Positions 1 to 33,757 of a stretch of DNA of 33,757 nt are shown piece by piece. Position 1 is the first letter of the stretch, and each line of letters starts with the position of its first letter. Both the position numbers and the translations under genes were made by a program. The notes below the pieces were generated by a model, which had not been told where the DNA came from, ran no database searches, and saw nothing but the letters and a program-made list of their open reading frames with translations. The stretch is from positions 1 through 33,757 of IMG/VR virus record IMGVR_UViG_3300047491_000055; one strand, 5' to 3'. This DNA comes from a virus.

Positions 1-35
1 ATCGGTTATTTTGACTGTTGTCCAGGTGAGTTGAT

Positions 36-1589
36 ATGCCAGCTAAACAAAAAGTCGCCAATATCGTATCTATCCCTGCCCCGATTGGTGGGTGGAATGT
101 GCGCGACCCGCTTCCGAACATGGAGCCAACTTATGCTCCTATTCTGGATAACGTATTTTGCCTTCCTTCTGAAATCCAAATCCGAAAGGGTTATTCAAAA
201 TGGGCTGAGTTTGATGGCGTATGTAAAACCATCGTGGATTATGATGCTGCATCCGGCGAAGAACTGCTGATTGCTTGCGTTGATACCGGTTCAGACGCTC
301 GATTGCTGGATGTAAGCGTTGAAGGCGCTACGCCTACCGCTTTGGTTACTGGTCTGACAAGCGCAGAATTTAAGCATTGCCACTTTGCCACTTCGGGGGG
401 GTATTTCTCGTACTATGTAAACAATGCTGATGATGCTATTTTGTATGACGGAACAACTTGGCACACAGTAACGACCGGTTCAAGTCCGTATGCCATTACC
501 GGCGTTCCTGATACTGTTTTCCTAGACGTTATCTCGCATAAGCGCAGATTGTGGTTTGTGCAAGACCAATCGCTTAAAGCGTATTACTTGCCAACAGATT
601 CTATTTCTGGCGCTGCACAATCGTTTGACTTTGCCCCAATCTTTAGCAAGGGTGGGCATATCGTCAAGATTGATACTTGGTCGCTAGATGCCGGTACAGG
701 ACTAGATGATTATTTTGTAGTCTTTACGACTGAGGGCGAAGTAGCGGTTTATTCGGGTACTGACCCCGCATCTGCTTCTACTTGGACTTTGACCGGTGTA
801 TTTTATATCGGCACACCTACTGGTTCTGTAGGGCATAGCTGTAAGTATGGCGGCGACCTTTTAATCATCAACAAAGATGGTATTGCTCAGATGAGCAAAT
901 CGCTCATGTCTAGCCGTGTGAACACTTGGCTACAGTTAAGCGACAAGATTCAACCGCAGCTTGCACTAGACACGACTACTTACGCATCAAACCAAGGGTG
1001 GGATATTCTGTTATACCCACCCAACAATATGCTGTTGGTCAACATTCCGGTAAATGAGTCAACATCGTATCAATATGTAATGAACACCATATCAGGGGCT
1101 TGGAGCCGCTGGACGGGGTTAAATGCTCGTTGCTGGTATATGGCTAACGACCTGCTTTACTTCGGTTCTGATGGATATATTGCCCAGGCTTGGAAAACAC
1201 AAGCCGATGACGGCGCAGATATTACTGCCGACATTCTTCCGGCATACCAAAACTTTGGTTCTGTCAGTCAATTAAAGCGTTGGACTATGGGGCGAATCAT
1301 TCTTGGTTCTACCGCTGATATTACCTATGGCGGTCGGATGGAGATTGACTTTAACCTCAATCCTGTACCGGTTGGGCTTCCGTTTAAGGGTGAAACTACA
1401 GTAGCTATTTACGGAACTGCAACCTATGGTGCAGATACCTATGGCGGCGCTGTAACCATTCGCCGCGAATGGAAGAATCTGACAGGTATTGGATATTGGG
1501 GTGCTTTCCACATTCAGTTCCGTACCAATCAATCTGATGTGCGCCTATACGCAATGGATGTGATGGGCGAAGCAGGGGGTAACATCTAA
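36..1589 (+). CDS. Putative packaged-DNA stabilisation / tail hub protein
   Basis: A 517-residue protein and the first complete gene of the window, starting at an ATG behind an AGGTGA ribosome site. The N-terminus has a GGWNVRDP motif, then an ALLENVF-like stretch and an RKGY motif at about residues 48-55. This pattern is seen in podovirus proteins that close the portal channel after packaging (the P22 gp10 class). The rest is rich in aromatic residues and Gly/Thr beta-type repeats, compatible with a beta-propeller. It lies downstream of the head-completion adaptor and before ejection-type proteins, which fits a head-tail junction role. The gene overlaps the next one by one base (TAATG). The virion role is inferred from motifs and context; the exact family is less certain. 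Confidence 0.6.
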   Translation: MPAKQKVANIVSIPAPIGGWNVRDPLPNMEPTYAPILDNVFCLPSEIQIRKGYSKWAEFDGVCKTIVDYDAASGEELLIACVDTGSDARLLDVSVEGATPTALVTGLTSAEFKHCHFATSGGYFSYYVNNADDAILYDGTTWHTVTTGSSPYAITGVPDTVFLDVISHKRRLWFVQDQSLKAYYLPTDSISGAAQSFDFAPIFSKGGHIVKIDTWSLDAGTGLDDYFVVFTTEGEVAVYSGTDPASASTWTLTGVFYIGTPTGSVGHSCKYGGDLLIINKDGIAQMSKSLMSSRVNTWLQLSDKIQPQLALDTTTYASNQGWDILLYPPNNMLLVNIPVNESTSYQYVMNTISGAWSRWTGLNARCWYMANDLLYFGSDGYIAQAWKTQADDGADITADILPAYQNFGSVSQLKRWTMGRIILGSTADITYGGRMEIDFNLNPVPVGLPFKGETTVAIYGTATYGADTYGGAVTIRREWKNLTGIGYWGAFHIQFRTNQSDVRLYAMDVMGEAGGNI

Positions 1590-1759
1590 TGCCTAGCACA
1601 TCTGATAAACAGCGTAGATTCATGGCTTATGCCGCGCACGATGCCGCATTTGCCAAGAAAGCCGGTATTCCTCAATCAGTAGCACAAGAATTTAACCAAG
1701 CAGACAAAGGTAAGAAACTTGCCAAAGCCCTTCGTAAGCGTGATAATTCAAACAACTAA
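1589..1759 (+). CDS. Small basic phage protein, 56 aa
   Basis: The ATG overlaps the preceding stop (TAATG). The product is 56 residues and strongly basic. It starts with SDKQRRFM, followed by an AHDAAFAKKAGIP segment and a Lys/Arg-rich tail. Short proteins of the pattern S-x-KQ-x-RFM...FAKK-x-GIP recur in late operons of tailed phages, but I know of no established function. Translational coupling and the intact frame inside the virion operon support a real gene. Confidence 0.65.
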   Translation: MPSTSDKQRRFMAYAAHDAAFAKKAGIPQSVAQEFNQADKGKKLAKALRKRDNSNN

Positions 1760-1774
1760 TTAAGGATTTATACC

Positions 1775-2215
1775 ATGTTGGTCGGCTCAAACTCGCCGGA
1801 ACTAAAAGAACTTGCCGCGGAAATCTTATCAAAAGAAATCTACGTCAAACCAACTAAAGACTTGCAAGCTATCTTCTGGGCAAACCCAGAAACGCAAGTA
1901 ATCGAATGGTGTATAGGCTTTGATTCATTTCTTGGTAAAACTTGCCAGATTCATGTGGTAAATTTCAACAAGAAATACACACCGCGAAAACTACTTTTTG
2001 CCGTGTTTGACTATGCGTTTAACAAAGCTGGCGTAGAAACATTGCTTGGAGTTGTGAATAGTAACAACGAAGATGCTATGAAATACGACCAGAACTTAGG
2101 TTTCAAGGAAGTGCATCGTCTTGAAGGGATGCACGATGATGGCGGTGATTTAGTTTTATTTGCGATGAAGAAGGCTGATTGCCGTTTCATTCGGGAGAAG
2201 AAGTATGCGGTATAA
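1775..2215 (+). CDS. GNAT-like acetyltransferase fold protein
   Basis: A 146-residue protein starting 15 bases after the previous stop behind an AAGGA site. The segment around residues 100-125, with NSNNEDAMKYDQNLGFKEV, matches the C-terminal half of the GNAT acetyltransferase fold (conserved Asn, then an 'xxLGF' turn). The CoA-binding motif A is weak. Podoviruses, including T7 (gp13-type), carry GNAT-like proteins among virion genes, where they may be assembly factors rather than enzymes. The gene overlaps the next by 11 bases. GNAT assignment is fairly secure; activity and substrate are unknown. Confidence 0.6.
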   Translation: MLVGSNSPELKELAAEILSKEIYVKPTKDLQAIFWANPETQVIEWCIGFDSFLGKTCQIHVVNFNKKYTPRKLLFAVFDYAFNKAGVETLLGVVNSNNEDAMKYDQNLGFKEVHRLEGMHDDGGDLVLFAMKKADCRFIREKKYAV

Positions 2216-3173
2216 CCACTTTGATATGCTGCCAGAAATGGCTTTCCGTTCCATTGGTAAACGCATGACTTATGAAGGCGGCGGCGGTAAAGGTTCTTCG
2301 CCCCCTCCGGCTCCTGACTATACTGGCGCCGCTCAAGCTACTGCTGCCGGTAATAAAGAAGCCGCTATTGCTGCACAAGCCGGTAACATGATTAACCAAT
2401 ACACGCCGCAAGGTTCGGTTGAGTATTCGGTGCGTGGTTATCAAGATGGTACTCCGCAGTATTCTCAAACTGTAACTCTTAGCCCAGAGCAACAAGCCGC
2501 CTACAACAAAGATGTGGCGATGAACGCTGCATTGCAAGATGTTGGGCAACAAGGCGTAGGCTATGTGCAACAGGCACTTAATAAGCCGCTGTCGTTTGAA
2601 GGCATGCAAGCTGTTGGAACTCCTGGGGAAATTCAAGCTGCTGCCTCTGATGCCGCTTATCAAAATGCCATGCGCTATGTTGAACCGCGTCTGCAACGTC
2701 AACAAGCAAGTCTAGAGAATCAACTGGCTAACCAAGGTATTACTCGTGGCTCCGAAGCGTGGAACGCAGCAATGCAAGAAGCAGAAGCAAGTCGTGAGAA
2801 TATCTACGGCCAAGCCCAAAATCAGGCTTATCTGCAAGGTCTTACCGGCGCACAACAGGCTTATCAACAAGCCCTTGGTGGTCGCCAACAGCAAATTAGC
2901 GAAGCCCAAACGCTGCGTCAAGAGCCCATTAACATTCTTAACGCTGTTCGTACTGGTTCGCAGCTTCAATCTGCCAATCAACCGCAAGTTGGTCAATCTG
3001 CCCCAGGTCAGCTAGCTACTTGGAGTGGCCCAGACCTTCTGGGTGCTGCTACGGCTCAAGGTCAATACAATCAAGGTCTGTATAACGCACAACAAGCTGC
3101 CGGTTCTGCTCAGACAAGCGGCCTGATGGGTCTGGCAGGTACGGCTGCAATGGCAGGGGCTACCGCATACTAA
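2205..3173 (+). CDS. Putative internal virion / ejection protein, Ala/Gln-rich
   Basis: A 322-residue protein whose ATG lies inside the end of the GNAT gene. It begins with a short head, then a GGGGKGSSPPPAPDY motif (about residues 25-40), followed by a long Ala/Gln-rich helical region (about 95-260) and a Gly/Ala-rich hydrophobic C-terminus (about 300-322). The Gly-Ser-Pro-rich leader followed by an Ala/Gln-rich helical body is typical of podovirus virion proteins that leave with the DNA and line the cell-envelope channel. The stop overlaps the next start by one base. The class is inferred from composition and neighbours; no enzymatic motif is visible. Confidence 0.6.
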   Translation: MRYNHFDMLPEMAFRSIGKRMTYEGGGGKGSSPPPAPDYTGAAQATAAGNKEAAIAAQAGNMINQYTPQGSVEYSVRGYQDGTPQYSQTVTLSPEQQAAYNKDVAMNAALQDVGQQGVGYVQQALNKPLSFEGMQAVGTPGEIQAAASDAAYQNAMRYVEPRLQRQQASLENQLANQGITRGSEAWNAAMQEAEASRENIYGQAQNQAYLQGLTGAQQAYQQALGGRQQQISEAQTLRQEPINILNAVRTGSQLQSANQPQVGQSAPGQLATWSGPDLLGAATAQGQYNQGLYNAQQAAGSAQTSGLMGLAGTAAMAGATAY

Positions 3174-3856
3174 TGAAACTAGGGCTTGCCTTTTCTGGCG
3201 GCAAAGATTCACTAGCTTGCCTTTTATTGCACAAGAAGCAGTTATCCAAGATAACTGTTTTTTGGGTCAATACTGGAAAGATTTACCCCGAAACGCTAAA
3301 GCTGGTTGAATACGCCAAAAGTATTAGCCCAAACTTTATTGAAATCATTTCTGACCGCCAAGGCCAAAATGATTATTGGGGAATCCCTGCTGACGTAGTT
3401 CCGATTGAATGGACTCGATTTGGGCAATCAAATACCTGCGAAAAGCCGGTAATGATTCAATCATATATGCAATGCTGCTACGAAAACATTGCCAAACAGC
3501 TAAACGATGCGGCTAAAGCCTATGGAATAACTCATTTAATCCGTGGGCAAAGAAATGACGAGTCGCATAGGTCAACTTCCAAAGACGGAGATTCTGTTGA
3601 CGGATTGACTTATCTGCAACCGATTGAAGAATGGACTTCATTTGAAGTTCTGAGTTACATATCAAAACACATAGAATTACCCGCACATTTCCACTTAAAA
3701 CATACTTCTTTAGATTGTTTTGACTGCACCGCTTACCAAAAGGATACAAAAGATGTATCCTTATATCGTGAGAAAAACCACCCCGAACTGCACAAGCAGT
3801 TTCTCGCCCGTAAGGAACAGCTAGACAGCGCCATACGCGAGGCTTTGGAGATTTAA
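3173..3856 (+). CDS. APS/PAPS reductase-family (ATP pyrophosphatase fold) protein
   Basis: A 227-residue protein of the adenine-nucleotide alpha-hydrolase fold. The PP-loop SGGKDS is at residues 8-13. The family motif IRGQRNDES is at 123-131, and PIEEWTSFEVLSYI lies at 150-163. A Cys pair at 101-102 and a CxxC at 182-185 are about 80 residues apart, like the CC...CxxC ligands of the [4Fe-4S] cluster in APS reductases. The C-terminal catalytic ECGLH-type cysteine of true reductases is absent; the chain ends in EALEI. It is embedded between two ejection-type genes (TAATG overlap upstream, one base gap downstream). Such genes are common in phages, but the substrate here is unknown; a sulfur-transfer or nucleotide-activation role is possible. 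Confidence 0.8.
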   Translation: MKLGLAFSGGKDSLACLLLHKKQLSKITVFWVNTGKIYPETLKLVEYAKSISPNFIEIISDRQGQNDYWGIPADVVPIEWTRFGQSNTCEKPVMIQSYMQCCYENIAKQLNDAAKAYGITHLIRGQRNDESHRSTSKDGDSVDGLTYLQPIEEWTSFEVLSYISKHIELPAHFHLKHTSLDCFDCTAYQKDTKDVSLYREKNHPELHKQFLARKEQLDSAIREALEI

Positions 3857-3857
3857 C

Positions 3858-5099
3858 ATGGCTGACCAATTTTCCCGTTTATACGATGTTGAGCGAGTAG
3901 GTGGCGACCAGCGCACTCGCTTGGCTGAACTACTCCGTTCGCAAGGCATGAATCAACCGCAAGGTCAAATGGTCAGCGGTTGGTATGTACCGCCTTCGTG
4001 GAGCCAAAACCTCAATAGCGCATTGCAGATGGGTCTTGGTACTTACATGGGCGCTAAGATTGACGAAGAAAAGAAGGCCGAAACCGCCCGTCTGTTGCGC
4101 GAACTTGGTCAAGGCGTGGAAGTTCCAGAGGAACAAAAGCCGGTGGTATTTAACCGCTTGGAAGGTATGGCAGAAGGCCAAACCCCTGCTGCTGTTCAAC
4201 CGGAACTGAATAAGATTCAACAACTGGCAGGTCGTCAGCAACCATCAACCGAACAAAGCATGGCTAACCCTGCTGTTATGCAACAAGCGCCGCAGCCTAA
4301 GTTCCGTCCGTTGACCGAAGAAGAAAAAATTGGTCGAGTAATGGAACTTGCCCGTTACGACCCTGCTGCTGCTCAAATTTGGAGCGCGCAAGACACGGCT
4401 CGTCAAGCACGACTGACTAAAGCAGAAGAACGCGCTGCTGACCGTTTGTGGCGCGAAGAACAAGCCAGAGAACGATTCTTGGAACGTAAAGATTTGGCTC
4501 AATTTAGCGCCAGTTTGGCCGCTGGTAATCGCCCAGAACGCAATTTGACAATTATGGGGCCAGAAGGCGAGCCTATTACGATGCCACAAAGCCAAGTGCC
4601 GCCAGGTTCCCAGCTTTATACCCCTGCCGCATCAAAAGCGTTTAAGGAACAGAAATCGCAAGCCGATGCAAAAATGGGCGTTAATGAACAAATCCAAGAT
4701 TTGCGTACTCAGTACGATGTTCTTAACAAAAATATGGCAATTCCTAGCGAGCAAAATAAATGGGGTTCTAATCTTGGCGCAAAACTTTTGTCAACTGGGG
4801 TTGGTCAATGGTTAGGCCAAGTTGGTGGGGCAGAAAGCGCAACGGCGCGTGATGTTATTCGCATGAGCCGCCCAGGTTTGATGCAGACTATTGTTAAGGC
4901 TTCTGGCATGAGCGCCAAGCAGATTGACTCTAATGCAGAACTAAAACTGATGCTTGACCAAGCAACTGACCCGACTGCCGGTTACGAAGCTAATATGAAG
5001 GCTCTTGATAATCTGCAAAGACGATTTGGGCTTGTTCCGCAACAACCTGCAAATCCAAATGTTTCTGCCCCACAAGCCCCCACTTCATCTAAGTGGTAA
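3858..5099 (+). CDS. Putative internal virion / DNA-ejection protein
   Basis: A 413-residue, mostly helical, charged and Gln-rich protein. Residues about 45-200 contain long amphipathic helices rich in Glu, Arg and Ala. The C-terminal 100 residues contain RMSRPGLMQTIVKASGMSAKQIDSN followed by a DPTAGYEANMKAL segment, a pattern typical of the C-terminus of podovirus ejection proteins. No signal peptide or catalytic motif is seen. It sits between the APS-reductase-like gene and the larger ejection-type protein at 5109, nine bases upstream. Function is inferred from pattern and position. Confidence 0.6.
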   Translation: MADQFSRLYDVERVGGDQRTRLAELLRSQGMNQPQGQMVSGWYVPPSWSQNLNSALQMGLGTYMGAKIDEEKKAETARLLRELGQGVEVPEEQKPVVFNRLEGMAEGQTPAAVQPELNKIQQLAGRQQPSTEQSMANPAVMQQAPQPKFRPLTEEEKIGRVMELARYDPAAAQIWSAQDTARQARLTKAEERAADRLWREEQARERFLERKDLAQFSASLAAGNRPERNLTIMGPEGEPITMPQSQVPPGSQLYTPAASKAFKEQKSQADAKMGVNEQIQDLRTQYDVLNKNMAIPSEQNKWGSNLGAKLLSTGVGQWLGQVGGAESATARDVIRMSRPGLMQTIVKASGMSAKQIDSNAELKLMLDQATDPTAGYEANMKALDNLQRRFGLVPQQPANPNVSAPQAPTSSKW

Positions 5100-5108
5100 G
5101 GAATAGAT

Positions 5109-6785
5109 ATGGCTAATGTATCCGTACAATTTAGCAATGGAACATCTCATACGTTTGAGAATGTTCCAGATGGAATCAATGAGCAACAAATCGTTGATAG
5201 AGCGTTGCAAGACTTTGGGCTTCCAGTTGTAAACATTTCTCGTCAAGCGCCTGTAGCAGCAAAAAAAGAACGCTCTTGGGGTGATGTTGCTAGTGGCGCA
5301 GCGGCAAACTTTATCCCCTCCGTTGTAAATCTCGGTGGAAGCGTTGTAGAAGCTGTTTCTAGTCCTATGCAAACCGCAAAGGGATTGCTTGATGTTGGCG
5401 CTGGCGCGTTACAGAACATACTTCCTGAGCGTTTGGTTCAAGCTATTGGTGAAGATAAAGAATCCCGCCAAAAGGCATCTGCCGTAGCTGATTTTTACAA
5501 ACAACGATACGGTTCGATGGAAGGTTTCAAAGAGGCTTTGGCAACTGACCCTGCCGGTGTGTTGGCCGATGTATCTTCTATTGCTACTGGTGGTGGTGCG
5601 GCTTTAGCCAAAGTTCCCACGCTTGCCAAGGCTGGGCAAGTAGTTTCTACCGTTGGTCGCGCTGTTGACCCGCTTGTTGCCGCTTTGAAAGGTACGCAAG
5701 TAGTTGGCTCTGCTATCGGCAAAGGCGTTGGCAATGTAGCCACAAAATACGCAGGATTGGCTTCTGGCGTAGGCGAAGAACCTATTAAGCAAGCATATCA
5801 AGCTGGTCGCGCAGGTGGAGAACAAGGCGCATCATTTGTTGAAAATCTGCGTGGCAATGTACCAATCCAAGACGTATTGGAAACCGCTAAAGCTGATTTG
5901 GCGGCTATGGGGCAACAAAAACAAGCTGCTTACCGCAAGGATATGCAAGCCATTCGCGGTGACAAATCGGTTCTTGACTTTACCGATATTGACAATGCGC
6001 TGGCGCAAGCTGCTGGTCGCACCGAGTTCAAAGGACAGGTTATCAAGCAAGGCGCTGCCAATAAAGTGCAAGAGGCGCGTGAGATTATTGATAACTGGAA
6101 AAACCTTGACCCTGCTCAATATCACACCCCAGAGGGTTTGGATGCGCTAAAACAGCAAATTGGCGACATTCTTGAGTCAATTCCGTTTGAGCAAAAGAAC
6201 GCTCGTGCTGCTGTTGGTGAGGTTTATAACTCGATTAAATCTACGATTAACAGCCAAGCGCCGAAATACGCCGCCGTTATGAAAGATTACGCAGACGCGT
6301 CTGAAACCATTAAGCAGATTGAACAAGCCCTGTCGTTAGGAAAGAAAGCATCTGCTGATACCGCTATGCGTAAACTGCAAAGCCTGATGCGTAACAATGT
6401 AAACACAAGCTATGGCAATCGACTGCAACTGGCCCAAGAACTTGAAAGAGCCGGTGGGCAACAGATTATGCCAGCACTTGCCGGACAGGCATTGAACGAA
6501 TGGACTCCGCGTGGGCTTCAAAGAGCGTCTGCAATCCCAGCAAGTATTGTGGCTGGTAGTGTAGCAACCCCTGTTGCTGGTGTTGCAAACCTACTTGCTT
6601 CTTCGCCTCGCATGATTGGCGAAACTGCTTATAAAGCTGGTCAATTAGCCCGTGGACTTCGCGCTCCAGGTCGTGTGGTGGGGAATATGCTTTCACCTAA
6701 TCAACAACAAATGCTGCAAAACGTAAACCCGCGTGTTTTGGCAAACATTCTTTATCAGGCAAATCAGCCGAAGGAACAACAATGA
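5109..6785 (+). CDS. Putative large ejection / internal core protein
   Basis: A 558-residue protein starting behind a TAAGGAATAG site. The first 35 residues form a small beta domain (VQFSNGTSHTFENVPDG) seen at the N-terminus of several podovirus internal proteins. The rest is Ala-rich and helical, with Gly/Ala-rich hydrophobic stretches at about 55-75, 150-200 and 495-525 that could insert into or cross membranes. Its size, composition and place after the two other ejection-type genes suggest part of the DNA-delivery apparatus. No lytic transglycosylase motif is visible. The stop overlaps the next start by four bases (ATGA). Confidence 0.6.
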   Translation: MANVSVQFSNGTSHTFENVPDGINEQQIVDRALQDFGLPVVNISRQAPVAAKKERSWGDVASGAAANFIPSVVNLGGSVVEAVSSPMQTAKGLLDVGAGALQNILPERLVQAIGEDKESRQKASAVADFYKQRYGSMEGFKEALATDPAGVLADVSSIATGGGAALAKVPTLAKAGQVVSTVGRAVDPLVAALKGTQVVGSAIGKGVGNVATKYAGLASGVGEEPIKQAYQAGRAGGEQGASFVENLRGNVPIQDVLETAKADLAAMGQQKQAAYRKDMQAIRGDKSVLDFTDIDNALAQAAGRTEFKGQVIKQGAANKVQEAREIIDNWKNLDPAQYHTPEGLDALKQQIGDILESIPFEQKNARAAVGEVYNSIKSTINSQAPKYAAVMKDYADASETIKQIEQALSLGKKASADTAMRKLQSLMRNNVNTSYGNRLQLAQELERAGGQQIMPALAGQALNEWTPRGLQRASAIPASIVAGSVATPVAGVANLLASSPRMIGETAYKAGQLARGLRAPGRVVGNMLSPNQQQMLQNVNPRVLANILYQANQPKEQQ

Positions 6786-7144
6786 AAGCTGACATCCAAC
6801 AATTTATCGGCCTTTTATTCGCATCTCGTGACTACGCCCATAAAGCCCATCTAAACACCGATTCCTTTGCGCAGCACATGGCTTTGGGTGATTTCTACGA
6901 TGAGATTATTAATTTGGCTGATTCTCTAGCTGAATCGTGGATGGGTCGGAATGAAAAGAAAGTCGGAGATATTCCGCTGATTAACCCGCCCAAAGGCGAA
7001 CCGCTAGTAGCAATGAAACGTCTGCTAGAAGTAGTAAAAGACACCCGCGATTTCGTTGAGGGTGATACAATGCTTTCAAACATTATGGATGAAATCGAAC
7101 AGTTGTTTACCTCGACCATCTATAAGCTAAAATTCCTCAAGTAA
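6782..7144 (+). CDS. DUF5856-like small helical phage protein
   Basis: A 120-residue protein coupled to the previous gene through an ATGA overlap. It is all-helical, with an early pattern QFIGLLFASRDYAHKAHL, then FAQHMALGDFYDEI and a later helix LLEVVKDTRDF. The arrangement (small helical bundle with conserved His, Tyr, Asp and Glu) recalls the DUF5856 family of phage proteins, which has a ferritin/Dps-like four-helix look. It lies exactly between ejection-type and tail-fibre genes. Metal or DNA binding is possible but not shown here. Confidence 0.55.
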   Translation: MKADIQQFIGLLFASRDYAHKAHLNTDSFAQHMALGDFYDEIINLADSLAESWMGRNEKKVGDIPLINPPKGEPLVAMKRLLEVVKDTRDFVEGDTMLSNIMDEIEQLFTSTIYKLKFLK

Positions 7145-7153
7145 GGATAAGCT

Positions 7154-7711
7154 ATGAGTTATAACGGCTCCGGTGTATATACACTACCTGGCGCGGCGCT
7201 AGTAACCGGCGAGATTGTTTCGGCAACTGAAAATAATCAGTTCCGTAATGACGTTGCTACCGCCCTGAATACCGCTTGGACGCGTGACGGCCAATCTACA
7301 GCCACGGGTAATATCCCGATGGGTACGCATAAGTTTACCGGTCTGGCTGCTGGTACGACTGCGGGTGACTCGGTACGTTACGAGCAAACCACGCTAAAAA
7401 CTAGTTCTACGGGTTCTTCTGCCCTGCCAAGTGGTACTACGGCTGAACGCGATGGTACTCCTGCTAGTGGTTATGCCCGTTTTAACTCTGACACAGGTAA
7501 ATACGAAGGTTATGGCGCATCTGCTTGGATTCCGCTAGGTGGCGGTGCTACGGGTGGCGGTTCTGATTCAGTATTCTTTGAGAATGGTCAAACTGTAACC
7601 ACTAACTATACAATTACGACTAACTACAACGCGGGTACATTTGGGCCGGTAACGATTAACTCCGGCGTAACTGTAACTGTTCCGACCGGCTCTACTTGGA
7701 CTGTGGTGTAA
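7154..7711 (+). CDS. Tail fibre base / adaptor protein
   Basis: A 185-residue protein behind a TAAGGATAAGCT ribosome site. The N-terminal half has the conserved phage fibre head-piece pattern GxGVYTLPGAA, then NQFRNDVATALN and GNIPMGTHKFTGLAAGT. This domain typically attaches a fibre to the tail or baseplate. The C-terminal half has a GTTAERDGTPASGYARFNSD segment common in fibre stalks and ends in a Thr/Val-rich beta stretch. It opens the fibre cassette and is followed two bases later by an S74-peptidase fibre gene. Confidence 0.75.
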   Translation: MSYNGSGVYTLPGAALVTGEIVSATENNQFRNDVATALNTAWTRDGQSTATGNIPMGTHKFTGLAAGTTAGDSVRYEQTTLKTSSTGSSALPSGTTAERDGTPASGYARFNSDTGKYEGYGASAWIPLGGGATGGGSDSVFFENGQTVTTNYTITTNYNAGTFGPVTINSGVTVTVPTGSTWTVV

Positions 7712-7713
7712 CT

Positions 7714-8628
7714 ATGACTGTAACTATTAACGGAACAAGCGGTATTACCACCCCAGGCGTTAATTCAACTGCTTCTAACACTTTAGGTGATGCAGTAGGA
7801 GATACCCTAAACGTAGGCAACGGAACTATTGTTACTGATTCTTCTGGTAACGTAGGTATTGGTACGAGTTCGCCTAGTTCGTTCTATTCTGAAGCTAGAC
7901 AGCTAGTGGTTGGAAGCGGGTCAGGTGGACAAGGCATCACTATTTATGCTGGAACAGCGAGCCAATCTAGATTGATGTTTGCAGATGGAACAAGCGGTTC
8001 TGATATTTACACAGGATTCGTTCAGTACGACCACTCTAGCAATGCACTTGCGTTTGGAACGAATGGCGGAACCGAGCGTATGCGTATCGACTCCAGCGGT
8101 AACTTGCTGGTGGGGACTACGAGCGCTATTGCTAAATTCTTTGTTTCTGGTGCAGGAACGCCGTTGACCGCAATTCACAATAGTGGAGGCACAAGCGGTT
8201 ACTACTCGATGATGCAGTTCAGAAACAACGCAAACGATGGCGAGGTTGGCTCAATAGTTCGTGTAAACGATTCAAGCGTTGCTTACAACACATCCTCTGA
8301 CTACCGCCTAAAAGAAAACATCCAGCCGATGCAAAACGCATTGGGTGTGGTGGCACAGCTTAACCCTGTGACTTACACATGGAAAGCAGACGGCTCTGAT
8401 GGTCAAGGCTTCATCGCTCACGAACTGCAAGCTATTGTGCCTGATTGCGTAACTGGCGAGAAGGATGCTGTTGATGCGGAAGGTAAACCTGTTTATCAGG
8501 GTATCGACACCAGCTTCTTGGTTGCAACTCTGACTAAAGCAATCCAAGAACTATCCGCTAAGAATGACGCGCTAGAAGCCCGTCTAACGGCTGCCGAAGA
8601 ACAAATCCTAGCTTTGGGAGTTAAATAA
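7714..8628 (+). CDS. Tail fibre with C-terminal S74 chaperone domain
   Basis: A product of 304 residues from the ATG at 7714; an in-frame TTG at 7696 also exists but lies inside the previous gene, so the ATG is preferred. The N-terminus has the adaptor motif TVTINGTSGITTPGV. The middle has fibre repeats such as 'RMRIDSSGNLLVGTT'. The C-terminal about 110 residues form an intramolecular chaperone auto-processing domain (peptidase S74): SDYRLKENI at about 195-203, then GFIAHELQ and a terminal coiled coil (ALEARLTAAEEQ). In this family the domain trimerises the fibre and then cuts itself off just before the Ser. It is likely a receptor-binding trimer. Confidence 0.85.
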   Translation: MTVTINGTSGITTPGVNSTASNTLGDAVGDTLNVGNGTIVTDSSGNVGIGTSSPSSFYSEARQLVVGSGSGGQGITIYAGTASQSRLMFADGTSGSDIYTGFVQYDHSSNALAFGTNGGTERMRIDSSGNLLVGTTSAIAKFFVSGAGTPLTAIHNSGGTSGYYSMMQFRNNANDGEVGSIVRVNDSSVAYNTSSDYRLKENIQPMQNALGVVAQLNPVTYTWKADGSDGQGFIAHELQAIVPDCVTGEKDAVDAEGKPVYQGIDTSFLVATLTKAIQELSAKNDALEARLTAAEEQILALGVK

Positions 8629-9152
8629 TGAGTGGCTCTACTAAACTAATGACGGCAGGGGGCGGTGGTGTATCTTTAACCCCTGCCTCTAGCATTGCTT
8701 CTGATGTAACTGTAAATGTACCTAGCCAGAACTGCACTCTTGGTATTCAAGGGCCAGCGTTTAGTGCTGTTCCTGCTACCGGAACTTCTTTGACAGGTAC
8801 GGTTTTTACAAAAATAACTTACGACAGTGAAGAATTTGATACAAATAACAATTTTTCATCCAGTCGTTTTACGCCTACGGTTGCCGGATATTATCAATTT
8901 AATTGGGCTGTTTATTTTAATTCAAGTTCTGGTTCAGAACGCGCAACTGCAATTTATAAAAACGGTTCAGCATACAAATGGAGCAATGACCTTCAGATTT
9001 CTGGAGCAATCGTTATGTCAGGCTCTGCTTTGGTTTACTTAAATGGTTCAACTGATTATGTTGAAATTTATGGCTATTCATCAAATAGCATAACAACAGG
9101 AACAACTACACATGCCGGTTGTTTTCAAGGATGTTTAGTGAGGGCTGCATAA
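8628..9152 (+). CDS. C1q/TNF-like tail fibre tip protein
   Basis: A 174-residue protein with TAATG overlaps on both sides. After a Gly/Ser-rich leader it shows a C1q-like jelly-roll pattern: FSAVPATGTS..., TKITYDSEEFDTNNNF, FTPTVAGYYQFNWAV, then a final short strand. Phage C1q-like domains form trimeric heads at fibre ends. There is no obvious adaptor domain, so it may be added to the S74 fibre just upstream or act as an independent tip. A-rich codons in the middle differ somewhat from its neighbours, as expected for a host-range module. Confidence 0.7.
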   Translation: MSGSTKLMTAGGGGVSLTPASSIASDVTVNVPSQNCTLGIQGPAFSAVPATGTSLTGTVFTKITYDSEEFDTNNNFSSSRFTPTVAGYYQFNWAVYFNSSSGSERATAIYKNGSAYKWSNDLQISGAIVMSGSALVYLNGSTDYVEIYGYSSNSITTGTTTHAGCFQGCLVRAA

Positions 9153-9319
9153 TGACTCTTTTTGAAAAACTTGTAGCGATTTATCCAGAATTGTCAGAAA
9201 AAGATTTTGGCGCACTTGGGTCAATTCGCCTCCAAAACGACTCTGATGGCAAAGGCGACTATATTGCTGAATGGAACCATCCTACATATCCTAAACCTAC
9301 AGAGGAGCAATTAGGATAA
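9152..9319 (+). CDS. Small tail-fibre-associated protein, XkdW-like, 55 aa
   Basis: The ATG at 9152 overlaps the preceding stop; a TTG further upstream in frame is less likely. The 55-residue product reads MTLFEKLVAIYPEL, then DFGALGSIRLQNDSDGKGD and YIAEWNHPTYPKPTEEQL. Such short proteins following fibre genes resemble the XkdW-type fibre-associated family. The role is probably fibre assembly or tip accessory. Its stop overlaps the homing-endonuclease start. Confidence 0.6.
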   Translation: MTLFEKLVAIYPELSEKDFGALGSIRLQNDSDGKGDYIAEWNHPTYPKPTEEQLG

Positions 9320-9840
9320 TGCGGATTTATAGCGTTACCAACAACATCAATGGCAAACAATACGTTGGCCAGACTGTGACTATGCGCTCGCGGCATGGGC
9401 ATGGTCATATGATGCGTGACGCTTATAAGAAGTATGGATTCAGCAATTTCACCTACGAAACTATTTATAGCAACGTAAAATCAGACGACTTGCTTGATTA
9501 CGCAGAACGATTCTGGATAAAAGTTATGGGGTCTATGGCTCCAAACGGCTATAATTTGGAAGAAGGCGGCAAGCGTGGAAAGTGTGTTTACCATGCGCCA
9601 CAACTTGGAAAACCGCATACTGAAGAAGTAAAACGCAAAATGTCTGAAGGCCAAAAGCGATACCTTGCTTCTTTGCCTATTCATCACAATGTTGGAAAAA
9701 CACATTCTGAAGAAACAAAGGCTAAAATGTCAGCAGCGCGTAAAGGTCGTATTCAATCTGCAGAAGAACGAGAAATGCGTAGTAAAGCAATCAAACTTTG
9801 GCATCAAAAACGTAAGGAGCAATCATGTCAGCAAGCATAA
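9319..9840 (+). CDS. GIY-YIG homing endonuclease with NUMOD3 repeats
   Basis: A 173-residue free-standing homing endonuclease. The GIY-YIG nuclease core is at the N-terminus: IYSV at 3-6, YVGQT at 15-19, a basic RSRHGHGH stretch at 23-30 and a likely catalytic Glu at 63 in YAERFW. Two NUMOD3 DNA-binding motifs follow: GKPHTEEVKRKMSEGQK at 97-113 and GKTHSEETKAKMSAARKG at 126-143. These enzymes cut a specific site in related phages and spread by repair. Here it is inserted between tail-fibre genes, overlapping both neighbours (TAATG upstream, 16 bases downstream), with more A-rich codons than its surroundings. No intron boundaries are seen. Confidence 0.9.
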   Translation: MRIYSVTNNINGKQYVGQTVTMRSRHGHGHMMRDAYKKYGFSNFTYETIYSNVKSDDLLDYAERFWIKVMGSMAPNGYNLEEGGKRGKCVYHAPQLGKPHTEEVKRKMSEGQKRYLASLPIHHNVGKTHSEETKAKMSAARKGRIQSAEEREMRSKAIKLWHQKRKEQSCQQA

Positions 9841-10892
9841 GCGGAACATCTGGAATTACGTTTCCTGATGCGTCAGTTCAAAATACTGCGGCAACTGGTT
9901 TTGGATTTAAGAACAGAATTATAAATGGGAACATGATGATTGACCAGCGTAATGCTGGGGCGAGTGTTAGCGTAACAAGCGCAAATCCATATACCGTAGA
10001 TAGATGGCAAGCAGTTGCATCACAAGCGTCTGCAAAGTTCAGCGTACAACAATCTTCTACTGCGCCAAGCGGATTCATCAACTCATTAAAAATCACATCG
10101 CTGTCTGCATACTCTGTTCCGTCAAGTGAGCAATACATTGTTCGACAATCAATCGAAGGGTTTAACACCGCCGATTTGGGTTTTGGCACGGCAACACCAA
10201 AAACAGTAACCATTTCGTTCTGGGTTAATTCAAGTCTTACAGGTTCGTTTGGTGCATCAATTTGCAATAACGATGGTTCGCGGTCTTACGCTTTTAGCTA
10301 CACCATAAACGCAGCAAATACATGGGAGCAAAAGAGTGTAACCATTACTGGCGATACCACAGGCACTTGGCAAACCGGAAACCTGACAGGGATTATATTA
10401 AGCATCTCTCTTGGGTCAACCCTTAACACAACAGAAAACACATGGGTTTCTGGTTATGGCGTTGCTCCATCTGGAAAGGTATCAGTAGTCGGCACTAACG
10501 GAGCCACCTTCTACATCACCGGAGTCCAACTGGAAAAAGGCTCGACAGCCACATCGTTTGACTACCGCCCGTATGGTACTGAACTGGCGTTGTGTCAGCG
10601 GTATTATCAAGCATTGGGTTTTAGTAGCGATAGCACATACCCAAGAGTTATTATGCCTTCATATACTTCATCTTGTTATATTGGCGGGTCTTGGACTAAT
10701 GCCGTTACTATGCGTGCTAATCCAACAGCAACGCAAGTTGGCACATGGACATACCAAAGCACAAATTCTCCTTTGACGCTAACTACTACAACAAACGGGT
10801 TTTTTGCTTACACGACATCGACAGGTACAGTAACCATTGCTGGATTTTATCCAGGCGCATCTGCTGGACTAACACTTTCTGCGGAGCTATAA
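9825..10892 (+). CDS. Second tail fibre / receptor-binding protein
   Basis: A 355-residue protein with its ATG behind AAGGAGCAATC, inside the end of the endonuclease gene. The N-terminus SISGTSGITFPDASVQ is the same type of adaptor motif as in the fibre at 7714. It continues with FKNRIINGNMMIDQRNAGA, common at the start of phage fibre carbohydrate-binding modules. A jelly-roll-like region follows, with the conserved ITGVQLEKGSTATSFDYRPYGTEL segment at about 232-252. The C-terminal about 100 residues are probably the variable host-contact part. It is followed directly by a small accessory gene. Confidence 0.75.
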   Translation: MSASISGTSGITFPDASVQNTAATGFGFKNRIINGNMMIDQRNAGASVSVTSANPYTVDRWQAVASQASAKFSVQQSSTAPSGFINSLKITSLSAYSVPSSEQYIVRQSIEGFNTADLGFGTATPKTVTISFWVNSSLTGSFGASICNNDGSRSYAFSYTINAANTWEQKSVTITGDTTGTWQTGNLTGIILSISLGSTLNTTENTWVSGYGVAPSGKVSVVGTNGATFYITGVQLEKGSTATSFDYRPYGTELALCQRYYQALGFSSDSTYPRVIMPSYTSSCYIGGSWTNAVTMRANPTATQVGTWTYQSTNSPLTLTTTTNGFFAYTTSTGTVTIAGFYPGASAGLTLSAEL

Positions 10893-11096
10893 ATGTATAA
10901 ATTAGTTAGAAATTTAGAGGCAGAAATAAAATCTGTAAAGCGTTTAACAGACAACGCCTTTATCCCTTTTGACCCAGCCAACACCGACTACCAGAAGTTC
11001 AAAAAAGACGTACTCGCTGGCGCTGAATTGCAGGATGCCGATGGCAATGTAATGACGCAAAAAGAAGCTACTGCTTTTATTGCGACTTTGCCTTGA
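10893..11096 (+). CDS. Small fibre accessory protein, 67 aa
   Basis: The ATG immediately follows the fibre stop. The 67-residue product has IPFDPANTDYQKFKKDVLAG, a pattern common in short proteins encoded right after phage tail fibres, then LQDADGNVMTQ. It probably assists fibre folding or sits at the tip, parallel to the small gene at 9152. The stop overlaps a candidate extended -10 element (TGATATAAT). Confidence 0.6.
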   Translation: MYKLVRNLEAEIKSVKRLTDNAFIPFDPANTDYQKFKKDVLAGAELQDADGNVMTQKEATAFIATLP

Positions 11097-11102
11097 TATA
11101 AT
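11074..11102 (+). promoter_or_regulatory. Candidate extended -10 promoter for lysis cassette
   Basis: TATAAT lies at 11097-11102, preceded by TG at 11094-11095, which makes an extended -10 element (TGATATAAT). The -35 region at 11074-11079 (CTTTTA) is a poor match, as often tolerated with an extended -10. Transcription would begin at about 11109, just before the lysis genes. Weak evidence from motif only. Confidence 0.35.
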
Positions 11103-11133
11103 GCTATCTGCATAAACTATTGGGATGGAAGCC

Positions 11134-11370
11134 ATGCAAGAGTTCTACGATTGGGTATTAACTGGATTTAGTGCTGTTCTTGGCTTTCTTCTTCACGCCG
11201 TATGGCAAGCCACGAAAGACCTACAACGAGCCGACCAAGAACTGACCAAACGGGTCGGTGAGATTGAGGTATTGGTAGCGGGAAACTATGTAACTCGCCA
11301 AGAGTTTGACCGCGTAGTAGATAAGCTATTTGCTAAGTTAGATTCTATTGACGCTAAGATTCAAAAATGA
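11134..11370 (+). CDS. Membrane-anchored coiled-coil protein of lysis cassette
   Basis: The ATG at 11134 is preferred (GGATGGAAGCC spacing) over the one at 11125. The product of 78 residues has one hydrophobic helix at about 7-27 (WVLTGFSAVLGFLLHAVW) followed by a charged coiled coil (KDLQRADQELTKRVGEIE) and a VTRQEFDRVVDKLFAKL helix. It overlaps the holin-like gene by four bases. The topology (N-terminal membrane helix, long soluble coil) could suit a spanin-like or holin-regulating protein, but no lipobox partner is seen. Function is not assigned. Confidence 0.6.
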   Translation: MQEFYDWVLTGFSAVLGFLLHAVWQATKDLQRADQELTKRVGEIEVLVAGNYVTRQEFDRVVDKLFAKLDSIDAKIQK

Positions 11371-11735
11371 TTCTTGAAGCCATTGCCGCTGCTTTAGTTC
11401 CTGTTGGTGTTGAAAGCATCAAACAGTTAGTGACTAAGTTTATTGGCGGTGTTAAACCAGCTAGTATTGACGAACAGATTAGACTAAACGACAGCGAGGT
11501 AGGTAAGTTAAATGCTCTTGCTGCTTTGGATGTACCCGCTGGCATACCTAGTCAATGGGTGGTTGATCTTCGTGCTTCATCTCGTTATATTGGCGCTCTC
11601 GCTGTTATTGCGATTGGCATTACTAGCATCTACCTACCTGTCGATGATTACACAAAAGGAATCGCCCTAGAAGCCGCTAATATCGCTTTTGGCTTCCTGT
11701 TTGGTTCTCGGATAATGGCTAATCTGAAAAAATGA
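11367..11735 (+). CDS. Putative holin (3-TM GTA-type)
   Basis: A 122-residue protein coupled by ATGA overlaps to both neighbours. It has a hydrophobic N-terminus (LEAIAAALVPVGVESI), a soluble loop with a VPAGIPSQWVVDLRASSRYIGA segment, and two strong membrane helices (about 73-90 and 102-115). The pattern VDLRASSRP/YIGALAV is typical of the three-helix GTA-type phage holins. Next to a GH108 endolysin without signal peptide, it would release that enzyme through the inner membrane. Confidence 0.7.
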   Translation: MILEAIAAALVPVGVESIKQLVTKFIGGVKPASIDEQIRLNDSEVGKLNALAALDVPAGIPSQWVVDLRASSRYIGALAVIAIGITSIYLPVDDYTKGIALEAANIAFGFLFGSRIMANLKK

Positions 11736-12250
11736 AAAACAACTTTGAGATTTGCCTAAAAGAAGTATTTAGGCATGAGGGGGGTTACGGCAATCATCCA
11801 GCAGACAAAGGTGGCCCTACTAATCTAGGTGTTACTCAACGGGTTTGGGAAGAATGGTGTGGCAAAAAAGTATCCGAAGATGATATGAAAGCCCTGACCA
11901 TTGAGGATGTTAAACCTCTTTACCACAATAGGTTCTGGGATGCTACTAAATGCGATGATTTGCCTTCTGGCGTTGATTATTGTGTTTTTGACACAGCTAT
12001 TAACTCTGGCCGCGTTAGGGCTGCTAAATTTCTACAGTCCGTGGTGGGAGCCGTGCCTGATGGTGTTATTGGGTCTGTTACTATCGCTTCAACTGATTTA
12101 CGCGGTGCGCGGCTGACAATCAATCAATACTGTGACAAGCGGGAAGCGTTTTTACGCGGTTTAAGCAACTTTAATGTCTTTGGGAAGGGATGGGTTAGGC
12201 GTGTTAATGAAGTACGCGCTAAAGCCCTAGAAATGGCAAATGGGCGCTGA
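11732..12250 (+). CDS. Endolysin, GH108 N-acetylmuramidase
   Basis: A 172-residue glycoside hydrolase family 108 protein. The catalytic motif HEGGY is at 15-19 (Glu16), followed by DKGGPTNLGVT at 25-35. A C-terminal peptidoglycan-binding part (PG_binding_3 type) follows: FDTAINSGRVRAAKFLQ and VPDGVIGSVT, then a FLRGLSNFNVFGKGWVRRV segment. It would cut the MurNAc-GlcNAc bond in the cell wall. There is no signal peptide or SAR helix, so it should depend on the holin-like protein upstream. Length is usual for the family. Its end overlaps the next gene. Confidence 0.9.
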   Translation: MKNNFEICLKEVFRHEGGYGNHPADKGGPTNLGVTQRVWEEWCGKKVSEDDMKALTIEDVKPLYHNRFWDATKCDDLPSGVDYCVFDTAINSGRVRAAKFLQSVVGAVPDGVIGSVTIASTDLRGARLTINQYCDKREAFLRGLSNFNVFGKGWVRRVNEVRAKALEMANGR

Positions 12251-12458
12251 TATTCTTGATAACGCCTCGGAAATCGAGAGCAACGAACGCGAAAGACTGA
12301 TTCAGAAGGCTAGACGGGCTAAACCGATTGTTGCTACCGGTCATTGCTTGTGTTGCAACGCAGAACTAGAAGATGGTCGCCGCTGGTGCGATGAATGGTG
12401 CCGAGACGATTGGTCTCTTGAGCAAGAAGCTATGAAACGCCACGGAATTAGGTTATAA
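12240..12458 (+). CDS. Small zinc-finger-like protein, 72 aa
   Basis: The ATG lies in the last codons of the endolysin gene. The product has a Glu/Arg-rich helix (ESNERERLIQKARRA), then two CxxC-type pairs: HCLCC and RRWCDEWCRDDW, suggesting one bound zinc. Such short proteins close the lysis region in many phages. The late transcript terminates about 30 bases downstream. No function is assigned. Confidence 0.65.
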   Translation: MGADILDNASEIESNERERLIQKARRAKPIVATGHCLCCNAELEDGRRWCDEWCRDDWSLEQEAMKRHGIRL

Positions 12459-12486
12459 TTTACCTAACACGCTCCCCTGTGTATTT

Positions 12487-12512
12487 GCCCCTCCAAGTGA
12501 GGGGCTTTTTTT
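12487..12512 (+). terminator. Rho-independent terminator of late operon
   Basis: Stem GCCCCTC (12487-12493), loop CAAGT, stem GAGGGGC (12499-12505), then seven T (12506-12512). It lies 28 bases after the last rightward gene. On the opposite strand the stem is not followed by a T run, so it should act mainly on the rightward transcript. It separates the converging late and leftward early operons. Confidence 0.9.
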
Positions 12513-12777
12513 ATACACCCATCATATCCAGATAAGCCTTATCCCGTTTGGTAGAACAATCACTACATCGCGGGTCTTTACCGGCCAAATCGTACCTACA
12601 GGTTTCACTCAAAGCATGAGAAATAAACTTTTGAGTAACAACAAACGTACCATCGTGGCGATATTGCCTATCTAACGCAACATACCCGTTAGCCATACCT
12701 TTACGACTATGACAGCCGTAGGGTTTGTCTGACCGAATCTTGGTGACTGCGTGAACTTCGTGGTCAAGAACTGGCAT
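12511..12777 (-). CDS. Cys-containing early protein, unknown, 88 aa
   Basis: The last gene of the leftward operon. The ATG follows GTGAGGGTAT, a good ribosome site, six bases after the upstream gene. The 88-residue product is His/Lys-rich and ends with CRYDLAGKDPRCSDCSTKRD, whose three Cys could bind zinc with one of several His. I do not recognise the family. Its stop lies inside the T run of the late terminator. Start signal and tight packing support a real gene. Confidence 0.65.
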   Translation of the reverse strand: MPVLDHEVHAVTKIRSDKPYGCHSRKGMANGYVALDRQYRHDGTFVVTQKFISHALSETCRYDLAGKDPRCSDCSTKRDKAYLDMMGV

Positions 12778-12783
12778 ATACCC

Positions 12784-12933
12784 TCACTTGATATTCATAT
12801 AAAGGCCGATTTGTGCAGCCGCATAACCTGACCATATAAGCCCGTTTGCGGTTTCTCCTTTAGCCCATTGAAGAATACCCACAACGGCATACCCGCACCC
12901 TGTAGCACCTACAATCCAATGCTCAACGGTCAT
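12784..12933 (-). CDS. Small membrane protein, 49 aa
   Basis: A 49-residue ORF starting at the ATG at 12933 inside the end of the upstream gene (ATGACCGTTGA overlap). The product MTVEHWIVGATGCGYAVVGI... has one or two hydrophobic helices (about 6-22 and 32-46) separated by KGETANG. Such tiny membrane proteins are common in phage early operons. Function unknown. Confidence 0.6.
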   Translation of the reverse strand: MTVEHWIVGATGCGYAVVGILQWAKGETANGLIWSGYAAAQIGLYMNIK

Positions 12934-13087
12934 ATTCTTCTTTCAGATTATGCGAGTTCTTGTATAACTCTACAAACCTTTCCAGCTCACGGACTGAAAA
13001 GATATAAAGAGGTTCAACATTCATACCCGCCGGAATGTAGGCACAACCAGAATCTAGTGCCAGCTTAGTTAAATAAATATCAGTCAT
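12923..13087 (-). CDS. Small unknown early protein, 54 aa
   Basis: A 54-residue ORF from the ATG at 13087, overlapping the end of the wHTH gene upstream and the start of the membrane-protein gene downstream. The product is soluble and mixed: MTDIYLTKLALDSG, then VRELERFVELYKNS. No recognisable domain. Double overlap and intact frame support translation by coupling. Confidence 0.6.
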   Translation of the reverse strand: MTDIYLTKLALDSGCAYIPAGMNVEPLYIFSVRELERFVELYKNSHNLKEEYDR

Positions 13088-13442
13088 TTTTTTTCACCGC
13101 CATGTAAGCATATAACCTAGTGTTGGGTTTTTTAATTTTGATGCGTTTAGCCAGACCTTCTTTTACAAAGGTACTCATAATCTGGCTACAGTAGTTTCGG
13201 GTAAAAGGAGTCTTTTGAGCCATTTCACACCCTGTAATTGGTTTGACCTGGGCGCGAAGGACTGACAACACTTTCTTACCCGCCATTGATAGCTTATCTT
13301 CAAAGCTGCGGTTGTCATCAACACCCCTTGGATACTTCAACGGGATGTATTTTGGCATCCCAGAAAAACCGGCTCTGTGAGTGATAATACCCATTGACTG
13401 CGGTGGTACAAACTTTCCGTAGAACACTTCTGTTAGATTCAT
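13080..13442 (-). CDS. Putative winged-helix DNA-binding protein
   Basis: A 120-residue protein with its ATG behind GAGAAGAAA. The C-terminal half looks like a winged helix-turn-helix: GKKVLSVLRAQVKPITGCEM, then TRNYCSQIMSTFVKEGLAKR and a basic wing KIKKPNTRLYAYMAV. The N-terminal half (PPQSMGIITHRAG...) is unlike anything I recognise. It could regulate early genes or act at the replication fork; only DNA binding is supported by the sequence. Confidence 0.6.
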   Translation of the reverse strand: MNLTEVFYGKFVPPQSMGIITHRAGFSGMPKYIPLKYPRGVDDNRSFEDKLSMAGKKVLSVLRAQVKPITGCEMAQKTPFTRNYCSQIMSTFVKEGLAKRIKIKKPNTRLYAYMAVKKND

Positions 13443-13450
13443 TTTCTTCT

Positions 13451-13462
13451 CAAAGTTAAAAC
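13451..13462 (-). repeat. 12-base direct repeat, downstream copy
   Basis: CAAAGTTAAAAC on the + strand (GTTTTAACTTTG on the transcribed strand), identical to 13781-13792 and 330 bases from it. It directly precedes the GAGAAGAAAATG start site of the gene ending at 13442. Confidence 0.7.
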
Positions 13463-13472
13463 AAGGAATGGA

Positions 13473-13580
13473 TTATTTCAGTTTCTTCCAACTGTTCATA
13501 AACTCATTCATGTGGTCAAAAAACCGTACCAATCTAAGGTACTGAAGTTTGCTCCAGAACTCTCTTACAAACTGATTCAT
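13473..13580 (-). CDS. Small aromatic/basic protein, 35 aa
   Basis: A 35-residue ORF from the ATG at 13580 behind AAAGGAATCGT, a good ribosome site, overlapping the stop of the 49-residue ORF by four bases (ATGA). The product MNQFVREFWSKLQYLRLVRF... is one long amphipathic helix with many aromatic and basic residues. It lies inside a segment bounded by direct repeats. Likely translated; function unknown. Confidence 0.5.
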   Translation of the reverse strand: MNQFVREFWSKLQYLRLVRFFDHMNEFMNSWKKLK

Positions 13581-13726
13581 ACGATTCCTTTAGGATGGAA
13601 AACCGCAGTATCCCGCTGCACGAAACCTCCTGAGCTGTTAGTTTCTAGCCTTCCGTTAAGAGGTGGGGTACTCGCTGCGTCCTGCTTAACGTCATTGCTT
13701 TTGGAACGCTGACTTAGGCGTGGCAT
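13577..13726 (-). CDS. Putative small protein, 49 aa, low complexity
   Basis: A 49-residue ORF from the ATG at 13726, behind a G-run (GGGGGAAAGCGG) that is only a fair ribosome site. The product MPRLSQRSKSNDVKQD... is polar and probably disordered. Its DNA contains a 10-bp hairpin, so this stretch may act as structured RNA instead of, or as well as, coding. The ATGA overlap with the next ORF favours translation. Confidence 0.4.
   Translation of the reverse strand: MPRLSQRSKSNDVKQDAASTPPLNGRLETNSSGGFVQRDTAVFHPKGIV
13654..13691 (-). other. Stem-loop inside early operon
   Basis: CGTTAAG (13654-13660) pairs with CTTAACG (13685-13691). The stem is extended by AGG (13661-13663) with CCT (13681-13683), leaving one bulged base and a loop of 17. 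A hairpin this strong is unusual within the tightly packed leftward genes. Confidence 0.55.
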
Positions 13727-13747
13727 CCGCTTTCCCCCGTTTGCGCT

Positions 13748-13774
13748 GACTTTCTACCCTGTGTGGATAGCGTC
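13748..13774 (-). other. Stem-loop just downstream of SSB stop
   Basis: On the transcribed (minus) strand CTATCC pairs with GGGTAG, one pair being G-U, around an ACACA loop (13754-13770), with flanking GAC/GTC able to extend the stem across a small internal loop. The G-U pair exists only in the leftward RNA. There is no T run, so it is not an obvious terminator; it may protect or process the mRNA. Confidence 0.45.
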
Positions 13775-13780
13775 ATCACA

Positions 13781-13792
13781 CAAAGTTAAAAC
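13781..13792 (-). repeat. 12-base direct repeat, upstream copy at SSB stop
   Basis: CAAAGTTAAAAC, identical to 13451-13462. On the minus strand it spans the TAA stop of the SSB gene. Confidence 0.7.
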
Positions 13793-14157
13793 GGCGTGTC
13801 CGTAGAGGCGCTAGGTTCCGCCATTTCCCCGCGCTTGTCAAGCACAAGTAACTTCAGAACTTCGACTTCTGTACGGTATTGTTTTACACCTTCTTTTTCC
13901 CAAGAACGAGTCTTAATCCGGCCTTCCACAAAGACCTTAGACCCTTTCCTGATAAAGTCAGCCGCAATCTTAGCCAACTGGCGGTAAGCAACGCAGTTGA
14001 ACCATTCTGTCGATTCCCTTTTCTCGCCGTTTTTGTCAGTCCATTGGTCTGATGTTGCTACAGTGAAATTAGTGATTTGATCGCCATTGTCAAAAACCTT
14101 TACATCTGGTTCTTTGCCACAGTTACCAAGAATAAATACTTTATTTACGCTGCTCAT
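13786..14157 (-). CDS. ssb: Single-stranded DNA-binding protein (SSB)
   Basis: A 123-residue protein with the OB fold of bacterial SSB: VNKVFILGNCGKEPDVK at 4-20, ITNFTVATSDQW at 28-39, ESTEWFNCVAYRQLAKIAADFIRKGSKVFVEGR at about 48-80, then VEVLKLLVLDKR. The C-terminus ends in DTPF, like the acidic protein-recruiting tip (DDIPF) of bacterial SSB, with a shorter linker. It would coat single-stranded DNA in replication and in recombination with the YqaJ exonuclease and DUF1071 protein of the same operon. It overlaps the HNH gene by four bases. Confidence 0.95.
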   Translation of the reverse strand: MSSVNKVFILGNCGKEPDVKVFDNGDQITNFTVATSDQWTDKNGEKRESTEWFNCVAYRQLAKIAADFIRKGSKVFVEGRIKTRSWEKEGVKQYRTEVEVLKLLVLDKRGEMAEPSASTDTPF

Positions 14158-14564
14158 GTTCTTCTTACTCCATGTTCTAGGGCAATTTTTCCAGCCCTTG
14201 TTCTACTGATGTTAAATTTACTGGCAATATCTTTGTAATACATTCCGGTCTTTGCTAACTCAACAATTTCCATCTTTTGTTCTTCAGACAGTTTTGTTTG
14301 AGGCAACTTAAACCCAGAAGCGGTACGCTTTTTGTTTTTAGCATCTTGCATATTGTCCTTGCGAGTACCTAAAAACAGATGGTCGATGTTATGGCATCTG
14401 CGATTATCGCATTTATGACAAACATCCATTCCTTCTGGTATTTCTCCAAAATGATAAAACCAAGCGTATCTATGAGCATACCAAGACTTATAGTTTACAG
14501 TTATGCGAACATAGCCATTTGGCCTAGGCTTGCCATGATGCTCAATACACGTAGACAAACTCAT
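14154..14564 (-). CDS. HNH homing endonuclease with HTH tail
   Basis: A 136-residue free-standing HNH endonuclease of the HNH_3 type. The core is at about 46-72: VCHKCDNRRCHNIDHLFLGT with RKDN following, giving the His, Asn and metal-binding residues plus two CxxC-like pairs. Residues about 96-133 form a helix-turn-helix (EIVELAKTGMYYKDIASKF), the usual site-recognition tail. It overlaps both neighbours by four bases (ATGA), so it is smoothly spliced into the operon next to ssb, a typical location for a mobile endonuclease. Confidence 0.85.
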   Translation of the reverse strand: MSLSTCIEHHGKPRPNGYVRITVNYKSWYAHRYAWFYHFGEIPEGMDVCHKCDNRRCHNIDHLFLGTRKDNMQDAKNKKRTASGFKLPQTKLSEEQKMEIVELAKTGMYYKDIASKFNISRTRAGKIALEHGVRRT

Positions 14565-14770
14565 TTTTTCTTGCCTTTAAGTAGTTGATAAGCGGCATAA
14601 CGCGAGCCGTTATTAGCAACCTTGATGTGGGTAACGATATTCATTCCTCGCTTGCGTAGGACTTCGATATGCGATGCCAGACGGATGGTTTTGCATCCTT
14701 TCATAGCATCGTGCGGCGTAAGGATTGTGCCTTTTTTAAGAGTGGTTTCTACCCATTCACGTTGATTCAT
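14561..14770 (-). CDS. Small HTH_39-type DNA-binding protein
   Basis: A 69-residue protein with its ATG behind GGAGCAATAAA. Residues about 15-50 match the short helix-turn-helix of the HTH_39 type: GTILTPHDAMKGCKTIRLAS, then HIEVLRKRGMNIVTH. It ends in a basic tail. Proteins of this kind are common next to phage recombination genes, but their function is unclear. The stop overlaps the HNH start. Confidence 0.7.
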   Translation of the reverse strand: MNQREWVETTLKKGTILTPHDAMKGCKTIRLASHIEVLRKRGMNIVTHIKVANNGSRYAAYQLLKGKKK

Positions 14771-14780
14771 TTTATTGCTC

Positions 14781-15395
14781 CTAGATTGATTTGAATTTTG
14801 CTACTTTTGCTTCTACTTCAGAAAGAAACAGTTTGACCTGTTCCTCTATCTCAGCAATGTATTCATCATCCCGTTCATACCGGACAATGAACAAGTGCTT
14901 AGATTCATCGTCTAGCCTGTCGTCATAGGAAACGAAATCAACCCATTTCCTACCCGTACAAGCCAGTTGCCATGCCATCTGAGGAACGTATTTAGCGGGT
15001 GGTTTGCCAGCTAAAATATATTCAATGTGCGTATTGCTATTTGGGCACTTTATCTCCACAAGCCCTTCGCCGCACCCGACCAAACCATCAGGACTAGCGC
15101 CAGAATACTCAATAGCAGGATGATTACAGAATCCGGTTTCATCAACGACAAACCCAGTATGGAAGCTGTAAGCAGCCCTAGCGACACATTCAAGATCAAT
15201 ACCACGTTGGATGGCTTCATTTGTATATCCCTCTGCTATATCCCGCGTTAAACGCTCCGTAACCAACTGGTCTAGGTACTTTTGACGAGTTAGTGACGGT
15301 GCGCCACCTTTGCCTTTAGCCATTACGTCAGCAATCTTGCTGGCCGTAACCTTACCCTTACGGGCTAGGAACCATTCTTCGCTACGCTGTTCCAC
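14781..15395 (-). CDS. YqaJ/lambda-Exo-type viral recombinase exonuclease
   Basis: A 204-residue PD-(D/E)XK nuclease of the YqaJ family, using a GTG start at 15395 behind GGGAGAAGAATC; a longer GTG start at 15428 lacks a good site. Family marks: EQRSEEWFLARKGKVTASK at the N-terminus, YSGASPDGLVG holding the catalytic Asp, then GLVEIKCPN with the E-x-K pair, and PQMAWQLACTG. It should digest the 5' strand of duplex ends to give 3' tails for the DUF1071 annealing protein and SSB encoded in the same operon. The start lies inside the upstream gene's end. Confidence 0.9.
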   Translation of the reverse strand: MEQRSEEWFLARKGKVTASKIADVMAKGKGGAPSLTRQKYLDQLVTERLTRDIAEGYTNEAIQRGIDLECVARAAYSFHTGFVVDETGFCNHPAIEYSGASPDGLVGCGEGLVEIKCPNSNTHIEYILAGKPPAKYVPQMAWQLACTGRKWVDFVSYDDRLDDESKHLFIVRYERDDEYIAEIEEQVKLFLSEVEAKVAKFKSI

Positions 15396-15645
15396 GATTC
15401 TTCTCCCTATCAGCGGCAATGACGGCACGGACGGATTGGATTAAGTTTGCATAAGGTGTGTTTATGTACGCTTGCAAAATCTCATCATCCGTCAGGTCTT
15501 TTGTACGGACAGGGGCGGCGTATAACGGGGCAATTCCGTTATTGATGTTTGGTTTGTAGTCATCTGCAAAGTCCATAAACATCGGTATTCCACGCTCAAC
15601 TTCGACCCACGCCACCGGCTTTTGCTTTGCTTGCTCTAGTTTCAT
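15382..15645 (-). CDS. Conserved phage early protein, PLYAAP type, 87 aa
   Basis: An 87-residue protein with its ATG behind AAAAAAGGGGTGTCGCT. It contains the PLYAAPV pattern at about 40-46, seen in many short, uncharacterised proteins of phage recombination modules, usually with an N-terminal VAWVE motif as here. The C-terminal helix RAVIAADREKNR is charged. Overlaps the exonuclease gene. Function unknown. Confidence 0.65.
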   Translation of the reverse strand: MKLEQAKQKPVAWVEVERGIPMFMDFADDYKPNINNGIAPLYAAPVRTKDLTDDEILQAYINTPYANLIQSVRAVIAADREKNRGTA

Positions 15646-15698
15646 AGCGACACCCCTTTTTTCTTTGGGGCTACTTGGTCTGGTACAAAGTCATTCAT
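15642..15698 (-). CDS. Possible micro-ORF, 18 aa
   Basis: An 18-codon frame (MNDFVPDQVAPKKKGVSL) joined by four-base ATGA overlaps to both the upstream stop and the downstream start, with GGGTG eight bases before its ATG. It may be translated mainly to couple its neighbours. Too short to judge by composition. Confidence 0.35.
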   Translation of the reverse strand: MNDFVPDQVAPKKKGVSL

Positions 15699-15937
15699 TT
15701 CATACACCCTACGGCCCTGATTTTTTCCCAAACAATATGGACTTTCCCATCCATCAACGCCCAGCATCCTTCAATGTAGCCTTTTCCGGTATAGGCGTAA
15801 GCCTGGTAAAGATGCTTATAACCTTGACACAGCCTGTCGCTAATAACAATTTGACCACCGCCTTCGTTTGGCATTACCCATGTATCTGCTTGCGCCATAT
15901 TAGAAATAATGGCTAGTATTAGAAACAGTTTTTTCAT
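15695..15937 (-). CDS. Secreted / periplasmic early protein, 80 aa
   Basis: The ATG at 15937 is preferred (GGAG eight bases before) over one at 15961. The product begins MKKLFLILAIISNMAQA, a clear Sec signal peptide with likely cleavage after AQA, leaving a mature domain of about 63 residues with three Cys (LCQGY, EGCWA, VGCMK). It would be exported during early infection. The family is unknown; roles in envelope modification or superinfection exclusion are possible but not shown. Its start overlaps the previous stop by four bases. Confidence 0.65.
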   Translation of the reverse strand: MKKLFLILAIISNMAQADTWVMPNEGGGQIVISDRLCQGYKHLYQAYAYTGKGYIEGCWALMDGKVHIVWEKIRAVGCMK

Positions 15938-16239
15938 TCTGGAAACTCCGTGCGTGACCATTCAAGTTTTATTGCTTCTCCATATTCTAAATCTATGACT
16001 TCTTGTTCTGTCATAAATGTGCTTGACCAAGTCCAGTAGTTGTCATCGTCATTACATTGATAAGCCCACAGCCAACGCACCACAGGCTTTTTTTCTTTTG
16101 GCTTGATGCGGTATTCAAGAATTGGATGCCAATCTGGGTAATCTTTTCTTACACAGCTAGTCCAATGACCATTTACAAATACTTCAATCTCCGCACCATC
16201 AGCCCATGCGTGTATCAAGTCTGCGTGTTTATGTTTCAT
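15934..16239 (-). CDS. Conserved phage early protein, 101 aa
   Basis: A 101-residue protein with the pattern HADLIHAWADGAEIEVFVNGHW then P-x-W...YRIKP (about 36-47), found in many uncharacterised proteins of phage early regions. The C-terminus is acidic and aromatic. ATGA overlaps join it to both neighbours. Function unknown; the pattern itself is distinctive. Confidence 0.65.
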   Translation of the reverse strand: MKHKHADLIHAWADGAEIEVFVNGHWTSCVRKDYPDWHPILEYRIKPKEKKPVVRWLWAYQCNDDDNYWTWSSTFMTEQEVIDLEYGEAIKLEWSRTEFPE

Positions 16240-16775
16240 TTCAGCACCGCCTTTTTAGCGTTAGTAGCATCGTTGATAGCCGCCTTGTCTTTAGGGCAAG
16301 CCGCTACCGCTTTCATGTAAATACCTTTGAGTTCTTCCAAATCTGATGCTGCTTCAATAGCTGCTAGGAAGTCCACCAGTACGCCATCCATTTCACCGGT
16401 TGGCAAATCCTCGCCAGCATAGATGTATAGGCCAATACCAAAGCAAGCAATACATTTAGCCAGACACCGCATAGAAGCATCTGAAATTTTCCGGCTATCT
16501 GGCAATGCGATTGCATTATTGCGGTTATCCATGACTGGCAACTGCATTTTCATGGTTTTGCCAAACGCTGTGACGTTGCAGAACACCATCACAGTATCGC
16601 CGTAATGCTTTGGTTCAGGCCATTCCCAAGTAGCCGATGGGTCGTGCTGTAGTAGTGTATCGACAGCCCACGCCCAGGATAGGTATGTCAACTGGCCTTT
16701 TTTTTCCGTATGCTGATTTACGTTCAATTTGCGTAGTGTTTTGTACGCATCAGAGTAATAATCTTTAACTTGCAT
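16236..16775 (-). CDS. DUF1071 (Sak3-like) single-strand annealing protein
   Basis: A 179-residue protein with its ATG behind GGGAGATAGAAA. The family signature is clear: GQLTYLSWAWAVDTLLQHDPSATWE at about 28-52, then a CNVTAFGKTMKMQLPVMDNRN stretch and DASMRCLAKCIACFGIGLYIYAGEDLP at about 100-126. DUF1071 proteins are regarded as Rad52-like annealing proteins. Paired with the YqaJ exonuclease and SSB it would complete a phage-type homologous recombination system. Confidence 0.85.
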   Translation of the reverse strand: MQVKDYYSDAYKTLRKLNVNQHTEKKGQLTYLSWAWAVDTLLQHDPSATWEWPEPKHYGDTVMVFCNVTAFGKTMKMQLPVMDNRNNAIALPDSRKISDASMRCLAKCIACFGIGLYIYAGEDLPTGEMDGVLVDFLAAIEAASDLEELKGIYMKAVAACPKDKAAINDATNAKKAVLK

Positions 16776-16827
16776 TTTCTATCTCCCAAAGTTCACGCAT
16801 GATTTCAAATTCAAATTGGTCAGCCAT
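16765..16827 (-). CDS. Possible micro-ORF, 20 aa
   Basis: A 20-codon frame (MADQFEFEIMRELWEIENAS) starting inside the upstream gene's last codons and ending inside the DUF1071 gene start. The peptide is acidic and helical. It may be a coupling element or a true microprotein. Confidence 0.35.
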   Translation of the reverse strand: MADQFEFEIMRELWEIENAS

Positions 16828-17068
16828 TGTATGCCTCTGCACACTCGTACTCAAGGTCTTGAATCAAGTTGTCGTTGAGATATTGATATAGGTCAACTTC
16901 TTTGCCATCAAGCCAAGCAATCACGGCAACCACCGTTGCACCACCGTTATCTGGCGCTTCGTATGGGTCGTTAGACGGGCGTGGCGGTTGCCAGTCGTAA
17001 AACACTTCTACTGGTTGCTCACCCATTGAGCCAAGGTCAAGTATCGTGTTGTAAATATGGTCTTTCAT
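16820..17068 (-). CDS. Unknown acidic early protein, 82 aa
   Basis: The ATG at 17068 with GGAGAAGAAA directly before it is preferred over the longer frame. The product MKDHIYNTILDLG... is acidic and Pro-rich in the middle (YDWQPPRPSNDPYEAP), with a VVAVIAWLDGKEVDLYQYL strand-helix segment. No domain is recognised. The start context is shared with other genes of this operon. Confidence 0.6.
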   Translation of the reverse strand: MKDHIYNTILDLGSMGEQPVEVFYDWQPPRPSNDPYEAPDNGGATVVAVIAWLDGKEVDLYQYLNDNLIQDLEYECAEAYNG

Positions 17069-17081
17069 TTTCTTCTCCGAA

Positions 17082-17183
17082 TCACTTAAAAATAATTGCG
17101 TATGTAGCCGCAAGGCACACAGACAAAATGCCTACTCCTAAACAAACTTGGGTGATTGAATAGCAAATATCTTCAAGTTTCAT
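17082..17183 (-). CDS. Small single-pass membrane protein, 33 aa
   Basis: A 33-residue ORF from the ATG at 17183 behind GGAGAAGAAA. After a short polar head (MKLEDICYSITQ) it is one hydrophobic helix ending in a Lys. The ribosome site is identical to that of the next gene downstream, which supports translation. Function unknown. Confidence 0.6.
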   Translation of the reverse strand: MKLEDICYSITQVCLGVGILSVCLAATYAIIFK

Positions 17184-17194
17184 TTTCTTCTCCA

Positions 17195-17386
17195 TTACAC
17201 AGGACGCGGGGCATCTAGCTTAGACTTCTTATGGTTTGGATGCAAGATATACAGTTCGCCCATCTCAGCTTTGATTTTGGCAATACGAGCCTCGTTACGT
17301 TCCCGCATACCGGCCATTTGCATAAGGTCAACAGAATTGACTTCTTGGGGCTTAACAAACTTGCGGATGATGTCAAACATAGTCAT
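17195..17386 (-). CDS. Unknown basic early protein, 63 aa
   Basis: The ATG at 17386 (GGGGGTGTGAG before it) gives a 63-residue product: MTMFDIIRKFVKPQEV, a MAGMRERNEARIAKIKAEM helix, and a His/Lys-rich tail. It starts one base after the upstream small membrane protein's stop. No domain is recognised. Confidence 0.6.
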   Translation of the reverse strand: MTMFDIIRKFVKPQEVNSVDLMQMAGMRERNEARIAKIKAEMGELYILHPNHKKSKLDAPRPV

Positions 17387-17387
17387 C

Positions 17388-17504
17388 TCACACCCCCAGA
17401 CCAAACATAACACCTAGTGCAATACCGCACACAACGGCAATGGTGTAGTTCTCAATCGTGGTCTTACGAATGCTGTGTTTTGCTGCTTTGGTTAGTGCGT
17501 TCAT
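17388..17504 (-). CDS. Small membrane protein, 38 aa
   Basis: A 38-residue ORF from the ATG at 17504 behind GGAGATAGAAA. A basic head (NALTKAAKHSIRKTTI) is followed by one hydrophobic helix with Gly-rich end (AVVCGIALGVMFGLGV), suggesting an N-in membrane peptide. Function unknown. Confidence 0.6.
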   Translation of the reverse strand: MNALTKAAKHSIRKTTIENYTIAVVCGIALGVMFGLGV

Positions 17505-17515
17505 TTTCTATCTCC

Positions 17516-17743
17516 TTAGATATTGTCGGCTTCTGGGTGTTGCAGGACATACAGCGATTCATCCCATGTGTAATGGGCAAAGCTGCGACCATTGCTTAGT
17601 TCGATATAGCCATCACCGGCAATCTTGTACGTCAAACCAAGCGTCTTACAAACCTTGCGAAACTTGCTGTAATCAGAGTCAACCGCTTTGCGTTTTGCTG
17701 GTTGGCTAAACAGCTTGCCTAGTTGTTGTTGCAGCGTTTTCAT
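17516..17743 (-). CDS. First leftward early gene, unknown, 75 aa
   Basis: A 75-residue protein whose ATG lies about 46 bases after the leftward -10 element, behind GGAGATAGAAA. The sequence has a basic N-terminal helix (QQQLGKLFSQPAKRKAV), then FRKVCKTLGLTYKIAGDGYIEL. Being the promoter-proximal gene, it should be made first and most. No domain is recognised. Confidence 0.65.
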   Translation of the reverse strand: MKTLQQQLGKLFSQPAKRKAVDSDYSKFRKVCKTLGLTYKIAGDGYIELSNGRSFAHYTWDESLYVLQHPEADNI

Positions 17744-17788
17744 TTTCTATCTCCGTTTGCGGTCAGAAGTTTTCCTAACCATGACTGT

Positions 17789-17816
17789 AGTATAGCACCG
17801 CTGTTTGCCATGTCAA
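17789..17816 (-). promoter_or_regulatory. Leftward early promoter (sigma70 type)
   Basis: On the minus strand a perfect TTGACA (17811-17816) and TATACT (17789-17794) are 16 bases apart, with TG before the -10 (TGCTATACT). Transcription should start at about 17782 and read all leftward genes. Confidence 0.8.
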
Positions 17817-17845
17817 GCACTTTTTTTATCTTTTTCACAAAAAAG

Positions 17846-17874
17846 TTTGCAATCGAGCGAAAGTTGTGTATTAT
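17846..17874 (+). promoter_or_regulatory. Rightward early promoter (sigma70 type)
   Basis: TTTGCA (17846-17851) and TATTAT (17869-17874) are 17 bases apart. The -10 overlaps an operator-like palindrome. Transcription would start at about 17881 and read the YdaS-like regulator and replication genes. The -35 is less ideal than the leftward one. Confidence 0.6.
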
Positions 17875-17885
17875 AGATACAACAC
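17863..17885. promoter_or_regulatory. Operator-like palindrome over rightward -10
   Basis: A perfect TGTAT-(5)-ATACA (17867-17881) lies within a longer imperfect palindrome (GTTGTGTAT and ATACAACAC arms, 7 of 9 matching). It covers the rightward -10 and lies 15 bases before the YdaS/Cro-like gene, suggesting autorepression. No second copy was noticed near the leftward promoter. Confidence 0.6.
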
Positions 17886-17900
17886 AACCACGGAGGAAGT

Positions 17901-18122
17901 ATGGATTACATTCGGGAAGCGGCTTTCGAGCTGCGTATGTCACAACGGCAGCTTGCCAAAGAACTAGGGGTGTCTGACCAGGCGCTTCGCAACTATCGCA
18001 TGGGGAAGCAAAGCCTTCCAGTAAAGCTATGCGTTCAAATCGAACAGATGACAGGAGGAAAAATTACCCGAAAACACTTGCGCCAAGATTGGGCTGAGTT
18101 GTGGCCGGAACTGGGGGTTTGA
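17901..18122 (+). CDS. YdaS/Cro-like HTH transcriptional regulator
   Basis: A 73-residue protein with its ATG behind CGGAGGAAGT. The helix-turn-helix spans about 12-34: LRMSQRQLAKELGVSDQALRNY. The C-terminal part follows the YdaS-like pattern LPVKLCVQIEQMTGGKITRKHLRQDWAELWPEL, seen in Cro-type repressors of lambdoid and Mu-like phages. It likely binds the palindrome over its own promoter. No CI-like partner repressor is visible in the window. It is followed by the initiator gene one base after its stop. Confidence 0.85.
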   Translation: MDYIREAAFELRMSQRQLAKELGVSDQALRNYRMGKQSLPVKLCVQIEQMTGGKITRKHLRQDWAELWPELGV

Positions 18123-18123
18123 G

Positions 18124-18846
18124 ATGAATACCAACAAACCTGCTCGTTGGTTTCGGATGTATGCCGAGTTTGCTTCTGACCCGAAGCTACAGATGCTATC
18201 TGAGTGCTATCAACGGCGTTACTTGATGATATTATGCTTACGTTGCAGTAACGGAGATGTAACGTTACAAGATGTTGAAGTAGCGTTTCAGTTACGCATT
18301 GATGTAACAGAATGGGAGAAAACGAAGGCTATTTTTGTAGAAAAAAACCTCATCAATAATCACAACCAACCTATCGCATGGGAGAAGCGTCAATTCGCCT
18401 CAGACTCAAGCGCAGAACGGGTTGCAGCACATCGAGCAAGAAAGAAAGACGAATGTAACGTTACAGTAACGCCACCAGAGAAAGAGAAAGAGAAAGAGTC
18501 AAAGAAAGAGAAAGAGAAATCTAACGCTGACGCGTTGGATGGATTTGATGAGTTTTGGGTTATCTACGAACGCAAGGGAACAAAGAAGCAAGCAATGGCT
18601 CGATGGAAAAAGATAAATCCTTCTATCAAACTACAGCTTGAGATTTATGATGCTGCTCGTTTGTACGTCAAGGCAACGCCAGACATTCAGTTTCGTAAGA
18701 ACGCAGAAACATGGCTTAACAACGAATGTTGGAATGATGTGATACACGCACCCAAACCTAAAGCTATTGGGTTCTTTGGTCAACTAGGAATGATGGGAGA
18801 TGGGAATGAACAATTACCGCCAGCCCTTACCGGCAATCTGGGTTAG
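18124..18846 (+). CDS. Putative replication initiator (O-like)
   Basis: A 240-residue protein. The N-terminal about 100 residues resemble phage replisome organisers: KPARWFRMYAEFASDPKLQML, then a winged-helix-like region. A Lys/Glu-rich linker (about 118-132) comes from a polypurine DNA tract. The C-terminal part (DGFDEFWVIYERKGTKKQA, ARWKKINPS, AETWLNNECW) matches a domain common in phage replication proteins. Several GTAACG/CGTTAC elements lie within the gene, as lambda's origin lies within O. It overlaps the P-like loader gene. The role is inferred from pattern and neighbours. Confidence 0.7.
   Translation: MNTNKPARWFRMYAEFASDPKLQMLSECYQRRYLMILCLRCSNGDVTLQDVEVAFQLRIDVTEWEKTKAIFVEKNLINNHNQPIAWEKRQFASDSSAERVAAHRARKKDECNVTVTPPEKEKEKESKKEKEKSNADALDGFDEFWVIYERKGTKKQAMARWKKINPSIKLQLEIYDAARLYVKATPDIQFRKNAETWLNNECWNDVIHAPKPKAIGFFGQLGMMGDGNEQLPPALTGNLG
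18217..18519 (+). other. Candidate replication origin: iterons plus polypurine tract
   Basis: Two perfect palindromes TGTAACGTTACA (18258-18269 and 18454-18465) are joined by single GTAACG-type or inverse elements at 18217-18222, 18248-18253, 18291-18296, 18304-18308 (GTAAC only) and 18466-18471. A nearly pure A/G tract follows at 18477-18519. This layout, iterons then an easily melted asymmetric tract inside the initiator gene, is like lambda ori. Candidate only. Confidence 0.5.
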
Positions 18847-19204
18847 CAAAATATTTGCGACCATGCAAGGTCATTACGGGGCAAAGTTTGTGAATATGTG
18901 GAAAACCGGCGATTTGCTACCTAACGGCCAAGACGCTGGTTACGCTAATGCGCAAAGGTTTTGGGCTGAGAAGCTAGGTGGCTTTGAAGATCATCCTGAG
19001 TGCATTGCTCACGCTTTAGAAAGTTTGCCAGATACGCCCCCTACCCTACCGCAGTTCTTGGATATGTGCCGCCGAGCGCCTCGCAAAGAACCCTTGATGT
19101 TGGTGCATAATCTAACCCCCGAAGATATTGCACGAAACAAGGAACGGCTCAATGAAATCAAACAGCAGCTTAACGCTCGACTTGTTATCAGCCGAAACAA
19201 CTGA
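18806..19204 (+). CDS. Lambda P-like helicase loader
   Basis: A product of 132 residues from the ATG at 18806 (GGGAGA before it; an ATG two codons earlier is also possible). It carries the P-like pattern PLPAIWVSKIFATMQGHYGAKF, then FWAEKLGGFEDHPECIAHALESLPDTPPTLPQFLDMCRRAP, as in phage proteins that bring the host DnaB helicase to the origin. It overlaps the initiator gene by 41 bases, matching an O-P pair. No phage helicase gene is visible, which fits use of the host helicase. A possible overlapping gene begins nine bases after its stop. Confidence 0.8.
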   Translation: MNNYRQPLPAIWVSKIFATMQGHYGAKFVNMWKTGDLLPNGQDAGYANAQRFWAEKLGGFEDHPECIAHALESLPDTPPTLPQFLDMCRRAPRKEPLMLVHNLTPEDIARNKERLNEIKQQLNARLVISRNN

Positions 19205-19427
19205 GGAAAATTATGCAGACTTGGCATACAAAAATTCAGAAGCATATCGACACGACAGCGAAATCACTAGCATTGTGCGTATGTATCGGGAGCATGGCGG
19301 TGATAGGGTTAAGTCGTTTCTTCTGCAAGTCGAAAAACACCGAGGAAGTGCAGCAGCCGAAAGATTACGAAGTGCCGCGCTGGACAGACTCGGATTGGGC
19401 GCAATGGCTAGAAAACCACAGAGATAA
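19152..19427 (+). CDS. Conserved small phage protein, DUF7696-like pattern
   Basis: The ATG at 19152 has AAGGA nine bases before it; it starts inside the end of the P-like gene. The 91-residue product has a central YRHDSEITSIVRMY segment, then REHGGDRVKSFLLQVEKHRGSAAAERLRSAAL, a pattern of small proteins common in phage replication modules. Function unknown. The same DNA carries another open frame (19213-19437) with a good ribosome site. Confidence 0.65.
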   Translation: MKSNSSLTLDLLSAETTEENYADLAYKNSEAYRHDSEITSIVRMYREHGGDRVKSFLLQVEKHRGSAAAERLRSAALDRLGLGAMARKPQR

Positions 19428-19441
19428 CTGGAACTAAGAAA

Positions 19442-19777
19442 ATGAAAACACTAGACGAAATCGACATTTTTGAAACTTTGGAATACATTAAACGAACCGC
19501 CCCAAAGTACGCACAAGCTAAAGCAGAGCGTATCTACCTTGAGGAATATCGCAAAAGCCTAAAAGCTGCTTTGATGGCTACCCAGATTGGCGATGCTGTA
19601 AACGCCCAAGAAAGATATGCTTATGCCCACCCAGATTACACATTACACCTGGAAGGCATGAAAGAAGCTATCGCAAAGGAAGAAGAATACCGCTGGAAGC
19701 TAGTAGCCGCCCAAGCCCTTGTAGAAGTATGGCGCAGTCTTTCGGCTAATCAACGTGCAGAGGCAAAGGTATTGTGA
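19442..19777 (+). CDS. Conserved helical phage protein, 111 aa
   Basis: A 111-residue, almost fully helical protein: TLEYIKRTAPKYAQAKAERIYLEEYRKSLKAALM, then KEAIAKEEEYRWKLVAAQALVEVWRSL. This pattern occurs in small proteins of phage replication or recombination regions; I know no function. It ends in an overlap with the Mom-like gene (TTGTGA). Confidence 0.65.
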   Translation: MKTLDEIDIFETLEYIKRTAPKYAQAKAERIYLEEYRKSLKAALMATQIGDAVNAQERYAYAHPDYTLHLEGMKEAIAKEEEYRWKLVAAQALVEVWRSLSANQRAEAKVL

Positions 19778-20457
19778 AAATACTAAGCATAAAATCAGAA
19801 GAAACTTATGATTGGTTGCTTAGGGTTCATTACGCAAAAAGAATACCGCCTATTTCATATTGTTTTGGATTGTTTGTGGAAAACGAACTTGTTGGTGTTG
19901 TTACATACGGAGTGCCTTCATCATCAACTTTGCGCGATGGAATAGCAGGAAAAGAAAATTCTGACAAGGTTTTAGAGTTAAATCGGCTTGTTTTTTCAAA
20001 ACCAATAAAAAACGGCCCAAGCAAACTTGTTTCATCCAGTCTTGCGTTGCTTCCGAAGCCAAGTATTGTTGTAAGTTATGCGGATACGGAGCAGGGGCAT
20101 ATTGGGTATGTTTATCAGGCTTGTAATTTTATCTACACCGGATTATCGGCAAAGCGTACAGATTGGAAAGTAAAAGGATTGGAACACTTGCATGGGCAAA
20201 CAATAGCAGACATGAGCAAAGCCGCTATCGGAACAGATAAAAGCCGAGTTCAATTTATGCGAGAAAAGTTTGGGGATAATTTTTACTTGAAAGATAGGGC
20301 GCAAAAACACCGATATATTTATGTTTGCGCTAAAAATCCAGAAAAAACACGGATTGAACAACAAATAAAATATAAAACACAACCATATCCAAAAGGTAAC
20401 AGCCAAAAATACGACATAACTTATAATCCACAATCACAAATTTTGCTGTTTGCGTAA
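19774..20457 (+). CDS. mom: Mom-family DNA adenine modification protein
   Basis: A 227-residue protein with a GTG start overlapping the preceding stop. It has the Mom family marks: HYAKRIPP at 19-26, a LVGVVTYG-x-P segment at 39-48, LELNRLVF at 67-74, SSSLALL and SYADTEQGHIGYVYQACNFIYTG at 101-123. Phage Mu Mom has a GNAT-like fold and converts adenine in DNA to an N6-carbamoylmethyl form, shielding it from restriction. This copy is A/T-richer than its neighbours, consistent with transfer. No separate regulator like Mu com is recognised nearby. The family assignment is good; the chemistry in this phage is inference. Confidence 0.85.
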   Translation: MKILSIKSEETYDWLLRVHYAKRIPPISYCFGLFVENELVGVVTYGVPSSSTLRDGIAGKENSDKVLELNRLVFSKPIKNGPSKLVSSSLALLPKPSIVVSYADTEQGHIGYVYQACNFIYTGLSAKRTDWKVKGLEHLHGQTIADMSKAAIGTDKSRVQFMREKFGDNFYLKDRAQKHRYIYVCAKNPEKTRIEQQIKYKTQPYPKGNSQKYDITYNPQSQILLFA

Positions 20458-20458
20458 T

Positions 20459-20995
20459 ATGAAGCCAATTAAACCTAAAAAGTGCAAAACCTGTGGTTCA
20501 TTGTTTGAGCCACGGGCAAGCACCCAAGTTGTTTGCTCTTGGCAATGCTCTATAGCCTACACATCAAAGGAGAAGGTCAAACGAGAACGGAAAGAATATC
20601 GAGAAAAGAAAGAGCAATTAAAGACCCGTTCAGAATGGTTGAAAGATGCTCAAGCAATCTTTAACAGATACATTCGGGAACGAGATCAAGACTTACCTTG
20701 TATCTCATGTAATACACACCGTACACACTATGACGCTGGGCATTACAGGTCGGTTGGTGCTGCACCGCAACTAAGATTTAACGAGGACAACGTACACAAA
20801 CAATGTGTTCATTGTAATCAACACAAATCAGGAAATGCGGTAGAGTATCGAATCAACCTAGTGAAACGAATCGGGCAAGACAAAGTGGAATATCTGGAAT
20901 CCTGCAACGACCCCGTAAAATACACGATAGAAGATGCTAAAGAAATCAAACGCTTGTATAATGAAAAGCTAAAGGAATTGCGTAAAGGAATCTAA
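20459..20995 (+). CDS. ninG: NinG/Rap-like recombination protein
   Basis: A product of 178 residues from the ATG at 20459, one base after the Mom-like stop; an in-frame TTG at 20450 is less likely. An N-terminal zinc finger has CxxC at 9-12 and a second Cys pair at 26-30. A basic helix follows (KVKRERKEYREKKEQL). The C-terminal domain has LPCISCNTHRTHYDAGHY, then CVHCNQHKSGN, the HNH-like core of NinG/Rap. Lambda Rap cleaves branched DNA and aids recombination. It would cooperate with the YqaJ/DUF1071/SSB set on the other arm. Confidence 0.9.
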   Translation: MKPIKPKKCKTCGSLFEPRASTQVVCSWQCSIAYTSKEKVKRERKEYREKKEQLKTRSEWLKDAQAIFNRYIRERDQDLPCISCNTHRTHYDAGHYRSVGAAPQLRFNEDNVHKQCVHCNQHKSGNAVEYRINLVKRIGQDKVEYLESCNDPVKYTIEDAKEIKRLYNEKLKELRKGI

Positions 20996-21202
20996 ATGGA
21001 TGACTTTAGTGACGCTGAACTAGCCCTTATCAACGCCGCCATAGAAGGGTTGGGTGATGAGGTCATTGAAGTTATCCGCGCAGAAGAACGCGAAATGATT
21101 ATCGAGTTTATTCGGCAGGAAGAATGGTTGTATGAGTGCGGCGAACAAATCGCTGATGCCCTAGAAGAACTGGAACACTACCCTGGCGAGGAAATTCATT
21201 AA
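20996..21202 (+). CDS. Small acidic protein, 68 aa
   Basis: The ATG immediately follows the NinG stop. The 68-residue product is highly acidic and helical (DDFSDAELALINAAIEGL, then EEREMIIEFIRQEEWLYECGEQIADALEEL). Such acidic proteins can mimic DNA, but no specific family is recognised. The ribosome site is inside the ninG end (AAAGGAATCTAA). Confidence 0.6.
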   Translation: MDDFSDAELALINAAIEGLGDEVIEVIRAEEREMIIEFIRQEEWLYECGEQIADALEELEHYPGEEIH

Positions 21203-21204
21203 AC

Positions 21205-21816
21205 ATGGAAAAGATTTGCTCAAAATGCAAACAGAAAAAAACATCCTGTATGTTTTATGAAGATTCCAGAAAATCTGATGGACTGCAATCTCAATGTAAA
21301 GATTGTTTTAAAGATTATCGCGTAAAAAATTCAAAGCAAAGAAAAGATTATATTGAATCATGGAGAAATAAAAATTCAGATCATATAAAAAACTATACGA
21401 AAAACTATTATGACAAAAATTGTGAGCGTATAAAAGAAGCCGCAAGAAAATTTCATAATGAAAACGCTGAAGAATTAAAAGCAAAAATGAGGGATAGATA
21501 CTGGAGAAACCCCAAGAAAAACATAGAAAGAACCGGAAAATGGAAAAAGGAAAATCCGGCCAAGGTAAATGCTAAAACGGCAGAAAGAAGGGCTATGCAG
21601 TTGCGAGCAACGCCATCGTGGGCTGATTTAGCTGCTATACAAATCGAGTATGAATTAGCGGCATGGTGCTCGAAAACTATGGGGGAGCCGTATCATGTTG
21701 ACCATATAATTCCATTGCAAGGAAAGTTGGTAAGCGGCCTTCATGTGCATACAAATCTTCGTGTAATTAGAGCGTCTGAAAATATTGCAAAAAACAATAA
21801 ATTTGAGGTTTTATAA
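21205..21816 (+). CDS. HNH endonuclease with zinc ribbon, probably homing
   Basis: A 203-residue protein. Residues 5-34 form a zinc ribbon with two CxxC pairs (CSKC and CKDC). A long Lys/Asn-rich helical linker follows (about 40-130). The C-terminal HNH domain at about 163-195 reads HVDHIIPLQGKLVSGLHVHTNL and then an N..K ending. Strong A/T bias in codons sets it apart from the neighbouring genes. It probably moves by cutting endonuclease-free alleles. It lies between ninG and the metallophosphoesterase and overlaps the latter's start. Confidence 0.85.
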   Translation: MEKICSKCKQKKTSCMFYEDSRKSDGLQSQCKDCFKDYRVKNSKQRKDYIESWRNKNSDHIKNYTKNYYDKNCERIKEAARKFHNENAEELKAKMRDRYWRNPKKNIERTGKWKKENPAKVNAKTAERRAMQLRATPSWADLAAIQIEYELAAWCSKTMGEPYHVDHIIPLQGKLVSGLHVHTNLRVIRASENIAKNNKFEVL

Positions 21817-22988
21817 TGATTGGTTGCGATCACCTTTTAGAGTTTTGCCAAGGAGATGTTCAGACTAGGATTGTAGAACTTGCAATACAAGGTTTGACCA
21901 AGCGAGAAATCGCTGAACGGATAGGGAACACGGAACGGCGAGTATTCAAAGCATTACAAATCGTTAAAACCAGGGCGGCTATGGCCGGAATAGCCCCAGA
22001 TGCGGATATGGACTACCGAACCCCTATCGGGTTTAATGTAAAGGGAACTTCCACCCTAATCAATAAGGCAACTGGCAAATCCATGCTGCAATGGGTGAAA
22101 ACGGATGCAAATAAGGATGCCCAAGAAGAACTGATGCGAGAGTGCGTAGAGGCACTTAAAGAAGAACTAACTCCTTACGAGCCTGTTGCAAAAAAGACAA
22201 CAACTGTAGCCGACCTCGCTACCCTTTACACTTTCACCGACTGTCATGTAGGAATGAAGGCATGGGCTAAACAGACAGGGGCTAATTGGGATTTGTCGAT
22301 AGCGGAGAAAACCCTAGTGTCTGCCTTTGAAGCTATGGTTCTAGGCGCACCGGCATCTGGTACAGCCATAGTCGCTCAATTAGGTGATTTCCTTCACGCC
22401 GATAACATAGTTCCTCAAACTCCTACAAGTGGACACGCCTTAGACGCTGATGACCGATACGAAAAAGTAGTTCAGGTTGCTATCCGTATTCTCCGCAGGA
22501 TTATCCGCATGGCGCTAGAAAAGCATGAAAAAGTGGTAGTTCTAATGGCAGAAGGCAACCACGACCTTTCAAGTTCTATTTGGCTACGAGAACTATTCAA
22601 AGCCGTGTACGAGAACGAGCCACGGGTAGAAGTCATTGATACCCCATTGCCCTACTATGTGTACCAACATGGGGATACAATGCTTGCCTGGCATCACGGA
22701 CACATGAAAAAGAACGATGCGCTACCACTTCTATTTGCAAGTCAGTTCCCGTCAATCTGGGGCAAGACAAAGAAACGCTATTGTCATACCGGACATAGAC
22801 ACCATTTTGACGAGAAAGAACACTCAGGGATGTATGTAGTCCAACACTCGACTCTAGCCGCCAGAGATGCTTACGCTGCACGAGGGGGCTGGATGAGCGA
22901 AAGAACAATCAAAGCTATCACTTACCACGCTAAGTTCGGAGAAGTTGGTAGAATCACAGTAACACCAGAAATGTTTGCAAAGGCTTGA
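21816..22988 (+). CDS. Metallophosphoesterase with N-terminal HTH
   Basis: A 390-residue protein. Residues about 13-50 look like a helix-turn-helix (RIVELAIQGLTKREIAERIG). The C-terminal calcineurin-like domain has the metal-binding motifs in order: DCH at 142-144, GD at 190-191, GNHD at 247-250, HGH at 294-296 and GHRHH at 326-330. Enzymes of this group cleave phosphodiesters with two metal ions; phage members next to terminase genes are frequent. Whether the target is DNA, RNA or a nucleotide is not clear. It overlaps the HNH gene by one base and precedes the packaging genes. Confidence 0.85.
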   Translation: MIGCDHLLEFCQGDVQTRIVELAIQGLTKREIAERIGNTERRVFKALQIVKTRAAMAGIAPDADMDYRTPIGFNVKGTSTLINKATGKSMLQWVKTDANKDAQEELMRECVEALKEELTPYEPVAKKTTTVADLATLYTFTDCHVGMKAWAKQTGANWDLSIAEKTLVSAFEAMVLGAPASGTAIVAQLGDFLHADNIVPQTPTSGHALDADDRYEKVVQVAIRILRRIIRMALEKHEKVVVLMAEGNHDLSSSIWLRELFKAVYENEPRVEVIDTPLPYYVYQHGDTMLAWHHGHMKKNDALPLLFASQFPSIWGKTKKRYCHTGHRHHFDEKEHSGMYVVQHSTLAARDAYAARGGWMSERTIKAITYHAKFGEVGRITVTPEMFAKA

Positions 22989-22990
22989 GC

Positions 22991-23164
22991 ATGGCAACCA
23001 AAAATGATATAACCGGTGACGCTTTAATATCACGAGGCGCTAATCAAGCGTACTTGAATAACTACGACAAGATTTTCCGCAAAGAGAAACCTCAAGAGGA
23101 AAAGGAACATGAGCAAAAAGAAATCGAAGTTCAATCAACTGCCGAGCAAGTTCAAAAGCCATAG
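22991..23164 (+). CDS. Small phage protein before terminase, 57 aa
   Basis: A 57-residue ORF from the ATG at 22991 (AAAGGCTTGAGC before it), two bases after the metallophosphoesterase stop. The N-terminus MATKNDITGDALIS, then NNYDKIF, is a common pattern of tiny proteins just upstream of terminase genes. The tail is Glu/Lys-rich. It overlaps the next ORF by 56 bases in another frame. Function unknown. Confidence 0.65.
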   Translation: MATKNDITGDALISRGANQAYLNNYDKIFRKEKPQEEKEHEQKEIEVQSTAEQVQKP

Positions 23165-23294
23165 GGCGCTATCCCCGCTTGAACGCTCAATGATGCCGAC
23201 TAATGGCACACCAATAGACCTGGATGCAATCGTTTACTACGGCTCAAATGGTAATGAGAATGAGTCTAAAGTAGAGGGAAATAGAAATGGCTAA
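23109..23294 (+). CDS. Small basic phage protein, 61 aa
   Basis: The ATG lies behind GAGGAAAAGGAAC. The product starts MSKKKSKFNQLPSKFKSHRALSPLE and ends in a polar tail. Position and basic head recur in proteins upstream of terminase genes. It overlaps the previous gene and, by eight bases, the next. Confidence 0.6.
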   Translation: MSKKKSKFNQLPSKFKSHRALSPLERSMMPTNGTPIDLDAIVYYGSNGNENESKVEGNRNG

Positions 23295-23550
23295 CGGCGT
23301 AAAGACCGGAGGCCGCACTAAAGGCACACCGAATAAATCAACGTCAGAGGTACGCGAAGCTATTGCTACGTTTGCGTCTGCCAATGTTGAGCAAATGGGT
23401 GATTGGCTAAACGCGATTGATAGCCCCGAGAAGAAGCTAGACCTTTTCCTTCGGGCTATTGAATACCACATTCCAAAACTGGCTCGCACAGAACACGCTG
23501 GCGATAAAGAAAACCCTGTCATTGTTAATACCTACTCATGGCTGGAATAG
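23287..23550 (+). CDS. terS: Small terminase subunit, DUF5681-like
   Basis: An 87-residue protein. The N-terminus GGRTKGTPNKSTSEVREAIA is the DNA-binding pattern of phage small terminase proteins of the DUF5681 type. A helix (VEQMGDWLNAIDSPEKKLDLF) and EYHIPKLARTEHAGDKENPV follow, the latter a common link to the large subunit. It would recognise phage DNA and present it to the large terminase, whose gene overlaps by 13 bases. Confidence 0.75.
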   Translation: MANGVKTGGRTKGTPNKSTSEVREAIATFASANVEQMGDWLNAIDSPEKKLDLFLRAIEYHIPKLARTEHAGDKENPVIVNTYSWLE

Positions 23551-24872
23551 TTACAGAAAACTACGTTATTCCCTATAAGCCCAGAGAAGTATTCAAGCCG
23601 TTTCATTATCGTAAAGAGCGTTGGGCTGTAGCCGTAGCACATAGACGTTGCGGCAAGACAGTTGCTTGCATCAACGACATAATCAGACGGGCGCTTGTGG
23701 AGAATAAGGAAGCAGGGCAATATGCTTATATCTGCCCGTACTTATCTCAGGCTAAATCCGTTGCCTGGTTATATCTGCTCAAATACACAGAGCCTTGCAG
23801 AAACAAATACAACGCTTCTGAACTTTGGGTGGAGTTACATAATGGTGCGAGAATACGTCTATTTGGTGCTGATAATGCTGACGCTCTCCGCGGTATGTAT
23901 CTTGATGGGATTGTATTAGACGAATACGCCGACATGAAGCCCCGTGTGTGGGGCGAGGTTATCCGACCGTTACTGGCTGACCGCCAAGGTTGGGCTACGT
24001 TTATTGGTACACCGAAGGGAAAAAACTCGTTTTGGGAAGTATTTAACTTTGCCCAGCACGATAACAACTGGAATGTTACGATGCTCAAGGCTAGTCAGAC
24101 TGGTCTGTTGCCTGAATCAGAACTGGCTGATGCCCGTTCAATGATGAGCGAAGATCAATACCTGCAAGAGTTTGAGTGCAGCTTTGAAGCCGCTATCTTG
24201 GGTGCTTACTACGGCAAGGAAATGCGGGAAGCCGAGGAACAGGGGCGTATTACCAAAGTTCCGTATGACCGCGACCACAAGGTTTACACCGCATGGGATT
24301 TGGGCTACACCGATGACACATCTATTGTGTTCTTCCAAATTATGCGTAATGAAGTACGCATTATTGACCACTATGCCGGTTCTGGCCTATCTATGGATGA
24401 TTACCTGTCTATCATTATTGGAAAGGCGTACAACTATGGCAAACACTACTTACCCCATGACGCAAAAGCTAAAACCTTGGCCTCCGGTGGCAAGTCCATT
24501 CAAGAGATGGCACAAAAAGCCCTTGGAACCGGAAATGTCAGAATCGTACCGGACTTATCTCTCCAAGACGGCATACAAGCCGTCCGCGCTTTGTTCCCTA
24601 AACTTTGGTTCGATCAGGTAAAGTGCTCAGAACACCAGTTACTTGAATCTCTACGACAATATCAGCGGGAATGGGATGATGATAAAAAGCGGTATCGGGA
24701 TAGGCCTCGCCACGATTGGACTTCTCACGGGGCTGACTCTGTGCGTTACATGGCTATTGCTTGGCGTGAGGAAGCTGCTAAACAAGAGCCGCCGAAACCA
24801 AAGTTCTGGGATGACTTGACTCTAAACGAACTGTTTGAGCAAACTGCAAAAACAAGAAAAGATAGAGTATGA
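23538..24872 (+). CDS. terL: Large terminase subunit
   Basis: A 444-residue packaging motor. The ATPase has a Walker A motif AHRRCGKT at 34-41, Walker B GIVLDEYADM at 124-133 (acidic pair at 128-129) and the coupling motif FIGTPKG at 155-161. The nuclease domain starts with YTAWDLGYTDDTSIVFF at 250-266 (Asp254) and ends with HDWTSHGADSVRYMAIAW near 400. It cuts concatemeric DNA and drives it through the portal encoded next. The length is usual. No frameshift or intein is seen. Confidence 0.95.
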   Translation: MAGIVTENYVIPYKPREVFKPFHYRKERWAVAVAHRRCGKTVACINDIIRRALVENKEAGQYAYICPYLSQAKSVAWLYLLKYTEPCRNKYNASELWVELHNGARIRLFGADNADALRGMYLDGIVLDEYADMKPRVWGEVIRPLLADRQGWATFIGTPKGKNSFWEVFNFAQHDNNWNVTMLKASQTGLLPESELADARSMMSEDQYLQEFECSFEAAILGAYYGKEMREAEEQGRITKVPYDRDHKVYTAWDLGYTDDTSIVFFQIMRNEVRIIDHYAGSGLSMDDYLSIIIGKAYNYGKHYLPHDAKAKTLASGGKSIQEMAQKALGTGNVRIVPDLSLQDGIQAVRALFPKLWFDQVKCSEHQLLESLRQYQREWDDDKKRYRDRPRHDWTSHGADSVRYMAIAWREEAAKQEPPKPKFWDDLTLNELFEQTAKTRKDRV

Positions 24873-24908
24873 TAATAAACATTCGACTAGCCGAACCGAG
24901 GACGCTCT

Positions 24909-27077
24909 ATGGCTTATGACGCATTTTATTGGCGGGATGAACTTCACCGCTACAAAGAAGATTATAAAAAGTGGTGCGAGTCTGGCCGCAAAATCATCAA
25001 ACGCTATCGTGACGAGCGCAAAGACGCTACGAACATTGACGTTCGGTTTAATATCCTTTGGTCAAACATCAAGACGCTAAAACCGGCTGTCTATTCTCGC
25101 GCCCCGAACGTAGAGGTATCGCGCCGTTTCAAAGACCAGAACGATGTAGGTCGTGTAGCTTCTATGATTCTGGAGCGCACGATTGATTACGAACTGCGCC
25201 AATACTCAGACTTCCACTCTGCCCTGTCAAACACAGTTGATGACCGCCTATTGCCTGGTCGCGGTGTGGCATGGGTACGCTACGAGCCAAAGATTGAAAC
25301 TCAAGAACAACCAGAAATCACGGATGATGTAGAGAATGAAGGTACAGAAGTTGGTAGTGGTGAAGCCTATGGAGTGGCAGGAGAGGTTGAGGAATTTGAG
25401 GTCGTATCGGACGAACGCACCCCAGTCGATTACGTTTTTTGGGAAGATTTTGCGCATCTTCCGGCGCGTACTTGGGAAGAAGTAACTTGGGTCGCTCGCC
25501 GTGTTTATATGTCCAAGGACGAAGGCATTGAGCGTTTTGGCGACATTTTCGAGAACGTACCGCTGACCTACAGCCGTGAAAAAGACCCGCAGAACGATGA
25601 CAACAACCAAAACGTAATCCAAGACGACAAGAAGGCTGTCGTATGGGAAATCTGGTGCAAGTCAAGCAAGAAGGTTTACTGGATTGCTAACTCGTTTGAT
25701 GAGTTCCTAGATGAGCGTGATGACCCGCTTGAACTGGAAAACTTCTTCCCGTGCCCGAAACCGCTGTTCTCAACAGTTACCACGGACTCGCTTATTCCTG
25801 TTGCTGACTTCAAGCTATATCAAGACCAAGCAGACGAGATTGACGAAATCTCTGGCCGTATCGCCCACTTGACCAAAGCATTGAAGGTTATGGGGGTGTA
25901 CGCCGCTGACGAGCCTAGCCTTGCCCGTCTAATGAAGGAAGGCCAAGATGCCGTTCTGATTCCGATTGAGAACTGGCCAGCCTTTATGGAAAAGGGTGGT
26001 TTGGGTCAGGCTATCCAGCTTGTGCCGCTGGCTGACATTATTGCTACGCTGCAACAACTATACGCTGCCCGTGAAGCGTGTAAGCAGGTGATTTATGAAA
26101 CTACAGGTCTTTCTGATATTCTTCGTGGTGCTAGTGTCGCTAACGAAACTGCCACCGCCCAGGGCATAAAGGCACAGTTCGCTTCTATCCGTCTGAATGA
26201 CATGAAGGATGATGTGGCCCGATTCGCCCGTGACATTCTGCGCATGAAGGCCGAGATTATCTGCACCAAGTACCAGCCGGACATTATTCTGCAAGTATCG
26301 GGTATTGCTAACACGCCTGATGGTCAGAATCCAGAACTGATTGCTGCTGCCATTGCGATGCTCAAGAACGAGCCTATCCGCAATTACAACATCGACATTG
26401 AAACTGACTCGATGGTTGAGATTGACCAGCAGAAGGAAAAGGCTGACCGCGTTGAGTTCCTAAGTGCATCGTCTAGCTTCCTAGAGAAAGCCGTACAAGC
26501 TGCCCAAGTAGCACCGGAGATTCTGCCGCTAGTAACTCAAATGATGCTGTTTGGAATCCGCGGGTTCAAGGTTGGCCGTGAACTTGAGGGTACGTTTGAA
26601 ACCTTCCAGCAACAAGCAACCGAAAAAGTGGCGCAGCAACAAGCTAACCCACAGCCAAATCCTGCTCAGATTGAAGCGCAAGCCAAGATGCAACTGGAAC
26701 AAGCCAAGGCACAAGCCGAAGCCCAGAAAGCTGACATGGATGCGCAGATTGAGAAGTATAAAGCTGACCTCAAAGCCCAAACGGATATGGCTGTTGCTCA
26801 ACTCAAGGCTGAGAACGACATTAAACTTAAGGCAATGGACAAGTCTGGCGAGTTGGTGGAATATGACGAACTCGGACGGCAACAAGCATCTGCTGTTATC
26901 CAAGGCGTAGTGGCTGAAAACAACGCTGCGCTACAGCAAAACATGGGTGCAGTCATCCAAGCAATCCAAGCATCTAACGAGCAACAAACACAGGCATTGG
27001 CTACTATGCTTGCACAACTTACCAAACCTAAATCTGTTGTCAGAGATGCCAACGGCAAAATCGTAGGAGTTCAATAA
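24909..27077 (+). CDS. Portal protein
   Basis: A 722-residue protein behind ACCGAGGACGCTCT. The N-terminal segment FNILWSNIKTLKPAVYSRAPNVEV (about 48-71) is typical of podovirus portals. The core runs to about 530 with PVDYVFWEDFAHLPARTWEEV and DFKLYQDQADEIDEISGRIAHL. The C-terminal about 190 residues are Gln/Ala-rich coiled coil, as expected for the inner barrel that spools DNA. It ends in a VRDANGKIVGV motif. It forms the head vertex through which DNA enters and leaves. Confidence 0.9.
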   Translation: MAYDAFYWRDELHRYKEDYKKWCESGRKIIKRYRDERKDATNIDVRFNILWSNIKTLKPAVYSRAPNVEVSRRFKDQNDVGRVASMILERTIDYELRQYSDFHSALSNTVDDRLLPGRGVAWVRYEPKIETQEQPEITDDVENEGTEVGSGEAYGVAGEVEEFEVVSDERTPVDYVFWEDFAHLPARTWEEVTWVARRVYMSKDEGIERFGDIFENVPLTYSREKDPQNDDNNQNVIQDDKKAVVWEIWCKSSKKVYWIANSFDEFLDERDDPLELENFFPCPKPLFSTVTTDSLIPVADFKLYQDQADEIDEISGRIAHLTKALKVMGVYAADEPSLARLMKEGQDAVLIPIENWPAFMEKGGLGQAIQLVPLADIIATLQQLYAAREACKQVIYETTGLSDILRGASVANETATAQGIKAQFASIRLNDMKDDVARFARDILRMKAEIICTKYQPDIILQVSGIANTPDGQNPELIAAAIAMLKNEPIRNYNIDIETDSMVEIDQQKEKADRVEFLSASSSFLEKAVQAAQVAPEILPLVTQMMLFGIRGFKVGRELEGTFETFQQQATEKVAQQQANPQPNPAQIEAQAKMQLEQAKAQAEAQKADMDAQIEKYKADLKAQTDMAVAQLKAENDIKLKAMDKSGELVEYDELGRQQASAVIQGVVAENNAALQQNMGAVIQAIQASNEQQTQALATMLAQLTKPKSVVRDANGKIVGVQ

Positions 27078-27493
27078 TGGCTAGTTTTAACAAGTATCAA
27101 AAAGGCGTAGAAGCCCTGGTAGAAGGTATCAACGCTGGCTCGGACGTTTGGAAAGTTGCACTTAGCAACCGCACTCCTGTTGTCGCTTCTGATGCTACGC
27201 TGTCTGATGCAACAGAAATCTCGGCTGGCAATGGTTACACGGCTGGCGGTAACACCGCCGCTACTTCTAGCTCTACACAAACTAGCGGAACTTACAAGTT
27301 AGTGTTGAGTTCCCCCGCTACTTGGACGGCTTCCGGTGGTTCTATCGGCCCGTTCCAATACGCCATTCTGTACGATTCAACCACAGATAACCTGATTGGT
27401 TACTGGGATTATGGTTCGGCTGTCACTTTGTCAACTGGCGAGTCTTTCTCGGTGGTTCTTGATGGCACTTCGGGTGTGTTCACAGTAGCATAA
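27077..27493 (+). CDS. Putative virion protein, 138 aa, beta-rich
   Basis: TAATG overlaps join it to the portal and to the next gene. The product begins SFNKYQKGVEALVEGINAGSDVWKVALSN and has Thr/Ser-rich beta segments with GGSIGPFQYAILYDST near the middle. Such proteins between portal and scaffold genes are usually head decoration or minor head proteins; no definite family is recognised. Confidence 0.6.
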   Translation: MASFNKYQKGVEALVEGINAGSDVWKVALSNRTPVVASDATLSDATEISAGNGYTAGGNTAATSSSTQTSGTYKLVLSSPATWTASGGSIGPFQYAILYDSTTDNLIGYWDYGSAVTLSTGESFSVVLDGTSGVFTVA

Positions 27494-28329
27494 TGACCAC
27501 TACCGCCCAATACGGCACAGCCCTATACGGCGATTCCTATTACGACCTACTCGTACTTAATTGTTCGGGTGGGTCGTACACCATTACAGGTGGCGCAGCG
27601 ACTTTCCTGTATGACCAAGCAATCCAAGGTAATGCAGGAAGTTACACATTAACTGGTCAAAACGCAGGTTTCCAATATGACCAAGTATTGCAAGGTAATG
27701 CTGGTGCGTACACGCTCACAGGCTCGGATGCTGGGCTTGATTACGACCAGCTACTAAACTGTGAAGCCGGTTCGTTTACCCTGACGGGTAACTCGGCCAC
27801 CTTTATATACGACCAAACCATTTATGCCGGTGCGTTTAGCTTTATCTGGTCTGGTCAGCAAGCGGGAACTGTCAAGGATTCCTTACTAGTTGCCGAAGCG
27901 GGGTCTTATGCTATTACTGGTGGCGCTGCAAGCCTTAATCGACAATTTACCCTAACTGCCAATGCTGGTTCGTACGCTTACATTGGCAAAACCGCTGCAC
28001 TTAGCTACAACCCAAGTCCTGTTACTTTTGTTGAATCCAAGGGCGGCATTGATAAAAAGCGCAAAGCAAAGTATCAGAAAGAAGCCGAACAGCGCGAAGA
28101 ACTGGAAGCTATTGTTAAGCGTGAGTTTGATATTCTGGACGGAACGTATCAGCCGGAAGTTATTGAAACAGTCAAAGAAGTTGTATTGCCTAAGATTAAA
28201 GAGATTGACTACACAGAATATGCTATTGCTTTAGCGCAAGTAAATGCCTTACTATTGCAAGCCAAGATTCAAGCTGCCGAATATCAGTCTGAACTTGACG
28301 ATGAAGAAGCCCTGTTAATGCTTTTATGA
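27493..28329 (+). CDS. 22-residue repeat virion protein
   Basis: A 278-residue protein. Residues 21-174 are seven exact-length repeats of 22 residues with consensus (L-x-x)NAGSYTLTG-x-x-A-x-F-x-YDQ. The first four are close copies; the last three are more diverged. The C-terminal 100 residues are charged helix (KKRKAKYQKEAEQREELEAIVKR). The repeat part suggests a beta-solenoid or extended fibre, perhaps projecting from the head. The gene lies between a beta-rich virion protein and a conserved gene upstream of the scaffold. The function is inference. Confidence 0.7.
   Translation: MTTTAQYGTALYGDSYYDLLVLNCSGGSYTITGGAATFLYDQAIQGNAGSYTLTGQNAGFQYDQVLQGNAGAYTLTGSDAGLDYDQLLNCEAGSFTLTGNSATFIYDQTIYAGAFSFIWSGQQAGTVKDSLLVAEAGSYAITGGAASLNRQFTLTANAGSYAYIGKTAALSYNPSPVTFVESKGGIDKKRKAKYQKEAEQREELEAIVKREFDILDGTYQPEVIETVKEVVLPKIKEIDYTEYAIALAQVNALLLQAKIQAAEYQSELDDEEALLMLL
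27553..28014 (+). repeat. Seven tandem 66-base coding repeats
   Basis: Seven consecutive 66-base units without gaps, starting at codon 21 of the gene at 27493. Units 1-4 keep the YDQ end; units 5-7 have lost it. Confidence 0.75.
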
Positions 28330-28337
28330 GGAATTAA

Positions 28338-28724
28338 ATGGAAATCATCCGAACGCTTTGCGACCAATGCGGAAAAGTGATTAGTGAAAAGCAAGTTAAA
28401 ACAGATAAAGAAAAGTTTGTTGAGTTTTGGTCTCCAACTTACGGCGAAGAAAAAACGTTGGAAATGTGGGAACGCAAAGTAGAAATGCACCGCAATCCAA
28501 TTCGCGCACCAATGATTGCAAGTGATATTAGCCCGTACATCTCACAGATAGATGGTTCGGTTATTTCGTCACGTTCCCAACATAAAACTCATCTAAAAGA
28601 ACACGGCTGCGTTGAAGTGGGTAATGAAAAGATGGAAGCACCCAAAACATCGTGGATAGAAAAGAAAGAAAATAAAGAAGCCCTCCGGCGAGAGATTGGC
28701 GCTCGTCTTGATTCTATTTCCTAA
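28338..28724 (+). CDS. Conserved phage head-region protein with zinc-ribbon start
   Basis: A 128-residue protein behind GAGGAATTAA. The N-terminus has LCDQCGKVI (CxxC at 8-11). The segment SDISPYISQIDGSVISSRSQHKTHLKEHGCVEVGNE at about 63-98 is a pattern found in proteins just upstream of scaffold and capsid genes in many podoviruses. Such conservation suggests a role in head assembly, but none is established that I know of. Confidence 0.65.
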   Translation: MEIIRTLCDQCGKVISEKQVKTDKEKFVEFWSPTYGEEKTLEMWERKVEMHRNPIRAPMIASDISPYISQIDGSVISSRSQHKTHLKEHGCVEVGNEKMEAPKTSWIEKKENKEALRREIGARLDSIS

Positions 28725-28736
28725 CAGGAGAAACAA

Positions 28737-29780
28737 ATGTCAGAAGAAAATCTGGAAACCCAGATTGACGAAAGCACCGAAGTGGCGGAATCGTCAGTCG
28801 ATAGTCACGGCTACGATAAGGACGATATTCGCTCTGTTATCGCTGCCGAAATGGACAAGCATGAAGAAGATATGTCTAAAAAAGAGGAAAAATTAGACAC
28901 ATCCGAAAAACGTGATGAAAAAGGGCACTTTTCTAAACATGATAAAACTGAAACCCAAAATCCGGTATCTGAGGACAATGCAGCAGATGTTGAGGATGCT
29001 AAACCAGCCCGAAACCCGTGGGCTTCTTGGAAACGCGAAGCTCAATCGGTTCTTTCTGCGTTGCCACCGGATACGCAACGGCTTATTCAAGAACGTGAGG
29101 AACAATTCCATAAAGGCATAGAGCAGTATAAGCAAGACGCTTATCAAGGTCGCGCCCTAGGTAAAGCACTTGCCCCGCACATGGAATATCTGAATCAAGT
29201 AGGTGTAGCACCGGAAACAGCTATCTCTACCCTAATCGCCGCAGAAAAGGTATTGCGTACATCTGACCCGCAGACTAAAACCAATATGTTTATGAAACTG
29301 GCGCACGATTATGGAATTGATGTAAATAGCTTGACAAATGTGCCTTTTGACCCGTATAAATATCAACTAGAGCAACAGTTACAAGCCCAACAAGCACAAC
29401 TGGCTCAAATCATGCAATCTCGACAGATTGCGGAAGAAGCGCAACTCGGTCAGACAATCGAGCAATTCGCGCAGCAACATGAGTATTTTGACGAAGTTCG
29501 GGAAACTATGGCTGACCTTTTAGACAAAGGGCTGGCGAGCGACTTGAAGGACGCATACTCTAAAGCAGTAAGGTTGAATGATGATGTGTTTTCCCGTCAA
29601 TCCGCAAATATGCAAAGCACAGGACAAACGCAACAAATTCAACGCGCTAATAACGCTGCCAAGGCTGCGAAAGCTGCTGCCGTATCGGTTAAAGGTTCGC
29701 CTACAGGTGGTATGAAGGCAACCGAAGCCAAATCTACGGAAGAAGCTGTGCGTAATGCAATGGCGGCACTCGGATTGTAA
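28737..29780 (+). CDS. Scaffolding protein
   Basis: A 347-residue protein behind CAGGAGAAACA. The first 95 residues are highly charged and disordered. The middle (NPWASWKREAQSVLSALPPDTQRLIQEREEQFHKGIEQ) is a well-known start of podovirus scaffold cores, followed by helical Gln-rich segments and HEYFDEVRETMADLLDKGL. The C-terminus is basic (RANNAAKAAKAAAVSVKGSP), like scaffold tails that contact the coat. It lies directly before the capsid gene. No protease motif is visible. Confidence 0.85.
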   Translation: MSEENLETQIDESTEVAESSVDSHGYDKDDIRSVIAAEMDKHEEDMSKKEEKLDTSEKRDEKGHFSKHDKTETQNPVSEDNAADVEDAKPARNPWASWKREAQSVLSALPPDTQRLIQEREEQFHKGIEQYKQDAYQGRALGKALAPHMEYLNQVGVAPETAISTLIAAEKVLRTSDPQTKTNMFMKLAHDYGIDVNSLTNVPFDPYKYQLEQQLQAQQAQLAQIMQSRQIAEEAQLGQTIEQFAQQHEYFDEVRETMADLLDKGLASDLKDAYSKAVRLNDDVFSRQSANMQSTGQTQQIQRANNAAKAAKAAAVSVKGSPTGGMKATEAKSTEEAVRNAMAALGL

Positions 29781-29800
29781 TTAACTGAAAGGAGCCAATC

Positions 29801-30796
29801 ATGGCATTTGCGAACTCCGCAATTAGCGATATTATCGCTACCACTATCGAGAGCCGTACTCGTGCTGCTCAAGATAACCTTACTAACAACAACGCCCTGC
29901 TGATGCGCTTGAAAGAGCGTGGCAATGTTAAGACCATTTCCGGCGGTTCGACCATCCTGGAAGAACTGTTCTACAATGATCCGAACACCAACAACGCCAA
30001 CAGCTACAGCGGCTACGAAACCATCAACATTTCGCCGGATAGCCCTATCTCGGCTTCGCAATGGACGATGAAGAACTACGCTGACGCAGTTACCATCAGC
30101 GGCCCAGAAATGCTGCAAAACAGCGGCAAAGAGCAAATGATTGACCTTATCGCTACTCGCGTTGAAGTCGCTCAGGCTCGTCTGGCTAACAAAATCGACC
30201 TCGACCTGCATGGCGATGGTACGGGTAACGGCGGCAAGGCTCTGGTTGGCCTGGCTGCTATCATCTCGACCACTCCGGCTTCGACTGTCGGTGGCATTGA
30301 TGGCGCTACTTGGACGTTCTGGCAGAATGGTTCGTACACCGGTACTGGTATCACGGGTGCTGCTCTGACGACCTCGACCATTCAGCAAGCAATGAATACT
30401 GTTGCTCTGTCGCGTGTTCGTGGTAACGACCGCCCTGACCTGATTTACGCAGGTTCGACTGCTTACTCGCTGTATCTGGGTTCGCTGCAAAGCATCCAGC
30501 GTATTACGGATGAGAAGATGGGCGCTGCCGGTTTCACCGCCATTAAGTATTATGGTTCGGGTGGCTCGGCTGATGTGGTTCTGGGTGGTGGTATCGGTGG
30601 CAACCAAACCGCAACTCGTATGGACTTCATCAACACCAAGTACCTCAAGTTCCGTCCGCACAAAGACCGCAACTTCGTGGCTATCGGTGGTGATCGCCAA
30701 GCTGTCAACCAAGACGCTATCGTTCGCCTGATGGGCTGGTCGGGTGCTCTGACGACTTCGGGTCGCCAGTTCCAAGCTACCCTCTCGACTCTGTAA
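29801..30796 (+). CDS. Major capsid protein
   Basis: A 331-residue protein behind GAAAGGAGCCAATC, one of the strongest ribosome sites of the window. Features fit a HK97-fold coat protein of podoviruses: an N-terminal helix (AISDIIATTIESRTRAAQDNL), then SGGSTILEELFYN, a domain with QWTMKNYADAVTISGPEML, and the end RHKDRNFVAIGGDR-like followed by LMGWSGALTTSGRQFQA. Codon choice is more uniform and GC-richer than in other genes, as for a highly expressed protein. A terminator follows one gene downstream. Confidence 0.85.
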   Translation: MAFANSAISDIIATTIESRTRAAQDNLTNNNALLMRLKERGNVKTISGGSTILEELFYNDPNTNNANSYSGYETINISPDSPISASQWTMKNYADAVTISGPEMLQNSGKEQMIDLIATRVEVAQARLANKIDLDLHGDGTGNGGKALVGLAAIISTTPASTVGGIDGATWTFWQNGSYTGTGITGAALTTSTIQQAMNTVALSRVRGNDRPDLIYAGSTAYSLYLGSLQSIQRITDEKMGAAGFTAIKYYGSGGSADVVLGGGIGGNQTATRMDFINTKYLKFRPHKDRNFVAIGGDRQAVNQDAIVRLMGWSGALTTSGRQFQATLSTL

Positions 30797-30819
30797 TCTA
30801 GCCTTTAAGGAGAACTAAC

Positions 30820-31086
30820 ATGGCTTTTACTACTCTTGGTATGTCGGGCGTTGCCCTGTCGCAAGTTGATACTGCTCCTGGTTTCACGCTGGGTACGCAA
30901 GTTTTCGGCTCGGACGGCAAGCTGTACGTCTATGCTGTTGCTGGCGAAGCAATCTCGGCTAACGATGCTGATTGCTCGGTCAACGCAACGACTTTTGCTG
31001 CTACGGCTTCGGGCGGTTCCTACAAGGCTCCGTCTAGCGCTGTTGCAAGCGGTTCTTACGCTTGGTTCGGCAAAGCTAGTGTTTAA
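30820..31086 (+). CDS. Putative capsid decoration protein, 88 aa
   Basis: An 88-residue protein behind AAGGAGAACTAAC. It is Gly/Ser/Ala-rich and beta-type: FTLGTQVFGSDGKLYVYAVA, then AISANDADCSVN. The pattern resembles small phage capsid-cement (DUF2190-like) proteins. It shares the biased codon use of the capsid gene and lies between it and a terminator. Confidence 0.65.
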   Translation: MAFTTLGMSGVALSQVDTAPGFTLGTQVFGSDGKLYVYAVAGEAISANDADCSVNATTFAATASGGSYKAPSSAVASGSYAWFGKASV

Positions 31087-31102
31087 TCAACGCTAGTGGT
31101 AT

Positions 31103-31140
31103 AAAGAGGGGCGGCTCAAAAAGTCGCCCTTCCTCTTTTT
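31103..31140 (+). terminator. Rho-independent terminator after capsid genes
   Basis: A double stem: AAAGAGG (31103-31109) with CCTCTTT (31132-31138), and GGCGGCT (31110-31116) with AGTCGCC (31122-31128, one G-U), loop CAAAA, three bulged bases, then further T. It probably ends a share of transcripts after the capsid and decoration genes, keeping downstream genes lower. Confidence 0.85.
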
Positions 31141-31155
31141 AACTTGGAGAATCAA

Positions 31156-31728
31156 ATGTCTGACCAAATCGCTTATGTCGGAGACACCTCCGGCGATGAG
31201 ATTTTAGACGTATCGTTTTACGAACAATTAGTAGATGGCGAGCCGCGTGACTTTATTCACATTAAAGTGCCTGGCGATAAAACAGTAGAAGTAATCTCTG
31301 AAATGACGGAAGAATATCTGCGCAGACCAGTTCTGGCTCGCAAATATGAAGCCTACAAAAATATGCAGACCTATGACAACGGAACGCCGTTGGCCGAATG
31401 GAGTGATATTCCAGAAGGTCTAAAGCGCGAACTGGCTCATCAAGGTTTCCGCTTTATTGAACAAGTTGCTGGTGCTGGAGAAAACGCATTTGCCCGAATC
31501 ATGGGCGGTATTCAATGGCGCAGCAAAGCACAAGAGTTTCTGAATCGTGGCAAGAAATCGTCCGATGAAGTAATTAAGCAACAGCAAGAGCAAATTGACC
31601 AAATGCAAAAGCAAATGGCCGCTTTGCTAGAAGCAGTCCAGAATAACAACCTGGGTGAAGTTAAACGTGGTCGTAAATCCAAAGAATCTACCCAAACCGA
31701 AACGGAAAAGGTAGAATCAGAGGAATAA
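31156..31728 (+). CDS. Conserved phage protein with coiled-coil tail
   Basis: The ATG at 31156 (GGAG seven bases before) is preferred over the TTG at 31144. The 190-residue product starts MSDQIAYVGDTSGDEILD, with a FIHIKVPGDKTVEVIS segment typical of conserved proteins downstream of the capsid gene. Residues about 140-165 form a Gln/Lys coil (DEVIKQQQEQIDQMQKQM) and the C-terminus is charged and disordered. Function unknown, perhaps head assembly. Confidence 0.6.
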   Translation: MSDQIAYVGDTSGDEILDVSFYEQLVDGEPRDFIHIKVPGDKTVEVISEMTEEYLRRPVLARKYEAYKNMQTYDNGTPLAEWSDIPEGLKRELAHQGFRFIEQVAGAGENAFARIMGGIQWRSKAQEFLNRGKKSSDEVIKQQQEQIDQMQKQMAALLEAVQNNNLGEVKRGRKSKESTQTETEKVESEE

Positions 31729-31747
31729 CAGTTATGAGGTGACGCAC

Positions 31748-32662
31748 ATGGCGACCTTGCTTCAAAATATCCAAGATGTTTGCCTTGAACTAGGTCTGCC
31801 TGTGCCCGTCACAGTTTCTTCCACTACGGATGAAACAGTACGCCAGCTACAAGCCCTATTTAACCGCGTAGGAGACACTCTTACCACGGAAAATAACTGG
31901 CAAGCATTAGCAAAAGAATACCGGTTTGAAACCAATCAGCTTCAAGTCAATGGTTATATCATTGAAAACGAACTAACCATTCAGCTTGACGATGTAACCG
32001 GTATCACCACAAATTTCCAAGTATCCGGCAATGGTGTTCTGCAAGATACCTACGTCACGGCTATTGACGCAGGAACGAACACAGTAACCATCAACATCCC
32101 TGCCACGGGTACTTTCTACAATACTACGTTTACCTTTGGGCAAGCCAATTACCCAATGCCGTCTGATTATCAGCGTAGCGTAAACAAGACCCAATACAAC
32201 AAGACAAACCGCTGGTCTGTAATTGGCCCGAAAACCGCACAAGAATGGCAATGGATTAAGGCTTCGTACATCACAACCGGCCCTCGTATGCGGTATCGCA
32301 TCATGGGCAACGAGTTTGTTATTTGGCCAGCCGCTTATGGTGCAAACGTAGTTCTTGGGTTTGAGTATCAATCTAATGGATGGGTGGAAACCGCAACCGG
32401 CACGTTTACAAACAAATCGTTGAATGATACCGATACGTTCCTGTTTCCTGACCGCCTACTCGTATTGGGCACGAAACTAAAATACTTTGAGATTAAAGGC
32501 TTTGACACCACGACCTTGTACGCAGACTATATGCGCGAACTAAGCAAGTTCAAAGCGCAAGACGCTGGCGCAGATACCCTTTCGATGGCTCCACGCTACC
32601 CGAATATCCTGCTTACTCAAAACAACCTGCCGGATACCGGCTTTGGCAACACTACTTCGTAA
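31748..32662 (+). CDS. Putative head-completion / head-to-tail adaptor protein
   Basis: The ATG at 31748 with GAGGTG before it is preferred over an upstream GTG. The 304-residue product starts MATLLQNIQDVCLELGLP, with QLQALFNRVGDTLTTENNW, the pattern of podovirus adaptors of the P22 gp4/tail-tubular class. The later part has PMPSDYQRSVNKTQYN and RMRYRIMGNEFVIWPAA. It would bind under the portal and carry the stabilisation protein encoded at the window's start. Confidence 0.7.
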   Translation: MATLLQNIQDVCLELGLPVPVTVSSTTDETVRQLQALFNRVGDTLTTENNWQALAKEYRFETNQLQVNGYIIENELTIQLDDVTGITTNFQVSGNGVLQDTYVTAIDAGTNTVTINIPATGTFYNTTFTFGQANYPMPSDYQRSVNKTQYNKTNRWSVIGPKTAQEWQWIKASYITTGPRMRYRIMGNEFVIWPAAYGANVVLGFEYQSNGWVETATGTFTNKSLNDTDTFLFPDRLLVLGTKLKYFEIKGFDTTTLYADYMRELSKFKAQDAGADTLSMAPRYPNILLTQNNLPDTGFGNTTS

Positions 32663-32671
32663 GGATTCATC

Positions 32672-33085
32672 ATGTTTCCACAATACTCAACCGGTATGTC
32701 GCTGATTAACCCGAATGACGTTAAAGGCTTGCTCGGCGCTGCTTTGCCATCTGGTCTGCGTAATGACATGATGGATATGGCAGGAAACGCCATAGACCAA
32801 TATCGCAATCTCGGTATGAATACCGGCGTTATGCAAGGCGCACAGGCAATGCCTAATCAATACCCAGGTTCGGGTCAAGAGATGGCAGATAAAATGATTG
32901 CCGCTGATGAAAGCAAGCGCAATATGGATGCTATGCGAATGATGGCTGCTGGTATTCAAGGCATGGGTCGCAATCAAATGACTATGCCGTCTGGCAACAC
33001 AGCCCAAATCATCCGTGATAGCAACCAATTCCGCTTTGCTGGTACGCCGCAACAGCAAATGGCTAACGCTCTGCGCAATCGGTAA
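32672..33085 (+). CDS. Met/Gln-rich unknown virion-region protein
   Basis: A 137-residue protein behind AAGGATTCATC. It is rich in Met, Asn, Gln and Gly: LRNDMMDMAGNAIDQYRNLGMN and DAMRMMAAGIQGMGRNQMTMP. No domain is recognised. The stop overlaps the next start (TAATG). Composition and place suggest a virion protein that may be ejected. Confidence 0.55.
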   Translation: MFPQYSTGMSLINPNDVKGLLGAALPSGLRNDMMDMAGNAIDQYRNLGMNTGVMQGAQAMPNQYPGSGQEMADKMIAADESKRNMDAMRMMAAGIQGMGRNQMTMPSGNTAQIIRDSNQFRFAGTPQQQMANALRNR

Positions 33086-33757
33086 TGGCTGATAACCGCA
33101 AACTTGCCGCAGGATTGATGGCGCTAACGCCGTCTGCCCGTCAAGACCTTGCCCAACGCGAAGAAGATATACAGCGTGGCAAGACAGTAGAACTATTGCG
33201 CCGAGCCGGTAAAGAGATGTATGACAATCCAATCGTAAACACAGCGATTGGCTTTACCCCTGTTCTAGGTGATGTGCAAGCTGCTGGCGAAACAATGGCT
33301 GCGTTTAATCGTGGTGCGCCGTGGCAAGAAACTGCCGGTTATGCCGCCGGTATGCTGCCGTTTGTGCCGATGATTGGCAAAACAGTATGGCATGGCTCAC
33401 CGCATACGTTTGAAAAGTTTGACCTATCCAAGATTGGCACAGGCGAAGGCGCACAGGCTTATGGGCATGGATTGTATCTAGCAGAAAATCCAAATGTAGC
33501 AACAGAGTATTCAAAAATGGAAGGGATGGTTCAGCCCCCTCCACGCAGAATGTTTCAAGGCGCGGAATTAACGCCAGGAACTCCAGAATATCACGCTGGA
33601 ACTTTGCTTGAACGCTCTACGCTTCCTGCCGCTCGCAAAGAAGTGGCAAGCTGGATTAAAGACGCTGAAAATTGGTCTGCGGCAAGAAAAGCTGACCCTA
33701 AAGAGGCTCAAGTTTTATCTGGCTGGAACAAAACGCTTGAAATGTTAAATAAAGCTG
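33085..33757 (+). CDS. ADP-ribosyltransferase-like domain protein, partial
   Basis: An open frame of at least 224 residues that runs to the window end. Residues 1-98 are helical, with hydrophobic stretches at about 54-64 and 84-98. From residue 101 the sequence matches the ADP-ribosyltransferase-like domain of phage polyvalent proteins: VWHGSPHTFEKFDLSKIGTG, then EGAQAYGHGLYLAENPNVATEYS, providing the His (103) and Tyr (131) of a PARP-type H-Y-E triad. The Glu would lie beyond the window. It lies among virion genes, so it may be injected and modify host proteins. Truncated by the window edge. Confidence 0.75.
   Translation, partial: MADNRKLAAGLMALTPSARQDLAQREEDIQRGKTVELLRRAGKEMYDNPIVNTAIGFTPVLGDVQAAGETMAAFNRGAPWQETAGYAAGMLPFVPMIGKTVWHGSPHTFEKFDLSKIGTGEGAQAYGHGLYLAENPNVATEYSKMEGMVQPPPRRMFQGAELTPGTPEYHAGTLLERSTLPAARKEVASWIKDAENWSAARKADPKEAQVLSGWNKTLEMLNKA

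Follow-up and report, generated by a model that had tools for sequence, protein, structure and literature searches.

The region 18124-18846 (plus strand) of the window, a virus record analysed as one stretch of 33,757 bases, is very probably a temperate-phage replication origin embedded in its own initiator gene, a reading reached by sequence comparison without any experiment. The comparison establishes the existence of the sites, their pairing, the concordance of their variants, their phasing, the fixed position of the adjacent tract, constraint at the DNA level, covariation between residues and bases, and swapping of the C-terminal part. The first-pass annotation had proposed a lambda-like iteron origin inside the initiator gene; the arrangement was borne out by the comparative evidence, but membership of the O family and a single tandem block of sites were not.

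The initiator gene and its genomic context

The gene encodes 240 amino acids and comprises a winged-helix N-terminal part, a basic helix, a linker encoded by the tract and a swappable C-terminal part. Residues 5-135 match the PHROG profile phrog_10469 ('DnaD-like helicase loader', E 7.2e-18), residues 104-211 match phrog_270 ('replication initiation protein', 8e-13), and the C-part also matches 'primosomal' PHROG families; no Pfam family was matched up to E 0.1. A Cro/YdaS-like gene (17901-18122) lies directly upstream, and Mom-like, NinG and exonuclease genes follow some distance downstream, so the gene order around the initiator is lambdoid. The Mom-like DNA modification gene (19774-20457; Pfam Mom, 8.5e-39) is situated in the early region, shortly past the initiator. 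Cumulative GC skew has its minimum at about 17.5-18 kb, and a distant minimum, which had been named beforehand as a finding that would refute an origin here, was thus not encountered. This is weak evidence, because leftward and rightward genes diverge at the same place, and skew was rejected as proof of the origin since it is confounded by divergent transcription.

The codons for residues about 23-90 (18190-18393, plus strand) were assigned to the winged-helix domain from an AlphaFold model and structure matches. The N-part is predicted to be a winged helix, and the wing and helix are modelled with only moderate confidence (mean pLDDT 81 for the N-part, only 60-69 for the basic helix). VIA-align returned generic winged-helix matches over model residues 19-85 with Z up to 8.7, which is not decisive; the N-domain of pSK41 RepA scored Z 7.5, tied with generic winged helices, and DnaD was absent among the matches listed. 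DnaD was present in the Foldseek list, where the best matches also include the pSK41 RepA N-domains (4pql, 4pt7, 4pta), but the matches are weak (E 0.1, TM 0.43). Searched by sequence against solved structures, the N-part matched only 30S ribosomal protein S21, which was discarded as spurious, and the basic helix alone matched nothing.

Paired palindromes and half-sites

The palindrome TGTAACGTTACA occurs exactly twice in the window, at 18258-18269 (site 1) and 18454-18465 (site 2), with starts 196 bases apart, as the first-pass annotation had described. Both are putative initiator sites without an assigned strand, and they are read in different frames: site 1 is GAT GTA ACG TTA CAA (DVTLQ) and site 2 is TGT AAC GTT ACA (CNVT), in agreement with the peptides DVTL and NVTV (CNVTV) named earlier. 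Five further half-sites or near matches had also been counted; three of them are exact, at 18217-18222 (CGTTAC, that is GTAACG on the minus strand), 18248-18253 and 18466-18471 (both GTAACG on the plus strand), whereas the rest are only near matches. The window as a whole holds 21 copies of GTAACG/CGTTAC against a shuffle mean of 13.3, a number reached or exceeded in 2 of 100 shuffles. Of these copies, seven lie inside 18217-18471, four of them within the two palindromes. When the codons of the window gene were shuffled synonymously, a mean of 2.5 best-type half-sites was obtained against the seven observed and none of 200 shuffles reached seven, which upholds the earlier argument that repeated codons are a poor explanation.

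Relatives of the initiator gene were collected by alignment-based searches of viral and bacterial contigs (357 loci, 215 distinct sequences), and hundreds of phage and prophage contigs proved to have the palindromes in a homologue. When viral contigs were scanned for a pair of TGTAACGTTACA copies separated by 182-186 bp, 18 contigs were recovered, all with a distance of exactly 184 bp, and in all 18 the pair sits in a homologue of the window initiator gene. We also searched 206 unique homologous genes de novo for any repeated 10-bp palindrome, with no motif assumed: GTAACGTTAC was repeated within one gene in 67 genes, GTGACGTCAC in 20, GAAACGTTTC in 17 and GCAACGTTGC in six, and besides these four variants only one unrelated palindrome was found. 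Wherever a non-redundant gene contains two perfect ACGT palindromes, both copies are alike and are GTAACGTTAC, GTGACGTCAC, GAAACGTTTC or GCAACGTTGC (72/72 genes; 38.8 expected if the copies were independent). Some homologues have only the downstream cluster, the upstream site being missing. Among the papers covered by a literature search, none mentions TGTAACGTTACA or GTAACGTTAC in a phage origin.

Half-sites reach 12.9/kb in the first 450 nt of the genes and 0.43/kb in 530 kb of flanks, an approximately thirty-fold difference, and 170 palindromes were counted in the first 450 nt against four in the flanks; an equal density elsewhere, which would have refuted the origin, is therefore not what is seen, either here or in the window. 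A pattern of this kind might be produced without any DNA function by codon bias, by conserved peptides or by slippage of repeats, and the peptides at the sites (DVTL, NVTV) are conserved within clades; tandem repeats, for their part, expand by slippage. Synonymous shuffling, however, falls far short of the data: 747 half-sites were observed compared with 285 in shuffled genes (sd 9, maximum 318), and a repeated palindrome is found in 74 of 124 genes compared with 0.6 (maximum 3). Concordant palindrome pairs occur in four frame combinations, mostly in different frames and encoding different peptides, and the site-1 codons GTA ACG TTA are used in 55/55 genes of the type, in which TTA otherwise makes up 11% of Leu codons. 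This explanation is already contradicted, and we give it almost no credence; the tract, treated below, adds further evidence against it.

In seven loci (L079-L081 and L352-L355), the first ~20 initiator residues (MANQWFRMYAEFATDPKVQMLSE) are joined to an HNH-endonuclease-like ORF, and these are apparently remnants or fusions of the initiator gene start.

Helical phasing of the sites

Across 112 palindromes of the type, half-sites are placed at exactly -11 and +11 bp, and also at about -42 and +43. The window conforms to this arrangement: the half-site at 18248-18253 lies 11 bp upstream of the site-1 core (offset -11, at 55/112 palindromes), that at 18466-18471 lies 11 bp downstream of the site-2 core (offset +11, at 29/112), and that at 18217-18222 stands at -42 from the site-1 core, an offset and strand shared by 15/112. 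Distances from palindrome to palindrome in 92 genes are 196, 207-209, 217-219, 228-230 or 238, and step by one helical turn (permutation p < 1/5000: for the eleven distinct values alone, 0/5000 random sets matched the observed phasing). The inference suggested by these spacings is that both site clusters have to lie on one face of the helix, as they would in a looped complex.

Covariation between the basic helix and the half-sites

Behind the winged helix follows a basic helix, SDSSAERVAAHRARKK (residues 93-108; 18400-18447, plus strand), which is the proposed DNA-reading helix, although binding data are lacking. Its residues 97 (codon 18412-18414) and 100 (codon 18421-18423), both encoded on the plus strand, co-vary with the half-site type, as judged in 138 non-redundant genes of several families by their dominant NNNACG word. 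Genes with GAAACG have T97 and V100 in 26/26 cases, whereas T97 occurs in 11/72 GTAACG genes, in which residue 97 is mostly A and V100 is present in 69/72. T100 is found in 21/23 GTGACG genes (the remaining two have Q or S) and in 0/72 GTAACG genes, GCAACG genes combine T97 with S100 (7/7), and CGAACG genes have A100 (3/3), so that V, T and S at residue 100 correspond to GWAACG, GTGACG and GCAACG. Within V100 genes, GAAACG makes up a fraction of 0.62 of the half-sites if residue 97 is T and 0.19 if it is not. The window protein, with A97, V100 and GTAACG sites, agrees with this rule, and the motif of the basic helix is also present in a member of Phage_rep_org_N (L461), which follows the rule for residue 100.

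In an unbiased scan of 98 columns, residue 97 ranks first for GAAACG versus GTAACG and residue 100 for GTGACG versus GTAACG. The half-site type switches 34 times on the domain tree, and in phylogenetically independent pairs residue 97 tracks the site 9.5:0 and residue 100 6.5:0. Residue 97 was first spotted by eye on overlapping data; the trees, based on about 85 residues, are poorly resolved with many unsupported branches, and the independent pairs were drawn from unsupported branches as well as supported ones; relatedness is not taken into account in the Fisher values for the covariation. Residues 97 and 100 appear to read DNA letters of the half-site, an interpretation that rests on covariation alone and has no binding data behind it. 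A likeness of the basic helix (S96-x7-R104) to the basic region of eukaryotic bZIP proteins (N-x7-R), which also meets palindromes with an ACGT core, was noted but not used as evidence.

Two identical palindromes could also pair with each other as a long-range stem in the mRNA (P1-P2) and regulate translation; any palindrome present in two copies can do so, and such pairing would explain why the variants are concordant. It leaves unexplained the half-sites at 11 bp, the helical phasing, the fixed distance to the tract and the covariation with residues 97 and 100, and homologues with the downstream cluster only do exist, which makes a role as mRNA stem scarcely believable compared with one as protein-binding sites in an origin.

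The purine tract as a DNA element

The near-pure A/G tract of 43 bases that had been reported behind the sites was located at 18477-18519 (plus strand), with one T and one C; the description as A/G-rich stands, and is refined here to a short-period AGA repeat, in the window a period-6 AGAGAA. It encodes EKEKEKESKKEKEK, is proposed as the unwinding or loading element, and starts 5 nt past the end of the last half-site, to which it is joined through the GC cluster CG-CCACC (18470-18476, plus strand). The linker between half-site and tract generally measures 4-5 nt and is mostly GC-rich (usually CG-CCCCC, CG-CCCT or CG-CCACC), and in 94/108 genes the first AGA stands 4-5 nt past the last half-site. 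The tract is built from AGATAC units with period 6, from AGAAC units with period 5, from a mixture of the two with period 11, or from rarer units, among them the AGAGAA of the window. Period-5 AGAAC tracts, which are translated as EQNRT repeats, ignore codon length, as do the mixed period-11 tracts, and this speaks against the explanation by codon bias, conserved peptides and slippage. In DT tracts GAT is used in 202/204 cases and ACA in 204/204, compared with 47% and 24% elsewhere; conversely, the DT peptide spelled with other codons was found in 56 ORFs, with no replication protein among 25 of 65 families listed, which also tells against conserved peptides. The codon choice indicates that the tract is conserved as DNA and not as peptide.

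We then searched viral contigs for the tract alone. Outside the initiator family it was present in at least 117 other ORFs. Among these, at least 51 have a PHROG match to 'DnaD-like helicase loader', and dozens have one to replication initiation or primosomal families; Pfam assigns at least 20 to DUF1376, at least eight to Phage_rep_org_N, at least three to DUF6291 and at least two to Lin1244_N. ACG/CGT words are dense upstream of the tract in these other families, 68/109 having at least four in 60 nt compared with 8% of control segments. At DUF1376 loci (L361, L366, L367, L396 and others), CAACG/CGTTG-type repeats precede an AGATAC tract. Judged from these comparisons, several initiator families share the low-complexity linker as an element of their DNA, which is a new finding.

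For a minority of the tract matches the surrounding gene is unrelated, for example a cytosine methylase. Four C5 cytosine methylase genes (in L483, L491, L504 and L512) contain AGAAC tracts of 24 nt or more, which encode EQNRT repeats in mid-protein and lack an initiator-like array upstream.

Two candidate roles for the tract were rejected. CTG on the complement is a primase start site, and repeated start sites would agree with AGATAC and AGAAC units, whereas AGAGAA and AGAAG do not allow them. The single-strand motif of DnaD, TnnT (PMC10201434), is contained in the complement of AGAAC and AGAGAA but is absent from that of AGATAC, and DnaD can thus not serve as a general reader of the tract through this motif.

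The palindromes might instead be operators through which the initiator or the Cro-like product of 17901-18122 regulates transcription, replication starting elsewhere; palindromic sites of a winged-helix protein do resemble operators, and the Cro/YdaS-like gene is an immediate neighbour. However, the sites lie about 130-340 nt into the coding region of the initiator gene, away from a promoter position, they co-vary with the initiator's own residues, the distance from the end of the array to a tract conserved as DNA is fixed, and the annotation of the family is that of a helicase loader or replication initiation protein. Operators as the sole function are improbable on these grounds, whereas autoregulation alongside origin function is not excluded.

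Exchange of the C-terminal part

The C-terminal part (18529-18846, plus strand), presumed to recruit the helicase or primosome, is swapped between close relatives: in 488 of 1137 pairs with N-parts at least 75% identical, the C-parts are unrelated. Set against its closest relative (L002, 95%-identical), the window shows a fall in DNA identity from about 27/30 to chance within the tract. If the binding domain and its sites travel together and the C-part is exchanged at the repeat, this explains the mosaicism. One initiator-like protein (L510:10650-11810, minus strand) has a GTAACG array and an AGAAC tract followed by a DnaA_N domain (E 3.7e-8), and is by its domain order a natural fusion of phage origin binding, itself inferred, with a DnaA domain-I module. 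In DnaA this domain contacts the helicase, and its position after the tract fits a helicase-recruiting role of the C-part.

Proposed mechanism and comparison with known systems

For the origin we propose that initiator dimers would occupy both palindromes, which are separated by about 200 bp, and would do so via the winged helix and the basic helix behind it, in which residues 97 and 100 would read bases 2-3 of the half-site GNNACG. Further subunits may fill the half-sites at 11-bp steps on the same face of the DNA, and the two clusters may meet in a looped complex. The array would point at the adjacent AGA-repeat tract, where the strands may open and expose a single-stranded loading site, and the exchangeable C-terminal domain would recruit the host helicase or primosome. 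Binding, looping, unwinding of the tract and helicase recruitment are inferred.

In lambda, four iterons and an AT-rich tract are located in the middle of gene O (PMC7466680). The window likewise has initiator-type sites and an adjacent asymmetric tract inside its initiator gene, which meets the test of arrangement, in the order binding part, origin and C-part, and iteron number varies between relatives in both. Unlike O, the window protein has no Pfam match and so no match to the O family, its PHROG matches being DnaD-like loader, replication initiation and primosomal rather than O-like; its sites are grouped in two clusters separated by about 200 bp, with half-sites phased at 11 bp, instead of one tandem block, and in its family the tract consists of an AGA repeat of period 5/6 that follows a GC cluster. 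In the RepA_N plasmid pSK41 the Rep boxes are situated centrally in rep and encode a dispensable linker (PMC5703833). Shared with RepA are the placing of the (here inferred) origin in mid-gene, where it encodes a linker, and the separate C-terminal domain, and the predicted N-terminal winged helix may correspond to the DnaD-like one of RepA; a RepA_N Pfam match is missing, the structural similarity is only weak, and, unlike the four Rep boxes, site 1 of the window falls within the code for the binding domain. By analogy, the window origin would work like lambda oriO or the pSK41 RepA origin, while sequence tests place its protein in neither family. Members of Phage_rep_org_N (PF09681) and DUF1376 also have the AGA tract after repeats; the window protein itself matches neither PF09681 nor PF07120 up to E 0.1, and distant tract-bearing relatives do match PF09681 (L461 at 1.8e-7, L431 at 0.002).

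The basal unwinding system of oriC consists of DnaA boxes, a GC cluster and the DnaA-trio, with the trio consensus 3'-[G/A]A[T/A]-5' (PMC7561715, PMC6669920). The window shares with it the succession of a double-strand initiator box, a short GC-rich spacer and a short-period repeat on one strand, but the initiator differs, and the units AGATAC, AGAAC and AGAGAA misfit the consensus and so fail the test for this system.

Three features of this probable origin are new: sites that come in pairs, switch together and are phased to the helix; the apparent code of two residues; and the linker as a shared DNA element. Tentatively, and with more doubt than conviction, we propose in combination that the AGATAC/AGAAC tract may be a shared phage origin element with one common partner whatever the initiator family, a phage counterpart of the DnaA-trio, and that the basic helix SD-S-[A/T]-x-R-[V/T/S/A] may be a short amino-acid-to-base code that sets origin specificity and thereby the replication compatibility group; candidates for the partner are a host helicase, primase, loader or single-strand binding function. 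The covariation offers a testable two-residue recognition code for an initiator family without a solved DNA complex. Annotated phage replication proteins often contain low-complexity linkers such as DTDTDT, EQNRTEQNRT, EEKREEK and EKEKEK; here these seem to arise only because an origin element happens to be translated, which would provide a simple rule to locate origins in hundreds of viral and prophage contigs that have no annotated one.
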